The position numbers and the translations under genes are program-made. Below, in pieces: positions 1 through 64,000 of a DNA stretch of 64,000 nucleotides. Source of the DNA: a virus; IMG/VR virus record IMGVR_UViG_3300017708_001323, positions 1 through 64,000 of that record, one strand, 5' to 3'. A model generated the notes under the pieces. It did not search any database. It was not told where the DNA came from and saw nothing but the letters and a program-made list of their open reading frames with translations. Position 1 is the first letter of the stretch; each line of letters starts with the position of its first letter.

Positions 1-3000
1 AGCACCATTAATTGTATCATTACTATATCCATCTATTGTAGTAGTACCTGCATGGTCGCTTATAACAACAACTTGGTCGCCAGTCTTAGGGTTATCCCAT
101 AGAGTAAATGTACCTGCGCCTGTTGCTCTAACGTAAGCACCTGCATGAGTATCTCTACTAAGTGCAGTTGTACCTGTACCTGAATAAGTTACCATTGAAC
201 CTGTAAATGCTCTAACACCCGCAGATGTATCATTAGTTTTGTTAGTACCAATTTCTAATAAATCAGTATGAGTATTAGCAACCATAGCGGATAACATCAA
301 GTTACCATCTGTCGTGCCTGTGGTAGTATCAACTAAATTGGCTTCTATTTTAGCATATGACCGTAAATCATGTAAAAAAGGAGAAGTCATTGAAGATTGA
401 CCACCCATCCATTGAATCTGCCCTAATATATCGTCATCTGCGACTTGGTTATCATCAACATAGCGTGTTAAACTAATAACAGGTGCAGCACTAGCAGATG
501 TTTCATCTGAAAAGAATGTAAATTGACCCAAACCCTTTGTTTTGAATGACATACCAACATCGGTTGTAGAACCTGTTGCCTCAAGACCCGGCCCAACCAT
601 TCTACCTGTACCATCTGTATCTGTATGAACCACATCATTACCAAACAAAGTACCTGATGCCGAATCAGCAATACCGTTCCAAACTTGTAGGTAAGAATTG
701 GCACTTGCTGTTGTTTGGAATATTAATTGTTCATTATTATTTTCATCTAATATACCATGAGCATCATCTATCGCAATATTATGACTGTTAGTATCTAAGT
801 TAGCACCTAATTGTGGTGATGTATCTTCAACAACATTGGATATACCACCACCGCCAATTGCTGAACCTGCTACTGTTAAAGAGCCGGGAATATCTACTAC
901 ACCCGATGAATTACCTGTAATCCAAGTAACGCCACCATCACCGGAACTTATTGATAATTGGTCGTCTCCTGTTGCACTTGCTACATCTGCTGCACCAATT
1001 ACTACGTTGTTAGAACCCGTAGTGATATTATCTCCGGTTTGATAACCAATTGTAATGTTTTTATGTCCGGTTGTTATTACATCCCCCGCTTCATATCCCA
1101 TAATTACGTTATATGTTCCACTTGTTACATCGTTACCTGCGCTTTTACCTACTGCTATGTTCCCTGCTCCTGTAAGAGAAGAAGATGCTAAAGTGGACGG
1201 CCCTATTGCTACACTATAATCAACTGCTGTTGGTGATTGTAATGCTGAGGTTCCTATTGCTATATTGTAAGTACCCGTTCTAAGTTCCCTTGCCGCGCTT
1301 TTACCAACTGCTACGTTTGAACTACCACTTGTTAAATCCTCTAAAGAAAGAAGTCCTATTCCTACGTTACCACTTCCCGTCATATCAGAAGGACTGTTAG
1401 CACCCATTGAGTTTGCTCCTAACCCAGTATTGGTGCTTCCGGTAGTTATTTTTTTACCCGAATTATTTCCAATTAATGTGTTAAAATTACCTGTTGTAAC
1501 AGTTGAACCTGCGTTATAACCTACAAACACTAATTGTTGTGCAGTAGTTACATTATTACCTGCTCTATATCCTATCGCAGTTAATGCCCCTGAGCCACCG
1601 TTCGCATCCTGTAAAGCATATCCACCTACTGCTACTATTCCAGTTTCATCGTTCATTTTTTCTGCTGCTTTTGCACCTAACACTACATTATATTGGCCTG
1701 TTGTTATATCATTACCTGCGTTATAACCCATCGCTAAATTGTATTTGCCTGTTGAAATATTGTATAATACCGATGAACCAATACCTACATTGAAATCACT
1801 TGCATTTGTACTACTTGCATTATTACCATGACCTGCAAATGCACCAAGATATACGTTTGCATCACCCCTTGAACCGTATCTTCCGGCATTTTTACCTATG
1901 ATAGTATTATTACTACTTCCTTCTGCTTCTTCACCTGTTGCTGAACCAATATAAACATTTGAAGAACCTGTGCTAGTTTTCCCTGCTGCGTGACCAATAT
2001 TTATGTTTTCGTCTCCTGTGGTTATTGCATTACCCGCTTCATAACCTAATAATATATTATTGTCACCGCTAGTAATTGCTGTCCCTGCATAACTACCAAT
2101 AGCCACATTCTTGCTCGCTGTTTCTAATAGCGTTAATGCTTCTAGGCCCAATGCTATGTTATTATCCCCACTTGTTAGTGATGAGAAAACAGCCTTTCCA
2201 ATACCAATATTGTTTAGTGCATTATTTAGTGTTCCTGTCGTTGGTGCTGAACCATCACTATTTGTTTGAATTAAGAATCCGTCTGTGAAATTAGTAGCAT
2301 CCATCAATACATCATCTAAGCCACCAATAGCAGAAGCACCACCACTTGCTGCATCAGCCCATGAAACAGCCGCACCACTTCCACCTGATGTTAAAACTTG
2401 ACCGGAAGTACCGAAGTTTGAACCTTCAATACCTATTTCCCCATCTGATGTCAGTCTTATATTTTCATAATTTGCATACCCGACTGTCTGCCTTCTAGTG
2501 AATAGAATAAGGTCATTACCACCACCCCCATTCCCAACATATAAATCACCGTTAGACGGATTACTTGCTATTTCTAAATTACCTGATACACCATCTTCAA
2601 ATCTTGCTATTCTATTAGTCGAAACACTACTAATAGTGTTACTGCCTTGATAACCTTTAACTCTTAATGCACCAATAGTTTCGCTTGTAGTTCCTATTTG
2701 AACATGACCCGATTGGTCAACTTTGAATACCGTTGTATCTGACGCTTCATCGTGAACTTCTAAAGCATCACCTGTTCCTGTTTGAATAATTTTGAATAAT
2801 GATGTATCGCTATTATCCGAAATTAAGAATTGTTCTGAACCTGCTGTATCTGTATATGTATAACCTGTTGTGCCACCAGAGGCGGTGATTTGGGTCGTAC
2901 CATCGGGGAAGGTAATTCCAGAAGTAGCACTTGAAGCATCAAAAATAAATTTATAAGAACCTCCTTTTATTGAAAGTTTTTCGTTTGTCTCACATTGTAA

Positions 3001-3339
3001 AGATATGGCTTTACTATTACTAGCCATATTCAATACGGGGTTGCTTGTGCTAAGAGTGTTAATAGTAAAAGAAGTACCGTCAAATAATAAACCGTTATCT
3101 CCTTCAATTTCATCAGCAGTAGAAGAACCTCGAGCGACTTGTGTATTCGCTATCGAACCGCCAATATAATCATAATCCTCAATTTTATTCTTTATTGCAA
3201 GAGCCGTCATTAAATGGTCGTCAGCATCAGAAGCCTCCGAAGTAATATCAATGTCATTGAAAGTATGTCCACCGAGGGTTATACCTTCTGTTACTATTAA
3301 GCCCTTTTTTATCTTAAAATCTTTTTCTGTTCCTGCCAT
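1..3339 (-). CDS. Tail fibre 1 with YadA-like head repeats (C-terminus outside window)
   Basis: Reading from the ATG at 3339 (GGTGA ribosome-binding site four bases upstream), the frame stays open for 1113 codons to the window edge, so the protein is 3'-partial. The N-terminus (MAGTEKDFKIKKGL) nearly matches that of the neighbouring fibre at 3367-6390, suggesting a shared tail-attachment segment. The middle (about nt 970-2235) consists of degenerate 14-15 residue repeats of the form TTGxxNVxIGxxAG, the pattern of trimeric YadA/Hia-type head domains found in adhesins and marine phage fibres. A GSGAAVSWAD-type segment precedes the repeats. Probable role: trimeric receptor-binding fibre of the virion. 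Fibre identity is well supported; the ligand is unknown. Confidence 0.85.
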   Translation of the reverse strand, partial: MAGTEKDFKIKKGLIVTEGITLGGHTFNDIDITSEASDADDHLMTALAIKNKIEDYDYIGGSIANTQVARGSSTADEIEGDNGLLFDGTSFTINTLSTSNPVLNMASNSKAISLQCETNEKLSIKGGSYKFIFDASSATSGITFPDGTTQITASGGTTGYTYTDTAGSEQFLISDNSDTSLFKIIQTGTGDALEVHDEASDTTVFKVDQSGHVQIGTTSETIGALRVKGYQGSNTISSVSTNRIARFEDGVSGNLEIASNPSNGDLYVGNGGGGNDLILFTRRQTVGYANYENIRLTSDGEIGIEGSNFGTSGQVLTSGGSGAAVSWADAASGGASAIGGLDDVLMDATNFTDGFLIQTNSDGSAPTTGTLNNALNNIGIGKAVFSSLTSGDNNIALGLEALTLLETASKNVAIGSYAGTAITSGDNNILLGYEAGNAITTGDENINIGHAAGKTSTGSSNVYIGSATGEEAEGSSNNTIIGKNAGRYGSRGDANVYLGAFAGHGNNASSTNASDFNVGIGSSVLYNISTGKYNLAMGYNAGNDITTGQYNVVLGAKAAEKMNDETGIVAVGGYALQDANGGSGALTAIGYRAGNNVTTAQQLVFVGYNAGSTVTTGNFNTLIGNNSGKKITTGSTNTGLGANSMGANSPSDMTGSGNVGIGLLSLEDLTSGSSNVAVGKSAARELRTGTYNIAIGTSALQSPTAVDYSVAIGPSTLASSSLTGAGNIAVGKSAGNDVTSGTYNVIMGYEAGDVITTGHKNITIGYQTGDNITTGSNNVVIGAADVASATGDDQLSISSGDGGVTWITGNSSGVVDIPGSLTVAGSAIGGGGISNVVEDTSPQLGANLDTNSHNIAIDDAHGILDENNNEQLIFQTTASANSYLQVWNGIADSASGTLFGNDVVHTDTDGTGRMVGPGLEATGSTTDVGMSFKTKGLGQFTFFSDETSASAAPVISLTRYVDDNQVADDDILGQIQWMGGQSSMTSPFLHDLRSYAKIEANLVDTTTGTTDGNLMLSAMVANTHTDLLEIGTNKTNDTSAGVRAFTGSMVTYSGTGTTALSRDTHAGAYVRATGAGTFTLWDNPKTGDQVVVISDHAGTTTIDGYSNDTINGA
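970..2235 (-). repeat. Degenerate YadA-head-like repeats inside fibre 1
   Basis: Roughly 42-45 nt coding repeats encode successive blocks such as SGDNNILLGYEAG, TGDENINIGHAAG and TGKYNLAMGYNAG. The DNA copies are diverged while the peptide pattern is kept, which indicates old, selected protein repeats and not a recent tandem expansion. Boundaries are approximate. Confidence 0.8.
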
Positions 3340-3366
3340 TTAATCACCATGATTTTCACTATCCAA

Positions 3367-6300
3367 TCACTTTACTAATACCGTGTTTACAATATCATAT
3401 GAGTATGTACCGCCATTTCCTGAAGCGGGTGTGAATTTTAAATCAATAGTTGTAGTCCCTTTAACAGCATCAAATGAGCCTAAATCAGAAGCAGCGGTGC
3501 TTATGTATGCGTATGATGTTAGATATACAGCAGCATCATTTTCTGGTGTTACACCTTTGTAAGTGACTAATACTTCTGCTACATCCAAATCTGTACCGTC
3601 ACTAATTTGACAAACAAACTTTGCTGTTCTATATGTATCAAAAGCGTAACTAGCAACTGTGTATGCAGTTTCAGCAGACCAATTTTGATTTGTGTCTGTA
3701 GATGTGTCTATAACAGCAATTGCGTCAACACTTAGAGTACTCGCTTTGACTTGACCAGCATCGCTATAGATTACAGCCTTGCTGTTGTTTATACTTCCTG
3801 CACTTGAGCCATCTAGCAAATTTAGTTCACTAGCATCTGATGTCACAGCAGTACTTGCTATTTGTAGACCACCAGCCTTAGCGACATTAAAATCAACATC
3901 GTTAGCAAGAGTAACCGCTGTGCTTGCAAGGGTTATCAAATCTGTGTCGCTTGAATGACCGATTGTAGCACCAGTAATTGTTACATTAGATGATTTTAAA
4001 CTATCACCTGTTATTGTATCAGTTGTGGTGATTGCACTACCTGTGCTTATTGTACCAAAACCAGATGCTATCGAACCACTATCCAAAGCACCTACCCCAG
4101 TTAAACTAGAATTTTCTACTGTGCCACCAAGAGTGTTGTAAGTTAGTACATTAGCATTCATCGTATTATTACCATACAAACCTAAACTAGTAGCATCCAA
4201 AGTAGTATTACCAGCGATACTGATATGTTTTCCAGTAGCGATTTCTAAATCATCACTAACAGTCCAACCGTTACTCGAATCATATTGAAGGCTGTGCAAG
4301 GATGTTCCCGGCGCGTAGATACCAGCGCCATCAGCAATCGCTTCAGTAGTATTATTGGTAGAATGCAACATAGTTGCCCCTGCGCTAACAGTCCCAGATG
4401 CTGGTGAAGTGAAAGTGAATGTATTAACATCAGTAACTGTGATTTCATACACATCGTCGGTTATACTATTTCCTGCGTCTTGAACTAGAATATACTCGTT
4501 ACTAGAGAAACCGTGTGAATTAGATGTAACAGTAACTGTAGTTCCACTTCTAGCATATGTGGCGTCTGTCATACCTCCAGTAAGGCCTAGAATGAATGTC
4601 TTATCTTCTGAGACTACTGTTGTAGAATCAATTATCGTTTGAGCACCATTTACGGTCAAATTACCTGTAATAGTTACGTTGTCTCCAAAAGTAACTTCTG
4701 AAGTTCCGTGTCCGATATTTACAGCAGTTCCAGCAGTTGTACCAATTGATATTAATGCAGCACCTGTCCCTACGTTTGCAGCGTCAATAGACAAAGCAAC
4801 TTGATTATTTTGGTCAGCGTTCAGCAAAAAATTAGTAGTATCACTTGTATTAAGTGCAAAACCAGACGAGTCAATAGTCGCATTACCTGTGGCATCAACA
4901 TCAAAAGTAGTAGCATTGATGTCTACTGCTCCTTCTGAACCACCAGTGCCGACCGTTAAACTAGATAGAGTTCCAACAGATGTAATCTGAGTCTGTGCTG
5001 CATTAACGCTTAATACGGCACTAGCAGCAGTAAGACCTGTACCAGCGAATAGCGTTGCAATATCGTCAATTGATTCCTTTCTTGTAGTATTAGAATCGGT
5101 TGCATCAGAAATAGCGAGGAAATCGCCGCTTGCTATGTCGGCTGCTGTAAGGTCATCAACATCTAAAGTGAAAGTCATATCATATGGGTCAGAATCTCCA
5201 CCATGTGTAGTAGCAGCATCTCCATCTGAGGCTGTCCAATTGGTAGTAATTCCCTCACCAATGAACTTTACTTCTTTATTTGTGGTGATTGCTAATTCTG
5301 TGCCATCATCATCTTCTAATTGGAAACCAGCCCCCATTCCATCTGCGCCTGATGAAGATGGCGCCCAAGCGAGTGTACCATCCGTCTGTGCTGTCAAAAC
5401 ATAGTCATTCCCAGCCGCGTATGCAGGGGGTAAAGTGTAGATAGCACTCTGTGTTGCGCTTGTACTACCTCTGAAAGCAGTAGTATATTCAGTAGCACCG
5501 CTTGAAGCATTACTTGTTAACTTAAAAGTAGTATTTGGTACAGTTAAATGTAAATTACCTGATACGTCTAATACTAAATATTCTTGTCCGGTACGCATAG
5601 GATTTTGGTTGCCGTCTTTAATATTATCATAATCTTTACCGACATAACCTATTGCAAACTTACCTGTGGTTGCTTGTCTACCTATACCCCAAGCACTACT
5701 ACCTACTGAACCGTTGTTACCAACCGTAAATACAACACCCTGACCTGTTCCACCAGCACCAAGAGTATCGTTTTCAATAATATATACACCACCCATATAT
5801 TCTACTTGTGAGTCTTGTAGACTACTATCACCCATTTTTTGCCTTATTCTAACTTCACCATAATTTCTGTCAGCGGTTGCAAGACCACCACCACCAGCAC
5901 CAGCAGTACCGTTGACTTGTAATAGTGTCATTTGATTTCTATCTGTTCCATTAACTGTAACTAAATCCGTGTTTGCTAGTGTTAAAGTGGATGTGGCTGT
6001 TGCCTGTAATGTCGTAAACTTACCTGAAGCATGTGAATGGTCGCCTACAATCGTAGCGTTAATTGATGAACCACTGCTAGTTATAGTAGAATCAAGACCG
6101 TTTGTGCCTATGTGTACAGTTCCATCGGGTTGAATTGTAAGTGCTTGTACGTGGCTAGTAGCCCCACCGCCGTTACCTGTAGTAGCCCCTCCTGTATGAA
6201 GGATTATTTTTCCGCCTGTACCTGTACCATCTCCTAGACCAGCCTTAATTGAGATATTTTTACCTGTACCGTTGGTGGTGGTAACTGCATCCATATCAAT

Positions 6301-6390
6301 AGTAGCGTGTTGTGCGTTAGAGAAATCTACGTTGCCACCCTGTACTTTTAATCCCTTTTTTACTTTGAAATCTACTTCTGTTCCTGCCAT
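3367..6390 (-). CDS. Tail fibre 2, 1007 aa
   Basis: The ATG at 6390 follows a GGTGA site. The N-terminus (MAGTEVDFKVKKGLKV) is homologous to that of fibre 1. The body is Thr/Ser/Gly/Asn-rich beta repeats and includes a segment around LTVNGAQTIIDSTT that resembles the LTVNGT..INSTT module common in cyanophage and pelagiphage fibres. The last ~120 residues (YRTAKF...VAEVLVTY...LTSYAY) resemble the C-terminal domain of the 875-aa neighbour and of many marine phage fibres. No enzymatic motif is visible. Probable role: receptor binding or side fibre at the tail tip. Confidence 0.8.
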   Translation of the reverse strand: MAGTEVDFKVKKGLKVQGGNVDFSNAQHATIDMDAVTTTNGTGKNISIKAGLGDGTGTGGKIILHTGGATTGNGGGATSHVQALTIQPDGTVHIGTNGLDSTITSSGSSINATIVGDHSHASGKFTTLQATATSTLTLANTDLVTVNGTDRNQMTLLQVNGTAGAGGGGLATADRNYGEVRIRQKMGDSSLQDSQVEYMGGVYIIENDTLGAGGTGQGVVFTVGNNGSVGSSAWGIGRQATTGKFAIGYVGKDYDNIKDGNQNPMRTGQEYLVLDVSGNLHLTVPNTTFKLTSNASSGATEYTTAFRGSTSATQSAIYTLPPAYAAGNDYVLTAQTDGTLAWAPSSSGADGMGAGFQLEDDDGTELAITTNKEVKFIGEGITTNWTASDGDAATTHGGDSDPYDMTFTLDVDDLTAADIASGDFLAISDATDSNTTRKESIDDIATLFAGTGLTAASAVLSVNAAQTQITSVGTLSSLTVGTGGSEGAVDINATTFDVDATGNATIDSSGFALNTSDTTNFLLNADQNNQVALSIDAANVGTGAALISIGTTAGTAVNIGHGTSEVTFGDNVTITGNLTVNGAQTIIDSTTVVSEDKTFILGLTGGMTDATYARSGTTVTVTSNSHGFSSNEYILVQDAGNSITDDVYEITVTDVNTFTFTSPASGTVSAGATMLHSTNNTTEAIADGAGIYAPGTSLHSLQYDSSNGWTVSDDLEIATGKHISIAGNTTLDATSLGLYGNNTMNANVLTYNTLGGTVENSSLTGVGALDSGSIASGFGTISTGSAITTTDTITGDSLKSSNVTITGATIGHSSDTDLITLASTAVTLANDVDFNVAKAGGLQIASTAVTSDASELNLLDGSSAGSINNSKAVIYSDAGQVKASTLSVDAIAVIDTSTDTNQNWSAETAYTVASYAFDTYRTAKFVCQISDGTDLDVAEVLVTYKGVTPENDAAVYLTSYAYISTAASDLGSFDAVKGTTTIDLKFTPASGNGGTYSYDIVNTVLVK

Positions 6391-6404
6391 TTTTTTTCAC
6401 CTTA

Positions 6405-9032
6405 TTATATTGTTAATCCTTGCCAATGCACCTTCACTACGATGTTATCTTCGTTTGTGAGAGGGGTGACTTGTAATTCAACGTTACTACCATTTATATC
6501 CACGTTATATGTACCATTATTAATACCACCTGAGTTAACAATTGCATATGTTGTAAGGAAAGCGTTGGTAGCAGCACTACCACCAGTCGCACCGTTTGTA
6601 GTAATTACCATCTCAGCAGTTTCATGAACACCATCTGATTTGTTATCTATTTCTACAAGTAATTTTGCTGCTCTAAATTCTGTTCTATCAAATAACGTTA
6701 CGGCTATAGGTGTTCCAGTACTAGAACTAGCAACTTCCTGTTCATTATAATCAAAACCGACTTTTTCCACTTGTAGTTGGGCGAGTGGTGTTGATTGATT
6801 GATACCCACTTTGTCTGCGCTTACATCCACAAACAGTGTATCGGTGTCTATCACCAAATCACCAGAACCTGTAATTGAAGACACATTTACAGCACCGTAT
6901 ATTGTGTCGAAATAACCATTGGCCCATCTAACAGTGTCACTACCGAGGTTTTTTTGGCTATCGTCACTTGGGAAAAGATGTTGGTTAAGTGTCCATCCCT
7001 CTGTAGCGTGATTCCAAGTTATACTTTTATGACCGTCAGCAGACTTTAGTATAATTCCACCACCATCTATCCCAACATCAGTACCCTCACCACCGAATGA
7101 AAGAGTGCCATTTGTGACAGCCCCACCTGTGGTGGATGCACTTAATTCAAACGTAGTAGCATCAGTAATACTAGAAACTGTAGCACCCGAAGGTATACCT
7201 GTGCCTGAGACTGACATTCCCACTACTAATTTTGTTGTACTATCCATCGTTATTGTCGGGTCGTTATTATAATCACAAGTAGCATCAGTAAAAATAGGCG
7301 TATGTGCTAGTTCTATAAGTTTGTCATCCACTGTTAAAGTTGTAGAATTAATTACAGTTTGTGTACCGTTTACAGTTAAATTCCCTGTTACTACTAAGTC
7401 TTGATTAACAGTTAAATCTCCGGCAGGTCCGATGCTTGTTATGCCCGCTTGGTTAGAATTAATATTAATTACAGAACTAGAAGCAGTTAAACCTGTACCC
7501 GCGAATAATGTAGCAACATCTGCTATTGCCTCTTTTTTACTAGTATTAGAATCGTTTGTATCGGAGAAAGAAATAAAATCTCCATCTGCTATTACACCAG
7601 CACTTAAACTATTAATATCCAACGCTGTTGCGTCCCCATCTAACAAAATTTTAGTACTACCTTGGTATAATCTTGAATCTCCAGAATTTAACCATAAAGT
7701 ATCTCCAGTACCGGGATTAGAACTTACATCATTAAATTGAATACCAGTGGGGTCGGTAATTAAGCCGTTTAAATCAGCAGTTCCAGTTAAAGTTAAGACA
7801 TTTGAACTAGTATTGAATGTTAAATTAGCACTACTTGTAAATCCACCAGAACCATCAGAAATTTGTAATCTTGTTGATGCTCCATTTGAACCACCTGTTG
7901 CGGTTGTTCCTTGGAATATTCTAACCCAAGCAGAGGAATCAGCATCATAAGCAAATGTTGTAGAAGAAGTAGGGGTTACAGTCTCATTAAGTCCAGTAGA
8001 GTCAAAGGTTAAGTTAGCCTGTCCTGCTGAATTAGCATTTGAAATTGTTATAGTATGTCCTGAAGGAAATGTGCCACTAGGATTTAGTGTTGTGGCGGTA
8101 TTTGTTGTAAATCTAAATAATGAGGCTCCATCAAAAGTGAAAGTTTTAGTCCCTCCGCCACTTGGTACAGTAACTAATTTTGTTGGACCTAACTTGAATG
8201 TTCTTCTTGCCCCATCTTGATAACCAGAAAAATACAAAACATCGTTAGTCTCACTTTGTCCACTATCATCCGGTCCCCTACTCATCCATAAAGCACCTAA
8301 TGAAGATGCTGTAAAATCACCAGTTTCTGTATTTGCAGAAGCGTGGAAATTGTCTAAATCAGTAGAAGAATCAATACTAGCACTGGAATCTCCTGTTAGT
8401 GGTGCTAAATAAATTGGAGAAGGTCTTACAAAACCTCTTTTATCATTTATTTCTGAAATAGTAATATGTAAATCATTAGCAATAGCAGGAGTAGTATTGT
8501 GTATCGCTCTTATTGTTGCAATCACAAAAGATTGTTTCGATGTGAGTGAAGATGAGGGGTCTGTTAAGAAGGAATTCGGAGTCAACGGATAAGCAGAAGC
8601 AGATGTTACTGGTGTGCCTTGCTCCCATTTTATTGCGTTATTAGTACCATCAGAACAAAGATAGACAACAAATAGACATTCTTCACCTGTATCTAATTGA
8701 GTAGTAGAACCATTTTTATTAGCACTACCACTAGTTAAATTAATATTTGCAGTAGCGCCGTTTCCTCCACAAAAGTTGTGTAAAACATTGTCTAAAACAA
8801 CATGCCCCCCTTTTACATTTACAATATGGGCATCTCCGGTAGTGGCTACCGCACCTGATAAATTAGCAGGGGTATTTCTATTACCATTATCTGATATAGC
8901 ATCTTCCAATAATAAAATTCCATTACCTCTTCCTAATTCATAGAGATTAGTAAAACTAGGAGAAAGAATATGACTACCATCAACTAAACCTTCATTTCCC
9001 CCATCAGTGTGGCCTGTTAGTGAGTTTGCCAT
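6405..9032 (-). CDS. Tail fibre 3, 875 aa
   Basis: The ATG at 9032 leaves a 1-nt gap after the stop of the 114-aa gene. The N-terminus (MANSLTGHTDGG) differs from fibres 1 and 2, so this protein may attach elsewhere or be the proximal part. The central part has a copy of the LTVNGTQTVINSTTLTVDDK module that recurs in marine myovirus and podovirus fibres. The C-terminal domain (FRAAKLLVEI...ETAEMVITT...FLTTYAIV) is homologous to that of fibre 2. Composition is rich in Thr, Ser, Gly and Asp with no Cys-rich or catalytic signature. Function is inferred from composition, module content and position after the hub. Confidence 0.78.
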   Translation of the reverse strand: MANSLTGHTDGGNEGLVDGSHILSPSFTNLYELGRGNGILLLEDAISDNGNRNTPANLSGAVATTGDAHIVNVKGGHVVLDNVLHNFCGGNGATANINLTSGSANKNGSTTQLDTGEECLFVVYLCSDGTNNAIKWEQGTPVTSASAYPLTPNSFLTDPSSSLTSKQSFVIATIRAIHNTTPAIANDLHITISEINDKRGFVRPSPIYLAPLTGDSSASIDSSTDLDNFHASANTETGDFTASSLGALWMSRGPDDSGQSETNDVLYFSGYQDGARRTFKLGPTKLVTVPSGGGTKTFTFDGASLFRFTTNTATTLNPSGTFPSGHTITISNANSAGQANLTFDSTGLNETVTPTSSTTFAYDADSSAWVRIFQGTTATGGSNGASTRLQISDGSGGFTSSANLTFNTSSNVLTLTGTADLNGLITDPTGIQFNDVSSNPGTGDTLWLNSGDSRLYQGSTKILLDGDATALDINSLSAGVIADGDFISFSDTNDSNTSKKEAIADVATLFAGTGLTASSSVININSNQAGITSIGPAGDLTVNQDLVVTGNLTVNGTQTVINSTTLTVDDKLIELAHTPIFTDATCDYNNDPTITMDSTTKLVVGMSVSGTGIPSGATVSSITDATTFELSASTTGGAVTNGTLSFGGEGTDVGIDGGGIILKSADGHKSITWNHATEGWTLNQHLFPSDDSQKNLGSDTVRWANGYFDTIYGAVNVSSITGSGDLVIDTDTLFVDVSADKVGINQSTPLAQLQVEKVGFDYNEQEVASSSTGTPIAVTLFDRTEFRAAKLLVEIDNKSDGVHETAEMVITTNGATGGSAATNAFLTTYAIVNSGGINNGTYNVDINGSNVELQVTPLTNEDNIVVKVHWQGLTI

Positions 9033-9033
9033 T

Positions 9034-9378
9034 TTACTTTACCTCCATGATAATTTGAACCTTCATTTCATTACTAGAATCTTTTACAATCGGTCTTATA
9101 GAATGGCGGGATATTGGTGTAAACCCGCTACTTCCGCGTAATCGGAGGTGTACTTCCTTGATAGAGTCATTGAAAGATTCGCTTGTTGGAAGGGTCGCTT
9201 CAATCAAAAGTGTACCCGTATCTATCACCGTTACGGTAGGTGTTACGGTCACTGCTGGTCTCCCAATTGAGCCGTCACTAGAAGTTGCAGGAGTTCCATC
9301 AAAACCAAAAACAATTTCATTAATATTTGACGCAATAGTTTCAGTTAAAATTCTTTTTAGATTATTTGATACAGCCAT
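9034..9378 (-). CDS. Small tail-tip protein, 114 aa, unknown
   Basis: The ATG at 9378 shares one base with the stop of the hub candidate (TAATG). The protein begins MAVSNNLKRILTETIASNINEI and continues into alternating beta segments (TVTVIDTGTLLIEATLP, then EVHLRLRG). I do not recognise the family. Its place between the hub candidate and the fibres suggests a small baseplate, fibre-connector or fibre-assembly protein. It is conserved in style and has a strong reading frame, but the role is inference from context only. Confidence 0.6.
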   Translation of the reverse strand: MAVSNNLKRILTETIASNINEIVFGFDGTPATSSDGSIGRPAVTVTPTVTVIDTGTLLIEATLPTSESFNDSIKEVHLRLRGSSGFTPISRHSIRPIVKDSSNEMKVQIIMEVK

Positions 9379-10802
9379 TATATTTCCTCCACGAATAAAT
9401 TATTAAATCCTTTTACTAAACCTATGGCCTCTTTCCCTTTTCCTATTGTACTTCTACCAGCATTTTTTCCAATAATAAATCCACTAGAACTCACTGGCCT
9501 AACAGATACTACGGCTGTAACACTAATGTTAAGTTCATTAAATAATCCCATATTTTCAATTTTTATCTGATTGCTAATATCTGGACTCATTTTAGTATCT
9601 TCTGCTATCAAACCGTCTGTAATACCTTGTAGAAGACCATCTACCCCCATACTCAAAGTTAGAAACTCAAAATCTGAAAGATTTGTACCAGAAACATGAG
9701 TTGTTTCCATAACTACATATTTTTTCCCATCATAAGAAATAATATTTCCCGGTCTTAAATCCCAAGCATTTATGTGTCCGTTTGATGATAAAGAGCCTTG
9801 ACCTGTACTATTAGCCTTTAATATCTGTCTGGCTATTATAGAAGCCTCTTTTTCTGTTTTTACGGTAATATCAAAAAGTGGTGTTAGTTTAGATTGAATA
9901 TTAGAATTAAAAGCGCCCTGTTGTCTAGATAAATCATTTACAGTAACTTCTGTGGGGTCATTTAATGCAAGTGGAATTCCTCTAACACTAACACTGTTTA
10001 TTGTGTCGTCTACAGGGTTTCTTGTTTCTGTACCTGTTCTATCTCTAGATAAAAGAAGTCTAGAAGAATCTGAAAAATTAAAAGGTACATATAATAAATT
10101 AGAAAATCTATCAAACATTATAACTCTATAATCATGGCGGGCGATAAATTTCAAAGCCGCTAAAATATTAATTTTCTTAAAATCTTGAGCAAGGAATTTA
10201 TGGCTATGGAATCTTCTATTAAAATTAGAATTAGATATATTTCTATTGCTACCAATATTGATACTAGTTACAGTGTCTGTTATATTTTTTGTTAATTGAA
10301 TTGCCAAATCTGTAGTTCTAAACCCTACATCTATTGGTTGTGCTAAATGGACTGTATCTCCTATAAAACCTAAATCTGAAATTGTTTTTTCTTGCATATT
10401 TTTAAGATTAACATTTACCCCTTTAGATTTAGAATCAAAAGAACTTGGTTTTAATCTTTGAGAGGTTTCTAAAGAATTGTAAAATAACATTAAATTAGAA
10501 TGCCCAGATTTAATATTACCACCTTCATAATAAGGTGTGCCCTCGTATGTATGACCAGCCCTCTGTGAATGTGTTAACTCTACAGCAGAAGATGTTTCTT
10601 TAATTTGATAAGTATTTTGAGAAGCGACATGATATGTAGCGGCTTTTCTGTTTTCAATAATAACTTTATTTTTATCAGATGTTTGAATATTTAGATTAGA
10701 ATAATGTATAGCATTATCTACTAAAACTGGCTTTCTTATGTCATTCATCACAGTGTCAAGGGATGTGTCAAATGAACCAGTCGCATCTTCAACTAATGTC
10801 AT
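9378..10802 (-). CDS. Putative baseplate hub / tail protein, 474 aa
   Basis: The ATG at 10802 overlaps the stop of the giant gene by 4 nt (ATGA). A central part (ILAALKFIARHDYRVIMFDRFSNLLYVPF) and a C-terminal part (NAWDLRPGNIISYDGKKYVVMETTHV) resemble the arrangement of gpD/gp27-like hub proteins, where a late beta domain sets the parameters of a channel segment. The N-terminal 130 residues have no recognised match. The protein lies between the giant tail protein and the fibres, where hub genes often sit. The hub assignment is inferred from these weak similarities; a structure search would settle it. Confidence 0.5.
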   Translation of the reverse strand: MTLVEDATGSFDTSLDTVMNDIRKPVLVDNAIHYSNLNIQTSDKNKVIIENRKAATYHVASQNTYQIKETSSAVELTHSQRAGHTYEGTPYYEGGNIKSGHSNLMLFYNSLETSQRLKPSSFDSKSKGVNVNLKNMQEKTISDLGFIGDTVHLAQPIDVGFRTTDLAIQLTKNITDTVTSINIGSNRNISNSNFNRRFHSHKFLAQDFKKINILAALKFIARHDYRVIMFDRFSNLLYVPFNFSDSSRLLLSRDRTGTETRNPVDDTINSVSVRGIPLALNDPTEVTVNDLSRQQGAFNSNIQSKLTPLFDITVKTEKEASIIARQILKANSTGQGSLSSNGHINAWDLRPGNIISYDGKKYVVMETTHVSGTNLSDFEFLTLSMGVDGLLQGITDGLIAEDTKMSPDISNQIKIENMGLFNELNISVTAVVSVRPVSSSGFIIGKNAGRSTIGKGKEAIGLVKGFNNLFVEEI

Positions 10803-13800
10803 GTCGCATCACCTGTGTGGTCGGAGGTACCGTATGTTACATCACCTTTGTCGCCTTTAGGGTGTAAAGATTGGCTAAATCTAGGTTTTATAGTAAAATC
10901 TCCGTCTCTGGGGGCATCACTAGCGTGATGCTGTAAAGTATTTTGACTAGGAAGTAATCTTACAACTAAATCTGTTAAACTTGGTGAGGTGCTCACAAAA
11001 TTAGAGCCTTTTAGGTTTGGACCCATAGCGCTAGGAACTTGGTCGTTTGTATTTGTCATGTAAAAAATCGGCACATATGGTCCATTACTATTTGGTACTC
11101 CTCTATTGTCAGGAGTGTTTACGTCTGCTACCCTTCCATTAGGGGTCTCATAAGTAAATAATCCATATTTACCTCCAGCAGTTGCTTGAAAATAATCTCC
11201 TCCCGTTTGTGTTGTGGGGGCAGATTTAGACCTAAAAGTTTCAACATGATATTTATCTAAAACTCTAACTGGCCTTAATAAGAATTTTACAATTTGGTCT
11301 TTGTCATTATTTCTAATACTATCAGAAGTGTAACTAGTTGTGCTTTGATAAGGATTAGATGTATTATTAGAACCCGTTAAACTGGCAACTCCCCAACCAA
11401 TATCATTGAATAATCCTGAGAAACTTCTCGCTTCTAAAATATAGTCACCACCAAGAGGTCTCATGTTAGATGTGTGACTAAATTTCAAAATACCATTGAT
11501 TGCTCCATAAGTATTAGTATTATTAAAACCTAAACTAGTATAATCCGCTTCAGTTAAAGTTTGACTACCAATTGTATGTGCACCAGTTAAAACTGTTCTT
11601 TGACCTACGTTTCTATCTGTATGTAAAGAATGTGCTTCAGTATTAATTACTATATGTGAATTGTCTATACTCTCAATATTTTCAGCGTCAATTCCGATGC
11701 GTGGAGAACTTCTTGAAATTACATCTTTATGAGGGCTGTCTCCTACGATATTTTCAACTTTATCGCTCACTACTGCTTCAGGTTTTAACAATCCATCTTG
11801 ACTAATTTCTAATTTAGCACTTATTCCTCTAGGAACTTCATCGGCTTGCAGTACATCGTTACGGGGGCGTAACAGACCCGTACCGAATGTTGGCTCTGAA
11901 GTATGATGAGATAATACTACTCCAGTAGTATGTATTGGTGCAGAAAGTTCTGTGAGAATATCTTCATTGAACATTGTAGGGTATCTTACCCCTCTTCCTC
12001 CACCCATATCCCCAATTCTCAAAGCGTGTGTAGGAGCAAACACATCAACTAAAATTGTGCTACTTCCATTATTATCATTATTTAATCTACCACCAAATCT
12101 TGGAATTGTGTAGTTTGTTTGTAAACTTACAGCCCCACTAGAGTTTAATACATTCTTCATATTAAAAATAGGCTTTCCATTATTCCATATTCTTTGGAAA
12201 GGTGTTCTATTGTTGGTTCTGTCGTATTCGTAAGCGTCCCCGCAATCCCATGCAGGTCTAATACCAAATCCGCGCACTGGAGCACGTCTTACAGCCTCTC
12301 CACGAGTATTACCCCACCAATCTACCATATAGTACTGAGAAGCCTCTGTAAGCCTTGTAATTGATTTACCCTCAGAGTCGCCCCACCAATCTCTTTCCAC
12401 CTTGTTGTTATTTCTTAGAGTTCTTACTGGTGCTCCGAAAGGTCTTACCATTCTTCTTCCATCACTTCTACGAACTTGGGTTTCATATCTATCTGAACCT
12501 AATTGCCCAGCAAAGTTTGTGTTTCTTTCCATAATCCCAACATAAGTTTTGGGGAATGCACCTGCTGTACTACCATCTGCTTTAGCCCAACTTCTATTTT
12601 CATATTGCACCAAAGGTCCTGCTCTATATCCTACACTAGTTGCAGAAATAGAGCCAGAAATAGCATCCTCTAAAGCCGCACGAGTAGGTATAAGTCCCCA
12701 TCTAGGTCTATTGAGTGATTGACGTAAACTTACTCTATATCCGAAAGGTAGGCGATAAGTTTGGTTTGTAGTTATTTTTGCGGCAGTAATTCCACTACTT
12801 CTTGAATAAGAAGCGTCAATATCATCTAAATCATACCAACGGTATAAATCATCAGAAGCATATTTTCTTGGATAAATCCAACTAGCCCCCGCTTGCACAA
12901 ATACATCGGGTCTACTACTATGAGGTCCACCTCTACTTCCGCAAGGCCAAAATCTATTCAAATGAATAGGTTGATTTGCTTGGTTTACACCTGCTTGATT
13001 ATGGTCTGAATCAGCAACAGCAACTACACCTGTTTTATCTACATCTGGAGTTTTAATTTTCAAATCAAATGGCCCAGTGCTCATTCCATAAATTACATCT
13101 TGATAACGTATAGTTTCAAAATGTTCAGGTAATAAATTATATGCTGCTTTATCTATCGCCCTATCTGAAGTATCATTATCATAAGTTCTACTAGAATCAG
13201 AATAGAATGTATATGGTCTACCTAAGTTATGATTCCAAATACATAAGAAAGCATCTGGAGTATGATAATTATATGTATCATTAGTACCTTGTTTTAAACT
13301 ACTAATTGTATTTGCAATTATACTTCTATTTACATTTGTAAATATACTATCTGCTGGCATTGTATCATATGCTCTAGTTAATTTTAATTCAGTTACATCA
13401 TCAATTATATTATTAAAGAAATCACCTGTAGATACTCCAGTAAATACATTAGATACGTTTACAGTACCATTTTGAAGACCAGTTCTACGTGTATATGTAG
13501 AAGTTTGACGTACACCATTAGAATCTACATATTCTAATTGTTGTCCATAATAAGGAGTTTCTGGAAATATACTAGCATCGTCTACTGTTATATCAGGAGA
13601 TGATTTGGATTTAACAATACATTTTGGATTTAATGATATATTTTGTAATATATGTGAATATATATCTGGGTATATTGTTGGATATCCCGCAATTGTCAAT
13701 TGTATACCTATACTACCTAAAGTACTTCTTGATAATTCATAGTAATTATCTAACCTATTTTGAGATATATGTCTAAACCCATTAGAACTGCTATCATCTG

Positions 13801-16800
13801 GTGCTACTTTGTGAAGAATACTCCACCAAGGAATATTAATTGAATAACCGGGTGTGGATTTAGACAAGTGTTTTGAATATGGAAAAGCCCTTCTAGTAAA
13901 ACTAGGGCTTTCACTCATTTCTATTCCAAAGGGATTGAAGGTACTTAATGGAGGAGTTTTTGTAAATTGACTACCAAAGTCGGCATCTTGGTCTAATATA
14001 ATTTCATTTATGAAAATTTCACAACCCCTTACATCTGCTTGTGTTGCGTCTGATAAATACAAAACTAATGCTCCAGTTGCAGAAACATATTCAGTTCCAA
14101 TCACAGTATTTACTTGTTGACTAGTTAATTTTTGAGTGCTATTGTAATAATGATAGCCAATAATTTGTGTGTTGAAAATATTTGGTTGAATAACTATTTG
14201 ATAGGCACCAACTTCTCTTGGGTCTGGGAAATGATGTTGGAGTGTATATTTTTTAGCAGCCTCTAAAACTATAGTATGCCCACCAGCCTTGTTAATTATT
14301 CCAGCATTCCCTCTTGCACCTAATACCCCGTAACCATCCCATTTTATGCCAGTTTCAAACATTAGAGAAAATCCACCACCAGCAAGGTCTGAAGGACCTG
14401 AAGGTGTAGCAGTTAATCCACTAAAGAAAAGTTCAGGTTCTAATGGACTCATTTTTTCTGTTACGTTGGTGCTAATATTAGAACTTACAGATAATGCTGT
14501 CTTTTCTTCGTCAAACAAATTTCTATCTCTAAAACCATTTGTAGATGCTAATTCTGCTAAATGTCTTTGGTATACACTTTGATAGGCAGGATGGGCTAAG
14601 TGTCCGGGCAGCATAGCCATTGTAGCATTTACAAAGTGATGTCCCATTCTTGGATAGGGCATAGGAGTTAAAACAGGTTTAGAGTAGATTGTATGGGCTT
14701 CTGTATTAGAATCTACACCTGTAAAATATTGTGTATGAGCCATATCTGGGCTTGACCCACTAACTTCAGCGTGGTCTCTAATTCTTGCAGCAGCATAAAA
14801 TCTAGCGCTTCCTGCTGGCATATAATATGAAGGGACTATTCTCAAACTGGTAATAGTTTGTGCAGCCATGAATTTTGTAAAATCTACATCTCCTACAACT
14901 CCTGTAAATGTGACACCTGATATTCCTGTGTAAGAAGCGACAACAGATTCTTCAGTAGTAGGATTGTAAATCCGAATAAATCTTCTATTATCTTTTACTT
15001 CTTTTGTTGCAAAGTCTGCATCATATATTCTTGTATTTATTGTGGCGTTTGTCGTTAGTACAGAAGAACTATCCCAGTCAGAAACGGTAAGGTCTTGATT
15101 TTCTACACCATTAGAATGTGTGTAAGTAGTAGGGAAACGGTGTGTGTGGCTGTGGCCCATTTTTGTTACGTGGAAAAATAATGTGCGGTCATGTAATTCG
15201 TAACTAGTTCGCAGTGGGGCGTTTTTAGTTGCTTGAACCCATCCAGTTTTGATAGATTCATTCGTTACGGGGTCTATATGTTCCCAATTCACTTCTTCAT
15301 ATGTAGGTGCTAAATATAGGCTTCCTCCGTTTTCTTTATCATCAAATAAATGTTTCAAATCATTTTCAGATAAATCCGCATGTAAAACACCACCACTTCC
15401 AAATGTTTCATTCTGATAAGCCATAATTGGGTCATAACCAGAACGGATAATTATGTTACCGGGAATTGTTGAAGGGTCAGGTAAAGCAATCATCAAATTA
15501 GGTTTAGAACCACTATTGGCTAAACTAGGACTTTTACCAGAAACATCTCTATTACTTACAACATTGAAAGTTCTAATTATTGTACCTAAAGGACTACCTC
15601 CTTGAATTGTATGTTCTTGACCACTATCATCAATTACTGTAATTTCTTCAAATTGCATTTCTTCATTTGGAATATTCATTACATTTGAAAGTAAATTTTC
15701 TTCATATGGGATTTCTATTGAAGGGAGTATTGCGCTATTTGTGGTTTCAAAACTAAATCTTACATTACCAAATATTTTTTCTCCAAAGGTATGAGGTGTG
15801 TTATCACTTTCTACTCTAGTGATTTTTGGAACAGCACCTAGTCCTCTATAATTCATACTCGGTAAAGTTAAATTTCCACCATCCATCCTCTTCCAAACAA
15901 TGTTTTCTGTATTGAAATTTAAAGAGGAACTTCTCTTAAATAAATCAAAAGCGTGAATATCTCCCTTCCAATAATCATCAGGATAATCACTATCGCTAGT
16001 GTACGCTGTGCCACCTACATAGTACTCCGGTACAACGTTACGCTCTACCGTAACGCCCGTTTCTAGGTTATATGAACCTAAAGAGAAATCTAGGTCAGTA
16101 ACCAAGTTACCAGTTTTTGCTCTATCCGGTGTAGCGTTTTCTAATCTAGCATCTGTAACACTTCCGGTGTGGAAAGTATAGGCTGATAAGTCTGCACTAT
16201 AAGTTGGTAAAGCGGTATCATCAACAATTAATGCTTCTACATTTGGTCCAGCGTGCGCAGGTGCAATGAATCTATCTTGACTATGGAATCTTTCATCCCA
16301 TTGTGTTGTACCTGCAAATTCTAGTTGGGATGAACTTTCACCTTTCAAAACTAAAAAGTCTCCAACAGCAGTACTACCATCCCTGTCTTTCTTTGCAATC
16401 AAAGCAAACTCAGATTCTGAAGAAACCACTAACCAAGCATTTCCACTCAAACCTTGAGGGTGATGTAATTCTTCAGGTAAGTCTGATGTAATATCATAAT
16501 TCACAGGTTTAGTGTGCAGAGTATCTGGTGCGTTATCATCTGTATCTTTTCTTGAATATGATAGATTATTTGCGGTATATGTAACACCAGTAGAAGTATT
16601 GTAAGGGTCATTTATGTAAGTCATAAGTGCACTACCTAAACCATCTACAGGTGGTAAACTTTCAGGACTTCTTGCTAATGGGGCAACTATTGGGATTGTA
16701 CCAAGTGTATCATAAACACTAGAAGCAGTACCATAAGGACTGAAATTTAGAAGTTGATGATAAGCACCTAAACCAGCAGCATAACCTTCTGCTCCTACTT

Positions 16801-19800
16801 TCAAACTATTAAGATAAGAATATCTTTCACCATGCCAACCAGCAGCACCAACTGGTCTTGTGCGGTCTATTGCATCTACTAAACCACTAAAATGAACTTG
16901 AGCCATATGACTTCTTGTTGCTTCATTTTCATTATTAAAACGATGAACACCCGCTTTACTCCAAACATAAATATCTACTGAACCATCAATTGTAGGGAAA
17001 TTATTACTATTTGCTAAAGTACCATTATTTTCAAATTTATTTGTGTTTGAAACTCTATTAGGCGCGAGATAAAATTTTACTTTCCAACCACTGTCATTGA
17101 AAACTTCTCTAGAATGATATGTAGCCCAAGCAGCAGCACTAGTATTGGATTTTAACCAACCAGATGCTGGTATTTGTTCAAGAGCAGTTTGTGTAGTATG
17201 AGCACTTGAACTATATGTGACACTTAATGGAGCAGTAGAAGTATTATATTCTACAAATGTATCTAGGTGTACCCAACCGTAACGGTCTTGTCGCATAGAA
17301 TTACCCATGCTTGGCATGTGAGTTCCACCAATAGATTTCAAAGCACCAGCACCGGGGAATGTATTAATCGCCATTCCTAAAACTGTAGCCAACTCATTTC
17401 CATTCTGACATCTTGTGGCATCGACTATGATATATTCTCTATCTATATCCCCATCAACTAATGCACCTTCTGCTGCTGCATAATTCAAAACTTTAGTAGT
17501 GATTGGTCCTGCTACTCTATAGGCAGTAGGATGTAGTTGACCGCTAACTCCCCAAGTTGAAAGTATTGTATCACTCTTAGGGTGTGGTGGATTAAATGTT
17601 AGTTGATTGTCCATCCACGAACCACCGGGGTGATACCCCCCATCCATATGGAATACATTGTCTGCTCCCATAGCAATTCCGAACCCTAACATAGAATTAT
17701 GGCGTAGCGGCATAGACCGTAAAGTGTCATTGTTAGAGCCTGTAGAACCCCCATCTACAAACATTTGACCGTACATTCTACCACTTTCTGGTCTTTGTTT
17801 TAATACACCTATCAATGGCTTACCTGCTGGAGTTTCCCAATTCAAAGGTGTACGCCAATGAAATCTATGGTGAGCGTTATGATATGTGCTAGTCATAGGC
17901 ATATAATCGTCTTCATCATTTTGTATTTCATTAGGAATAAAAGTTCCTTCTGGGATTATAGACCAAGAATTACCTGTTGTGAGAACTCTTCCAGTATGAG
18001 GTTGTGTAGAATTAAAACCGCTTCCGTTATCAGCAACTTCTTGAGTAAAAGGGAATGCTTGCCCCGGACCAAATATCAGATATGTAGTTTTATTCTCAGT
18101 GCCGTTTACATGGTCTCCATAACGCGCTGTAGGATGAGCAAATCTCAATACTAAAGGACTTGGCCTTTGAACTACAACACCACTAGAATACGGAGAACTA
18201 TTAGGGTGGTCGCTGTTTATACTTCCACCAGCATTATCTAAATCTGGAGATAATACATTGTCCCTATTATGTGCTGGAGGAATAATACTACCTCTGTTTT
18301 GATTTAATAAAGGTGTACCGGGGAAAAACGCCATCATAGCATTAGCGTCTAAAATTGCATGACTAGTTACAATTTCATTTGCGTTTTGAATACCAGATGA
18401 ACCAGTAGGACCAGAGGAGTAAGGGTGAGTATAGAAATCTGTATAATCGTTCATAGTACCATCATTCACATCTAGTACGACACCACTAAAACCTCCAGCA
18501 AAAAATATTGGTACATTATTATCTATACTACTTCTACCACCTGTAAAGTAAATTATAGTAGATGAGTCAACACTACCTAGACTTCTAAAACCATCAAATT
18601 GACTAATTTGTTCGTTAGCAAATTGAGATACTACCCCAGTGCTATTATTTGCTATATCATTATTTTCTAATGCGATTGTTAACATTGGCGATTGAGTTCC
18701 AACTTTTGTGATTAGTCTATTTAATACAGTAGCACTTCCAGAATCAGAACCTTGATGTGTTTCAAACTCAGCAAACACACCATCCCAAAAATACAAAGTT
18801 TTTCTTTCACTAATAGATTTTACAGTACTCCCATCTTTTGTGGCAGGGGCCAAAAAGTGCCAACAAACATTGTCAGATTTTATATCTATATGTGATAATA
18901 CTCCTGAACTTGAACTTGTTGCTACATAAAATAAATTAGGATTATCTATCTTAGGAATTATATGGTCCCCAGAAACATTAGTAAAATTAGAACCGTTTAA
19001 ATTTCTTTGCCATTCTGATAATACTACTTCTTGATTGGAAGAATTAACAATAATAGGAGTTTCAGTATTAGAGTTTGGACCAAAAGATTTTGAAATAATT
19101 TGTAAAACTGTAAACGGAATATAACCACAATCTATACTTCTTCCGTTATCTATTTGTGTATCTGTTACGACTCTTTGTGTACCAAAACTCCAAGTTCCAG
19201 TAGAATTATTTGTTTGCTCTACTTCTCCATATTCTAAATGAGCCGCTTGTATACCTAAATCCCGATGTACACTAGCAAAATATTTTTTAGATAAAGGTTC
19301 AACTTTTCTTTCTGTATCGAAAGCCCTAATTATTATGCTATCTGATTTAATACCCCAATCACTAAATTTTCTCCCATCTGCTGCATACATTTCTGTACAA
19401 TCAAACTTTACACCTTCTGGGTTGTTAATATCAACGGCATTTATAGCAGCAGTTGTAACTGCTGTTAGTAACTCATCAGTAACTAAAGTAGTCCAATTTA
19501 AAGTAGGAGAAATTAGATAATTAGTTAATGTTACATCACCTGTGTATTCAGAAACTATTCCAAAAAACTCATGTGGGCCAGCATTACCATTTTCTGTTCT
19601 ATTTGTATAGTGGAGGGTTAAACCAGTATTACCTGAACCCGAAGCGTTAGTAATTTGTATTCTTCCATTTGTTTTTGGGAAACCTAAGTAACCTAAAATA
19701 TCATGATGCTCATTTTCTTTTGTTGGAGTATTATCATAAGGGTCGTCTAAAACTACCACTAATTTAGTAGTTGAATGAATATAACTAGAACCATTAACTA

Positions 19801-22800
19801 TGTTTATTGCCATATTTCTTGCTGGATAAGGATTCCAAAGACCACCAAAATATTCTTTTTCTGTATCACCAGAAAAGCCAGTTAGTCGTCCAGTCGCGTC
19901 TCCTGTACCAACCATATTATTTCCAATCGTAAATCCACCATCGGCTACATTTTTATCATTAAAGAAAATACAAATATCTTCTTCTATAGTATCAGGTAAT
20001 TTAGTTTTGGTATTAGATAAATTATTATGTACATTAGAATAGATAAATCTAATATTTCTTTTATTCCCAATATGGTCTTTTAATTGAACACCGTACAATT
20101 GATTTTTTGTAGTATCTTTAATCTCGTTAGTCGGTACATAACTTCCATAAGAAGACAAACTTGTATTTCCATATCTTTGTGAGAATTGGGTATTCCCTTT
20201 TTCACCCATACCCCATTTACCAGCATCGGGTCCCCAACCGGGAACTCCCGCTTTTGTCATACCACCAAAATTAATCCTACTAGCGGCTCTTGACCCTGTT
20301 CGTAAACCGTGTACTGTTATTTTATTAGTCGTATCTTCAAAAGATTCTGTCGAAACAGAATTAATTTGTGAACCACCTATTGCACTAGATATTGCTCTTA
20401 AAACAGGATTAGTAGTATTATCACTTCTAGATGTAAAATCAGAGTTGATTGTAAAATCAGTTTCAAAATCTCTATTAGTTAAATCATGTAAAGTGGTTAT
20501 TGGTGGGAAAGGTCTACCATTTTTATCAAGAGGCATAGGAGCAGGGTGGGGTTTTTCATTAGAAGACTCAAGAGGTTGTCCCCAGAAATTACGCCATCTA
20601 CCACCGTGACCAATAATAAAATCAGGGTGGTAATTAGTTTGTCCCTTTGAATTATCTAACCATACTGCAAAGTTTCTACCACTAGCACCGGGTACTGTAC
20701 TATGAATTACTATTGAAAATCCTAAATCTCCTTTTTGATTTTGAACGGCTCTACCTATGTGTGCTCTAATATAACCCATATGAGTTCCTTTATCTTTAGA
20801 AGTAAAAGCAGAATCATCCCACCAAGGGGAAGGGTCGTGTGTACTACCACCTAAATCTGCACTGGCTTTAGGTGCGGCTGCTTGATTTATCTTTCTTACA
20901 ATTTCTAATGCCGCTTCTTCAACGCTATTAGTTTTCTCACCTACTTCACCAACATCAATTGTTAATCTTCTTACAAACTCCATTTGATTCCAATGTGGTA
21001 AATGTTGTAACCTAGTTTCGCTATGATTAGATAAATCTAAAGTTTCATTTCTAATACCTTTTAGAGATAAAAATGCAGGTATTACTCTAGTACCATCTGG
21101 TGTATCGAAAAATGTACTTCCTTCTCTTAAACTAGCACCACTTACATCGTTTCTTAATTTCTTTAATTCTGTTACAAAACTATCTGAAAAACTTTTAATT
21201 CTAGAAAATTCATGTTTTATATTACTAAATATAGATAAAACAACTTCATCAGAAGTACGTTTTGCCGCGCTGTCACCCAAAGCGTATTTCTTTAATCCAC
21301 CAGAAATTGAATACCCAGTATGTACGTGATGCCCATGAGCCTTTCCATAAATAGAAGGAGAAGTAGCACCAGCAGAAGATGTGGCTAAATTAGCAGGTAA
21401 AGAGCCACTTAACGGTGTTAGTACATCTGTACCTATTCTATTAGCAACATCATGTGCATAAGCAGACTCTATAAATTTGGATTGTTGTGTGCTTCTAATG
21501 TAAGGGTTTTGTGAAGGATATCCATTCGCTACATCTATTTGTGTAGTAGCCCAAGAAGGCCCTCCACCATTTAGTGTGGCTGTATATTCAGCCAAATCAA
21601 TTAATGCCCCGTCTTTTACAATCTTTCTCGGCCAACCTATAGAAGCAGTTAATGGGCTAGATTGCACTTGCATTACTATATCTTGGAAAGCGATAAACTC
21701 TCTATCATGTGCTACATCATAAAGCAAAACCCTTGCATGTCCTTCTTCTACTAGATAAGGGTCTAAATACGCTATAGTTGGTGCTTCACTTGCTGATAGA
21801 CCTAGTGATTTGTAGTTTTCTTCAATTGTTTTATTTACATGTTGAACATAATTTCTAGCGGTCTCTAAGCAGTTTTCCCCAATTAAGAAATTTTCAAAAG
21901 GCACAGAATCTCTTGGATTTGTATCTAAAGTCCCTGTGCCACCAGTGAAACCTTTCCAGACTCTATTTTCATTCAATACACCCCTAGATTTAGCAAACAA
22001 CCCTTCCATAGCATGTGGGTTGTTCATAGTCATATTACACCAAATTGTATCACCGTCTCTTAAACCTCCTCCAGCGTAAGGATATACCCAAGATGTGTTT
22101 AAAATAGCATCAGGGTCTTCAACAAAGGCGTTACTGAAAGAGACATATAATTGTCCTCCAGTAACAGTGGCACCAGCATTTCCAGTTAAAGTAACAGTGT
22201 AATCATCGGTTCCAGCAAAATCTCTTTTGCTAATTTCTGAAATTATTCCAATAGATACGAGTGAAGTATGTCCTTGAAGCCCACCTGTAGCGAAAACTTG
22301 GTCTCCTACACGTAAATTTGTTCCTAATGTGTTAGAAGTAAGAGGGGTAGTTGTAGTAGAATGGATTGTCGCAGATGTACTTTCTGAAGTAGAATTAATT
22401 CCCCAATTAGTCGCAATCGCGCAATATGTTTCGTATTCTTCATCAAGAATTGAATCAGCAGCAATAGCACTAATATTACTTCTGTTAAAGTTAATAATCG
22501 CTCTACTTCTTCTTGATAATGTAATTTTCTTATCAGCAGCAAGCCAACTTGGTACTGTGTTTGCTACTCCATTATAAAATCCTAAAGCAATAGAGTTTTT
22601 GCTTAAATTTACACCGTCAGCGGTTTTTACTCTTCCATAATAATGTAGTCTACGAGTTGTACCAGCGTCGTCTAATTCTACTTCATATAAGAAATCCCCA
22701 ATTGAAAAAGTCGCAGCAGAAATAGTTTCATAACCAAAATCGGGGAATAAATCTACATCTTCTTCGGGTAATGTCACAACAGCAATTCCCATTCCGTCAC

Positions 22801-25800
22801 TTCCATCATTATCTTTTACGATGGAAGCAACACTTTGAATTATAGAAGAGGCTCTTTTTGGTTTTATTTTTTTAGCATGAGGATTGGATTCAGGACCTTC
22901 TTTAAACTCTACAGCGCTTACATACTGGCGTAGCCCATAATCTACATTACCACCTTGTGTTTTAGCACTTCCAGCATCAAAGTAGTAATCACTTCTATTT
23001 TCAAAAGCAGCGCTAGGAGTATAAGGTTCGTCACCTATTGCTATTAATTGTTCATCGCTAGGGAATGTTCCTAGAGATATTGCCGAGCCGACTTTTACTT
23101 CATTTCTAAATTTCACAGAAGCAGCCCAAGGCTCATCTGGTATTCGTAAAAATCCACTACTAACAGGATTATTATCATACAGCGCCCAAGCGCCACTTTT
23201 CAAAAATATTCTTCTAAATCTAGGAACATATTGTAAGTTTTGATAATTACCAGAATACACTGTAGAATTTGTCACTGCATCTGATGTAGGAAAATGGTTT
23301 AGATTACCTACATATAATTCTAAGTTTGAGCCATTTACAACTAATTCTTTAGTTACATGTGTTATTTGGTCTTGAATCTCACCTATTGATTTTTTAAAAT
23401 TATAAGCAGAAAATTTAGTTCTATCAGAATTGTAAGATTTACCCGGTCTTTTTCCTACCGGAGAAGGGTTCCAAGAATGTGCTGTGTAAGTAGCATCAAT
23501 ATGAAACTTAAATGAATTATCTTTTCCTACATAAACCTCGTCTGTTTCATTTGAAAATAATTGGTTTTCAAAAATTGGTAATTCTACTAGCGCTCTAGTA
23601 CTAGCATATTGTGTGCCTAATTGATAATCATGATTAACATCAGAACCTTCTTGAATCATTCTATCATTTACTGTAGTACCGTCATTGGACAAAGAATCTG
23701 TATTATAATATGGGTCGGAATTTACTGTGAAAGAAACAGGAGTAGCGGTTGCAGATAATGTGACCCCGGAAGTTTCATTTATCCCTAACAACCAGTTTGC
23801 AAAAGTAGAGTAGTCTTTTCCATTTCCATCTAAGTACTTTTGAGAGTTAGCAGCGGGAGGGTCATTAAAAGTAAAACTAGTTCCATTTTTAGAATCATAC
23901 AATGCACTACTACCATCTTCTAAATATATTCTACCTTTCTTAGCAAACCCATAGGTTCCCCAACTAGCCATATCTGGAGATTTATTATTTAGGGGTTTAA
24001 CATTCAGTACACCGTTATTACTAGAATAAGTAGCCGAAACTGTTTGTACATGGTACGCTCTTTGTGTAGAAAAAGGTAAACGAGATAAGAGACTAGGGTC
24101 ATATGAAGGTTTTATGTCATTTCCACCTTGCCCTAAACCACCTAAAGAAACTGTAACTACTGGTGCGTTAGGTTCTATTTCTTTTACAATATGTGAATCT
24201 GTGCTTCCTGAACCAATTTGTGAAACTATTTGATTTGTTGTACTCTCATTCACACCGTGGGCGGTTACAACAGTTGACATAGTACCTCCATTTTCTTTTT
24301 CTGAAATACTACTAACTCTACCTTTCGTCATTAAAAACAACATTCTTATTAGATTAGGTTCTTCTACATCACTAGCAACAGTTCTTAGATTGTATAATTG
24401 ATTGAATCTTTTTCTATCACTTGGTTGAATAAAAAATCTAAGATTATACGCTGAATCTTCATTAGTAATATGGTTGTCTATTATATCAAAAAACTCATGT
24501 ATAGGGCTATTAGATAGTGTTGTGCCTATATCGAATTGTCCATTAGAAGGACCACTGATGATAGTGCTAGGCTCTCTTCTGAAATATGTAGTTTTATCAG
24601 TTAGGATTTTTGCTTTACTTGTAGTATTAGGAAAAATTAACATTTTATGAAAAACACTATCGTGGTCTTCTTTTATTGTGTGAGATGCTAAAACAATCCC
24701 CGGAGGTGTTGCAGGTTGAGCAGACGCACTGGCTACAGGAGAATAGTTAGTGCCAGTATCGTTTCTTGGTGAATAAGAAAAATCTAATTCTGTATCTGAT
24801 TCATAACCTTCAGAAGTATCACCGACTAAACTGTGAGGTCTATTAGTCATAGTTAATTCATTTTTAGCAGCCACATCTATGTAACCACCGGGAGCGTAAA
24901 GGGTACAATTTGCTAAATCTGATGCAATTACATCATACAAAGTAGTACCTTCAGCAACTAGTGTAGAACCTGATGGACTCATTTGTGAAACCATAAGATA
25001 TGGTTTTCCGTTTGTGTCCATTGAACCACCTGTTAAATCAACAGCGTTATAATGAATTAAGACTGTTTGAGAAAAACCAGCGTAGTTTAATAATTTTGGA
25101 ACTTTAAGTACAGCGATTCTAGATACTCTAGAAGGTCTTAAATGATATTTTCGTGATTCTTCATTTATTTCTCCATACTGAGGAACAGGCCCTTTCAACA
25201 TAAATGGCGCAAAATCAAAATTATTTCCACCTATACCAATTATTTCTTTACTACCTGTAGGTAAACCATTACTTACTATCGCGGATATTGAACTTGAATT
25301 TACTACATTAACAATTTTATAATCTTCAACTTTTCTATAAATATCAATTCTTTGATTTTCTATGATATCTTTTGTGGCACCTAACTGTGAAGAATCGTAA
25401 TATATTTCAGCAATGTCTGGACTTCCGTCTACCTGTTGATGAATAATTTCTTCATTAGGTTCGGGTAACATTTTCATAAACTCATGACTTTCAACATGAT
25501 TTAGAGTGTGTCTACCGGAGTGTCCAATTTTGAAACCATCATCCAAACCACTAGGCCAAGTAACAGCAAAAGGATTATTTGTATCAACATCGGAAGTTGA
25601 AAGCCGACTAGAATATACTATACCATGTTGATTATGTTTGGATTCATCTAAAATCATTTGACCTGTTCTATCTATCATCTGAGTAGCGTAATGTAATGGT
25701 TGATAGGGATATCCTGTCGCACTATCAATTAATAAATCAGAACTTATAATTACAAAGTTATTATCCCCACTAGACCTAGAGTTTAACATAGGTCTAAGAC

Positions 25801-26962
25801 CGTTACCTAAAGTACTACTTGAGAAATCTAAGTGAATACTACTTACTAAAATGTAAGGTGTATTAGTTTCTATATCATTTATTGAATGTAATCTCACCCT
25901 TTCTGGAGGAGTATTGTTAGGTTTATATGTAGATTTATGATAAGCACCTGCGTTGATTAACAAATTAAAAGGTACATGTGGTACGCTTCTGATATTTTTT
26001 GTACCCGGAGTAGTTATATTATCTACAATTTTATAATCGCCACTAGAATATGTGCTACTAGTAAAATCAATACTCCCAGTAGAAACTGTTTTTCCTGTTA
26101 ATTCTGATGCTATGGCTTTTGCATCAATAGAACTACTTAGAACAATTTTTGTTAATCCAGAAACTGTAGAAGTTGTTGTATTAAAAGTATAAGAGGAAGA
26201 AAAAGGTGTTATTGGCTCATTAAAACGATATAATGCTAATGTGTTATGTCTTACAATTGGTGCATTCATCATAACCATAGAATCATCAAAACCAGCAGTG
26301 ATGTGTAGCGCTTCCATGATACCCCTGAACTCACCACCCTTTCCACCAATGTACATGTGCTCTTCGTTTTCTACTAATGTGAAATTTTCATCAATATCTT
26401 TCTTTACCATTAGTTCTCCATTCACATATAGAGCGACATCTTTCCTTCTTACTGCTGCTACAATATGAATTAGAGGTCTGTGGTTTATATTCAAAGTAGT
26501 AGAATCATTATATGTACTATTAAACCTATTATACGGTTCAAAAAGCCCACCAAAATCTGGAGGAGGGTAAACCGTTCCATCATACCCATTTGTTTCTGGT
26601 AAAGCCGTAGCAATTCTAACTTCTTCTACACTTTCTGCTCTAGTTAAAGATACAGAGAAAACACAAGGTCCGGGTGTATCTGGAGTACCTATTGAAAGAG
26701 AAAATTGTCCTTCCTTTGATACAACTACTCCACCATTATCAGGTATAACCCAAGCCTCTATAGCCATAGTTTTTCTAGAGCCTTTTCCACTTAGATGAGT
26801 AAAAGTTTGAGAGCCTTTAGGATTTTTACTCAAAAATGTAGAAGCAGTAAAACCCTCTGGTGTTGTGTCTCCTAAGTCAGTATTTCTCCCTTGTGGCACA
26901 ATTATACTGTCGTTCACACCATCAAATAAAAACGCATAAGAGTTTTCAGTTATTGCAGCCAT
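10799..26962 (-). CDS. Giant tail protein, 5387 aa, N-terminal LamG-like domain
   Basis: One uninterrupted frame of 16.2 kb, a quarter of the window. Residues ~1-240 look like a laminin-G/concanavalin-A-like jelly roll: AFLFDGVNDSIIVP near the start, then IEAWVIPDNGGVVVSKEG, then AAVRRKDVALYVNGELM and MYIGGKGGEFRG, in the order seen in LamG_3 domains. The remainder is rich in Ser, Asn, Tyr and Gly, with many predicted beta turns, no obvious transmembrane or coiled-coil segments, and no protease or glycosidase motif that I recognise. The gene sits between the distal tail protein and the hub candidate. It could form a giant tail-tip adhesin or a host-surface-binding apparatus. The lack of long helices argues against a tape measure. 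Confidence 0.7.
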   Translation of the reverse strand: MAAITENSYAFLFDGVNDSIIVPQGRNTDLGDTTPEGFTASTFLSKNPKGSQTFTHLSGKGSRKTMAIEAWVIPDNGGVVVSKEGQFSLSIGTPDTPGPCVFSVSLTRAESVEEVRIATALPETNGYDGTVYPPPDFGGLFEPYNRFNSTYNDSTTLNINHRPLIHIVAAVRRKDVALYVNGELMVKKDIDENFTLVENEEHMYIGGKGGEFRGIMEALHITAGFDDSMVMMNAPIVRHNTLALYRFNEPITPFSSSYTFNTTTSTVSGLTKIVLSSSIDAKAIASELTGKTVSTGSIDFTSSTYSSGDYKIVDNITTPGTKNIRSVPHVPFNLLINAGAYHKSTYKPNNTPPERVRLHSINDIETNTPYILVSSIHLDFSSSTLGNGLRPMLNSRSSGDNNFVIISSDLLIDSATGYPYQPLHYATQMIDRTGQMILDESKHNQHGIVYSSRLSTSDVDTNNPFAVTWPSGLDDGFKIGHSGRHTLNHVESHEFMKMLPEPNEEIIHQQVDGSPDIAEIYYDSSQLGATKDIIENQRIDIYRKVEDYKIVNVVNSSSISAIVSNGLPTGSKEIIGIGGNNFDFAPFMLKGPVPQYGEINEESRKYHLRPSRVSRIAVLKVPKLLNYAGFSQTVLIHYNAVDLTGGSMDTNGKPYLMVSQMSPSGSTLVAEGTTLYDVIASDLANCTLYAPGGYIDVAAKNELTMTNRPHSLVGDTSEGYESDTELDFSYSPRNDTGTNYSPVASASAQPATPPGIVLASHTIKEDHDSVFHKMLIFPNTTSKAKILTDKTTYFRREPSTIISGPSNGQFDIGTTLSNSPIHEFFDIIDNHITNEDSAYNLRFFIQPSDRKRFNQLYNLRTVASDVEEPNLIRMLFLMTKGRVSSISEKENGGTMSTVVTAHGVNESTTNQIVSQIGSGSTDSHIVKEIEPNAPVVTVSLGGLGQGGNDIKPSYDPSLLSRLPFSTQRAYHVQTVSATYSSNNGVLNVKPLNNKSPDMASWGTYGFAKKGRIYLEDGSSALYDSKNGTSFTFNDPPAANSQKYLDGNGKDYSTFANWLLGINETSGVTLSATATPVSFTVNSDPYYNTDSLSNDGTTVNDRMIQEGSDVNHDYQLGTQYASTRALVELPIFENQLFSNETDEVYVGKDNSFKFHIDATYTAHSWNPSPVGKRPGKSYNSDRTKFSAYNFKKSIGEIQDQITHVTKELVVNGSNLELYVGNLNHFPTSDAVTNSTVYSGNYQNLQYVPRFRRIFLKSGAWALYDNNPVSSGFLRIPDEPWAASVKFRNEVKVGSAISLGTFPSDEQLIAIGDEPYTPSAAFENRSDYYFDAGSAKTQGGNVDYGLRQYVSAVEFKEGPESNPHAKKIKPKRASSIIQSVASIVKDNDGSDGMGIAVVTLPEEDVDLFPDFGYETISAATFSIGDFLYEVELDDAGTTRRLHYYGRVKTADGVNLSKNSIALGFYNGVANTVPSWLAADKKITLSRRSRAIINFNRSNISAIAADSILDEEYETYCAIATNWGINSTSESTSATIHSTTTTPLTSNTLGTNLRVGDQVFATGGLQGHTSLVSIGIISEISKRDFAGTDDYTVTLTGNAGATVTGGQLYVSFSNAFVEDPDAILNTSWVYPYAGGGLRDGDTIWCNMTMNNPHAMEGLFAKSRGVLNENRVWKGFTGGTGTLDTNPRDSVPFENFLIGENCLETARNYVQHVNKTIEENYKSLGLSASEAPTIAYLDPYLVEEGHARVLLYDVAHDREFIAFQDIVMQVQSSPLTASIGWPRKIVKDGALIDLAEYTATLNGGGPSWATTQIDVANGYPSQNPYIRSTQQSKFIESAYAHDVANRIGTDVLTPLSGSLPANLATSSAGATSPSIYGKAHGHHVHTGYSISGGLKKYALGDSAAKRTSDEVVLSIFSNIKHEFSRIKSFSDSFVTELKKLRNDVSGASLREGSTFFDTPDGTRVIPAFLSLKGIRNETLDLSNHSETRLQHLPHWNQMEFVRRLTIDVGEVGEKTNSVEEAALEIVRKINQAAAPKASADLGGSTHDPSPWWDDSAFTSKDKGTHMGYIRAHIGRAVQNQKGDLGFSIVIHSTVPGASGRNFAVWLDNSKGQTNYHPDFIIGHGGRWRNFWGQPLESSNEKPHPAPMPLDKNGRPFPPITTLHDLTNRDFETDFTINSDFTSRSDNTTNPVLRAISSAIGGSQINSVSTESFEDTTNKITVHGLRTGSRAASRINFGGMTKAGVPGWGPDAGKWGMGEKGNTQFSQRYGNTSLSSYGSYVPTNEIKDTTKNQLYGVQLKDHIGNKRNIRFIYSNVHNNLSNTKTKLPDTIEEDICIFFNDKNVADGGFTIGNNMVGTGDATGRLTGFSGDTEKEYFGGLWNPYPARNMAINIVNGSSYIHSTTKLVVVLDDPYDNTPTKENEHHDILGYLGFPKTNGRIQITNASGSGNTGLTLHYTNRTENGNAGPHEFFGIVSEYTGDVTLTNYLISPTLNWTTLVTDELLTAVTTAAINAVDINNPEGVKFDCTEMYAADGRKFSDWGIKSDSIIIRAFDTERKVEPLSKKYFASVHRDLGIQAAHLEYGEVEQTNNSTGTWSFGTQRVVTDTQIDNGRSIDCGYIPFTVLQIISKSFGPNSNTETPIIVNSSNQEVVLSEWQRNLNGSNFTNVSGDHIIPKIDNPNLFYVATSSSSGVLSHIDIKSDNVCWHFLAPATKDGSTVKSISERKTLYFWDGVFAEFETHQGSDSGSATVLNRLITKVGTQSPMLTIALENNDIANNSTGVVSQFANEQISQFDGFRSLGSVDSSTIIYFTGGRSSIDNNVPIFFAGGFSGVVLDVNDGTMNDYTDFYTHPYSSGPTGSSGIQNANEIVTSHAILDANAMMAFFPGTPLLNQNRGSIIPPAHNRDNVLSPDLDNAGGSINSDHPNSSPYSSGVVVQRPSPLVLRFAHPTARYGDHVNGTENKTTYLIFGPGQAFPFTQEVADNGSGFNSTQPHTGRVLTTGNSWSIIPEGTFIPNEIQNDEDDYMPMTSTYHNAHHRFHWRTPLNWETPAGKPLIGVLKQRPESGRMYGQMFVDGGSTGSNNDTLRSMPLRHNSMLGFGIAMGADNVFHMDGGYHPGGSWMDNQLTFNPPHPKSDTILSTWGVSGQLHPTAYRVAGPITTKVLNYAAAEGALVDGDIDREYIIVDATRCQNGNELATVLGMAINTFPGAGALKSIGGTHMPSMGNSMRQDRYGWVHLDTFVEYNTSTAPLSVTYSSSAHTTQTALEQIPASGWLKSNTSAAAWATYHSREVFNDSGWKVKFYLAPNRVSNTNKFENNGTLANSNNFPTIDGSVDIYVWSKAGVHRFNNENEATRSHMAQVHFSGLVDAIDRTRPVGAAGWHGERYSYLNSLKVGAEGYAAGLGAYHQLLNFSPYGTASSVYDTLGTIPIVAPLARSPESLPPVDGLGSALMTYINDPYNTSTGVTYTANNLSYSRKDTDDNAPDTLHTKPVNYDITSDLPEELHHPQGLSGNAWLVVSSESEFALIAKKDRDGSTAVGDFLVLKGESSSQLEFAGTTQWDERFHSQDRFIAPAHAGPNVEALIVDDTALPTYSADLSAYTFHTGSVTDARLENATPDRAKTGNLVTDLDFSLGSYNLETGVTVERNVVPEYYVGGTAYTSDSDYPDDYWKGDIHAFDLFKRSSSLNFNTENIVWKRMDGGNLTLPSMNYRGLGAVPKITRVESDNTPHTFGEKIFGNVRFSFETTNSAILPSIEIPYEENLLSNVMNIPNEEMQFEEITVIDDSGQEHTIQGGSPLGTIIRTFNVVSNRDVSGKSPSLANSGSKPNLMIALPDPSTIPGNIIIRSGYDPIMAYQNETFGSGGVLHADLSENDLKHLFDDKENGGSLYLAPTYEEVNWEHIDPVTNESIKTGWVQATKNAPLRTSYELHDRTLFFHVTKMGHSHTHRFPTTYTHSNGVENQDLTVSDWDSSSVLTTNATINTRIYDADFATKEVKDNRRFIRIYNPTTEESVVASYTGISGVTFTGVVGDVDFTKFMAAQTITSLRIVPSYYMPAGSARFYAAARIRDHAEVSGSSPDMAHTQYFTGVDSNTEAHTIYSKPVLTPMPYPRMGHHFVNATMAMLPGHLAHPAYQSVYQRHLAELASTNGFRDRNLFDEEKTALSVSSNISTNVTEKMSPLEPELFFSGLTATPSGPSDLAGGGFSLMFETGIKWDGYGVLGARGNAGIINKAGGHTIVLEAAKKYTLQHHFPDPREVGAYQIVIQPNIFNTQIIGYHYYNSTQKLTSQQVNTVIGTEYVSATGALVLYLSDATQADVRGCEIFINEIILDQDADFGSQFTKTPPLSTFNPFGIEMSESPSFTRRAFPYSKHLSKSTPGYSINIPWWSILHKVAPDDSSSNGFRHISQNRLDNYYELSRSTLGSIGIQLTIAGYPTIYPDIYSHILQNISLNPKCIVKSKSSPDITVDDASIFPETPYYGQQLEYVDSNGVRQTSTYTRRTGLQNGTVNVSNVFTGVSTGDFFNNIIDDVTELKLTRAYDTMPADSIFTNVNRSIIANTISSLKQGTNDTYNYHTPDAFLCIWNHNLGRPYTFYSDSSRTYDNDTSDRAIDKAAYNLLPEHFETIRYQDVIYGMSTGPFDLKIKTPDVDKTGVVAVADSDHNQAGVNQANQPIHLNRFWPCGSRGGPHSSRPDVFVQAGASWIYPRKYASDDLYRWYDLDDIDASYSRSSGITAAKITTNQTYRLPFGYRVSLRQSLNRPRWGLIPTRAALEDAISGSISATSVGYRAGPLVQYENRSWAKADGSTAGAFPKTYVGIMERNTNFAGQLGSDRYETQVRRSDGRRMVRPFGAPVRTLRNNNKVERDWWGDSEGKSITRLTEASQYYMVDWWGNTRGEAVRRAPVRGFGIRPAWDCGDAYEYDRTNNRTPFQRIWNNGKPIFNMKNVLNSSGAVSLQTNYTIPRFGGRLNNDNNGSSTILVDVFAPTHALRIGDMGGGRGVRYPTMFNEDILTELSAPIHTTGVVLSHHTSEPTFGTGLLRPRNDVLQADEVPRGISAKLEISQDGLLKPEAVVSDKVENIVGDSPHKDVISRSSPRIGIDAENIESIDNSHIVINTEAHSLHTDRNVGQRTVLTGAHTIGSQTLTEADYTSLGFNNTNTYGAINGILKFSHTSNMRPLGGDYILEARSFSGLFNDIGWGVASLTGSNNTSNPYQSTTSYTSDSIRNNDKDQIVKFLLRPVRVLDKYHVETFRSKSAPTTQTGGDYFQATAGGKYGLFTYETPNGRVADVNTPDNRGVPNSNGPYVPIFYMTNTNDQVPSAMGPNLKGSNFVSTSPSLTDLVVRLLPSQNTLQHHASDAPRDGDFTIKPRFSQSLHPKGDKGDVTYGTSDHTGDAT

Positions 26963-26971
26963 AATTATCTC

Positions 26972-28129
26972 TCATATTGTTGCGTCTGCTGGATAGAATG
27001 TTATATCAAAATTATAGACACTTTCCCCAGCGTCATAATTTATATCTAATTTACCCATAACTCCTTGTATACCAGTAAAACCAGTAGTGAAAATATCAAA
27101 AGTAGCCCCGGCAGGAGAATTATTTGCTTCAGAAGATTTACTAAATCTAGATTCAAAGGGTCCAGTGGGCATGAAGAAATTTCTAGCAACATAAGTATCA
27201 CCATCTGCTTGAATTGTAGAATTGTAAGGTATTTGTATACCCACAATATAATCACCATCACCAGAAAGAGTGTTTATGAAAGAAAGACCAAAAGTAGGAA
27301 GTGCCAAAGCAAGAGCACCTAAAGTAGTTAAAAGATTATCAAGAGTTAATTCCCTATTAATTTCTCTTGAAGAATTATTTATAATTCCATACAAATCCAT
27401 TACTTTATCACCAGCAGATTTCTTTTTCCCAGTAGAGCCTCCTTGAAATTTAGAATCAAATGGGTGTCTAAAGTTATGAGGAGAGACATAACTAAGAATA
27501 GATGGTTTAATTTTAGGGTAAGCGCTTTGATTTCCATTTGAACCAGATACATTTTGTTTAATTACAATAGCAGAATTTGCAAGTCCTGTTTTTTCACTTT
27601 TTACAATACTTGCTGTGATTTTTGTTGCTGTTTGATTATTTACCCAATCAGCAACATAACTTGTAAACTGAGTAGTAGTGGCGTATGTACCTGTATTGGT
27701 TTTTATAACTATATTATTTCCGGTCCTACCTAAATTTGAATCTTGTGTAAAAGTCGCTTCATATAATGTACCATCTGTAGATTTTACTTGAAACTTAGAT
27801 GCTCCTGCTAAAAGAGCATTAATATTAACACTTGTAACAAAACTATTAGAGAGATAAAAACCATTTCCATAATTTATACTTGAAAAATCAACTAAACCCT
27901 TAGCAAAAGCGGCACCAGTAGTAAATCTATCATCTGAAATCACACCTTGTATAACAATTAAACTTCGGCTTTTATTCAAATCAATAGCGATTCTTGTCCC
28001 ACCAAGGGCGGGAAAAGAAGTTGGTGTAACTTCTCTTTCAGTTGTTAAGGCAAATGTGGTAGCCTCTAATTCTATTAGATTACCGTTTTCTTGAACTAAA
28101 CGAATTGGTGTACCATTTGATTCAGCCAT
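26972..28129 (-). CDS. Putative distal tail / tail-tip protein, 385 aa
   Basis: ATG at 28129, two bases after the tape-measure stop. The N-terminus (MAESNGTPIRLVQENGNLIELEATTFALTTEREV) and a C-terminal beta domain (DINYDAGESVYNFDITFYPAD) fit a tail-tip or distal tail protein, but I cannot name the family. The middle has a Lys- and Asn-rich beta region (KTNTGTYATTTQFTSYVADW). It lies directly downstream of the tape-measure candidate, the usual place for distal tail proteins in siphovirus-like gene orders. The assignment rests mainly on synteny. Confidence 0.5.
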   Translation of the reverse strand: MAESNGTPIRLVQENGNLIELEATTFALTTEREVTPTSFPALGGTRIAIDLNKSRSLIVIQGVISDDRFTTGAAFAKGLVDFSSINYGNGFYLSNSFVTSVNINALLAGASKFQVKSTDGTLYEATFTQDSNLGRTGNNIVIKTNTGTYATTTQFTSYVADWVNNQTATKITASIVKSEKTGLANSAIVIKQNVSGSNGNQSAYPKIKPSILSYVSPHNFRHPFDSKFQGGSTGKKKSAGDKVMDLYGIINNSSREINRELTLDNLLTTLGALALALPTFGLSFINTLSGDGDYIVGIQIPYNSTIQADGDTYVARNFFMPTGPFESRFSKSSEANNSPAGATFDIFTTGFTGIQGVMGKLDINYDAGESVYNFDITFYPADATI

Positions 28130-28131
28130 CT

Positions 28132-28896
28132 TTACAACCTTCCATGACTTCTATGAAAATCGGCTCTTCTAGTAGTTTCGGCTTGGATTAAATCACTTAT
28201 ATCTACGGCCATTTTTCTTTTATCACTTCTATCAGTCATACCACTCATTTCAATGTTAATATTGTAAGTAGGGCTACTACCACTCATAGCCATACCCATT
28301 TTCACTCTATCAGAAAAATCAGCGTGCCTTGCTGGTCCTCCACCACCAAATATATCAAAAATACTAGTATGGTTTTGCTTTCCATCATGAGTTAAATGAG
28401 GAAACCTAAAAGTATTCTCTTTAGGAGTGAATTTAAATAAATGTCTATTACTGTCATTAATCCCAGAACCAAGTGAAGGTTTAGACCCTAAACCGCCCCC
28501 ACTTATTACATTGCTAATCGCTTCACCTGTAGATTTTGGTATAATTGAGCCACCGCCCCCACTTATTACATTGCTAATCGCTTCACCTGTAGATTTTGGT
28601 ATAATTGAGCCACCGCCCATAATACCAGTTACTGTTTCAGTTACTGTCGCACTGACATTTTCTAGGCTTAAATCTTTTAATGCTTTTGCTAAATTTTTTG
28701 CACCTTGTATTTGCTCTTCAAAAAAACCAGACATAGCCCCTGATAAGCCTTCAAATGCTGTAAGACCTGCACCAAAAGCGCTGCTTAATAAACCACCTAA
28801 TGAAGATATTAAACTAGACATACTTGTAAGACCTAAAGACATTATCTTAATTGTATTAGAAGTATGTGCTAATTGTGTTTGAATAGGTAGTACCAT
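28132..28896 (-). CDS. Short tape-measure protein candidate, 254 aa
   Basis: ATG at 28896 (TGATG overlap with the upstream stop). The first ~90 residues are helical and hydrophobic (SSLISSLGGLLSSAFGAGLTAFEGLSGAMSG is split by small residues), followed by glycine-rich linkers and a C-terminus with NINIEMSGM..RSDKRKMAVDISDLIQAETTRR. That C-terminal style is typical of phage tape measures. The two small overlapping genes just upstream are laid out like tail-chaperone genes. If the tape-measure rule of about 1.5 Angstrom per residue holds, the tail would be about 38 nm, which is short. A perfect 60-bp duplication lies inside the linker. No lytic domain is visible. Confidence 0.6.
   Translation of the reverse strand: MVLPIQTQLAHTSNTIKIMSLGLTSMSSLISSLGGLLSSAFGAGLTAFEGLSGAMSGFFEEQIQGAKNLAKALKDLSLENVSATVTETVTGIMGGGSIIPKSTGEAISNVISGGGGSIIPKSTGEAISNVISGGGLGSKPSLGSGINDSNRHLFKFTPKENTFRFPHLTHDGKQNHTSIFDIFGGGGPARHADFSDRVKMGMAMSGSSPTYNINIEMSGMTDRSDKRKMAVDISDLIQAETTRRADFHRSHGRL
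28492..28618 (-). repeat. Perfect 60-bp tandem duplication in the tape-measure candidate
   Basis: The sequence repeats with period exactly 60 and no mismatch over 127 bp (2.1 copies). It encodes two identical 20-residue units, GGGGSIIPKSTGEAISNVIS. A perfect copy at the DNA level implies a very recent duplication. Confidence 0.95.
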
Positions 28897-29174
28897 CAGA
28901 AGTCCTCCAATTCAAGGAAAGAGTAATCTACTTTAACTGTTTCATTACCAGTGGTGTTTTCTTTATTTGCTTTCTCTCGGTTTCTATTTTTTTCCTCTTC
29001 AACAGCGATGGCCCAAACATAAGATTGTGTGAATACTTCTGGAGTCATGTTTAGTACCTCGGTTAATGAAATGCCATAGTGTTTAGCCACTATGTAGGCA
29101 AGCATTTGAAATTGCAATTCTATATCTTCAAGCGTTTTTGATTTAGGCTTTTGAAGAAATTCTTGCAATTTCAA
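28896..29174 (-). CDS. Tail assembly chaperone, second frame, 92 aa (TTG or -1 frameshift)
   Basis: The annotated frame starts with TTG at 29174, overlapping the stop of the previous gene, and has no convincing ribosome-binding site. It lies in the -1 frame relative to the upstream 120-aa gene and directly before the tape-measure candidate. This matches the gpG/gpGT arrangement of lambda-like phages, where the second frame is reached by ribosomal slippage. The product is helical (EFLQKPKSKTLEDIELQFQML) with an acidic, Lys-rich C-terminal half. Either it is translated from TTG, or it is the C-terminal extension of a fusion protein. Confidence 0.6.
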   Translation of the reverse strand: MKLQEFLQKPKSKTLEDIELQFQMLAYIVAKHYGISLTEVLNMTPEVFTQSYVWAIAVEEEKNRNREKANKENTTGNETVKVDYSFLELEDF

Positions 29175-29533
29175 TTGCTTGCTTTGGTAAACCCCCCTTG
29201 CATTACCTTCGCTAATTCTTCAGGATTAGGCAAATGTAAGGCAATTTGTTGACCTACAAAGCCACTTAAGTTTAATAATTCATCGACTGATAAATGAGGG
29301 TTTGTGCGTATAACCCAATTTTTAAAGGCGTAACGCCAATATGCTTCTAAATCTAAAGAAACTTCACCGTTTGTTATTACAAACATTTCTTGCGCTGCTT
29401 TCTGTATATCAAAAAACGACATATTTCGCACCCATATTTCCATGATAGCCTCGCTATCATCTGGGTCTACTTGTATTTCGTGTCGTCTTTCATTCATTTG
29501 ATTCATTATTCTGTTTTTGTCCACTATTGGCAT
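29171..29533 (-). CDS. Tail assembly chaperone candidate, 120 aa
   Basis: ATG at 29533; in-frame ATGs at 29506 and 29497 would reduce the 44-nt overlap with the SAP-domain gene and are plausible alternatives. The product is mixed helical (MSFFDIQKAAQEMF, YWRYAFKNWVIRTNPHL, DELLNLSGFVGQQIALHL). It contains no known catalytic motif. Position just before the tape measure and the overlapping second frame support a gpG-like chaperone that coats the tape measure during tail assembly. The family assignment is inferred from synteny and size. Confidence 0.6.
   Translation of the reverse strand: MPIVDKNRIMNQMNERRHEIQVDPDDSEAIMEIWVRNMSFFDIQKAAQEMFVITNGEVSLDLEAYWRYAFKNWVIRTNPHLSVDELLNLSGFVGQQIALHLPNPEELAKVMQGGFTKASN
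29190..29199 (-). promoter_or_regulatory. Possible -1 frameshift slippery site (G6 run)
   Basis: On the minus strand the run CAAGGGGGGTTTACC (G6 at 29192-29197) lies about 6 codons before the end of the 120-aa chaperone frame. A -1 slip there enters the 92-aa frame, giving AGG GGG GTT TAC CAA with no stop before it. It does not fit a strict X XXY YYZ heptamer, so slippage efficiency is uncertain. Confidence 0.4.
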
Positions 29534-30296
29534 CTTCTTCCACCTCGGTTGCAGCCGTATCTACGGGGGCATCCAACGTTTCTTCAACAGCCGTAACGGG
29601 TGTTACGGGGGTTTCGGTTACGTCATTTTGGTTGCTTTGTGGACCTTCATCATCTTGGCGTAAGCGAAGTACGACTTCGGCCTTTGTACCTCGAATAGTA
29701 ATGTTTCTTTTACGACATTCCTCTCTTAGTTCGACCACGGTCCACGAATTATAATCATTTGATTGAAACATAACGTTTGCTTCAATTGTTTGTATAGGGG
29801 GTGTTATTTCCTCTTCTTGTATATCGACCACAGGATGCTCGTCAACTCCAACGTAACTGTCCTCGCTGTCTCCATCTTCTGCATCAAGTTCTGTAGGTTT
29901 TTCAACAATTTCTTCAACTCCTTCGACTTCTAAAGCGGCTTCAACCCAAGTAGGTGTTTCTTCTTCTACTACCACTGTGGTTTCTTCTTTTTCACTTTCA
30001 CTTTCACTTTTAATTTCACCTAGTCTACTCATTCTAGGCTGGGGTCTATTCATTTGAAAAAGTTCAGGTTCTTCTTCTATTTCAGGTTCTTCTTCTATTT
30101 CAGGTTCTTCTTCTATTTCAGGTTCTATATCTTCAGGAAGATACTTCATGAAAACCTCATCTATTTGAATACGATTTCTATGTCTCATCATTTCAGCCTT
30201 GAAAGGAATTCCTGTTTGTTCGCACATCCATTCTATGTAATTGAATTTATCAGTTCTATTGAAAATAACAACTCTTTGAGACTCATCAGGTAACAT
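29490..30296 (-). CDS. Acidic SAP-domain protein, 268 aa
   Basis: ATG at 30296. Residues ~184-214 (SWTVVELREECRKRNITIRG then TKAEVVLRLR) match the SAP helix-extension-helix DNA-binding motif. Between residues 55 and 165 the protein is extremely acidic, with three tandem EPEIEE repeats (nt 30067-30120). The C-terminal 50 residues are low-complexity (Thr/Glu/Asn/Gln). It sits between the tail tube and the tail chaperones, an odd place for a DNA-binding protein. It could be a tail-completion factor, a virion DNA-organising protein or a chaperone accessory. SAP recognition is fairly firm; function is not. Confidence 0.65.
   Translation of the reverse strand: MLPDESQRVVIFNRTDKFNYIEWMCEQTGIPFKAEMMRHRNRIQIDEVFMKYLPEDIEPEIEEEPEIEEEPEIEEEPELFQMNRPQPRMSRLGEIKSESESEKEETTVVVEEETPTWVEAALEVEGVEEIVEKPTELDAEDGDSEDSYVGVDEHPVVDIQEEEITPPIQTIEANVMFQSNDYNSWTVVELREECRKRNITIRGTKAEVVLRLRQDDEGPQSNQNDVTETPVTPVTAVEETLDAPVDTAATEVEEDANSGQKQNNESNE
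30067..30120 (-). repeat. Three perfect 18-bp tandem repeats (EPEIEE)
   Basis: The plus-strand unit ggttcttcttctatttca occurs three times in a row without mismatch, followed by a partial copy. It encodes acidic EPEIEE hexapeptides in the SAP-domain protein. Copy number is probably variable between strains. Confidence 0.95.
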
Positions 30297-30308
30297 ATTA
30301 TTTTCTCC

Positions 30309-32279
30309 TTAACTGTGTAGTAATGTGTCTTTCGCTATTACATGCATACTCTTAGGCATTATTTTCATAACAGAACGTAGAGGCCCTTTATCTTCAGGTA
30401 TAGGAAGAGGGGCTTCAGTAATATAGTAATCATCAATTACTATATCTAAAGATTCACGAGTAGAACCTGTACCTTGTTTTGTGAAAGAAAGTCTAATCAT
30501 ATCAGCGTCAGTTGTATCGCTAGTATCTTCATCAAAATTGTCTATACCTCTTCTCATACGATGATAAAATACAGGGTCGTCCACTATGATTTCCATTTCT
30601 AAATCATATTCAGTTTTACCCTCAACTGCTAGTGAAGCGTTTCTTGTTCCAGCAAATGGTACTTGGTCTGTTTCAGCATCAGCGATATGAGCGCCGTTAA
30701 TTGTGTAATATTGTTGTACACCTGTGCTTCCATTTAATGTGAAGGAAACTACTTGACCTAATTGCACACCTGCAACTTGAATTGTTCCATTATAGAACAT
30801 AAATGGTTTTTGTGTTCTTTTTGCGATACCCGCTTCTTTTCTTTTTACTTCGTTATTAGCAGTATCTTCAAACAATCTGTGCGTGTCGTATCTATCACCT
30901 TTTGTACCTTCAAGACGACCAGTATCAGTGTAAACTAATGTACTATCAAAATCAACTGATAGACGTAATGCAGCATCAGTATCTGCGACCATTGAAAAGT
31001 TCTTTACTTTACAACCTCTAAATACGCGAGTTAATTGTTTAGAATCAGAAACCCCACCATCAAAAGTTCCTTCATCACTATCTGCATCAGTTCTTCTTAC
31101 GCTAACTTCCATAGCAAAAGAAGGTACTGTAGTTCGACTAAAAATTAATCTTTCTACAGGGTTTACTAGACTTCCTGTAGAGGGTGTTAAGTGAGGGGAA
31201 CCATTAGATGAATCTGTTTGAAATCTATTAAATTTTATAGAAGTAGCGTTAGCGTGTGCAAAATTAAATGGGTCGTCTACCCATATTCGTCCAGCACCAC
31301 TACCAGTATCTTGAATATGTACTATTCTTCTTACTTCTTGCTTTGTTGCTTTAGAAATTATACTATTAGCGCCTTCCGTGGGCCAAGTACCATCACTTGC
31401 TGTTTCTCTATGAACTTTAATATCAGTTGTGTTCGAATCGGCTATTATCACGTAATCACCAGCAGCAACAGGAACTGAATCAAAAATTGGGGCGCTAGAG
31501 CCTCCAGAATATGTAAAACTAGAATCACCAACTTCTATCGCTGCTGAAATAAAACTAGCGCCACCTGTTTCTTTTGTGGCATCAGAAACATTCGTTGCTT
31601 CATTCCCAAGGCAATAATACAACCATCTAGCGTTGTGAATATTACATTCAAAAGAGCCGTCTAAATTAAGAAACCTTCCCGGTACTTGAACAGCGACATC
31701 CCTTCCTAAACCAACAACATGATACCTCTTTAAATCGACTTTAGTTTCAGGTAAAGTTACTGTACTTACTAATCCTACAAATTGGTCTGTTAGACTTCTT
31801 TCTTTTGAGACAAGAGCACTAGTGTTGTATGCCATTCCCGTATCAATAGAGGGTGTAGAAAATGGTAAAATACGCATAAACTCATTTGCTACAGAGTCTT
31901 TGTTACCACCACTATGGTCTGTTTTTAGAGCAGGAGTTATGGTTAACTCCGTAGCACCACCTACCACAGCGTGTTTGATGATTGTGAATGTTCTACCAGA
32001 TTTCATATAATCATCAGCAGTTAAGAAATTAGTTCCTTGAAGATTTGTAAAAGCAATTTTTGAACCCACGAGCATTCCTATCGGTGCTTTCAACACACCA
32101 GACACAACAATTCCTGCGCCACCACTAAAAGTAATAATTGAGGTATCTTTATCTAAATCACGAGTGCCAGTTTTTGCTCTAAAAAGAAAAGATGAGGCGT
32201 AATTGTGAGGTAGGTCAATTCCACTTTCATGACCGAATGTTACTTCGGTTAAATCTCCTTTATACACTCGGCTCGGCAT
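30309..32279 (-). CDS. Major tail tube protein candidate, 656 aa
   Basis: ATG at 32279. The segment VFRGCKVKNFSMVADTDAA followed by LRLSVDFDSTLV matches the characteristic core of siphovirus-type tail tube proteins (gck..s..l....dl). The N-terminus (MPSRVYKGDLTEVTFGHESG) and a C-terminal beta domain flank it. At 656 residues it is two to three times longer than a minimal tube protein, so inserted or C-terminal Ig-like decoration domains are likely. It lies directly downstream of the tail terminator candidate and upstream of the chaperones, the expected place. No tail sheath gene is visible, favouring a non-contractile tail. Confidence 0.65.
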   Translation of the reverse strand: MPSRVYKGDLTEVTFGHESGIDLPHNYASSFLFRAKTGTRDLDKDTSIITFSGGAGIVVSGVLKAPIGMLVGSKIAFTNLQGTNFLTADDYMKSGRTFTIIKHAVVGGATELTITPALKTDHSGGNKDSVANEFMRILPFSTPSIDTGMAYNTSALVSKERSLTDQFVGLVSTVTLPETKVDLKRYHVVGLGRDVAVQVPGRFLNLDGSFECNIHNARWLYYCLGNEATNVSDATKETGGASFISAAIEVGDSSFTYSGGSSAPIFDSVPVAAGDYVIIADSNTTDIKVHRETASDGTWPTEGANSIISKATKQEVRRIVHIQDTGSGAGRIWVDDPFNFAHANATSIKFNRFQTDSSNGSPHLTPSTGSLVNPVERLIFSRTTVPSFAMEVSVRRTDADSDEGTFDGGVSDSKQLTRVFRGCKVKNFSMVADTDAALRLSVDFDSTLVYTDTGRLEGTKGDRYDTHRLFEDTANNEVKRKEAGIAKRTQKPFMFYNGTIQVAGVQLGQVVSFTLNGSTGVQQYYTINGAHIADAETDQVPFAGTRNASLAVEGKTEYDLEMEIIVDDPVFYHRMRRGIDNFDEDTSDTTDADMIRLSFTKQGTGSTRESLDIVIDDYYITEAPLPIPEDKGPLRSVMKIMPKSMHVIAKDTLLHS

Positions 32280-32288
32280 ACTAACACC

Positions 32289-32738
32289 TCATGGGATAAG
32301 TTCACTAAAGATAACTACTTCTACTTGGAACGTGGTTCTGAAGAGAAATTTAGTCCTATCTGATAAGTCTGTACGAGTTTTGTAGACCATTCTATCATGA
32401 TTTACACCGTCACCATTTCTTACTAAATGAATACATCTTCTGATTTCATTTTCCATCAATTGCTGTTGCTTTCTACTCTTCATAGTACGTGCATCTAAGG
32501 TGATATTAATTCTAGTAGTTACAAAATCATAAAGGATTTCTGGAGTCTCTTCATTATGGGCTGTCTCAAAAACAAAAATGTAATCATGTTTTTTCAAATC
32601 TATTCTCTTACCTCTCTCTGGGGCAGTTTCTGCCATATCCACAATTATTGGTTTAATACCATTAGTATTACCTCTATTCCAATTATCTTGGAGAGTTTTA
32701 ATTACTAAATCTATTCCTTCTAGCCACGTCGCTACCAA
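32289..32738 (-). CDS. Tail terminator-like protein, 149 aa
   Basis: The TTG start at 32738 is preceded by a near-consensus site (GGAGGTGG, 6 nt spacer), which decides this start in spite of a 41-nt overlap with the upstream gene. The fold pattern is helix (LEGIDLVIKTLQDNW), beta (DYIFVFE), beta (TTRINITLDAR), helix (QQQLMENEIRRCIHLV), beta (TTFQVEVVIFS), as in small tail terminator and tail-completion proteins. It lies between the neck genes and the tail tube gene, where such genes occur. Assignment by size, pattern and synteny. Confidence 0.55.
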   Translation of the reverse strand: MVATWLEGIDLVIKTLQDNWNRGNTNGIKPIIVDMAETAPERGKRIDLKKHDYIFVFETAHNEETPEILYDFVTTRINITLDARTMKSRKQQQLMENEIRRCIHLVRNGDGVNHDRMVYKTRTDLSDRTKFLFRTTFQVEVVIFSELIP

Positions 32739-33087
32739 TTTTTTCCACCTCCTTCAAATGATAAGTTGTATCAGGTACAATAGAACCACCACGGTATTCA
32801 ATATTACTCTTTCTTAACTCAGGTGATTCTGTAAGTATTCTTTTATCTATAAACTCATTTACTGTGCTCTTATATTCTTCAGAAACAGGATTACCATCTA
32901 TATCTTCAAAACTACCATCAGTGTTTTCTTTTATTTGTGCTAAACCGTATTCCTGTCTTTTGATTCTATCTTTGTATTCAGAATCTTGTAAAATAAAATC
33001 TTTCAACTGTTTTTGTGTTTCTTTATCATTAGCAAAAGCATCACTAACTTGTTTTAAGAATATTTTAGTTTCTCTTGATGACTTCAA
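32698..33087 (-). CDS. Neck protein candidate, 129 aa
   Basis: The TTG at 33087 overlaps the adaptor stop (TTGA); GGTGGTGG upstream is a reasonable ribosome-binding site. The product is charged and mostly helical (KIFLKQVSDAFANDKETQKQ, DFILQDSEYKDRIKR), ending in a short beta/Arg-rich tail. It lacks recognisable motifs. Its location between the adaptor and the tail terminator suggests a head-tail closure or tail-completion protein. Function is inferred from gene order only. Confidence 0.5.
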   Translation of the reverse strand: MKSSRETKIFLKQVSDAFANDKETQKQLKDFILQDSEYKDRIKRQEYGLAQIKENTDGSFEDIDGNPVSEEYKSTVNEFIDKRILTESPELRKSNIEYRGGSIVPDTTYHLKEVEKIGSDVARRNRFSN

Positions 33088-34649
33088 ACGAAGGCCACCA
33101 CCTCTATATATCTAGGAAGCATTCTATCAATATCCTGTTGATAAAGTTGGATTTTAGATGTTAAATCAACATTTTGTGAACCTTCAGGAATCAACACACT
33201 TCTATCATCTGAAAGTAATATATCAATAGCGACCATCTTAGTACAGATATCTTCTATTGCCTTCTCTAAATATCGCTCTCCGTATATGTATGAAACTTTT
33301 ACAGCATTCCATTCAAAGAAAGGATATGAGTTATTGAAATAGATAATTCCCATTTCGCTGTCTAACCACCAATCTCTCAATCTACCTTGGTCCCCACTAG
33401 CACTACCACCTTGTAAATCGACGGAAAAATTATGTTGAGTAAGTGTCCCTGAAATGTCTGATAAAGCAGAACCAACAACTATTACGCAACCAGTAAAAGT
33501 TGTACTAGTTTTTCCAGTATATCTAAAAACATCACCAGTAGCATCCACAACGACACCAGCGTCAGCAAATCCAGTTGTGCTGTTTACAGTTATAGTAGTA
33601 CTAAGTAAACTAACAAAAGTAGCGGTTCTAACAGCAGTTTGCTCTATTTCTATAGAGTCGTCTGTTACTACTATGCTTCCAGATTCACCTGATTGGGTTG
33701 CCCTCATACTAGATACTTTCACAATTCCAGTACCGTAATCAGAATTAGCAGTAGCCAAAAACTCATTATGAACTGCTACATTATCAGTACTACCTTCAAG
33801 AGTAAAAGCAGGAGAAAAATCTACAGCAGTTTTACCTATCCTATCTTCTTTGTTAATTAAATCAGCAAGATTTTGTGCAGTAGTAATTTTATCAAAATCT
33901 GCTCTCCATTGATTTGTACCAGTTCCGATTGTAAGTACAGCCGCGTTCCCGTTACCCGGAGACATTACTATTGAGCCACCTAATGCCCTAACAGAATCTG
34001 GTATTTTAATACGGGCTTCAGCAGAGCCAATTTCTCTGTAATCGTCTCCTTGCCACAATTCTATACGCAACATTTGCTGAACATTACGGAACAATAGGGG
34101 GGTTGTACCAACATAATCTGTGTAATATCGTCTCCTATATGGTTTGTAGGTGTCAAAATTGATATATTCTGCTGAAACTAGATTTGGTCTCCAAGAATTA
34201 TGAGTAATATTATCTATCCTATCTTGGCATCTTTTTATGAGTTCTTCAACTTTAGAACGCTTTACTCCTCTTGTTCTCCCGTTAGTAAAAGAGGCTTGAT
34301 TTTGGACATAGGTATTATCTGCCGATTGATAATCAGCAGCCGTAATACTACTTGTGAAATTTAATTTTACACCATTTACAGATGTGGTAATAGATGAAAT
34401 AGTTCTATCTATTCCTAGAGGGTCAGCGTCTGAATAGATAAGGATTGTATCACCAACAGCCCAACCACAATTTCTGTAGTCTGCTCCTGTGATATATACC
34501 CCGTCAGAATCACTATCTGCTGCAACTGCAACTTCTGTTTGCGGTCCTATTTCTAGTAAGTCTGCTACTTTTTGAGCAGTTGTATATACAATAGCATCAG
34601 GGTCTAAAGGTCTTGTCTCTGCCTCACCGGGACTGAACACTTGTGGCAT
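33084..34649 (-). CDS. Head-tail adaptor with inserted beta domain, 521 aa
   Basis: ATG at 34649, TAATG overlap with the preceding gene. Helical parts typical of head-tail connectors of the HK97 gp6 type appear at both ends: YTTAQKVADLLEIG and VKRSKVEELIKRCQDRIDNI near the N-terminal third, and YGERYLEKAIEDICTKMVAI near the C-terminus. Between them lie about 250 residues of beta-rich, Thr/Ser/Val sequence that ordinary 100-190 residue adaptors lack. Role: ring below the portal that joins head and tail. The insertion may be an exposed neck decoration. Confidence 0.65.
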   Translation of the reverse strand: MPQVFSPGEAETRPLDPDAIVYTTAQKVADLLEIGPQTEVAVAADSDSDGVYITGADYRNCGWAVGDTILIYSDADPLGIDRTISSITTSVNGVKLNFTSSITAADYQSADNTYVQNQASFTNGRTRGVKRSKVEELIKRCQDRIDNITHNSWRPNLVSAEYINFDTYKPYRRRYYTDYVGTTPLLFRNVQQMLRIELWQGDDYREIGSAEARIKIPDSVRALGGSIVMSPGNGNAAVLTIGTGTNQWRADFDKITTAQNLADLINKEDRIGKTAVDFSPAFTLEGSTDNVAVHNEFLATANSDYGTGIVKVSSMRATQSGESGSIVVTDDSIEIEQTAVRTATFVSLLSTTITVNSTTGFADAGVVVDATGDVFRYTGKTSTTFTGCVIVVGSALSDISGTLTQHNFSVDLQGGSASGDQGRLRDWWLDSEMGIIYFNNSYPFFEWNAVKVSYIYGERYLEKAIEDICTKMVAIDILLSDDRSVLIPEGSQNVDLTSKIQLYQQDIDRMLPRYIEVVAFV

Positions 34650-34948
34650 TATTCTCTTGCCTCCTCACTCCTTTCCGCCATATTATATTCCATTGGTTTA
34701 TTACATGACCCGCATGTTTCTCTAAACATAAAATGCAAGAAACCACAGTAGCGACATCGAGTACCAGAACCAATATTTAGGATATCTCCTATGTTCTTAT
34801 TTCGTTGTCGCTGCTGTGATACCACTCCTGCTAGTGGTTTTTGTGTATCGAAAACCGCACCCTCACCTATACTAGATGAGTAACGAACATTTGTTTTTTG
34901 AGCAACGTCTAAGTCCTCAATGTCCATTTCACGGAGTTCAAATCCCAT
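34649..34948 (-). CDS. Zinc-ribbon protein, 99 aa
   Basis: ATG at 34948 chosen because GAGGTG lies six bases upstream; an in-frame ATG at 34966 is possible but has a poorer site. Residues 65-82 hold a C-x2-C-x10-C-x2-C zinc ribbon (CRYC then CGSC). The rest is polar. Zinc ribbons of this type usually bind nucleic acid or protein; the gene lies in the neck region, so a structural zinc-stabilised connector protein is possible. Role unknown. Confidence 0.65.
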   Translation of the reverse strand: MGFELREMDIEDLDVAQKTNVRYSSSIGEGAVFDTQKPLAGVVSQQRQRNKNIGDILNIGSGTRCRYCGFLHFMFRETCGSCNKPMEYNMAERSEEARE

Positions 34949-34958
34949 GTATGACACC

Positions 34959-35153
34959 TCATACATAGGTCAAGACAATAAATGCCTGTCCTAAAACTAT
35001 TACAGGTTCAGCCGCTATTAAACTAGTAGTGCTTGAAGCACCAGTTAGTGTACCTACTGCTGTATCTATAGTAGTTGCTAGGGTAGTGGTATCAGAAAAT
35101 TGCTTCGGACTAAAAGGTCCAACAATTTTGAACTTAGGGTCTATTGAAGCCAT
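34959..35153 (-). CDS. Small virion protein, paralogue A, 64 aa
   Basis: ATG at 35153 overlaps the stop of the upstream paralogue by one base (TAATG) and follows GGTGGTGA. Homologous to the next gene: both have KIxGPFSPKxFSDTTTLA.TI.TA.G.L near the N-terminus and a hydrophobic beta C-terminus (VIVLGQAFIVLTYV here). The tandem duplicate arrangement is clear from the protein sequences. Function unknown; position among head and neck genes suggests a minor virion or decoration protein. Confidence 0.65.
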   Translation of the reverse strand: MASIDPKFKIVGPFSPKQFSDTTTLATTIDTAVGTLTGASSTTSLIAAEPVIVLGQAFIVLTYV

Positions 35154-35353
35154 TAACTCACCACCCATGATAATTTTATGTAAACATTACCTAACATTGA
35201 AAAAGGTACTGAATCAATGAGAGTATTAGTATCACTACTCTCTCCCAAAGACCCAGCAGCCGTATTTATTGTAGCAGCCAATGTAGTAGTATCACTGAAC
35301 TCTTTTGGGGAAAAGGGTCCAATAATCTTGTACGATGTTGCTATGTTAGCCAC
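35153..35353 (-). CDS. Small virion protein, paralogue B, 66 aa
   Basis: GTG start at 35353 with GGTGA five bases upstream. Paralogue of the 64-aa downstream gene: GPFSPKEFSDTTTLAATINT versus GPFSPKQFSDTTTLATTIDT. C-terminus MLGNVYIKLSWVVS is beta-type. It has no transmembrane segment or metal motif. Function unknown. Confidence 0.65.
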   Translation of the reverse strand: MANIATSYKIIGPFSPKEFSDTTTLAATINTAAGSLGESSDTNTLIDSVPFSMLGNVYIKLSWVVS

Positions 35354-35366
35354 TTAAATCACCGCC

Positions 35367-35648
35367 TTAATTGCGGCGACCAAAAGCGTACCATGTTCCA
35401 TCTTGACCTGCAACACTTTGTATTACTAATGTAGAGCCGTTGATGAGGGAGAAAACTCCGTCAACTCCAGCCCCTGTGCCAGCAGTAGAAGAGCCAGCAT
35501 TTGCGCTTGCTCCTATAATTCCTGCTAACATTGAAGAAAGGTCGATGTTTCCACCTGTATCACTTCCTCCATTAGTAAAAGTTCCAGTGACCATCAAAAG
35601 GTCACCAATGTAATGCGGTCTTGTGTCTATTGTACTTGCAAATGCCAT
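35367..35648 (-). CDS. Small beta-rich virion protein, 93 aa
   Basis: ATG at 35648. Sequence is Gly/Ser/Thr-rich and ends GQDGTWYAFGRRN. The pattern of a beta strand (HYIGDLLMVTGTFT), a glycine-rich loop and a final strand (STLVIQSVAGQDGTWYAFG) fits a small capsid-surface or cement protein. It sits in a cluster of small genes between the neck and the major capsid protein. I do not recognise a family. Confidence 0.5.
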   Translation of the reverse strand: MAFASTIDTRPHYIGDLLMVTGTFTNGGSDTGGNIDLSSMLAGIIGASANAGSSTAGTGAGVDGVFSLINGSTLVIQSVAGQDGTWYAFGRRN

Positions 35649-35654
35649 AATTTA

Positions 35655-36083
35655 TCACTCCATATTATTATCTGTTGTTTCTTCCACAACGGGTTCTTCT
35701 ATAACTTCTTCTATAACTTCTTCCTCTATTACTGGTTCTTCAATAACTTCTGGTTCTACTATAGGCGGGTTTAGATGAGAATCTACCATTGCTAAAAGAG
35801 ATGTTTTTGTTCTGTATGAGCCGGACAAGTCTACGCCTTGTTCACCGAGCCATTTGACAATGGCGCCCCTACGCCATGAAGCGTCAGGTATACCATCATT
35901 TCCTTCGTCTCTGTGAACTGCTTCACTTCCTTCTACGGTGAAATAAGGGGTAACTAAGTATCGGCTGAACTCGTCAACCCATGCTTGAGTTACTTCCCTT
36001 ACTTCTCCGCGTGTAAAGTCCGGGCTATACGCATCAGGGCTTCTTCTATAGAAAGAAGGACCATTATATCGTACAGTCGGCAT
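35655..36083 (-). CDS. HeH/LEM-like protein with acidic C-terminus, 142 aa
   Basis: ATG at 36083. Residues ~80-112 (SWRRGAIVKWLGEQGVDLSG, then YRTKTSLLAMVDSHL) resemble the small helix-extension-helix (HeH/LEM/SAP-like) motif found in phage head proteins. The last 30 residues are a Glu/Val/Ile/Pro run (EEPVIEEEVIEE). The first 70 residues carry Arg and aromatic residues (YNGPSFYRRSPDAYSPDF). It resembles in plan the SAP-domain protein at 29490-30296: one small nucleic-acid-type helical motif plus an acidic tail. Likely a capsid or neck-associated protein; function not known. Confidence 0.55.
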   Translation of the reverse strand: MPTVRYNGPSFYRRSPDAYSPDFTRGEVREVTQAWVDEFSRYLVTPYFTVEGSEAVHRDEGNDGIPDASWRRGAIVKWLGEQGVDLSGSYRTKTSLLAMVDSHLNPPIVEPEVIEEPVIEEEVIEEVIEEPVVEETTDNNME

Positions 36084-36095
36084 ACTTTATCCACC

Positions 36096-36503
36096 TTATT
36101 CTACAATCATCCAGCATGTAACTAATGCATCAGATGTGGATGTAACCTTGAAAGTAGCAACACCAGCACTGCTGATTGCTTGTTTTAATGTTACACCTGC
36201 TGCTGCTGTAGAATTGTCTCCAATTATTACAGCCTTAATTTTTGTAGCATCCCCACTTAGAGTAAGGGTTTCATCGTTAGCAAGTGCTGTAGTGAATCTA
36301 CCGCATACTAACTTTGCACCACCTGTTGCGTTTGTTGTGTTACTGTTTTTTGCTTGGAATCCGTCAAGAGAGCCGGGATATGAATCCGCTGCTGCTCCGC
36401 CGTCTAACCATGCTGTGTCGTCTACTGATGTTCCTGCGTATAAGTCCAGAGCGAAATCCTCTGTAAATACCGCACTCGCGCTTGTTGTATATGTAATTGC
36501 CAT
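36096..36503 (-). CDS. Head decoration protein candidate, 135 aa
   Basis: ATG at 36503, directly downstream of the major capsid gene. It shares with that gene an identical 18-nt leader containing AGGAG. Ala/Thr-rich, beta-type sequence with no charged clusters (TNATGGAKLVCGRFTTAL, then TLKQAISSAGVATFKVTS). Size, order and the shared strong leader fit an abundant capsid cement/decoration protein. Identity is by context. Confidence 0.55.
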   Translation of the reverse strand: MAITYTTSASAVFTEDFALDLYAGTSVDDTAWLDGGAAADSYPGSLDGFQAKNSNTTNATGGAKLVCGRFTTALANDETLTLSGDATKIKAVIIGDNSTAAAGVTLKQAISSAGVATFKVTSTSDALVTCWMIVE

Positions 36504-36504
36504 A

Positions 36505-36522
36505 TTTCATCATCTCCTGTTT
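36505..36522 (-). promoter_or_regulatory. Strong ribosome-binding leader before the decoration gene
   Basis: Minus-strand AAACAGGAGATGATGAAA starts at the major capsid stop codon and lies directly before the ATG region. It is identical over 18 nt to the leader of the major capsid gene (37653-37670). AGGAG is the ribosome-binding site. Confidence 0.75.
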
Positions 36523-37651
36523 ATTGTAGGTCCCTCACACTACCATGAGCACCAAAGAAAGTAGTCCATACTTCACCCATGGTTCGGTATAGTCCTTCTT
36601 GGCCCAGTCTGTTAATTGCGAATGGGTCACCTGTTTCGATACCACTCTCATAATATTGTGTTGGAATTGCTGTACTAAAGTAAACGTAGTCTGTATCTAA
36701 GAAGTACATTCTACTGATTCCATCTTTAGGTACGTCCTTGGAAGGAATGATTGGAACACCGTTGTATGTTGCAACAATGAAACCAGCCTCGATTCCCGGT
36801 ACACCCTTTACTCCGTTGTAAGTAGGTGTAACTCTCTTCTCTTCCATGAATCTCTGTTGTGACTGCAATAGTTGTTGTAGTCTCATTAGAGTATCATATC
36901 CAGTTAGAATAACTTTCGGGTTTCCTCCACGTTCCCAGATGTTCTGGAAAAGTGTATCTAATTGGTCCAAAGAAAGGTTCCTGTTAGCACTGCTTGCGTC
37001 TGCGTTATCTTCAGCAAAAGCCCAAGTGTTAGCACTTCGGTCAATTGAGTAAATATCTTCGTCACCAGCATCGTAGTGAGTACCAGCAGCCATTTGGTTG
37101 TTACCGACAGTAATTCTATCCAAAGACTCGAAGTTGTTAGCAGCAACGGTAGAAGCATCTGTTAGAAGCATCTTGTTTACCATTTCTGCGTGGTGCTTAC
37201 CCATCTCTTCTTTCATTACTGAACGAATGTCACCAAGACCGTCATCCTTGTCTGCAAGGAAGATTGCTGTCTCAGACATATCGAATGTGTGAGCAATGGT
37301 CTTTGGCTTTGCTGCAACATGTTGGAAAGTAGGCTTTACAGTCTCAGGTAGTGTTGCGTTTTCTGCAACTCCACCGTGTAGAGCACCGCCGTTAGGCTTT
37401 CCAGTAATTACACGCCATCCAGAACGGTCCCAAGGTCTCTTTGGTAGAATAGAGAACGCATTGAACTCTTGGTTCAGTTGCGACCATACTTTTCTACCAT
37501 AGATTGCTTGGTAAGTACCAGCGGTTGTGGATAGCATTGGGCTATCCGATTTCAGTAGTTCGCTACCAGAGTATGAGTAACCCATTGAGTTACCTGCACC
37601 ATAGTAGTATCTTTCCATATCAGTTATTGTTCGTACATAATTTCTTGCCAT
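36521..37651 (-). CDS. Major capsid protein, HK97 fold, 376 aa
   Basis: ATG at 37651 behind a strong AGGAG leader. Length and order are right for an HK97-fold coat protein: it follows the protease/scaffold gene, and the sequence has the P-domain and A-domain style, for example DGLGDIRSVMKEEMGKHHAEMVNKMLL (spine helix region), LDQLDTLFQNIWERGGNPK, VILTGYDTLMRLQQLL, and a late GVPIIPSKDVP segment as in other marine virus coats. No crosslinking motif can be judged. Role: forms the icosahedral shell. Confidence is high from synteny and pattern. Confidence 0.85.
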   Translation of the reverse strand: MARNYVRTITDMERYYYGAGNSMGYSYSGSELLKSDSPMLSTTAGTYQAIYGRKVWSQLNQEFNAFSILPKRPWDRSGWRVITGKPNGGALHGGVAENATLPETVKPTFQHVAAKPKTIAHTFDMSETAIFLADKDDGLGDIRSVMKEEMGKHHAEMVNKMLLTDASTVAANNFESLDRITVGNNQMAAGTHYDAGDEDIYSIDRSANTWAFAEDNADASSANRNLSLDQLDTLFQNIWERGGNPKVILTGYDTLMRLQQLLQSQQRFMEEKRVTPTYNGVKGVPGIEAGFIVATYNGVPIIPSKDVPKDGISRMYFLDTDYVYFSTAIPTQYYESGIETGDPFAINRLGQEGLYRTMGEVWTTFFGAHGSVRDLQ

Positions 37652-37652
37652 T

Positions 37653-37670
37653 TTTCATCATCTCCTGTTT
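37653..37670 (-). promoter_or_regulatory. Strong ribosome-binding leader before the major capsid gene
   Basis: Minus-strand AAACAGGAGATGATGAAA, starting at the stop codon of the protease gene. It is an exact 18-nt copy of the leader before the decoration gene. It probably ensures high translation of the two abundant shell proteins. Confidence 0.75.
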
Positions 37671-39040
37671 TATGCACTCCTAAATGCGCTGTTTGCAAGG
37701 TTGTGCACCTCATCCCATGACATTTCTGCCAAGTCTTCTGTAGAAGGAACGTTAATTGAAGGAACAGAATCTGCACTCTTTGCAAGTGTTTCACCTGTTT
37801 CTGCTGGTGTTGTGATTGAATCAATTCTCTCAGATAGAGAAGAAATTGCTTTTGAAATCTCATCTAATGGTCCACGAGCGTCAAATTCCATTGCAGTTGC
37901 TTTGGTAATTTCTGCTGTTCTTTCTGATTCATATCGGCTTGCGAAGTCATGTTCAAGGGATTTGCGTAGTTCCGCTTCTTCCATTGCTGCTTTGTAAACT
38001 TCGTATGCAGCCTCTACATCAGATGTAGATACCATATCAGGAGTTAAGAAATCGGATTTTGCAACTTTTCCACCACTACCAGTAGTTTTACCTACAGCGT
38101 TAGTAGAAGGTGCACCGTTTTCTTGAGCACGACCTTTAACTTGAGCCGCGAAATAATCAGCACCATCGCCGATTGCTTCAGGGGTTGAGCCAAGGTTGGC
38201 TTTTTCGAGTCCATCGAAGTGACTTCTTGCACCGTTAACATCGACTCCAGCACTCTTTAGAGTGTCTTCCATCCAGTTTAGGTATTCAGAAGTAATGACA
38301 TCGGAAAACTCTGACTTTTCTACGTCAGCATCTTCTTTCTTTTTGTCATCTTTTGCTTCTTTTTCATCGGCTTTCTCGGGTTTGTCTCCCTTCTTGTCCA
38401 TCGCTTCTTTCAGAGCAGGAGGCATTGCTTTCTCCATATCATCAAGGCGACCTTCAAGGCGAGACAAGACATCAGTCATTTGCGTCATAACATTATCATC
38501 GTTTGTCATATTTTTCACCATTTGGTCTTGTTTCAATATCCTAAAGGTGGCCTCAGGATTGATGCCCCTCTCACATATTGTAATCTCGTGAAGTTCTAGT
38601 TTGCTGATTTCTTGGTAATCACCGTGTTCAGCGTCTGATTTTCGGACACGCTTGAAAGCCTGTCCTCCAATACTAAAACCACGAAGCGAACCCTTTCTTA
38701 TTTCTGCGGCGACTTCTTTCGCCTTCTCAATGTCATCTCTCAAAGCAACGACAACAAACATTCCTGTGTCATCAACTTCGCTTTTCCACAAACGACCTTG
38801 GTTGTCGGTGTAAGAAGGAATAACCTCACCGACCTGTATATTTGAATGTGCTAACTGTACATTACGAAACTTTTCATCTTGCATGTACTTTGCAAAAGCA
38901 TCTTTTAATGCATTTTTAGTAATTTTGTCACCTTGTTTATCAACAACTTCAACACTAGCATATCCAGCAACAACTAGGTCTCCACCTTTGAGAATAGTGA
39001 TGCCTTGAGTATTACTGGAACGAACTGTCGCAGACATCAT
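37670..39040 (-). CDS. Prohead protease fused to scaffold, 456 aa
   Basis: ATG at 39040. Residues 1-165 look like an XkdF/HK97-type prohead serine protease: VAGYASVEVVDKQGDKI, candidate catalytic His65 in VQLAHS, Ser123 in RGFSIGG, and Glu152 in LELHEITIC. Residues ~185-455 are a Lys/Glu/Asp-rich, coiled-coil-prone scaffold region. The fusion suggests that the protease removes its own scaffold during head maturation. The C-terminus (EDLAEMSWDEVHNLANSAFR) shares a motif with the 112-aa gene at 45147-45485. It lies directly upstream of the major capsid gene. Confidence 0.8.
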   Translation of the reverse strand: MMSATVRSSNTQGITILKGGDLVVAGYASVEVVDKQGDKITKNALKDAFAKYMQDEKFRNVQLAHSNIQVGEVIPSYTDNQGRLWKSEVDDTGMFVVVALRDDIEKAKEVAAEIRKGSLRGFSIGGQAFKRVRKSDAEHGDYQEISKLELHEITICERGINPEATFRILKQDQMVKNMTNDDNVMTQMTDVLSRLEGRLDDMEKAMPPALKEAMDKKGDKPEKADEKEAKDDKKKEDADVEKSEFSDVITSEYLNWMEDTLKSAGVDVNGARSHFDGLEKANLGSTPEAIGDGADYFAAQVKGRAQENGAPSTNAVGKTTGSGGKVAKSDFLTPDMVSTSDVEAAYEVYKAAMEEAELRKSLEHDFASRYESERTAEITKATAMEFDARGPLDEISKAISSLSERIDSITTPAETGETLAKSADSVPSINVPSTEDLAEMSWDEVHNLANSAFRSA

Positions 39041-39063
39041 ACTCAGTGAAATCTATTGTTATA

Positions 39064-42000
39064 CTATTTATATGAAGCGGATTTTAATTTTTTCTTAGTA
39101 TCTCTTTTAGCCTTAGGATAATCTTCAGGTTTCTCTGGTTCCTCAGTAGGTCTACTTCTCATATCATAATCAGGCATAGTGCTCTCATCTTGTAGAACTG
39201 TTGGTCCTCTTGGACTTCCGTTTGGTTCTCCCAAATCAATACCTAAACCCCTTCCTGCCATATTTGAATGCCCTTTATCTAGTGCGTCTAAACTCCTTTC
39301 TATAATTTCCAAGGCTTTTTCAAAATTAGGTTTAAGTAATCTATTCTTATCATCGGCATCTACAAGTCCCGCACTTTCTTCTTCTTGTATTTCTTCTCTA
39401 ACTTTTTTATCTTCGGCAGGAAGTTTAGTTACTTTACCTTTCAACATTAAACTAGCAACTTGTCCCCAAAACGGCTTCAGACTTTCAGATAACTCTATGC
39501 TATATTCTCCTAGACCCATATCTGAAAGGGAAGTAGTTGGGGAATGAACCCAATATCCTAAAGAAGATTTTTCTAATTTATAGATAACACTATCATCATT
39601 AGGTAAAGAAATTATGAGATTGTTATCTACAATATCAATATCGTGTGGTAAATGAATAGGAGGGAATGATTTAGCAAGTAGAGATAATGTCTCTAAACTT
39701 GCACTTCCTTCACCCTCACCTTCACCGACTAACTTACTTAATTGAACATTATATACATCTCTTTCATAGTTTTCATTCTTTTCTACACCAGTGAATCTTG
39801 CCCTAACAATCTCACCTTCTTCAAATGGTTTAGGACTAGTGATTGTTGCTACATCGACATAAACTTGGTCTTTGAAAGGAACAGCCCTATCCCCAAATCC
39901 TTCTTTGTCGATTACTGGCCCAGCGCCTAATCTGTAAATAAACTCAGGAGCCTCACCTCTTCTATCTAAAACAATTAGATTTAAATCTCTATTCTTACGC
40001 AATAAAACCCACTTAGGATGTCTCTTTTCTCCTCGCATGTAAGTGGATTTATTATCTCTCAATAAAAGAGTAGAGTGTTCTTTACTCAAACTATCTACTG
40101 CATCTTTCAACCCTTCATCATCTGTAAATCGAGTATCATGTGGTCCACAAATTATCACTTCTTCATGGCTATCAAATTGTCCTCTTAAAACTTTAAATCT
40201 CTCTCTAACAGTCATATCCATAATATCTGTACCATCATAATGCATGATGTCAATTACGTGTAGATTCTTTTTGGATAGTATAGCATCAAATGTAGCATCT
40301 TTTTCTCCTAATTTTTTGATGCCCGTTTTCACCCAATCAGGAACTGCACCTCTACTACCATCTTCATAATACGCTGTGACTCTCTTATTTTTCTTAGTGA
40401 TGACTAATCTCTTACCATCATACCATTTTGAGACACACCAACCACCAGTAAAACCTCTAAGTTCTTCTAATTGTTTAAACTTGAATATTCTATGCATTGG
40501 TCTAATCGGCGGAACCCAACCCGGTTCCTTATCCCCTTTAATTAATAATTCATCAGGATTCAATAATAAGTTAGCATAAACTCCCGCATCTTTTCCTAAT
40601 AAATTTAGAGGGTCAGATGCCATAGATTGCACATCACCAAAACCTTCAGGTATTTTAGTTGCGTGAGATTGCTCACTTTCTAAAGGTCTAGTTTCAGCGT
40701 TTTGAATCTGAGCGCTCATCTCGTTACCAAATGCCACATTCAAATGTTGTGGAGCAGGTTCAGTTAATCTTTGTGTATGATTTGTAGGATAAAAAGCAGG
40801 TTTACCACCTTCAAAAGATAAAGCACCTTCTGGTTTCATTTCTAATCCTGTTTTGAAACACTCCCCAAACAAGTTAGTTACAGTAGGTCCACTACCATCA
40901 TGTGAAACTGGTTGATTAAACCAATCTATTTTTTCAGTAGAAACTTTTGTGTCTAAAGGTGTATCTGAACCATCATGTAAAACTAAACCTCTTAGATTGT
41001 GTGTGGCCTCACTATGAGGGTGCATTTTAGGTGTAGTAGATTGAGACCCCCTTGTAATTTTCAAACCATACGGTCTACTTCTTTTACTTGTAGCAAAAGG
41101 TGTATTTTGTTCCGTTACCCCACTTTGTTTGTGATACTCGTCAACCGTATCACCTTCTAGATATGAAATACCTAAAGCCTGTGCGTGTTCTTTTTGTCCA
41201 AATAAATTTTTAATTAAACCACTTCTACTATGAACTGAGTTATTATCAGGTATGTCACCAATTAACTCAGCATGTAACTCATTCACATGATTATCTAAAG
41301 CCTTTTTCATATCTTCAAAATTCGCTGAGTCGTGCTCTATACCTATTTTTTCTAAATTACGAGAAAGACTCTTTTTAGTTAATTCAGGGTTTCTGGAATG
41401 CCTTTCCTCTATATTATTTAATAATCCAGAGAGAGAATTAAACTCTCTTTCTGTATTTCTTAAAGGTTCTAATCTCTCTATTTCAGTTTTAAATTTTAAT
41501 TTATCTTGTTCAGAAAATTTTGGTGTAAGATTACCTTCTTCATCTTTAGTAGTTTGATTTATATATTTTCTAAGATTAGAAATTCTAGTTTTTATGTCTT
41601 TAGTACCATGACCTGATTCTTCAAAGAGGTGTTCATCTATATCCCTATCATATTCTTCATTGAATAAATTAGATAATATTTGTTTATTAGACATCAAGAA
41701 TCTTCCCTCACCTTCAGGAATTGTGCCTAAAGTTTTTTTGATATGGGCTAAATGTTCTTTATCTAAAGGAAACCCTAACTGTTCTGCTATTTCTTTTGCA
41801 TTGGTTTCGCTATGTACTGGAATACCAGCCTGTTTTATAAAACTACCAAGACCATGTAGTTTAGAATCTAAAGGCATTTCTTCTTTAGAGAGTCCCCAAT
41901 CTATAGTAGTAGGATGGGATATACCTAATTCTTCATAATACTCAGGCGGTAATACTTTCAAGGCTATATTTGCATCAGCAAATAATCTTGCAACATTCTC

Positions 42001-44502
42001 TCTAATTGCTGGATTACTTGGGTCTAAGAAACCATCAGGGTAATACTGAGTTAAATGTTTAGCCATTTCAGAAATAATACGAGTATCACCATTTAATTTC
42101 TCATTAAGTTTATGCCCATGATAACTTCCTTCAAATAATCTAGCAGAAATTTCATCACCAACTTGATAATTATAAATATCTGGGCCTTCTCTTAATTGTA
42201 ATTTTTTAGCATAAAAAAGAGCATTTCTAGATGCTTTTTTATCTTTCATAGTCATTTCTTGAAAAGAGTTTTCTAGTGTATCGCTTATATCTGTTACAAC
42301 ATCATCATCAACTATTCTTTCAATTCCCATTCCCCTTTCTAATCCATAAGGGTTATCCGAATTAGGATTTGTAGAGAATAAAAAGGGTGATAAATCTTCA
42401 ACAAACTTTTTTTGTTTATATTTTTCTTGATTGTTGTTTCTATCATTACCATGTAGTAGACTAGAAATTTGAGGATGAGTAGAATGATTTCTATCAGCAT
42501 TTATAATATTAGCAAAACCTCCAACTTTTTTAATTAGGCTTTTGTTATGTTGTAAAGCATGAGAACTAATCTTACTTTCTTCTGGTCTTGGTAAGATTAA
42601 ATGTCCAAACAAACCTTGATTTTGATTAGGAATTTTGTGGTCTCCTCTTGTTGAACCCATAATCGAATCCCCTTCTTTAGATGCTATTGGCCCATGTAAT
42701 GACCTGAATAATGTGTGGAAATCCATTCCTAAAGCCGCCCCTCTATATGCAGGAGCGAATAAAGATGCAGGAGTCCCTCCCAAATCTTCCAAGGCTTTTC
42801 TTATTTCTGGAGAAGTAAAATCATCATGAGATTTATTACTCCCATAAAAATTGTAAGCATCTGTTAATTGGTTGTGTTTTGTCCCTAATCCTAAAAAGTC
42901 TTTTTTCTTTCTCATTAATTCTTTTAACATTTTATTATCTATTAAAGGACCAGAAAAGTTGTCATAAACTTCATGTTCTTCCATCTCATTACCGTCTGAA
43001 TTAAAACCCAAAGAGTGTAAAAGATTTCTTTCAGGAACCATATTTTTAACACTTCTACTTTCTTTTGCTAGGACTTTTTTAAAATCATCACCGGATTCTC
43101 TTTTTAATTTTAGTAATCTTTTCTTACTCATATTAGGAAACGCTTGGAATAACCAACCATCCTCATCAATATCATGTCCCATAGAGTCATGTAAATTTTC
43201 TAAAGCAATTTCAGATAGAGGTTTTAGAATTTGGTCTTTACTTTTTTTATCATAAGTGATATCCCCAATAATTTTTCCATCTTTATCTACAGGTACTCTT
43301 GCTGCTCTAAAAGCAGAATCAAAAGCAAATTTATCTTTATCGGTTTCAGGTAAATTAGACATTAATCTAGGAGTTATATTATTATCCCCACCTAAATGTG
43401 GCTCATTAGAAGTAAATGTTTTTGCATTTGCACTTCTAGTTCTTAAGGTTCTTTTTAATCTACCCATAGGTAATTCAAAACCATCATTAAATTTTAATAA
43501 TTGCCTATTAGAATCACTCCCTTTATTTTTATCATGAAGATGTTCAAAAATCTTAGTTCTTTCCTCTGGTGAATACCACTCTAAGCCTAATTTAAATGCT
43601 AAATCTGAAAGATATTCTGGGTGAGCCATATCTTTTGGGTTTTCTACATCAACCTCACTTTCATCACCGTAAAATGCTTGATATTCAGCGTCTACAGTTT
43701 CTGGATTTTCTTCATGTACTAAATTTTCCCAAGATTTTAATCTATCAGTAAAATGCTTTTGTCTTAACTCAAAATCACTAGAACCATCATCGTTATTTTC
43801 TTTCCAACGTTCAAAATCCCTATTGTACGCATCGACTTCATGACTTAATGTATTAGAGCCTTTACCTGTGTACAAAGGGCCAAGAAAACTATATCCACCC
43901 TTAACATTTTTTGAAACAGCATGATTACTTGTTTTAGTTAGATAATCTTCAACTGCTATTTCATATTTTTTTATTTTCTCAGCAATTGTTTTTTCACCTT
44001 CTTTTGCTGGTAAAAATTTTTTTGCTAATATATGAAAACGCATCGGTAAACCAGAAGAAGGTTCAATCCTATGAAGCGGATTATGGTCTCTATCAAAAGG
44101 ATGAGACTTAGGATAAATACTAGTTGGGTCTTTTTTAACTTCTAATTGAGCACCATGTCCCCTTGCTGCTGTATGTGGGATGTGTTCGTCAGTATATTCT
44201 TCAATTCTAGATTTTATCCTATTTTTAAATGGGTCGTCTACACTATTGTGACCCCTTCTATCTAATCTTAGTAATGCTTTTTCTTCCCTAGATAGTATTC
44301 TTTTCTTTCTTTTTTCTTTAATTAATAAATCACAAACTTCTTCTTTCCAAGTAGGATTCAAATCAAATCCATTTGCATCAAGATTGGCTTTAGCAAAAAC
44401 ATACTCTTCAACATAAGTTGGAATATCTTCATCTAAAACAGAAACAGCGTTTACTAAATCGTCTCTTGCTCTTATGAAAATATCAGCAGCATCTTCTTGC
44501 AC
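39064..44502 (-). CDS. Giant head-module protein with degenerate ATP-dependent ligase-like domain, 1812 aa
   Basis: GTG at 44502 is preferred (GGTGG seven bases upstream); the frame also allows GTG at 44544. The first ~1300 residues are polar, His/Asn/Lys/Glu-rich, without a recognised domain. Around nt 39735-40500 there is a fold pattern of ATP-dependent ligases: SKWYDGKR (like motif I), FDAIL, then VIDIMHYDGTDIMDMTVRERFKVL, then LLLRDNKSTY..HPKWVLLRK (like motifs IV and V), and an OB-fold-like stretch (GEIVRARFTGV). Motif I has K-x-x-D-G, not K-x-D-G, and the acidic residues of motifs III and IV seem missing, so activity is doubtful. The last 100 residues are acidic and basic linkers. Gene order (next to the protease) suggests a virion or head-maturation protein. 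Confidence 0.6.
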   Translation of the reverse strand: MQEDAADIFIRARDDLVNAVSVLDEDIPTYVEEYVFAKANLDANGFDLNPTWKEEVCDLLIKEKRKKRILSREEKALLRLDRRGHNSVDDPFKNRIKSRIEEYTDEHIPHTAARGHGAQLEVKKDPTSIYPKSHPFDRDHNPLHRIEPSSGLPMRFHILAKKFLPAKEGEKTIAEKIKKYEIAVEDYLTKTSNHAVSKNVKGGYSFLGPLYTGKGSNTLSHEVDAYNRDFERWKENNDDGSSDFELRQKHFTDRLKSWENLVHEENPETVDAEYQAFYGDESEVDVENPKDMAHPEYLSDLAFKLGLEWYSPEERTKIFEHLHDKNKGSDSNRQLLKFNDGFELPMGRLKRTLRTRSANAKTFTSNEPHLGGDNNITPRLMSNLPETDKDKFAFDSAFRAARVPVDKDGKIIGDITYDKKSKDQILKPLSEIALENLHDSMGHDIDEDGWLFQAFPNMSKKRLLKLKRESGDDFKKVLAKESRSVKNMVPERNLLHSLGFNSDGNEMEEHEVYDNFSGPLIDNKMLKELMRKKKDFLGLGTKHNQLTDAYNFYGSNKSHDDFTSPEIRKALEDLGGTPASLFAPAYRGAALGMDFHTLFRSLHGPIASKEGDSIMGSTRGDHKIPNQNQGLFGHLILPRPEESKISSHALQHNKSLIKKVGGFANIINADRNHSTHPQISSLLHGNDRNNNQEKYKQKKFVEDLSPFLFSTNPNSDNPYGLERGMGIERIVDDDVVTDISDTLENSFQEMTMKDKKASRNALFYAKKLQLREGPDIYNYQVGDEISARLFEGSYHGHKLNEKLNGDTRIISEMAKHLTQYYPDGFLDPSNPAIRENVARLFADANIALKVLPPEYYEELGISHPTTIDWGLSKEEMPLDSKLHGLGSFIKQAGIPVHSETNAKEIAEQLGFPLDKEHLAHIKKTLGTIPEGEGRFLMSNKQILSNLFNEEYDRDIDEHLFEESGHGTKDIKTRISNLRKYINQTTKDEEGNLTPKFSEQDKLKFKTEIERLEPLRNTEREFNSLSGLLNNIEERHSRNPELTKKSLSRNLEKIGIEHDSANFEDMKKALDNHVNELHAELIGDIPDNNSVHSRSGLIKNLFGQKEHAQALGISYLEGDTVDEYHKQSGVTEQNTPFATSKRSRPYGLKITRGSQSTTPKMHPHSEATHNLRGLVLHDGSDTPLDTKVSTEKIDWFNQPVSHDGSGPTVTNLFGECFKTGLEMKPEGALSFEGGKPAFYPTNHTQRLTEPAPQHLNVAFGNEMSAQIQNAETRPLESEQSHATKIPEGFGDVQSMASDPLNLLGKDAGVYANLLLNPDELLIKGDKEPGWVPPIRPMHRIFKFKQLEELRGFTGGWCVSKWYDGKRLVITKKNKRVTAYYEDGSRGAVPDWVKTGIKKLGEKDATFDAILSKKNLHVIDIMHYDGTDIMDMTVRERFKVLRGQFDSHEEVIICGPHDTRFTDDEGLKDAVDSLSKEHSTLLLRDNKSTYMRGEKRHPKWVLLRKNRDLNLIVLDRRGEAPEFIYRLGAGPVIDKEGFGDRAVPFKDQVYVDVATITSPKPFEEGEIVRARFTGVEKNENYERDVYNVQLSKLVGEGEGEGSASLETLSLLAKSFPPIHLPHDIDIVDNNLIISLPNDDSVIYKLEKSSLGYWVHSPTTSLSDMGLGEYSIELSESLKPFWGQVASLMLKGKVTKLPAEDKKVREEIQEEESAGLVDADDKNRLLKPNFEKALEIIERSLDALDKGHSNMAGRGLGIDLGEPNGSPRGPTVLQDESTMPDYDMRSRPTEEPEKPEDYPKAKRDTKKKLKSASYK

Positions 44503-44518
44503 ACTAAAACCACCTTTT

Positions 44519-45145
44519 TCACTCGTTGGTCTTAGACTCTCCACCGCTTGTTATTTCATGAGACTCGAAAGGTCTATCATGAGTATTTACTGTAGGGGAT
44601 AAAGTATCTAAGTTGTAAGCATAACTTGTAGCCCCTTTGTTAGCAACATCTTCTGAATCTAATAAATGTTGATTTGAAGTGTAATATGCGTTTCTAGTTT
44701 GTCCACCAGATTCCGCTACGAAAGTAACATCTTGAGGTTGTGTAGAGAAAGTAGTAATAAAGTTAGGATTTGCTTTTTTCATTTCACCGTATTTTTTCAT
44801 ACCGCAGCCCATCTTATTCAAACATTCAGATTTCTTCATTCCACAAGAGGGACATGTTTCTCCCTTCTCGACTTTACCATGAGCCTTATCACACTGGGTT
44901 TTTTGTTTGGAAGAACAGTCGGAGTACTTCTTACCAAAGTTCTTCATACAATACTTGTCCTTATCAGCCATATCTGCTTTCTTCTTAGAGTCTTTATCAC
45001 CTTTACCATCAGCAGCGAAGTGAGGAACTTTCTTACCATCGTGTTCTACCATCTGTAGTTTTTCTGCTTTTTTCAATAATTTTTGAGCCTTATTCAAAAG
45101 GTCAATTGCATTGTTATCTACTTCACTATATCTTGGTCTTACCAT
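44519..45145 (-). CDS. Cysteine-rich protein, 208 aa
   Basis: ATG at 45145. Residues ~60-125 contain about nine cysteines in short clusters (KYCMKNFGKKYSDC, TQCDKAH, ETCPSCGMKKSECLNKMGCGM) and many Lys, indicating a zinc-binding basic region. The C-terminal 80 residues are polar (SNQHLLDSEDVANKG). Located between the portal-side accessory genes and the ligase-like giant. Possible zinc-stabilised virion protein or DNA-binding accessory; no family recognised. Confidence 0.6.
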   Translation of the reverse strand: MVRPRYSEVDNNAIDLLNKAQKLLKKAEKLQMVEHDGKKVPHFAADGKGDKDSKKKADMADKDKYCMKNFGKKYSDCSSKQKTQCDKAHGKVEKGETCPSCGMKKSECLNKMGCGMKKYGEMKKANPNFITTFSTQPQDVTFVAESGGQTRNAYYTSNQHLLDSEDVANKGATSYAYNLDTLSPTVNTHDRPFESHEITSGGESKTNE

Positions 45146-45146
45146 C

Positions 45147-45485
45147 TTAATACAACTCCATTGGTGTTTTTACATTATCAGCCATGTCATGAATTTCTTC
45201 CCAACTCATTTCATGAATCTGTTCGTTAGTGTAATTGTCTAATTGCCCTTCTGATTTTTGAAGATTAATTGCTTCCTCTCCTCTAAAAGCATCCCCAGAG
45301 ACATCTTCACTAAGAGGTGTGGAAATCCTAACAAAACCAGATTTTTTCAAAAGAGCAGCAGGGTTGTTCATCATATTTTTTAAGATTTCATTTTCCCTTC
45401 TTACTGCGTTTATGTCAGATTCCATAGATTCCATTTTCGTAATAAGAGCGTTAACCAATCGCTCTTCAGTGGTTTCTTCTGACAT
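45147..45485 (-). CDS. Small accessory protein with scaffold-like C-terminal motif, 112 aa
   Basis: ATG at 45485. N-terminal half is a coiled coil (ERLVNALITKMESMESDINA, then VRRENEILKNMMN). The C-terminal part has IHEMSWEEIHDMADN, closely matching LAEMSWDEVHNLANS at the end of the protease/scaffold protein. This suggests a shared docking motif, possibly for the inner capsid surface or portal. Position between the portal and the cysteine-rich gene. Role inferred. Confidence 0.6.
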   Translation of the reverse strand: MSEETTEERLVNALITKMESMESDINAVRRENEILKNMMNNPAALLKKSGFVRISTPLSEDVSGDAFRGEEAINLQKSEGQLDNYTNEQIHEMSWEEIHDMADNVKTPMELY

Positions 45486-45494
45486 TTAACGCAC

Positions 45495-45845
45495 CTACTT
45501 TTGCCATCCGCCGAAAGTACCGGAGTGCTTTCTCATTTGATAATTAGTTCTTGCAGGAATAACTGTGCCTTTGAGAACTCTATCTCTTTGAGAGGTGTCA
45601 AAGTTTGTACCTCTTTCATTGAACTTCATTACAGGAACTCCGTTAGCAAAATCATTCACATGTTTTTCTTCAGCAGATTTCTGTATAGCGTAATGTAAGT
45701 CATCATTTAAGAAATTACTAACTTTCAAAACCTCTTGAAGATGAGATTTTGCTAACTCAGCATCTCCTAAATCTAAAGCCTCGGAAAAGGCTTTCGCGTG
45801 TAAATTCATCTTTCTTGCAAAGGAGTCCATCTTGGTTAGGTTCAT
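45495..45845 (-). CDS. Small helical protein next to portal, 116 aa
   Basis: ATG at 45845 (a GTG at 45854 is a possible alternative with GGAG upstream). Helical N-terminal half (LTKMDSFARKMNLHAKAFSEALDLG) and a Gly/Arg/Thr-rich C-terminus ending HSGTFGGWQK. No recognised motif. Its place after the portal gene suggests a minor capsid or portal-associated protein. Confidence 0.5.
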   Translation of the reverse strand: MNLTKMDSFARKMNLHAKAFSEALDLGDAELAKSHLQEVLKVSNFLNDDLHYAIQKSAEEKHVNDFANGVPVMKFNERGTNFDTSQRDRVLKGTVIPARTNYQMRKHSGTFGGWQK

Positions 45846-45885
45846 GTTACTCACTCGCTCCGTAGATATACCTGTTTAATTACTG

Positions 45886-47619
45886 TTATGCTCCACGAGG
45901 CCGATTTGCCTCGGAAATACCTCTTTGTGCTCTTTCAACAGGTCTTTGTTGTGGACCTCTTTGCTGAACATTAGAAAAGGGTGAGCCAGCGCCCATTGAG
46001 CCTCTTTGTTCAGGTCTAGCGGGTCCTCTATTTCTCATTCCAACACCTTCCCCACCGGGATTCACAATGCCCGGAGGCATCCCTCTTCCTACTTGTTGCA
46101 TTACACCCGGAGGTACTCCAGCAGGAGGTGCTCCACCCGGAGGAGGTGCTCCACCCGGAGGAGGTGCTCCACCCGGAGGAGGTGCTCCGCCGGGTTGTTG
46201 ACCTGTTTCTAATTTTTTATAGACAAACCTAATATCTCTTTTTCCTTCTTCCAACAATTCAGGTTGATAACCTAACATCATCATTCTTTGAGCAAGATTT
46301 GCTTCCATCTCATCTCTTCTTAATCTTGTGATTTCATCTTCTTCTTCATTAGGATAAAGAGCAAGTTTCCAATCATGTACATTCATTTCTCTTAACATTC
46401 TTGGGAATAAAACTTCAGTATACACTTTTTGCCCAAACTCAACTGCTCGATTAGTTACTAGTATTTGCATACCCTCATTATTCAAACCACCAGACTTACC
46501 ATTATCTATCATAAATACTGATGATACACCAAAGTATGCTGCTATACGATTTCTTATTTCGTCTCTTACAGCCATATACTGCATTTCCTCAAGAGTGTCC
46601 ATGAATTTAACCCAATTCACACCTCCTCTTCCAGTGGAACTCTCAATACCCACCTTAGGAACATAGTGGGGGTCTCTTTCCATTTTTTCGTCAACAGACT
46701 TCCAGAAAGATTTCATAGATTCCAGATTATCTGTAGTTACAGAAATAATTCCTTTTGGTATTCTTCTTTTCTGATAAGCGGTGTAGATGTAATTATCCAT
46801 AGCGGTTAGAGACATTGCTTGTCTCCACATAGTGTTAACTGGAGATTTACCATACAATTTACTAGGATTATATTTTGAAATGTGTATAACTTCTCCCTTA
46901 AGATAGTATTGATTTTTTCCAGAACCAGCCATATTGATATAATGTGCATCTTCCATTTTTGAACCACACACCTGACACGCATCATCTTGACCGGGATAAT
47001 TAATTTGGTCTCTGTGAATAGCACAAACTTTGTATCTACCACCTCTTACTCCTCTCTTATCTGCTACTATTCTCATAAAGATGGGGTCACCTCTTATGAT
47101 TTCTTTTACTCTGTAAAATTGTATTTCTCCAGTATCTGGGTCTACAAAGTACTCTTTAACTAAAATTAAGAAAGCATCATCGACTATATTCAAATCATCT
47201 TCTACTTCTTGTAAAATGTGCATAAAAGATTGTTCCATAGAGTTCTCTTGTTTTAATAACCAACGTGGATATACAGCCTCATCTACATCAGGAGTCCTTA
47301 CTTCACCCCCACAGGCTTTACACATATCCACTGAATGTTGATATTCTTCACCACAGTCTATACATTTAGTTTCAAACTTCTTTTCAAAGTAATACCCTCT
47401 TCGGAATATCTCTTGTTTTAATTTTGCTAAAACCGTCCTAAGAATTAAATTTTCACGAGATACAGCATAAAGAGCAGGAAGTGTAATTCCTTGCGCTAAT
47501 ACTGGTTCTTGAATACCAGTAGTCAACATTGGCATTTGAGGTTGTGGTGTAGTCCTTCTTTTGAAAGGGCTAGAAAGAGCACTGATAAATCTAGAAACTC
47601 TACTCTCATCATCAGCCAT
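45886..47619 (-). CDS. Portal protein with two inserted zinc ribbons, 577 aa
   Basis: The ATG at 47619 (GGAGGG six bases upstream, TAATG overlap with the endonuclease stop) is preferred to the in-frame ATG at 47637. Portal-type segments: LPALYAVSRENLILRTVLAK, RVKEIIRGDPIF, YNPSKLYGKSPVNTMWRQAM, and NRIAAYFGVSSVFMIDNGKSG followed by GLNNEGMQIL, in the order seen in phage portals. Unusual inserts: C86-x2-C89...C100-x2-C103 and C199-x2-H202...C215-x2-C218. The C-terminus holds Pro/Gly repeats (nt 46124-46195) and an Arg/Pro/Gly-rich tail. Role: dodecameric channel for DNA at one head vertex. Confidence 0.8.
   Translation of the reverse strand: MADDESRVSRFISALSSPFKRRTTPQPQMPMLTTGIQEPVLAQGITLPALYAVSRENLILRTVLAKLKQEIFRRGYYFEKKFETKCIDCGEEYQHSVDMCKACGGEVRTPDVDEAVYPRWLLKQENSMEQSFMHILQEVEDDLNIVDDAFLILVKEYFVDPDTGEIQFYRVKEIIRGDPIFMRIVADKRGVRGGRYKVCAIHRDQINYPGQDDACQVCGSKMEDAHYINMAGSGKNQYYLKGEVIHISKYNPSKLYGKSPVNTMWRQAMSLTAMDNYIYTAYQKRRIPKGIISVTTDNLESMKSFWKSVDEKMERDPHYVPKVGIESSTGRGGVNWVKFMDTLEEMQYMAVRDEIRNRIAAYFGVSSVFMIDNGKSGGLNNEGMQILVTNRAVEFGQKVYTEVLFPRMLREMNVHDWKLALYPNEEEDEITRLRRDEMEANLAQRMMMLGYQPELLEEGKRDIRFVYKKLETGQQPGGAPPPGGAPPPGGAPPPGGAPPAGVPPGVMQQVGRGMPPGIVNPGGEGVGMRNRGPARPEQRGSMGAGSPFSNVQQRGPQQRPVERAQRGISEANRPRGA
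46124..46195 (-). repeat. 18-bp tandem repeats (PPGGAP) in the portal C-terminus
   Basis: The plus-strand unit ggaggtgctccacccgga occurs three times perfectly, with a fourth copy diverging at its end. It encodes collagen-like PPGGAP hexapeptides forming a flexible tail. Likely variable between strains. Confidence 0.9.
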
Positions 47620-48842
47620 TATATTCCCTCCGACCATTTACTAATATCGTCTACGGAGCATTCCCATTGAGATAGTAAGTTTTCTGCTTTTTGAGTGTCG
47701 TCTTTCCAATTATTGTATCTAACCACACGCAACAACTCGGTCTTACGAAGAGGGTCTTCCTCTTGGAGATATTGCAAGACAGCCTTTGCTTGGGTATCTT
47801 TCATTTGTAAATGTGGTAAAATCATTTTTAGTAGTTTTTCTACATCACCTTTTGAATAAAATTGTAATCTATGTTGACTTCTAGTGGAGTTTTTGTGTAC
47901 TTTTTGGTCTAATTGTAAAACCCCACATTCTAAAGTTTTGTGTAATTGTTCACAGTGTGCTCTACCTCTATCACCAGTAGCGACAAAACCTGCTCTTGCT
48001 TCACCCCTACCTGTAATTGTAATGTAGCCGTCAGCGTCTAAAAAGCCCGCTGCGTATGCAAAAGGGTCTTTTAGAATTAAACCATTTTTATCCATCTTTA
48101 CAAAAGTTCCTCTAGAAGCACCAGCAGTAATGTCTAGTTCTTCCCCATACATAGAAATTAATTTTGATAACTTGTTACTGGTCATACTTTTGTGTACAAC
48201 ATTGTTTTCACTTAGATGTTCAAATATGGCTCTACTACTCATAGGCCCTCTCTCTGTTAAAACCAAACTGGCTTTTTCTATAGTTTCCCTATCTTTTGAG
48301 TTTAATTTATCTATTTGATGTAAACTTGTTTTCCACATTTTTCTTGCATCTTTCTTATTTTGCATAGCATTAGCCCATGTTTGATTTTCATGTTGCCCCC
48401 ATACATCTTCAAAACTATCGAGAGTCTTGAGAGAAGTATCTGCTTGTTCCCATAATTGACAAGCATTAATTAAACCAGTTTTTCTTGAATCTGAAAATCT
48501 TCTAAGTGATTTTAAATCTCTATCTGAAAGTCCTAATCCTCTAAGTGTATCATATCTTTCATTAGCCCAAGGTATTTGTGATAATGTGCTTTCAACTTCT
48601 AATTTTTTTAATGCTCTGACATCTTGAATTATGTCATCTATTTCATGCTTAACATTTTTATTTTTCCTTCGCATTTTTCTAAGTCTAGATACGAACTCAT
48701 TCGCTGTAACACCTAGATGGCTTTCAAACCAACCTTCGCCAGTATTAGAAAAAAATTTTTTCACTTGAGTGACTTCAACAACTTCTTCATTGCTTTCCGC
48801 TTTAACAAAAAAAGAGTCTTCCAAAAAAGCGCTCGCCCACAT
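47619..48842 (-). CDS. LAGLIDADG-type homing endonuclease, 407 aa
   Basis: ATG at 48842. Residues ~264-272 carry one LAGLIDADG motif (AGFLDADGY), followed by a typical beta-alpha domain (ARAGFVATGD, HCEQLHKTLECG, LQFYSKGDVEKLLKMI). Residues ~190-250 resemble a winged helix (MSSRAIFEHL..NKLSKLISMYG). The N-terminal 180 residues are helical and unfamiliar. Only one LAGLIDADG motif is seen, so it would act as a dimer. It lies between terminase and portal, and its stop overlaps the portal start by one base. It may be a free-standing homing endonuclease or a domesticated packaging factor. Confidence 0.7.
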   Translation of the reverse strand: MWASAFLEDSFFVKAESNEEVVEVTQVKKFFSNTGEGWFESHLGVTANEFVSRLRKMRRKNKNVKHEIDDIIQDVRALKKLEVESTLSQIPWANERYDTLRGLGLSDRDLKSLRRFSDSRKTGLINACQLWEQADTSLKTLDSFEDVWGQHENQTWANAMQNKKDARKMWKTSLHQIDKLNSKDRETIEKASLVLTERGPMSSRAIFEHLSENNVVHKSMTSNKLSKLISMYGEELDITAGASRGTFVKMDKNGLILKDPFAYAAGFLDADGYITITGRGEARAGFVATGDRGRAHCEQLHKTLECGVLQLDQKVHKNSTRSQHRLQFYSKGDVEKLLKMILPHLQMKDTQAKAVLQYLQEEDPLRKTELLRVVRYNNWKDDTQKAENLLSQWECSVDDISKWSEGI

Positions 48843-48866
48843 ATTCTTTGACCCCTCTAATGACCT

Positions 48867-48938
48867 TTATTTACTTAATGACCACCAAAAAGTGGTATTC
48901 TCATTTTCACTATCCATGTATGTTGTATTCATCCACAT
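48867..48938 (-). CDS. Possible leader mini-ORF, 23 aa
   Basis: ATG at 48938 with AAGGAG four bases upstream; ends TAA at 48867. Sequence MWMNTTYMDSENENTTFWW is followed by SLSK. It lies in the 130-bp gap between the large terminase and the endonuclease. It might be a coupled leader peptide or chance. Low confidence because of size. Confidence 0.25.
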   Translation of the reverse strand: MWMNTTYMDSENENTTFWWSLSK

Positions 48939-48972
48939 CACTCTCCTTCGTATCTTATTTCCTTTTTCAACT

Positions 48973-50472
48973 CTATGGTATCATCCAACCACTATTGCGA
49001 TGTTTTCTACCTGCGTGCCAATCATCAAAGCCGGGTAAAATATCATCAAGAAGCACAACACTACCTTTGAACTCTTTAGTTGCAAAATTAGCAAGAGCCA
49101 AACCCATTGCTAAGTCGTCATGTACACCCACAGATTCTAGTCTACCATTTTTCTGCATACCAAATCTGTTTAATTCTTGTTCAAGAGTATGAGTAAACTT
49201 TCGAGATTCTTCATTCCCATAAGGCGTTCTTATTTGACCTTGCTCAAATGCCAATAATAACGACATGAATATTGTCTCCTTCTTTTGTTTCGTTGTCATG
49301 AAAGTCTTAACTGGAATATCAGATGCCATTTCTTTTAGTTCAGTAGCCAACATACGCTGGAAATTATTACCTTCTAATTCTATCAACTCTGGCATAAACT
49401 TGTTATTTATAGCAATAATTTGTCTTTTTTGAGCCATGCTAGACATACCTTTTTGATGTACTACATGCACAATTTCTTTGATACCGTCATTTTCTGGTTT
49501 TATTCTAAGACCTAACATCGCTGTAAAGTCAGCGTTTTTATCAGAAGAAATCGCAGGGTCCCAACCAAAGAAATGTTGCCCGTAAATCCCATCAGGTTCA
49601 CCCTCCTCATTGTAAGCGGTATCTGCTCTCGGAATTAAAACAAGTTCAGGGTCTCTGGCTTTTTCTAGTATATCATTAGGAAACATACTAGCAACATCGT
49701 GAATAGGTTCACATAAATATTCACGAGAAAACTGTATTGCTGGCATAGAAAGTCGTCTTTCATCTAACGCTTCAAGATTCCATCTAGCGGGCCATAATGC
49801 TTCACCTTCTTGATTTATTGCTGGATATGTCTCTACGGTAAAGGTGTCTTTCTTTTCTAATTCTGCATACAAATCGTTGTAACTAAATGGTGTACCGACC
49901 ATCATCAAACGAGAACTGTGGTGAAGAACTGGTAACAAAACACCATAAAACCAATCAGCAGTTCTGGCTAATTCACCAGCACTAGTCCCCCAAAGAATAT
50001 CGTCGCAAACAACAACGTCAGGGTGGAAACCACGAGTAGCACCACCAACTGACTTAGCCATAAGACGACTACCATTTGTAAACTCGAAATATGATTTAGC
50101 CCAAGGTTTTCCTTGAGGTTTTAAATCTCTTAAACAATCAGCCATATCTATATTATTTCTAATAAATCTCATATGTTCAAGAGTCTGCTCTAAAGAGTGT
50201 GAGAAAATCATAATGTGGGTATTAGGATTAAATGCTGCTAACCATAATGCATAACTCATAAAGAAAACAGATTTTCCGTGGTCTCTTGACGCTTTTACAC
50301 AATAATATCTACTTCCAGCAAGACCCTTCTCCCATTGTTCGTGATGCCAATTTAAATCAAATTTTAAAATCTCTGTAAAAAAATACTGAAATGATTTTTT
50401 ACTCATTTCTCTATCCATCTGCATGATGAAATCTTGCATGTCTTGACCCTTATCGTCAATCATGAATATCAC
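48973..50472 (-). CDS. terL: Terminase large subunit, 499 aa
   Basis: GTG at 50472 overlaps the previous stop (GTGA); an in-frame ATG at 50463 is the alternative. Walker A-like segment SRDHGKS at residues 62-68, Walker B-type DVVVCDDIL about residue 150, coupling motif VGTPFSYNDLY, and an RNase H-like nuclease with GWDPAIS, ELEGNN and HDDLAMGLALA supplying the expected acidic residues. Role: ATP-driven motor that packs and cuts the genome. Length (about 500) is normal. Confidence 0.93.
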   Translation of the reverse strand: MIFMIDDKGQDMQDFIMQMDREMSKKSFQYFFTEILKFDLNWHHEQWEKGLAGSRYYCVKASRDHGKSVFFMSYALWLAAFNPNTHIMIFSHSLEQTLEHMRFIRNNIDMADCLRDLKPQGKPWAKSYFEFTNGSRLMAKSVGGATRGFHPDVVVCDDILWGTSAGELARTADWFYGVLLPVLHHSSRLMMVGTPFSYNDLYAELEKKDTFTVETYPAINQEGEALWPARWNLEALDERRLSMPAIQFSREYLCEPIHDVASMFPNDILEKARDPELVLIPRADTAYNEEGEPDGIYGQHFFGWDPAISSDKNADFTAMLGLRIKPENDGIKEIVHVVHQKGMSSMAQKRQIIAINNKFMPELIELEGNNFQRMLATELKEMASDIPVKTFMTTKQKKETIFMSLLLAFEQGQIRTPYGNEESRKFTHTLEQELNRFGMQKNGRLESVGVHDDLAMGLALANFATKEFKGSVVLLDDILPGFDDWHAGRKHRNSGWMIP

Positions 50473-51287
50473 ACATTCCCTTGTATTTGTTGAGAACCGT
50501 CTAAGTTTTTAGCATTCAATCTTTTTTCTTCCCTTGCATCTTCAGCATCATCTTGATTTATGATTTTTACCATATCTTTTTCTGTAAACTGATTAAGATT
50601 GGACTGAGCAGTAGAGGAAGCGACATTAGGAGCCAACACTTTTACTTGGTCTTCAGTCATATTTCTTGTAGGCTCTTTTAATTCTGGTTTAACTTTTACA
50701 GGTCCACCTGCAAATCTTCTTGTAAATACACTTTGTTCTGGTGATACACCTACTAAACGCTCTTCTGGAGAAGGAGTTCTTATTGGATTGATTTGTCTCT
50801 GTTCACTAATCATAGCAGGGTTTACTCTAGCATATTCTGTTGGTGGAGTCACATATGTAGATGAAGCGACAGGCGCTTGGGTACGCCCAGTTTGTTCTGG
50901 TTCACTATCAACTCTTTCTGCAATTTTATTAGCATCTAAACGCGCTCGCCTTGGATTGGCTATACCTCTCGCAGTAAGCGTGGTATTATACCCAGTATTA
51001 AATGCAGAAGTTGGTCTAAATTTACCTTCTACCATATTCCTTGAAAGAGCATGTGCGCCGGATAAGTAGCCAAGTCTTCTAGTCCATTTATTGGTTCTCT
51101 CTTGATTTCTATCAAAATTTGCAAGTTCTTCTGGAGTGGCACTATCTTTTATTTTTTCCCGAAAGCGTTGTACATCTCTATCACCTAATACCTGACCTAA
51201 AACTGAAGAAAGAGTATTTTGAAAACCTGTACCCCTCCCAGAAGAAGGTGCCGCTTCCCCTTGTTTAAGAATCAGAACTTTACCGAT
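50469..51287 (-). CDS. Unknown packaging-region protein, about 272 aa, apparent ATC start
   Basis: An in-frame ATG exists at 51035, but the same frame is open for a further 92 codons upstream with clearly protein-like sequence (QNTLSSVLGQVLGDRDVQRF, ATPEELANFDRNQERTNK) and no ATG, GTG or TTG. The best start is ATC at 51287, which overlaps the upstream stop as TAATC in the same way as TAATG at other junctions, with GGAGGG six bases upstream. Polar, Pro/Asn/Thr-rich C-terminal half; no known domain. Position directly before the large terminase suggests a packaging or head accessory role. Confidence 0.6.
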   Translation of the reverse strand: MGKVLILKQGEAAPSSGRGTGFQNTLSSVLGQVLGDRDVQRFREKIKDSATPEELANFDRNQERTNKWTRRLGYLSGAHALSRNMVEGKFRPTSAFNTGYNTTLTARGIANPRRARLDANKIAERVDSEPEQTGRTQAPVASSTYVTPPTEYARVNPAMISEQRQINPIRTPSPEERLVGVSPEQSVFTRRFAGGPVKVKPELKEPTRNMTEDQVKVLAPNVASSTAQSNLNQFTEKDMVKIINQDDAEDAREEKRLNAKNLDGSQQIQGNV

Positions 51288-53542
51288 TACAATCCCTCCA
51301 TAAATGCCACTTTAACGGCTTTGATGATGCTTTCGTCTATTTTGAATGTTTTAGATATTCTGTTCCAATCACCCTTAGAAAGTAAAATCGCTTTTACATC
51401 TGTCTTTGTGATTTGAGTTTTACTAGCCATATATGATATATCATCTTCACTATAGATACTTAACTTCTGTTGTGGTAATAATTTACGAACACTATCATCA
51501 AGCCTAGCATCTCTAATCTGTAGATTCTCCATTGCTTTGATTAGTCTATCTTCTACAGAAGAATCTTCGGCTTTGAATGTAAGTGGTAATCTCTCTTGTC
51601 TTAAGTCAGAAACAGATGATTGATATCTAGCAAGACGCTCTTGTGCTTCAGGAGAAGAGAAATCTGGAGTTCTTTGACCCCCGCCCATATATTGGGTCGG
51701 AGGCTGTCTGGCTGCATATACTCTTTGCACTTGTTCAGGTGTAGCGTATTGGAAAGCCCGTCTTGCATCAGCCATTGTGGGACCACCGCCCGCAGCAGAA
51801 GTGTCAAGAGTTGGTGCTCTTTCTTGTACTGCTACTTTTTTCCTCGCTGCCGGATTAATTGTAGCAGTTCTTGTTTCTGTAGAGTTATCACTTGATGGTG
51901 TAAAACTAGCATTGGTATTTGAGAATTCTCGACCAGTTACTGATGGACTTGTTGTATGAATATAATTATCTAAAATGTGTGGTCCAAATTCCTGATTAGA
52001 AATACCCGAACTAAGTCTAGAACCAACAGCACGAGAAGGCATTTCTTCTGCTGATAAAATCGGTCTATCTGGTGTATGTCCATGATGATGTGATAAGAGT
52101 CTAGCAACTTGTTCAGTCATTCTTCTTTGCCCTTCTACATCAGGATGTAAAGGTTGAGAATGTTCAAAATCTAAATCTCTCATAGCACTAATACCACCAC
52201 CCTGTTCAGATTCACCCATTAAATTTGCAAAGGCGTATAAATCGGCAGCAACGCCGTGACTCTTTTTCCTTCTATCTAATTGATATCTAGTCTTTAGTTT
52301 ACCAGCGCTTATATGGGTTCTAAAATCATTATACTCCATAGCACCTTCAGGGGTATTGACATTTTCTCTTAATGCGTTTACCACTTGACCCGCTATTCCT
52401 TGTTTTGGGTCTCCCATAAGAAGATGTAAAGCAGCAGGTGTTTCATTTAATTTTCTAACTGCTGCATTGGCTAATGTTGCATCTGAAATAACTTGCCCTA
52501 GAGTAAAAGTTCCACCAGCATCAGCAAAGAACGGCTCATTCAAAACTTCGGGTGGTATTTTCTTAGGGTTTAATTCTAGAAGTGTTTGTGCTAACTTGTC
52601 TATCCCAGCATTTCTACCCGATTTACCTGTAGAATACATTACATCAGGTAAATGACGCATCATCTCCCAAGAATGAATATCACCAACTGTTTGTCCTAAT
52701 TTTTCTTGGCCCATTCTTTGTAGAAACTTATCAGATAGTTGACCTTCTGGACCTAACTGGTCTCCCAAAATTCCTTTTTTACGACCAGCAACAGGCTTCC
52801 CATTATTGGAATTAATCGCTAAATCATCAACTGATATATTATGATGAGTAATACCCTCTTCATATTTTCCTAATTGAATACCGTCTTCTACTAAAATATC
52901 TTTAATGAAATGAGCCATTGGTATTGAGTATGTTTCACCAAATCTACCAAGTATACCATGCGCTTTACTATTTGAAAATACAGTACCGAACTGATTGTGT
53001 CTATCTGTCCCCGCTTCCTCACTACCATGGGAACCTCTAATTTTCATTCCTAAAGTTTCATCTTTATTTTTTCCAGATTGATAATCCATCAACTTAAGTT
53101 TTCGCCATTCATGTGATTCTACATGTGGTAAAATATGATTATCGTCTCCTCTCTTAGTTTTCTCATCGTTGTATCTTTGAATGGCTTCTTGAACAACTTC
53201 TCTAGGGTCTTTTTTAGACCCCGCTTGTTTTAATTTAAAACCTACTTTTCTAATTAAACCATCAATACCATGCATATGGTCAACACCAAATTCATCTCTC
53301 CAAACTTTTTCACCATATTCACCAGTACCCCACTGACCTTTAGTACCTTCATCTTTATCTCCATAATGAGAAAACATTGGTCTATCAAAACCTTGAGGGT
53401 GAGAATCATCATGGTTTCCATGCATTATATATTCAGGATGATTTCCTAAGTAGTAACTTTCTCCAGTAACAGGATGGAAGCCGTGATTCCCATCACCTTT
53501 GAAAATTAATTTTGGTTTAGAAAAATCAACTACAACTCTCAT
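51287..53542 (-). CDS. Unknown virion-associated protein, 751 aa
   Basis: ATG at 53542 (ATGA overlap). N-terminal 110 residues are rich in His, Gly, Asp and aromatic residues (GNHGFHPVTGESYYLGNHPE). The middle is charged and helical. The last ~120 residues include VEDRLIKAMENLQIRDARLDD and a helical tail ending FMEGL. Tyr/Gln/Arg-rich segments resemble those of head minor proteins. No domain recognised. Neighbours (packaging) suggest a head-associated role. Confidence 0.55.
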   Translation of the reverse strand: MRVVVDFSKPKLIFKGDGNHGFHPVTGESYYLGNHPEYIMHGNHDDSHPQGFDRPMFSHYGDKDEGTKGQWGTGEYGEKVWRDEFGVDHMHGIDGLIRKVGFKLKQAGSKKDPREVVQEAIQRYNDEKTKRGDDNHILPHVESHEWRKLKLMDYQSGKNKDETLGMKIRGSHGSEEAGTDRHNQFGTVFSNSKAHGILGRFGETYSIPMAHFIKDILVEDGIQLGKYEEGITHHNISVDDLAINSNNGKPVAGRKKGILGDQLGPEGQLSDKFLQRMGQEKLGQTVGDIHSWEMMRHLPDVMYSTGKSGRNAGIDKLAQTLLELNPKKIPPEVLNEPFFADAGGTFTLGQVISDATLANAAVRKLNETPAALHLLMGDPKQGIAGQVVNALRENVNTPEGAMEYNDFRTHISAGKLKTRYQLDRRKKSHGVAADLYAFANLMGESEQGGGISAMRDLDFEHSQPLHPDVEGQRRMTEQVARLLSHHHGHTPDRPILSAEEMPSRAVGSRLSSGISNQEFGPHILDNYIHTTSPSVTGREFSNTNASFTPSSDNSTETRTATINPAARKKVAVQERAPTLDTSAAGGGPTMADARRAFQYATPEQVQRVYAARQPPTQYMGGGQRTPDFSSPEAQERLARYQSSVSDLRQERLPLTFKAEDSSVEDRLIKAMENLQIRDARLDDSVRKLLPQQKLSIYSEDDISYMASKTQITKTDVKAILLSKGDWNRISKTFKIDESIIKAVKVAFMEGL

Positions 53543-54771
53543 GGTGTCGCGCCCCCTCGCCCAACATCATGACCGACTGTATCAATTCCGAAGTGGCGAG
53601 GGTCTGTCTTTGCGTCTTCTGTAGCCCCTTCATTTCTATTCGTAGATTTAGGAGCATTACTAGGGTGTTTTGGTAGATTACTCCCAGCACCACTTGTATC
53701 AGCATTTCCATATCCTTTCTTCTTACTTTCTTTTTCTCTAAGGATTCTTCTAGTTCTATTGAGTAATTGTCTTAATTCTTGTACGGTAGCCCAATCAAAA
53801 CCACCTCTTCTTTTTTGTAATTCTGAACCAATGAATATATCTTCGCTTGTCATAACAGGCATTGGTGGTGGAGGTGCTGGCATACCAGAGGCACCACCGC
53901 CCATAGCCAAGTGTGGAGCACCAGAAATTCTTGGTGGTTGAATTGGTGGAGGTCTCATTGGTTTTAATTTAGGTTTAGGTACTTTTCCTGAAAAACCCAC
54001 AACTGATGCTGGGGTTGGAGAAGCAGGTGTTCTTACCTGACCTTGTTGGGCCATAGCACCTTGTCTTGCCATAAAACTTGCATATTTTCTAGGGTCTTCT
54101 AATCTCATAGGTTGTTTTGTTTTCAGACCACGGTGAGACATCTCAACTGCTAAGTGTGCTCTACCTAACCCAGTTTTCTTAGAACCACCTAGACTTCTTG
54201 ACAGCGCTTTTGCTCTTCTAGATGTTGCAGACTTAGGAGAATAGCCACCTTTTGGTTTTTTGAACTCACCAGTGCTTGGACGACCCTTTTTCCTAGCCTC
54301 CTTTTTACTTTGCTTTTCTCTCTGTTTTTTGGTTTTCGCTTTTCTTAATTCAGACCAAGCAGCAGCCATAGGTTCACCAGTAGAAATTAACTCACCTCTA
54401 CCAACGCCGGGACCTTTTGCTCCACCTGCTAAACTAGATAAAAAGCCAAAATTACCCGCAGCACCTGTTTGTAAGTGAGTCTCTCGGTCTGCATCATATT
54501 TGTCGGAGTCATCTTCTCTTTCTTCATCTTCTTCTTCGTCTCCAACATTTCTTAAAATACCCGGTTTTACTTTGATATGTTTTCTTCTACGAAGTTTTTT
54601 CTCGTGTTTCTCTCTTTCTTTCCTTTTCTTTTCTTTTTCCATATCTTCATAACGAGGGTCGCCGGGATTATAACTACCATCTCCGTCATTATTTCTGAAC
54701 ATAATAGACGATTCTGAACGAGGAGCGTACATTCTGGTATCAGAACCTCTTCCCATCATACCTTCAGTCAT
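53539..54771 (-). CDS. Basic, low-complexity packaging-region protein, 410 aa
   Basis: ATG at 54771 (TGATG overlap). Residues ~45-85 are Lys/Arg/Glu-rich coiled coil (KEKKRKEREKHEKKLRRRKH), followed by an acidic stretch, then basic Ala/Gly/Lys/Arg/Pro segments (RKKGRPSTGEFKKPKGG, Pro-rich PPPIQPPRISG and PAPPPPMPV). It may condense or bind DNA, or serve as a disordered minor head protein. No catalytic motif visible. Confidence 0.5.
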   Translation of the reverse strand: MTEGMMGRGSDTRMYAPRSESSIMFRNNDGDGSYNPGDPRYEDMEKEKKRKEREKHEKKLRRRKHIKVKPGILRNVGDEEEDEEREDDSDKYDADRETHLQTGAAGNFGFLSSLAGGAKGPGVGRGELISTGEPMAAAWSELRKAKTKKQREKQSKKEARKKGRPSTGEFKKPKGGYSPKSATSRRAKALSRSLGGSKKTGLGRAHLAVEMSHRGLKTKQPMRLEDPRKYASFMARQGAMAQQGQVRTPASPTPASVVGFSGKVPKPKLKPMRPPPIQPPRISGAPHLAMGGGASGMPAPPPPMPVMTSEDIFIGSELQKRRGGFDWATVQELRQLLNRTRRILREKESKKKGYGNADTSGAGSNLPKHPSNAPKSTNRNEGATEDAKTDPRHFGIDTVGHDVGRGGATP

Positions 54772-55169
54772 CAATAATCCCCCATAAGATACTCACTAGA
54801 GCGTTGTAACGCAGAGGCTATGTCTTCATAGAACTGTTGGATGCTAGGTGGGTCGAGAAAACAACTTCCCATTAATTTTAACTCACCTCTTATTCTTGGT
54901 AAAATTTCTCTTAACTTTCTTCTTGTTTCAAAAACAATTTCAGGCTCATCAGATTCACAGAGAGTTTTTAGATAATCAATTATTTCTAAAATAGCGCTAC
55001 CAAAAACTAATTGAAGATTCTCTTTTTCAACATAAAAGTTAAACTTTTGAAACACTAAAGAAATATAATCTAAAAACACAGGTAGTCTTTTTTCATCAAT
55101 GATTATGTTATCATGTAATAGTCTGTAACCGGGATGTGATGAAACAAATAACTCATCAATTATAATCAC
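54771..55169 (-). CDS. Small helical protein, 132 aa
   Basis: GTG at 55169 overlaps the previous stop (GTGA) with GGAGG nine bases upstream, preferred over the TTG at 55220. Sequence is helical and hydrophobic with patches (LPVFLDYISLVFQKFNFYVE, LVFGSAILEIIDYLKTLCES, RRKLREILPRIRGELKLMG). No recognisable motif. Location between the small-terminase candidate and other packaging-region genes suggests a packaging accessory. Confidence 0.5.
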   Translation of the reverse strand: MIIIDELFVSSHPGYRLLHDNIIIDEKRLPVFLDYISLVFQKFNFYVEKENLQLVFGSAILEIIDYLKTLCESDEPEIVFETRRKLREILPRIRGELKLMGSCFLDPPSIQQFYEDIASALQRSSEYLMGDY

Positions 55170-55852
55170 GCTATATCTCCTCCAGCAGATTCGATTAATT
55201 GAGATTTTATTCGTTTCCAAGATTCAGGAGATTCCTTGGCTAATTCTACTTTTAAGATATTTATTGTTTGATTTACAGTTGTTTCTGTAGTATCACTACC
55301 CCAAGTATCATTGAATTTTACTAAGTCTTTTATTGATTCTCTTACTTCTTTATGTAATGATACAGCATCTCTAACAAATCCATCTTCATGAACACTACCC
55401 TCAGAAAGTAATTCTGAAAGTTTATCATTTAGTTTTTCAACATTGTTTCTAAGTATTCCAAGTTCTTGACCAACTGTAATTGCGACCTCAACTGCTGCTG
55501 ATTTCTTAACCAGCGGTTGAAAGTGGTGCTTCATGTGATGATACACAGTATTCTCAGCAATATCTAATTCCTGTGCAATAGCCTCCGATTCTGACCCATC
55601 AGTAAAAAATCTAGCCTCAAAAGCAGACCTGTCATCATGGGAGCAAATAACGCATCTGGGATTAGCACCCATGTGGTACTCTCCCATATGATTTCTAAAA
55701 TGCCTATCAGAAGTATTTGCTCGCCAACCCATCTCTTGGTCCATTTGTTTCGGAGTTATATTACCCGCAAGTAAATCATCTTCGAGTCCATCTCTATCTG
55801 GATGTTGACAAAAGGAACAAGAGCGTTTTGTTATACGCGCCTCTTCGTCCAT
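55166..55852 (-). CDS. Small-terminase candidate with two Zn/HTH repeats, 228 aa
   Basis: ATG at 55852. Two tandem repeats each start C-x2-C-x-H (C12/C15/H17 and C67/C70/H72), continue with a helix-turn-helix-like segment (NITPKQMDQEMGWR; ESEAIAQELDIAENTVYHH), and end in His pairs. After ~115 residues comes a coiled-coil C-terminal half (LGILRNNVEKLNDKLSELL). DNA-binding N-terminus plus oligomerising C-terminus is the plan of a small terminase, and the large terminase is four genes downstream. The zinc-His repeat is unusual for that family. Could also be a transcription factor. Confidence 0.55.
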   Translation of the reverse strand: MDEEARITKRSCSFCQHPDRDGLEDDLLAGNITPKQMDQEMGWRANTSDRHFRNHMGEYHMGANPRCVICSHDDRSAFEARFFTDGSESEAIAQELDIAENTVYHHMKHHFQPLVKKSAAVEVAITVGQELGILRNNVEKLNDKLSELLSEGSVHEDGFVRDAVSLHKEVRESIKDLVKFNDTWGSDTTETTVNQTINILKVELAKESPESWKRIKSQLIESAGGDIA

Positions 55853-55893
55853 TGATTATCGTATGATAACCTTGTTATTCAATATTATTACCA

Positions 55894-56139
55894 CTATTGT
55901 GTTATTCTTGCGTAAACCGCACTTAGAAACACAAGCGAAGAGAATAAACCAAAGACGAAAAATGTAGCCTCGTTAGTTGATAAATCCGCACCTCTAAATA
56001 ATAAAACTGCTACCATCATCACAATCAAAGAAATTAACTGAACCATTATCATATCAATTATTACACTACGTTGTGGACTCCACATACCTAATGCCATTTC
56101 ATTCATTTGATTAATTGGGTTTGGTATTCCTGACATCAT
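55894..56139 (-). CDS. Two-span membrane protein, 81 aa
   Basis: ATG at 56139 (TAATG overlap; a second ATG at 56136). Two hydrophobic segments: SVIIDMIMVQLISLIVMMVAVLLF (about residues 24-47, followed by RGADLS) and EATFFVFGLFSSLVFLSAVYA (about residues 55-75). No signal peptide. Last gene of the membrane/GTPase operon. Role unknown; could anchor the complex or act like a small viral membrane protein (holin-like). Confidence 0.65.
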   Translation of the reverse strand: MMSGIPNPINQMNEMALGMWSPQRSVIIDMIMVQLISLIVMMVAVLLFRGADLSTNEATFFVFGLFSSLVFLSAVYARITQ

Positions 56140-56786
56140 TATGCTCTACCTCCGAATAATAAACTACGAGCAGTACTACCAACAGCATTACCAACGTTTT
56201 CCATCATACCGGGATTTTCAAGCGCCGCACCTAACGCTCCCTGCAACATAGATTGTTGTGACATAGCCAAAACTTGTTGTCTTCTCATCTCTGCTTGTTG
56301 GATAATTGCTGTTGATTGATTTTGTAAATTACTTAATTGAGCAACAATATTTTCAGCAGATAATGTTTGTAAGTCAGAAGGAAGAGTTGTAACGTCTAAA
56401 CTAAGAGTACCAGTTTCCTCGTCTAGTTTAAATTTAGCATTTTTTAATACATTTAGAAAAGAGAATGTAGAAATATTAGATAACATTTCAATCATAACAG
56501 GCATTTGAGCACTTACAATAAACTTTTCAACAGGATTTAATGTTTCAAGCATAGCCATCAAAATCTCTGTTTCAGAAGGAGGGGCTACAGGTTGTTGAGC
56601 AAATTGATTAAATTGATTATATTGGTCTTGCATTCCAAGCCCCGCCACAAAACCCTGTGCTACTGGTTGTTGACCAAAACCGAATTGTTGCTGCTGTTGT
56701 TGCCCAAATGGTGCCCCAGTTTGTGATAAATTGAGAGAAGATGTAGATTGTGGAGTTTGATGTGTATTTCCGAATATTCCTACCAT
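56139..56786 (-). CDS. Gln-rich protein, 215 aa
   Basis: ATG at 56786. First ~70 residues are Gln/Phe/Gly-rich (FGQQQQQQFGFGQQPVAQGF), prion-like low complexity. The middle is a helical/beta core (ILMAMLETLNPVEKFIVSAQ), then a coiled coil (VAQLSNLQNQSTAIIQQAEM) and a Gly/Ala-rich C-terminus. It may act as an oligomeric adaptor in the membrane operon. Family unknown. Confidence 0.6.
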   Translation of the reverse strand: MVGIFGNTHQTPQSTSSLNLSQTGAPFGQQQQQQFGFGQQPVAQGFVAGLGMQDQYNQFNQFAQQPVAPPSETEILMAMLETLNPVEKFIVSAQMPVMIEMLSNISTFSFLNVLKNAKFKLDEETGTLSLDVTTLPSDLQTLSAENIVAQLSNLQNQSTAIIQQAEMRRQQVLAMSQQSMLQGALGAALENPGMMENVGNAVGSTARSLLFGGRA

Positions 56787-56788
56787 AA

Positions 56789-57742
56789 CTAATTCACCCC
56801 TTGTGTATTCGGTATGGGGGCCGTGTTATTAGGTTGCTGATTAATAATTTGTTGAAAAGCAGGTGTTGGTTGATTTATTTCTAACAATTCTTTTTGGAAT
56901 ATCCGTAAATCAAATGTTACTGTAGTAATATCATTTATTCCTGTTTCTGGGTTTTTATAATGAGTGATATTTATTCCTTCATAGGCTCTAGCGTCTTTTT
57001 CTAGTAATTCAAAAAAAGGCTCATACTTCGATAACATCAAAGGTGTATCTGCATCATTTTTTTGCATCACACTAACAGGTACAGTAACAATGGAAACTCC
57101 TTGTTTTACTTTATCGCGTAAACGATTAGGATTCATTTCATATTCTCTTTCTTCTTCAGTTTCCCATTTACAAAGAAGGTGAAATAAATGTAAATGTTCA
57201 GGACAATAAGTTCCTCTCATTTTTCTACCACTGGTTACTTTATCCATTGCTAAAAACGCTTCAGCCTGTCCAGTTACTGGGTTTTGCCAATACATATCCC
57301 AAAGACTTCTACCAGTTTCATCATCACATATTTTCTCGTAAAGATTATCATATTGAATTAATTCTTTACAATCACAACCATCTACCACACAAACGTGTGA
57401 TTGCTTATTGTACCTGTATTTACTACCAAAAAGTCTTGCTGGAGAAATTAGACTTCTTTTTGCTGGCTTTAATAATTTATACGCTTGACGTATATCTTGT
57501 TTTCTGGCTTTTCTAGAATTACCATGAGTTGATGGATAAAAATTAACTTTAGGGACTTCTAAATTTTTTTGAGAAGCCATTTCTTGCATAGAACGTTGAG
57601 CAGCGGCTTGTTCCATTAAAACTGCTCTATTTAATTGAGGATTACCTTGTGCGGCAAGAGCCATTAATGCTGTTTCGTTAGAATGACCTAAAGAATTAAT
57701 TTGTTGTTGATTATTATAACCGGGGATATAATTAGATACCAT
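56789..57742 (-). CDS. Probable zinc-binding protein, 317 aa
   Basis: ATG at 57742. Cysteines and histidines are clustered: C118, C123 and C125 (HVCVVDGCDCKE), C139, C180-x2-H183 (YCPEHLHLFHLL), H188 and C191, suggesting one or two structural metal sites. N-terminus is Gln/Asn/Ala-rich. C-terminal third is a beta/helical domain (THYKNPETGINDITTVTFDLR). It sits between AbrB and the Gln-rich protein. Role unknown; possibly a scaffold of the membrane/GTPase module. Confidence 0.6.
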   Translation of the reverse strand: MVSNYIPGYNNQQQINSLGHSNETALMALAAQGNPQLNRAVLMEQAAAQRSMQEMASQKNLEVPKVNFYPSTHGNSRKARKQDIRQAYKLLKPAKRSLISPARLFGSKYRYNKQSHVCVVDGCDCKELIQYDNLYEKICDDETGRSLWDMYWQNPVTGQAEAFLAMDKVTSGRKMRGTYCPEHLHLFHLLCKWETEEEREYEMNPNRLRDKVKQGVSIVTVPVSVMQKNDADTPLMLSKYEPFFELLEKDARAYEGINITHYKNPETGINDITTVTFDLRIFQKELLEINQPTPAFQQIINQQPNNTAPIPNTQGVN

Positions 57743-57746
57743 ATTA

Positions 57747-57932
57747 TCACTTCTGTTGAGGAGTCACCTTTACACACAATTCTCCATCTTCATTAACATC
57801 AAACTTCCAACTTAGTTTTTCTCCCGCTGTGAGTTTAAATTGTTCAATTATCCACATCGGAACAGTTGTTCTTAGACTATTAGAGCCTCCTCCGGTTGAC
57901 ACAAGAGTGGTCTCATTATTCACTCTTGCCAT
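57747..57932 (-). CDS. AbrB/SpoVT-type swapped-hairpin regulator, 61 aa
   Basis: ATG at 57932, chosen because residues upstream in the open frame (MCTCQVTSS) overlap the GTPase gene and are not conserved in style. GSNSLRTTVPMWIIEQFKL and GEKLSWKFD match the AbrB swapped-hairpin pattern (SLRxTxP...LxxGxxLxW) common in archaeal regulators. Such proteins bind DNA as dimers. It probably controls this operon or host promoters; AT-rich intergenic DNA at 59651-59809 is a candidate target. Confidence 0.75.
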   Translation of the reverse strand: MARVNNETTLVSTGGGSNSLRTTVPMWIIEQFKLTAGEKLSWKFDVNEDGELCVKVTPQQK

Positions 57933-57994
57933 TAGTTGGCGCACCACTACCCATATCAAAAAGGTTACTGATGAGGTCACTTGACAGGTACACA

Positions 57995-58702
57995 CTACAT
58001 TGTTAATAAATCTAACATTGTAATTTCAACATTCCATCCTATTCTAGTAGCCATAAAACTTCTTTTTGTTCTGATACCTGATTTTTGTAAACGAATTAAA
58101 TCATCTCTAAAGGGGTCAAATACCTTATGTTCTCCTATTCTACCTTGTTGCCAAAGTAAAGCGGCGTTGTCATCAAAAAATCTGTCTGCTTTGTTTGCTA
58201 CTAACATTATCAGTTTAGGTGAATATTTTCTACCTTTTATTCTACTTCTTATGCTTCTATAACGATAATTACGAGAAATTAAAACATCACATAAATATTT
58301 GAATCCCGCAACTTGTTCCATACCTTCAGCCCCACCCTTCAAAGCCCTTTCATCGAACATATAGATTATCGCTTCCGCTTGTCGATATACCATATCTTCT
58401 ATCCAAAGATTCCAATATCTTTCTTGTCCACCTATATCAGCAGAGTTCACAACTCGCTTTTCACCTTTCCAAGATACTCTTTTTTTAGTCGATTTAGGTA
58501 AAATGTATCTTGTTAATATTTTATAATGTTCAGTTCTTTCATCAATAGGGATATCATACATCTCTCCGGGTGTTGTCATATAAGAATCCAAAGTGGTTTT
58601 ACCTACCATTGCTGTTCCATAAATACCAACACTACGTGGACGCCAAGCGTTGTAAATATTTTGACCCCATAGTGCAGCGCCTACTAAAACACTACCAGTC
58701 AT
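57995..58702 (-). CDS. Arf/Ras-like small GTPase with hydrophobic N-terminus, 235 aa
   Basis: ATG at 58702; a GTG at 58717 lies inside a GGTGA sequence and is less likely. Motifs: P-loop GTAMVGKT (29-36), DIGGQ (89-93, the Arf/Rab-type switch II with catalytic-position Gln93), NKAD (170-173). Residues 1-20 (MTGSVLVGAALWGQNIYNAW) are hydrophobic/amphipathic, fitting membrane anchoring. Extra Arg/Lys-rich segment (RNYRYRSIRSRIKGRKYS) before NKAD. Role: GTP-dependent switch, likely at the host or virion membrane. Viral small GTPases of this type are rare to my knowledge. Confidence 0.8.
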   Translation of the reverse strand: MTGSVLVGAALWGQNIYNAWRPRSVGIYGTAMVGKTTLDSYMTTPGEMYDIPIDERTEHYKILTRYILPKSTKKRVSWKGEKRVVNSADIGGQERYWNLWIEDMVYRQAEAIIYMFDERALKGGAEGMEQVAGFKYLCDVLISRNYRYRSIRSRIKGRKYSPKLIMLVANKADRFFDDNAALLWQQGRIGEHKVFDPFRDDLIRLQKSGIRTKRSFMATRIGWNVEITMLDLLTM

Positions 58703-58727
58703 ACTCAAAGTAATCACCTACCTTAAA

Positions 58728-58985
58728 TCAACTAAATTTATTTGTTAACCAAGAGCCAAAATCTGCTATTTGCTGATAACCCCATTCTACTGTTGATTCC
58801 CATAAAGAAAAGTCACTATTCGCTTCAAGAGCACTAATAATAAAAACCGAAGCAACTGCTACCACAACAGTTCTAATCCAACCATATCCCCATTCATATA
58901 CGTTATCAACTGTATTAGCCAAATGCATGGCTCTAAGTGTTTCTTCTACTGAATCATCTTTTGGAGTTTTGAAAATCTTACCCAT
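58728..58985 (-). CDS. Single-span membrane protein, 85 aa
   Basis: ATG at 58985. One hydrophobic segment (WIRTVVVAVASVFIISAL, about residues 36-53) between a charged N-terminus (KTPKDDSVEETLR) and an aromatic amphipathic C-terminus (WESTVEWGYQQIADFGSW). Between the GTPase and the coiled-coil membrane protein. Family unknown; probably part of the same membrane complex. Confidence 0.65.
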   Translation of the reverse strand: MGKIFKTPKDDSVEETLRAMHLANTVDNVYEWGYGWIRTVVVAVASVFIISALEANSDFSLWESTVEWGYQQIADFGSWLTNKFS

Positions 58986-58990
58986 CTAGT

Positions 58991-59650
58991 TCAACTCTTA
59001 TATCTGAGGTCAGGTGTTCCATCCTTTTTTAACCTCATGCCAGATTCGTTTTGAGTTGGCTTTCCATCTTTAGGAGGAGTTGGTAAATCTTTTACCATAG
59101 AATCAGTCATTTGATAAATTTCTCTCATATTAGCGGATTCGACTCCTAAACCTAATGGTTGTTGTACATTAGTATTGTGTGTAGGAATGCCGGGATTAAA
59201 AGTAGAATGATAATCTAATCCTAAATTAGCCATATTATTAACATCTCTATTTTCTGTTAAAAATGAAGGCGGTGACATAATTTTATCAGGATTCTCATGC
59301 ATCCATCTTAATTCTTTTTCTAATTCCATTTCTTGTCTTCTTAATTCCATATCAGACCTTCTTTGGTCAAAGTTAACTTGCATATTCCTGAACCTAGATT
59401 GATGTTGTCTTTGAAATTCCGTCATCCTAGCACGTTCTCTAAGATTTCTTTCAAAGAACATTTTGAATAAATAGTATGCTAAACCTTGTAAAGCAAAAGC
59501 ACCCATTGAGTAATTTAAACCATTCATCCATGTTTCTTCATTCACTAGCCATAATTTTGAATCAAAAATAGCAACTGCAACCCCAATCAATGCAGACTGA
59601 CTTATTATTAATCCCATCAATCTAATTTCGGAATCTGTTGTATCAGACAT
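58991..59650 (-). CDS. Two-span membrane protein with coiled coil, 219 aa
   Basis: ATG at 59650 with AAGGTG upstream (the GTG at 59656 is less likely). Two hydrophobic segments near residues 11-30 (LMGLIISQSALIGVAVAIF) and 48-67 (YSMGAFALQGLAYYLFKMFF), then a long Arg/Glu/Met coiled coil (residues ~70-130). C-terminal motif RLKKDGTPDLRYK is a known short signature in proteins of marine phages. First gene of the operon. Topology suggests a cytoplasmic or virion-interior coiled coil able to gather the GTPase module. Confidence 0.65.
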   Translation of the reverse strand: MSDTTDSEIRLMGLIISQSALIGVAVAIFDSKLWLVNEETWMNGLNYSMGAFALQGLAYYLFKMFFERNLRERARMTEFQRQHQSRFRNMQVNFDQRRSDMELRRQEMELEKELRWMHENPDKIMSPPSFLTENRDVNNMANLGLDYHSTFNPGIPTHNTNVQQPLGLGVESANMREIYQMTDSMVKDLPTPPKDGKPTQNESGMRLKKDGTPDLRYKS

Positions 59651-59809
59651 ATACACACCTTGTGAAAGGCCACGGATGGGGTCACCTTAAACCCTTCTGA
59701 GTAAAAATCCGAGGTTTTTACCCATTTGTCTTATTTATCTTATTATTAGTATGTATATAATAATTAATATATATGTATAGAGTCTATATTAATAATAAGA
59801 CAAATGAGA
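59651..59809 (-). promoter_or_regulatory. AT-rich intergenic region, promoter/terminator candidate
   Basis: One of the two longest gaps in the window. Reading the minus strand it holds A/T stretches such as ATATATTAATTATTATATA (TATA-like), about 100 nt before the start of the membrane operon, and a hairpin GTAAAAA/TTTTTAC (59701-59707 with 59715-59721). No ORF. Probably the main promoter for the membrane/GTPase operon and a terminator for the small basic-protein operon, with possible AbrB sites. Confidence 0.55.
59723..59806. repeat. Perfect 13-bp inverted repeat with ~58-nt AT-rich loop
   Basis: CATTTGTCTTATT (59723-59735) pairs perfectly with AATAAGACAAATG (59794-59806). The AT-rich loop contains further near-palindromes. 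It could be an operator, terminator or recombination site. Confidence 0.75.
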
Positions 59810-60163
59810 TTAACAGTTCCAGCGTTTTAGTGCAGCACCTTTTGGTGTTAATTTCCCATCCTTACTAGTCGGCCCTTTACTTCCGCCCATTCTAGCACAA
59901 AATGACTTTCGCCTTTTTGCTGCTTTACTACCGGGTTTTAGTGAACTTGGTTTTTTAGTAACAGGTCTTTTCAAGTTAGCACCTGTTTCTCTTTTTGCTT
60001 TGGCTCGACCTTTTGCATTTAATCCACCACTTCTACTATGTCTGTTTGGATTATAACCATGAAATGGTTTTGATTTTTTTGCTTTCTCAAAAACAGAATC
60101 TAACAATGCTGCTGATGCTTGTTGCATAGGTGAACAACAATCACATATGTCAAAATTATTCAT
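59810..60163 (-). CDS. Small basic protein of marine-virus type, 117 aa
   Basis: ATG at 60163; 8-nt overlap with the previous gene. The C-terminal 70 residues (LNAKGRAKAKRETGANLKRP, then RRKSFCARMGGSKGP, ending KGAALKRWNC) match a conserved family of small proteins in phages and algal viruses (a DUF6321-like sequence, by memory). The N-terminal 25 residues contain a CDCC motif. Function unknown; very basic, possibly nucleic-acid binding and packaged in the virion. Confidence 0.7.
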   Translation of the reverse strand: MNNFDICDCCSPMQQASAALLDSVFEKAKKSKPFHGYNPNRHSRSGGLNAKGRAKAKRETGANLKRPVTKKPSSLKPGSKAAKRRKSFCARMGGSKGPTSKDGKLTPKGAALKRWNC

Positions 60164-60890
60164 TTCTCACTCCTATCTCATTCAAGAAAGATTGTCCCTT
60201 TGCCCTCATTATTGCTCTTTCTGCGATTTCTTCAGGAGTACCAGTTACATCAATAGAAGGTTTAGCACTAAGATATTCTTCAACAGGTACATATGGACGA
60301 GTATAAGAAAAATCAAGAGCGTATATGTCATTTTCAGGGTAATCTCTACCTTCAAATTGGTCCATTACGTTAGGTTCTCCTTCGAAAGGTGAATCAGGGT
60401 GGTCGTGATTTCTTTCAGCCTGAGTTTCATCTAACAATTTCTCCCTACCTCTACGGGCGACACCGCCAGTCTGTTTGTAATTACGATGTCTCCTAGGGTC
60501 GGTTTCCCATTCCATTGTTTCAGGCTTTATCGGTAAGGTCGCTTTCAACACATCCCACGCTGCGGAGAAAGCACTCATGTCGCTTCGCATAGTGTAGTCT
60601 GTCTTAACAATTGTTGGTTTCCCACCCACACCTTGCTTTTTTGCACGTTTTCTTTTTGTCGCTGCTTGTTTCTCACCTGATGACATAGAACCTGATGTTT
60701 TAGGTGTTTTACTTGAAACTTTGATTGAAGGTCTGCATTTAGGATAACCTTTACCTGAAAGTTTTCCCTTGCTTCTACCACATGGTGGGTGCTTACCATC
60801 TTTAGTACGTGACACATCTACCCATTTTTCCTTAAACCAACGGTTTAAGTTTTTTACAATGAGCACATCGTGACAAGTACATCGTGTCAT
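60156..60890 (-). CDS. Basic protein with marine-virus N-terminal domain, 244 aa
   Basis: ATG at 60890, ATGA overlap with the cysteine-rich mini-gene. Residues ~15-80 (EKWVDVSRTKDGKHPPCGRS, KGYPKCRPSIKV, EKQAATKRKRAKKQG) match a family seen in cyanophages and large algal viruses (DUF5872-like by memory). Residues ~100-125 contain SAFSAAWDVLKA, similar to AFEISWNLLRKA in the 97-aa gene. The C-terminal half is acidic. Function unknown; possibly DNA-associated. Confidence 0.65.
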   Translation of the reverse strand: MTRCTCHDVLIVKNLNRWFKEKWVDVSRTKDGKHPPCGRSKGKLSGKGYPKCRPSIKVSSKTPKTSGSMSSGEKQAATKRKRAKKQGVGGKPTIVKTDYTMRSDMSAFSAAWDVLKATLPIKPETMEWETDPRRHRNYKQTGGVARRGREKLLDETQAERNHDHPDSPFEGEPNVMDQFEGRDYPENDIYALDFSYTRPYVPVEEYLSAKPSIDVTGTPEEIAERAIMRAKGQSFLNEIGVRNE

Positions 60891-61048
60891 AGAATTCCTA
60901 CCATTTTCTTAATGTTCTTTTGTTTGTCTATCAGTGCATAGCAAGGACATTTAGGAGAAGATACTGAACATTGATTACCTTCAATCATACAAACACAAGG
61001 TGTTTTTTTAGTACCACCGCAACAACATTTATCTTTCTTAAGTTTCAT
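60887..61048 (-). CDS. Cysteine-rich mini-protein, 53 aa
   Basis: ATG at 61048, stop TGA at 60887, with ATGA overlaps on both sides. Eight cysteines in ~30 residues (KCCCGGTKKTPCVC, QCSVSSPKCPC), followed by a Lys-rich C-terminus. Suggests one or two zinc sites. Both overlaps argue that it is a real, translationally coupled gene. Function unknown. Confidence 0.65.
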   Translation of the reverse strand: MKLKKDKCCCGGTKKTPCVCMIEGNQCSVSSPKCPCYALIDKQKNIKKMVGIL

Positions 61049-61218
61049 TTCTTTTTCTTCCCCTTAAATTTACCACGACAATATTGCACAGCCCAACCAT
61101 TAGCATAAGCAGATGGGTAGACTTTGAACTTTCTTTTTGCTGCTGCTTTTCCAGCAGGACATAATTTTTTCCAAACAGTGTCCATACCCACACAATGACC
61201 ACAATCACAACTATTCAT
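61045..61218 (-). CDS. Small basic protein (PSAYAN family), 57 aa
   Basis: ATG at 61218, stop at 61045, ATGA overlaps on both sides. N-terminus CDCGHCVG, then WKKLCPAGKAAAKRKFKVYP and SAYANGWAVQYCRGKFKG. This K..KVYPSAYANG signature is widespread in cyanophages and algal viruses. Six Cys/His-type residues suggest metal binding. Function unknown; small basic, likely nucleic-acid associated. Confidence 0.7.
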   Translation of the reverse strand: MNSCDCGHCVGMDTVWKKLCPAGKAAAKRKFKVYPSAYANGWAVQYCRGKFKGKKKK

Positions 61219-62090
61219 TTTTTCACCTTAACCTTACGAAGTGTACCTCGATTTTTAAAATGCCTAGCCCTATTACTACTTTGGTTTTCTAAAGTAAACT
61301 TCCCACCTTGAGTATGGCTAATATCTTTTTTATTATTTGAACCATAAATACCCCTGCGCCTACGCTCACGATTCAAATCTACTCGATATTTCACCCTTTC
61401 AGGACTAGACTCGTATTTTTTATCATAGGCCAACTTATGTTGTCTGGCCGCTTCAGACATTTTTCTTTTTGGTGCTTTAATTAGAACCATTTTATTTACA
61501 GTTTTTGGACCCGGAGGTAAAGGTGGTAAAATTCTAACTCTTGCTGCTTTTTTCTTTTTTGCTTTTCTTGCTCTTCTTATTGCAACTTGTGGATTATTTG
61601 TATTGATTTTTTCAGGTGAAGCGTCTATAACGTGGTCAACATTCATAGTCCCCGGACCATCACCTCTTGCAAATTTTTGGCCTGAACCCCTAAGCATTAC
61701 GGTTTTTACTTGAGGGGTACTATGTTTTTTATGAGGTCTAATTATACTCACAATGGTATTTCCATGTGAATGTCTTAACCCTTTTTCATTTACACCAAGA
61801 GGGTTTCTAAAAGAATCTAAAAAATGAGTTCTTACTGCTACATTTCTAGGGGCGTTTTTAGTATAATTACCTAAAGGACCCATAATTCCAGCATCAACTA
61901 AACCTTGTATAGTTCTAGTTTTTACTTCAGAGTTTTCATTTTCATCATGTACACGAAGAGGGTCACTCAATCTTTCAGACGCATGTCCTGCAAAAAACTC
62001 TGGGGGTAATTTTGATGTATTAACTTCTGGAGGCTCTAAAAGGGTATTTTCATCTTTTAAGATATAATTTACCATTATATCGGAAAACAT
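61215..62090 (-). CDS. Basic protein with marine-phage C-terminal domain, 291 aa
   Basis: ATG at 62090 (GGGGG upstream; an in-frame ATG at 62075 is possible). Residues ~165-190 are Lys/Arg/Ala-rich (RRARKAKKKKAARVRI). C-terminal 70 residues (RVKYRVDLNRERRRRGIYG, SHTQGGKFTLENQSSNRARH) resemble a common small family in marine phages (YR..L...RR..G..G....SH...G). The N-terminal 100 residues have no match. Function unknown; probable nucleic-acid binding. Confidence 0.6.
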   Translation of the reverse strand: MFSDIMVNYILKDENTLLEPPEVNTSKLPPEFFAGHASERLSDPLRVHDENENSEVKTRTIQGLVDAGIMGPLGNYTKNAPRNVAVRTHFLDSFRNPLGVNEKGLRHSHGNTIVSIIRPHKKHSTPQVKTVMLRGSGQKFARGDGPGTMNVDHVIDASPEKINTNNPQVAIRRARKAKKKKAARVRILPPLPPGPKTVNKMVLIKAPKRKMSEAARQHKLAYDKKYESSPERVKYRVDLNRERRRRGIYGSNNKKDISHTQGGKFTLENQSSNRARHFKNRGTLRKVKVKK

Positions 62091-62099
62091 GTAGCCCCC

Positions 62100-62435
62100 T
62101 CATTGTCTTCGAGCATTCATCATTTCTTGAAGTTGGTTTGCTAAATAATCCGCTTCTGCTCGCATTTGTGAAGCACCGTGTGGGTCAGTAGCCATCATTT
62201 GTTGTGCTCTTGCGTCCATTTCGTGAACTTTTTGACGCATAGCCTGTAGATTCATTCCTTGAGCAGCACCAGCACCAACTCCCATTTGGTTGTAATCTTT
62301 CAAAAACTCAAAGGCTTTTTTCATTGCTTCGGGTGTCGCTGTGTCTTGTGGTGATTTAGGAGAAGGTGGAGTAACAGCAATTACTAAACTCATTCCTTTC
62401 TTTTTCTTTTTTCCGTCCATTTTTTCTTCACGCAT
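62100..62435 (-). CDS. Helical small protein, 111 aa
   Basis: ATG at 62435, 2 nt after the 97-aa gene. Lys-rich start (MDGKKKKKGMSLVIAV), then two helical segments (EAMKKAFEFLKDYNQMG and MRAEADYLANQLQEMMNARR). No known domain. Possibly a coiled-coil partner of the small basic proteins. Confidence 0.5.
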   Translation of the reverse strand: MREEKMDGKKKKKGMSLVIAVTPPSPKSPQDTATPEAMKKAFEFLKDYNQMGVGAGAAQGMNLQAMRQKVHEMDARAQQMMATDPHGASQMRAEADYLANQLQEMMNARRQ

Positions 62436-62437
62436 AC

Positions 62438-62731
62438 TTACATCTCCTTTTCTTGCATCATTCTTCTAACCATAGCCACTAATTTATCTTTAGACATATT
62501 AGCAAATTCATCTTGTGGGACTTCATCATAATTATCTAGAGGTGTTCCTGTTGGTTCATTGTCTTGACGCATTGATTGTGAGTGTAATCTCGCAGCAGCC
62601 ATTTTTTCTGCTCTAGTTGTAAAAGGTGGAAAATCATCATTTCTATCAAAAGGTTGCTCTCTATGTCTATCATCTACAGAATCATACCACGCTTTTCTTA
62701 ATAAGTTCCATGATATTTCAAATGCATCCAT
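62438..62731 (-). CDS. Small acidic/helical protein, 97 aa
   Basis: ATG at 62731. Begins MDAFEISWNLLRKAWYDSVD, resembling SAFSAAWDVLKA in the 244-aa protein, then polar sequence and a C-terminal helix (MSKDKLVAMVRRMMQEKEM). Function unknown. Confidence 0.5.
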   Translation of the reverse strand: MDAFEISWNLLRKAWYDSVDDRHREQPFDRNDDFPPFTTRAEKMAAARLHSQSMRQDNEPTGTPLDNYDEVPQDEFANMSKDKLVAMVRRMMQEKEM

Positions 62732-62732
62732 T

Positions 62733-63023
62733 TTATCTACTCCTTGATACTCTAACTAAGCCAGTTTGTTTACGCATTTTTGGTCTTTGTACTCCCCGCG
62801 ATACCTGTCTTGCGTACTTCGCTTTGGTTTTTCGGGTTTTAACCTTCCGGGCTAATCGTTGAACTTTAGCCTTTGCTTGCTTTTTTGGTCGGTCAGAAAT
62901 GTAACTTTTACCAGCATATCCGAATTGACCTTTTAAGAGGTCATCTATGATGTCGGCTGGTTCAATCACAGTATTCGAGACAAGCAGAACACTTTTACCA
63001 TTTCGCTGATTGGGTAGTTTCAA
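62733..63023 (-). CDS. Small basic protein, 96 aa, uncertain start
   Basis: The longest frame begins with TTG at 63023; an in-frame GTG at 62969 would give 78 residues (IEPADIIDDLLKGQFGYAGK follows). Its start overlaps the plus-strand gene by 1 base if TTG is used, so GTG is a serious alternative. C-terminal half is Lys/Arg-rich (KKQAKAKVQRLARKVKTRKT). Probably DNA binding or virion-internal. No family recognised. Confidence 0.5.
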   Translation of the reverse strand: MKLPNQRNGKSVLLVSNTVIEPADIIDDLLKGQFGYAGKSYISDRPKKQAKAKVQRLARKVKTRKTKAKYARQVSRGVQRPKMRKQTGLVRVSRSR

Positions 63024-63322
63024 TGGGCTATGTTCTAGTCAAGGCTGCACCTGTTGTTGCTGCTGCTGCTGGTGGTGCTGCTGGTGGTGCTGGTGCTGCT
63101 GCTGGTGGTGCTGCTGGTGGTGGTGCTCTTGCTTCAAAGATAGGAGTTAAAGGTGCTGTAAAAGGAGCATTAGGTTTGAAAACATTCCAATCTTTAAATG
63201 ATGCTAAAAATCAAGCAAAAGATATTTCTGGACAAAATCAGGGTCAATATAAACAATTAGCGGCTGAAACTCGTCAGATGTTAAGAGATAAGGCTTCTAC
63301 GAATTCCGCTCAGTTTTCCTGA
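63023..63322 (+). CDS. Ala/Gly-rich protein, 99 aa (only plus-strand gene)
   Basis: ATG at 63023, stop TGA at 63320-63322. Residues ~9-35 are almost pure Ala/Gly (AAAAGGAAGGAGAAAGGAAGG) encoded by GCT/GGT triplets, followed by basic KIGVKGAVKGALGLK and a Gln/Asn/Lys helix (DAKNQAKDISGQNQGQYKQL). The end overlaps the HMG-CoA lyase end by 42 nt. Looks like a membrane-active or virion-associated peptide, but could also be a chance frame over a repeat. If real it may mark a divergent or lysogeny-related transcript. Confidence 0.45.
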   Translation: MGYVLVKAAPVVAAAAGGAAGGAGAAAGGAAGGGALASKIGVKGAVKGALGLKTFQSLNDAKNQAKDISGQNQGQYKQLAAETRQMLRDKASTNSAQFS

Positions 63323-64000
63323 AACATAAATATAGGCTCTTTCAGCCATCGGAATATTAACAATTCCTTTTAGGTACATTTCAGCGGCCTCTAATTTTGC
63401 AATATCTACAGATTGTTCAATTTCAATTCCGTAATCCGAAGCCCAGTCAATTAAATACCGAGTTGGTAAATTACCAAAACTACCCGGAACAAAAGGACAA
63501 CCACCTAAACCGCCCAAAGAAGTATCGAACTCCCTAATACCGGATAAGTAGGCAGCATCCAGTAAATGTGAAAATTCAACCTTCCTACTACTAGGCTTGT
63601 GTAGGTGAATGGCTAAATTTGGCATAATTTCTCGGGCAATTTTTACCACGGTGGTAATTTCTTTTGGAGTCGCTATTCCTGTAGTGTCTGCTAAAACTAT
63701 TGTAGAAGAGTTTTCAGCCCCCCATTTTAAGATTTGAATAAAAAGAGACTCATCATAATCATCGAAAGCGGAACCAAAAGCGCAAGAAATGTATAACCTC
63801 ACCTGTTCAGGAAGAGTCTCTTCTAGAGCAACTTCATATCTTTCTAGTATTCTATCAATACTTGGTGTACCTAAATTGCGGGTATTGAACTCTGGAGAAG
63901 GTGAAAGATAGATATTGAAGAGATTCACACCCGCTTCTTTTGCTAATTCTAAACCTTTTGCGTTTGGGACTAATGCTGAAATTTGATTATCTTCTTGATT
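63281..64000 (-). CDS. HMG-CoA lyase, C-terminal part (N-terminus outside window)
   Basis: The frame runs from the window edge to a TAA at 63281, 239 codons. VPNAKGLELAKEAGV, LYISCAFGSAF, LADTTGIATP, IHLHKPSSRK and LGGLGGCPFVPGSFGN match the HMG-CoA lyase/pyruvate carboxyltransferase TIM barrel; the GGLGGCPF segment carries the active-site Cys, and HLH the metal ligands. Reaction: cleavage of 3-hydroxy-3-methylglutaryl-CoA to acetyl-CoA and acetoacetate (leucine catabolism). A full protein is about 300 aa, so about 60 residues lie outside. The C-terminus (YVSGKLSGIRRSLIS) is unremarkable but may be altered by a junction. Likely host gene next to a provirus, or an auxiliary metabolic gene. Confidence 0.85.
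   Translation of the reverse strand, partial: NQEDNQISALVPNAKGLELAKEAGVNLFNIYLSPSPEFNTRNLGTPSIDRILERYEVALEETLPEQVRLYISCAFGSAFDDYDESLFIQILKWGAENSSTIVLADTTGIATPKEITTVVKIAREIMPNLAIHLHKPSSRKVEFSHLLDAAYLSGIREFDTSLGGLGGCPFVPGSFGNLPTRYLIDWASDYGIEIEQSVDIAKLEAAEMYLKGIVNIPMAERAYIYVSGKLSGIRRSLIS

Follow-up and report, generated by a model that had tools for sequence, protein, structure and literature searches.

Small GTPases act as molecular switches, and those of the Arf kind shape membranes in our own cells. The closest archaeal counterpart described so far is ArvABC, the vesiculating GTPase operon of Haloferax volcanii (HVO_3014-3012), in which the small GTPase ArvA drives vesicle formation together with its operon partners, a membrane-shaping role shown by knockout (PMC10927574). 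ArvA has an N-terminal hydrophobic helix, and one of its partners is a Cys-rich or Zn-type protein. Other prokaryotic small GTPases are encoded with regulators in the MglA-Roadblock polarity modules and the actinobacterial conservons, which are cellular systems, and small GTPases control polarity and vesicles in prokaryotes (PMC10927574). Among viruses, giant eukaryotic viruses encode Ras-superfamily GTPases with a suggested membrane role, for example the mimivirus Rab (PMC4569851), although these are of eukaryotic Rab, Ras, Ran or Galpha types, belong to a different virus realm, and are not known to sit in a comparable membrane-protein operon. Finally, the holins of tailed phages and the virus-associated pyramids (PVAP) rely on small membrane proteins that work late in infection, without a GTPase, and PVAP is reported only outside tailed viruses (PMC12596118).

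We analyzed a 64,000-nucleotide stretch of viral DNA (the window; IMG/VR record IMGVR_UViG_3300017708_001323, positions 1 to 64,000), for which a sequence-only reading had proposed an undescribed operon of seven tightly packed genes combining membrane proteins with an Arf/Ras-like GTPase. That observation held: all seven open reading frames (ORFs) are present on the minus strand at 55894-59656, with 0 to 15 bp between most of them. The genes, with their context, are as follows.

58991..59656, minus strand: g7, a membrane protein with one clear span (residues 13-31), a borderline second span, and then a charged coiled-coil-like stretch; likely start at 59650, as the sequence-only reading gave it
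58728..58985, minus strand: g6, an 85-aa single-span membrane protein
57995..58717, minus strand: g5, a Ras-superfamily, Arf-like GTPase with a predicted N-terminal hydrophobic helix; probable start a few codons downstream of 58717
57747..57995, minus strand: g4, an AbrB/MazE-type small protein, accessory; probable start about 57929 (about 60 aa, as in relatives)
56789..57742, minus strand: g3, a soluble Cys/His protein of unknown fold
56139..56786, minus strand: g2, a protein with a Gln-rich N terminus
55894..56139, minus strand: g1, an 81-aa two-span membrane protein
55166..55852, minus strand: a Cys/His-HTH, TerS-like protein, the downstream neighbor in fixed order (context)
48973..50472, minus strand: the terminase large subunit (context, used as an independent anchor)
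59723..59809, no strand assigned: an AT-rich inverted repeat just upstream of g7, a possible regulatory or terminator element (unproven)

The gene content of the virus and its relatives is that of the Magrovirales, tailed viruses of about 90 to 110 kb that infect Poseidoniales (marine group II) archaea. PolB and chaperonin genes were each found in 16 of 16 relatives, and an HMG-CoA-lyase-like gene, named by eye, lies in the window at 63281-64000; this assignment rests on gene content rather than on direct comparison with the named magrovirus genomes (ON649702, OR863078, and PP497040).

To determine whether the block is a stable unit, we examined its gene order in related viruses, a comparison that had been set in advance as a test of the proposal. 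All 80 relatives found through the GTPase keep the seven genes in one order and on one strand within about 4 kb. Independent anchors agreed: the GTPase was found 7.7 to 9.9 kb upstream of the terminase in 43 of 43 terminase-anchored loci, it was linked to g3 in 72 of 72 g3-anchored loci, and the block was present in all 10 DNA polymerase-anchored records that also carry the terminase. In three divergent lineages, whose GTPases are 48 to 58% identical, the other six genes are kept but AbrB is absent between g5 and g3. We therefore rejected AbrB as an essential member and regard the core as six genes, universal in every magrovirus lineage tested. In eight of the close loci BLAST missed AbrB, but these do have an AbrB-like ORF. 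Selection on the block is strongly purifying, with dN/dS of about 0.03 to 0.17 in pairs where dS could be estimated, and this conservation excludes chance as the source of the arrangement. The inverted repeat upstream of g7, with 13-nt perfect and 24-nt 88% arms, also occurs in loci L002 and L003 and, with other sequence, in L012, but was not found in L005.

We next asked whether g5 is a small GTPase. Its motifs read G34-TAMV-G39-K40-T41 (G1), D94-I-G-G-Q (G3), N175-K-A-D178 (G4), and M222-A-T (G5). The G1, G4, and G5 residues and the DxGG of G3 are invariant in 71 distinct sequences and in three far more divergent ones, whereas the switch-II Gln98 is present in 57 of the 71 and replaced in 14, with E98 among the natural forms, so hydrolysis may differ from canonical. 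A Foldseek search with the AlphaFold2 model (pLDDT 69) placed the predicted fold in the Ras superfamily (probability 1.00, E 2.3e-7), all top hits being small GTPases. TM scores were low (0.39 to 0.49) because the N-terminal half is poorly modeled; the model is good in the second half of the protein but poor at the P-loop and switch I.

The resemblance to the Arf family lies in motif detail rather than in overall sequence. The viral protein shares with Arf proteins DxGGQ with a W at the LW position, NKxD, an "AT" G5 motif, and, by prediction only, an N-terminal helix; W102, W105, and MAT are invariant, and of its Arf-like DxGGQxRFWNLW stretch the best Asgard hits share DxGGQxxFWxLW. However, family-level similarity fell below threshold: the Arf Pfam profile matched at E 0.076 at best, and ARL proteins were the main but weak PDB sequence hits, at E 0.5 or worse. 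In addition, the viral GTPase has a long conserved switch I (TTPGEM...RTxH) unlike Arf, and its partners are unrelated. The N-terminal helix (residues 6-25, predicted with low confidence) is hydrophobic but only weakly amphipathic, with a moment of at most 0.36.

Given the parallels with ArvABC, we tested whether the block belongs to that system and rejected this reading. No match to ArvB (PF09846, DUF2073/OapB) was found in 11 virus records, although ArvB was recovered from an Asgard metagenome-assembled genome (MAG) and from the Haloferax and Methanosarcina controls, and no block protein matched the DUF2072 Zn ribbon of ArvC. The GTPase next to ArvB in the Asgard MAG, a single cellular example, reads DMPG at G3, where the viral protein has DxGGQ. 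ArvABC also has no set of three membrane proteins. No Pfam Roadblock/LC7 domain match was found in g1 to g7, and no INPHARED phage record encodes a GTPase relative. In BFVD the structural matches to the GTPase are essentially those of giant eukaryotic viruses. A genome scan for cellular or provirus copies, limited to close relatives, found only two short contigs, in an "Asgard" MAG and a Maricaulis MAG; their other genes are block and neighboring virus genes, and they are most likely misbinned virus contigs.

The remaining proteins gave fewer clues. AbrB similarity is weak in the window protein (MazE_antitoxin, PF04014, E 0.0028) but stronger in relatives (E 5e-5 to 1e-4). In g3, C118, C180, H183, H185, and H188 are invariant, whereas C123 and C125 vary; its AlphaFold2 model was too poor to use (pLDDT 62, pTM 0.49). 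No family match was found for g2, and its description as prion-like in the sequence-only reading rests only on the Gln richness of its N terminus. Of the membrane proteins, g1 has two clear segments (Kyte-Doolittle 2.8 and 1.9) and g6 has one, whereas the second segment proposed for g7 is borderline (median Kyte-Doolittle 1.37). These three are the only clear transmembrane proteins in the window's late region, and the block supplies most of the strong ones in two complete-size relatives, although a few other hydrophobic ORFs exist elsewhere in the relatives.

One alternative is that there is no joint machine. In this view the genes are neighbors only through packing in a late operon, the GTPase does something unrelated (for example, assisting translation or assembly), and g1, or g1 with g7, is an ordinary holin-like lysis protein. 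Indeed, g1 resembles class II holins in size and topology, g1 and g6 are small proteins with one to three spans placed, by position only, among late genes, and tight packing alone can preserve the order of late viral genes. On the other hand, g1, g6, and g7 had no family match in the Pfam and PHROG searches, and the flanks take up and shuffle cargo genes (u1, u2, and u3b lie before the block or after terminase), while no insertion occurs between g7 and g1 in 80 loci and the six genes stay together at about 50% GTPase identity. Packaging-gene order is equally stable, so this is not decisive, but we consider this explanation unlikely.

The block also continues, in conserved order and on the same strand, into the TerS-like gene (HTH hits; weak match to terminase small subunit PHROG 2538, E 0.14), two or three further genes, and the terminase (PHROG 38, E 1.9e-66), so that it lies in or at the head of the late morphogenesis region. 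Structural and packaging genes are arranged in this way, and this position fits virion assembly as well as release. The block proteins could be packaged or scaffold components, with the GTPase timing capsid or portal assembly at the membrane, or they could be injected with the DNA to help the genome through the host membrane. However, no tailed-virus assembly or ejection system is known to use a Ras-type GTPase, and no PHROG head, tail, or ejection family credibly matched g1 to g7. We regard this alternative, too, as improbable.

A third alternative is that the module works at the cell surface to block superinfection, or to redirect host membrane, motility, or vesicle functions, rather than to release virions. 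Membrane proteins plus a GTPase switch are the parts expected for a membrane-surface function. Yet superinfection and host-control genes are usually patchy accessory genes, whereas this block is universal and under strong purifying selection, and a PADLOC search returned no defense-system match. The same evidence led us to reject a defense or counter-defense system, and a host-directed role seems doubtful.

Taken together, these results lead us to favor, tentatively, a model in which the block is a core late-gene module of magroviruses built around an Arf-like small GTPase that cycles between GTP and GDP. Its N-terminal hydrophobic helix and the membrane proteins g7, g6, and g1 would bring it to the host cytoplasmic membrane, where nucleotide state would control assembly of a g7/g6/g1 membrane structure, while g3 and g2 would be soluble effectors or regulators (GAP/GEF-like). 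The most likely use would be late membrane remodeling for virion release: opening or budding of the host envelope, or extrusion of virions or vesicles, with ArvA as the analogue; the presumed task is the same as that of holins and virus-associated pyramids. Our analysis establishes the genes and their conservation, their linkage to packaging genes, the intact nucleotide-binding motifs, the predicted Ras-superfamily fold, and the place of g1, g6, and g7 as the clear transmembrane proteins of the window's late region. GTP binding, hydrolysis, and cycling, membrane targeting of the GTPase, contacts between the proteins, late timing, any permeabilization of the membrane, and the release step itself are inferred without direct evidence.

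The interpretation offered by the sequence-only reading, a viral module working at the host membrane in entry, egress, remodeling, or superinfection control, is thus supported only in part. An Arf/Ras-like GTPase in a membrane-protein block, a tailed virus, and conserved gene order in marine archaeal viruses were borne out, AbrB had to be removed from the core, and action at the membrane, as well as the step served, remains inference. The claim that no such module has been described also agrees with the magrovirus papers we could read, none of which mentions it, although three key ones were not among them and prior gene-level annotation of the GTPase cannot be excluded.

A bolder possibility, which we consider unlikely but which is compatible with the evidence, is that tailed viruses of archaea evolved a dedicated GTPase-driven membrane machine of their own, with six core proteins, five of them without known relatives, for leaving the cell or shaping vesicles. 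This would be a mode of virus release unlike holins or virus-associated pyramids, and the first Ras-superfamily switch that is a core gene of a tailed virus order.

Magroviruses are widespread in the surface ocean and prey on abundant archaea, yet archaea lack peptidoglycan, the release route of most archaeal viruses is unknown, and how tailed viruses leave archaea without a peptidoglycan-like wall is an open question (PMC4456609). A universal six-gene membrane-GTPase block next to the packaging genes is a concrete candidate. It also places an Arf-like GTPase with membrane-protein neighbors in archaeal viruses, which bears on where membrane-shaping GTPases came from and whether viruses moved them between lineages.

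To determine whether the gene block proposed in the sequence-only reading exists, we examined the open reading frames (ORFs) of the region and found that the observation held. The block consists of seven ORFs on the minus strand, most of them separated by 0 to 15 bp. In transcription order, these are g7 (membrane segment(s) plus a coiled-coil-like stretch), g6 (one span), g5 (GTPase), g4 (AbrB-type), g3 (Cys/His), g2 (Gln-rich N terminus), and g1 (two spans). Downstream on the same strand lie a TerS-like Cys/His-HTH protein, further conserved genes, and the terminase. The block and the other features of the window that we refer to below are as follows.

55894-59656, minus strand: the seven-gene block, g7 to g1
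48973-50472, minus strand: terminase (PHROG 38, E 1.9e-66)
47619-48842: ORF between terminase and portal, with a stretch (AGFLDADGYITI) that reads, by eye only, like a LAGLIDADG-type homing endonuclease
59029: C terminus of g7
59723-59809: AT-rich inverted repeat between the upstream cargo gene and g7
59810-61218: u1, u2, and u3b, small Cys/Lys-rich proteins (e.g., WVDVSRTKDGKHPPCGRSK...GYPKC)
63281-64000: lyase-like gene at the right end of the window
34962-35168: short ORF with a hydrophobic segment
10799-26962: a single 5,387-amino-acid ORF (16 kb, about a quarter of the window), presumably a giant tail or adhesin protein

The record is a 67,779-bp IMG/VR virus sequence, and its relatives of 82 to 107 kb carry a family B DNA polymerase (PolB; 16/16) and a chaperonin (16/16). 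In addition, the lyase-like gene was read as HMG-CoA-lyase type by eye. These are reported features of magroviruses, tailed viruses of Poseidoniales archaea (PMC5332604, PMC10768690), and our assignment rests on them. The window's own record lacks both PolB and the chaperonin and is probably a fragment; a 99% relative (locus L002) has both.

Starting from the GTPase, we found the genes to be collinear on one strand in all 80 comparable loci, with a distance of 3.0 to 3.4 kb from the end of g7 to the TerS-like gene. Eight loci in which BLAST missed AbrB do have an AbrB-like ORF at that position. To avoid finding only what we had looked for, we repeated the comparison from three other anchors. 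With terminase as the anchor, all 43 loci with about 10 kb of upstream sequence have the GTPase, and with g3 as the anchor, 72 of 72 loci have the GTPase directly upstream. The third anchor, DNA polymerase, is not near the block; of 23 records of 41 to 107 kb, the GTPase occurs in all 10 that also have a recognizable terminase, plus one more. The 12 records without the GTPase have no recognizable terminase either, and so they may be partial records or viruses with other late genes. Because many loci share environments and some are near-identical, these counts are not all independent events, and the 71 distinct GTPase sequences and the deep lineages are the stronger evidence. The PolB set reached three such deep lineages, whose GTPases are 48 to 58% identical to that of the window. 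These lineages keep g7-g6-g5-g3-g2-g1 and the TerS-like gene in order, but g5 abuts g3 with no AbrB gene between them. The core is therefore six genes, not the seven of the sequence-only reading, and AbrB was either gained in the main group or lost outside it. Purifying selection acts on all genes (dN/dS of about 0.03 to 0.17 where dS is measurable).

The u1, u2, and u3b proteins are 75 to 93% identical across viruses yet change position, lying before the block or after terminase, and are mobile cargo. The inverted repeat just upstream of g7, which could be a promoter, operator, or terminator, is kept in loci L002 and L003 and occurs as a different 42-nucleotide palindrome in locus L012, but it was not found in locus L005. 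Many g7 proteins end in LKKDGTPDxRYKK, a motif that occurs once in the window and once in the sequence G009 and is missing in several members.

We next compared the GTPase with known families. The G1, G4, and G5 residues and the DxGG of G3 are invariant in the 71 sequences, whereas the switch II Gln is Gln in 57 and Glu, Asp, or His in 14. Sequence libraries detected only weak Ras-type similarity (Roc, E 4.8e-4; small_GTP, E 1.8e-4), both below their cut-offs, and the GTPases surfacing in PDB sequence searches were mainly Arf-like (ARL6, ARL8), all with weak E values. In 148 Asgard genomes, the best cellular hits share DxGGQxxFWxLW, an Arf-type motif. Claims about Asgard GTPases could be misled by two short contigs, L082 (JABLTJ010000060.1, "Asgard group archaeon" metagenome-assembled genome [MAG]) and L083 (NZMJ01000140.1, "Maricaulis" MAG), both of which consist of magrovirus block and neighboring genes and look like virus contigs misbinned into these MAGs. 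The AlphaFold2 model (pLDDT 69, pTM 0.71) is good after about residue 100 and poor at the P-loop and switch I. Foldseek nevertheless returned Ras-superfamily GTPases with a probability of 1.00, and in the viral library the GTPase matches were essentially those of giant eukaryotic viruses. No INPHARED phage has a credible relative. The protein is thus a Ras-superfamily GTPase with Arf-like motifs, without formal membership in the Arf family being established.

By hydropathy, the clear transmembrane genes on the coding strand of the 64-kb window are g1, g6, and g7, although the second segment of g7 is borderline. The other segments above threshold score lower and lie mostly in large Ala/Gly-rich proteins, plus the short ORF at 34962-35168 and a plus-strand ORF opposite the capsid region. 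In two complete-size relatives, the block again supplies most of the strong ones, though a few other hydrophobic ORFs occur.

The interpretation offered in the sequence-only reading, a viral module that works at the host membrane, was partly supported. The genes, their conserved linkage, the nucleotide-binding motifs, and the membrane proteins are shown by our analysis, whereas GTP binding and cycling, membrane recruitment, and the mechanism as a whole are inferred. In this view, the GTPase, tethered or recruited to the cytoplasmic membrane, would use its nucleotide state to control a membrane assembly of g7, g6, and g1, with g3 and g2 as soluble regulators or effectors. Position among late genes, universality, and membrane content favor a role in the release of virions, and archaea lack peptidoglycan, with the release of most archaeal viruses unexplained (PMC4456609). 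We hold this reading only tentatively, because virion assembly or delivery, a host-directed surface function, and no joint machine at all are rival explanations that the present data do not separate cleanly. A working parallel is ArvA of Haloferax, a small GTPase with an amphipathic N-terminal helix whose loss abolishes RNA-associated vesicles, with a Zn-ribbon partner proposed as its GAP (PMC10927574). The viral module may work like that, but it is not a member of this system: the ArvB family is absent from 11 virus records, no DUF2072 match appears, and the GTPase beside ArvB in the Asgard MAG has a DMPG G3.

The magrovirus papers we read (PMC10160649, PMC5332604, PMC7318539, PMC5628999, and the Aoguangviridae, Apasviridae, and Satyavativiridae profiles) do not mention a GTPase, although gene-level annotation is possible in Philosof 2017, Prabhu 2025, and Zhou 2023. 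Small-GTPase membrane switches are already known, and we consider the magrovirus block to be a putative new version of such a switch, with a real chance that it is a new kind of virus machinery.
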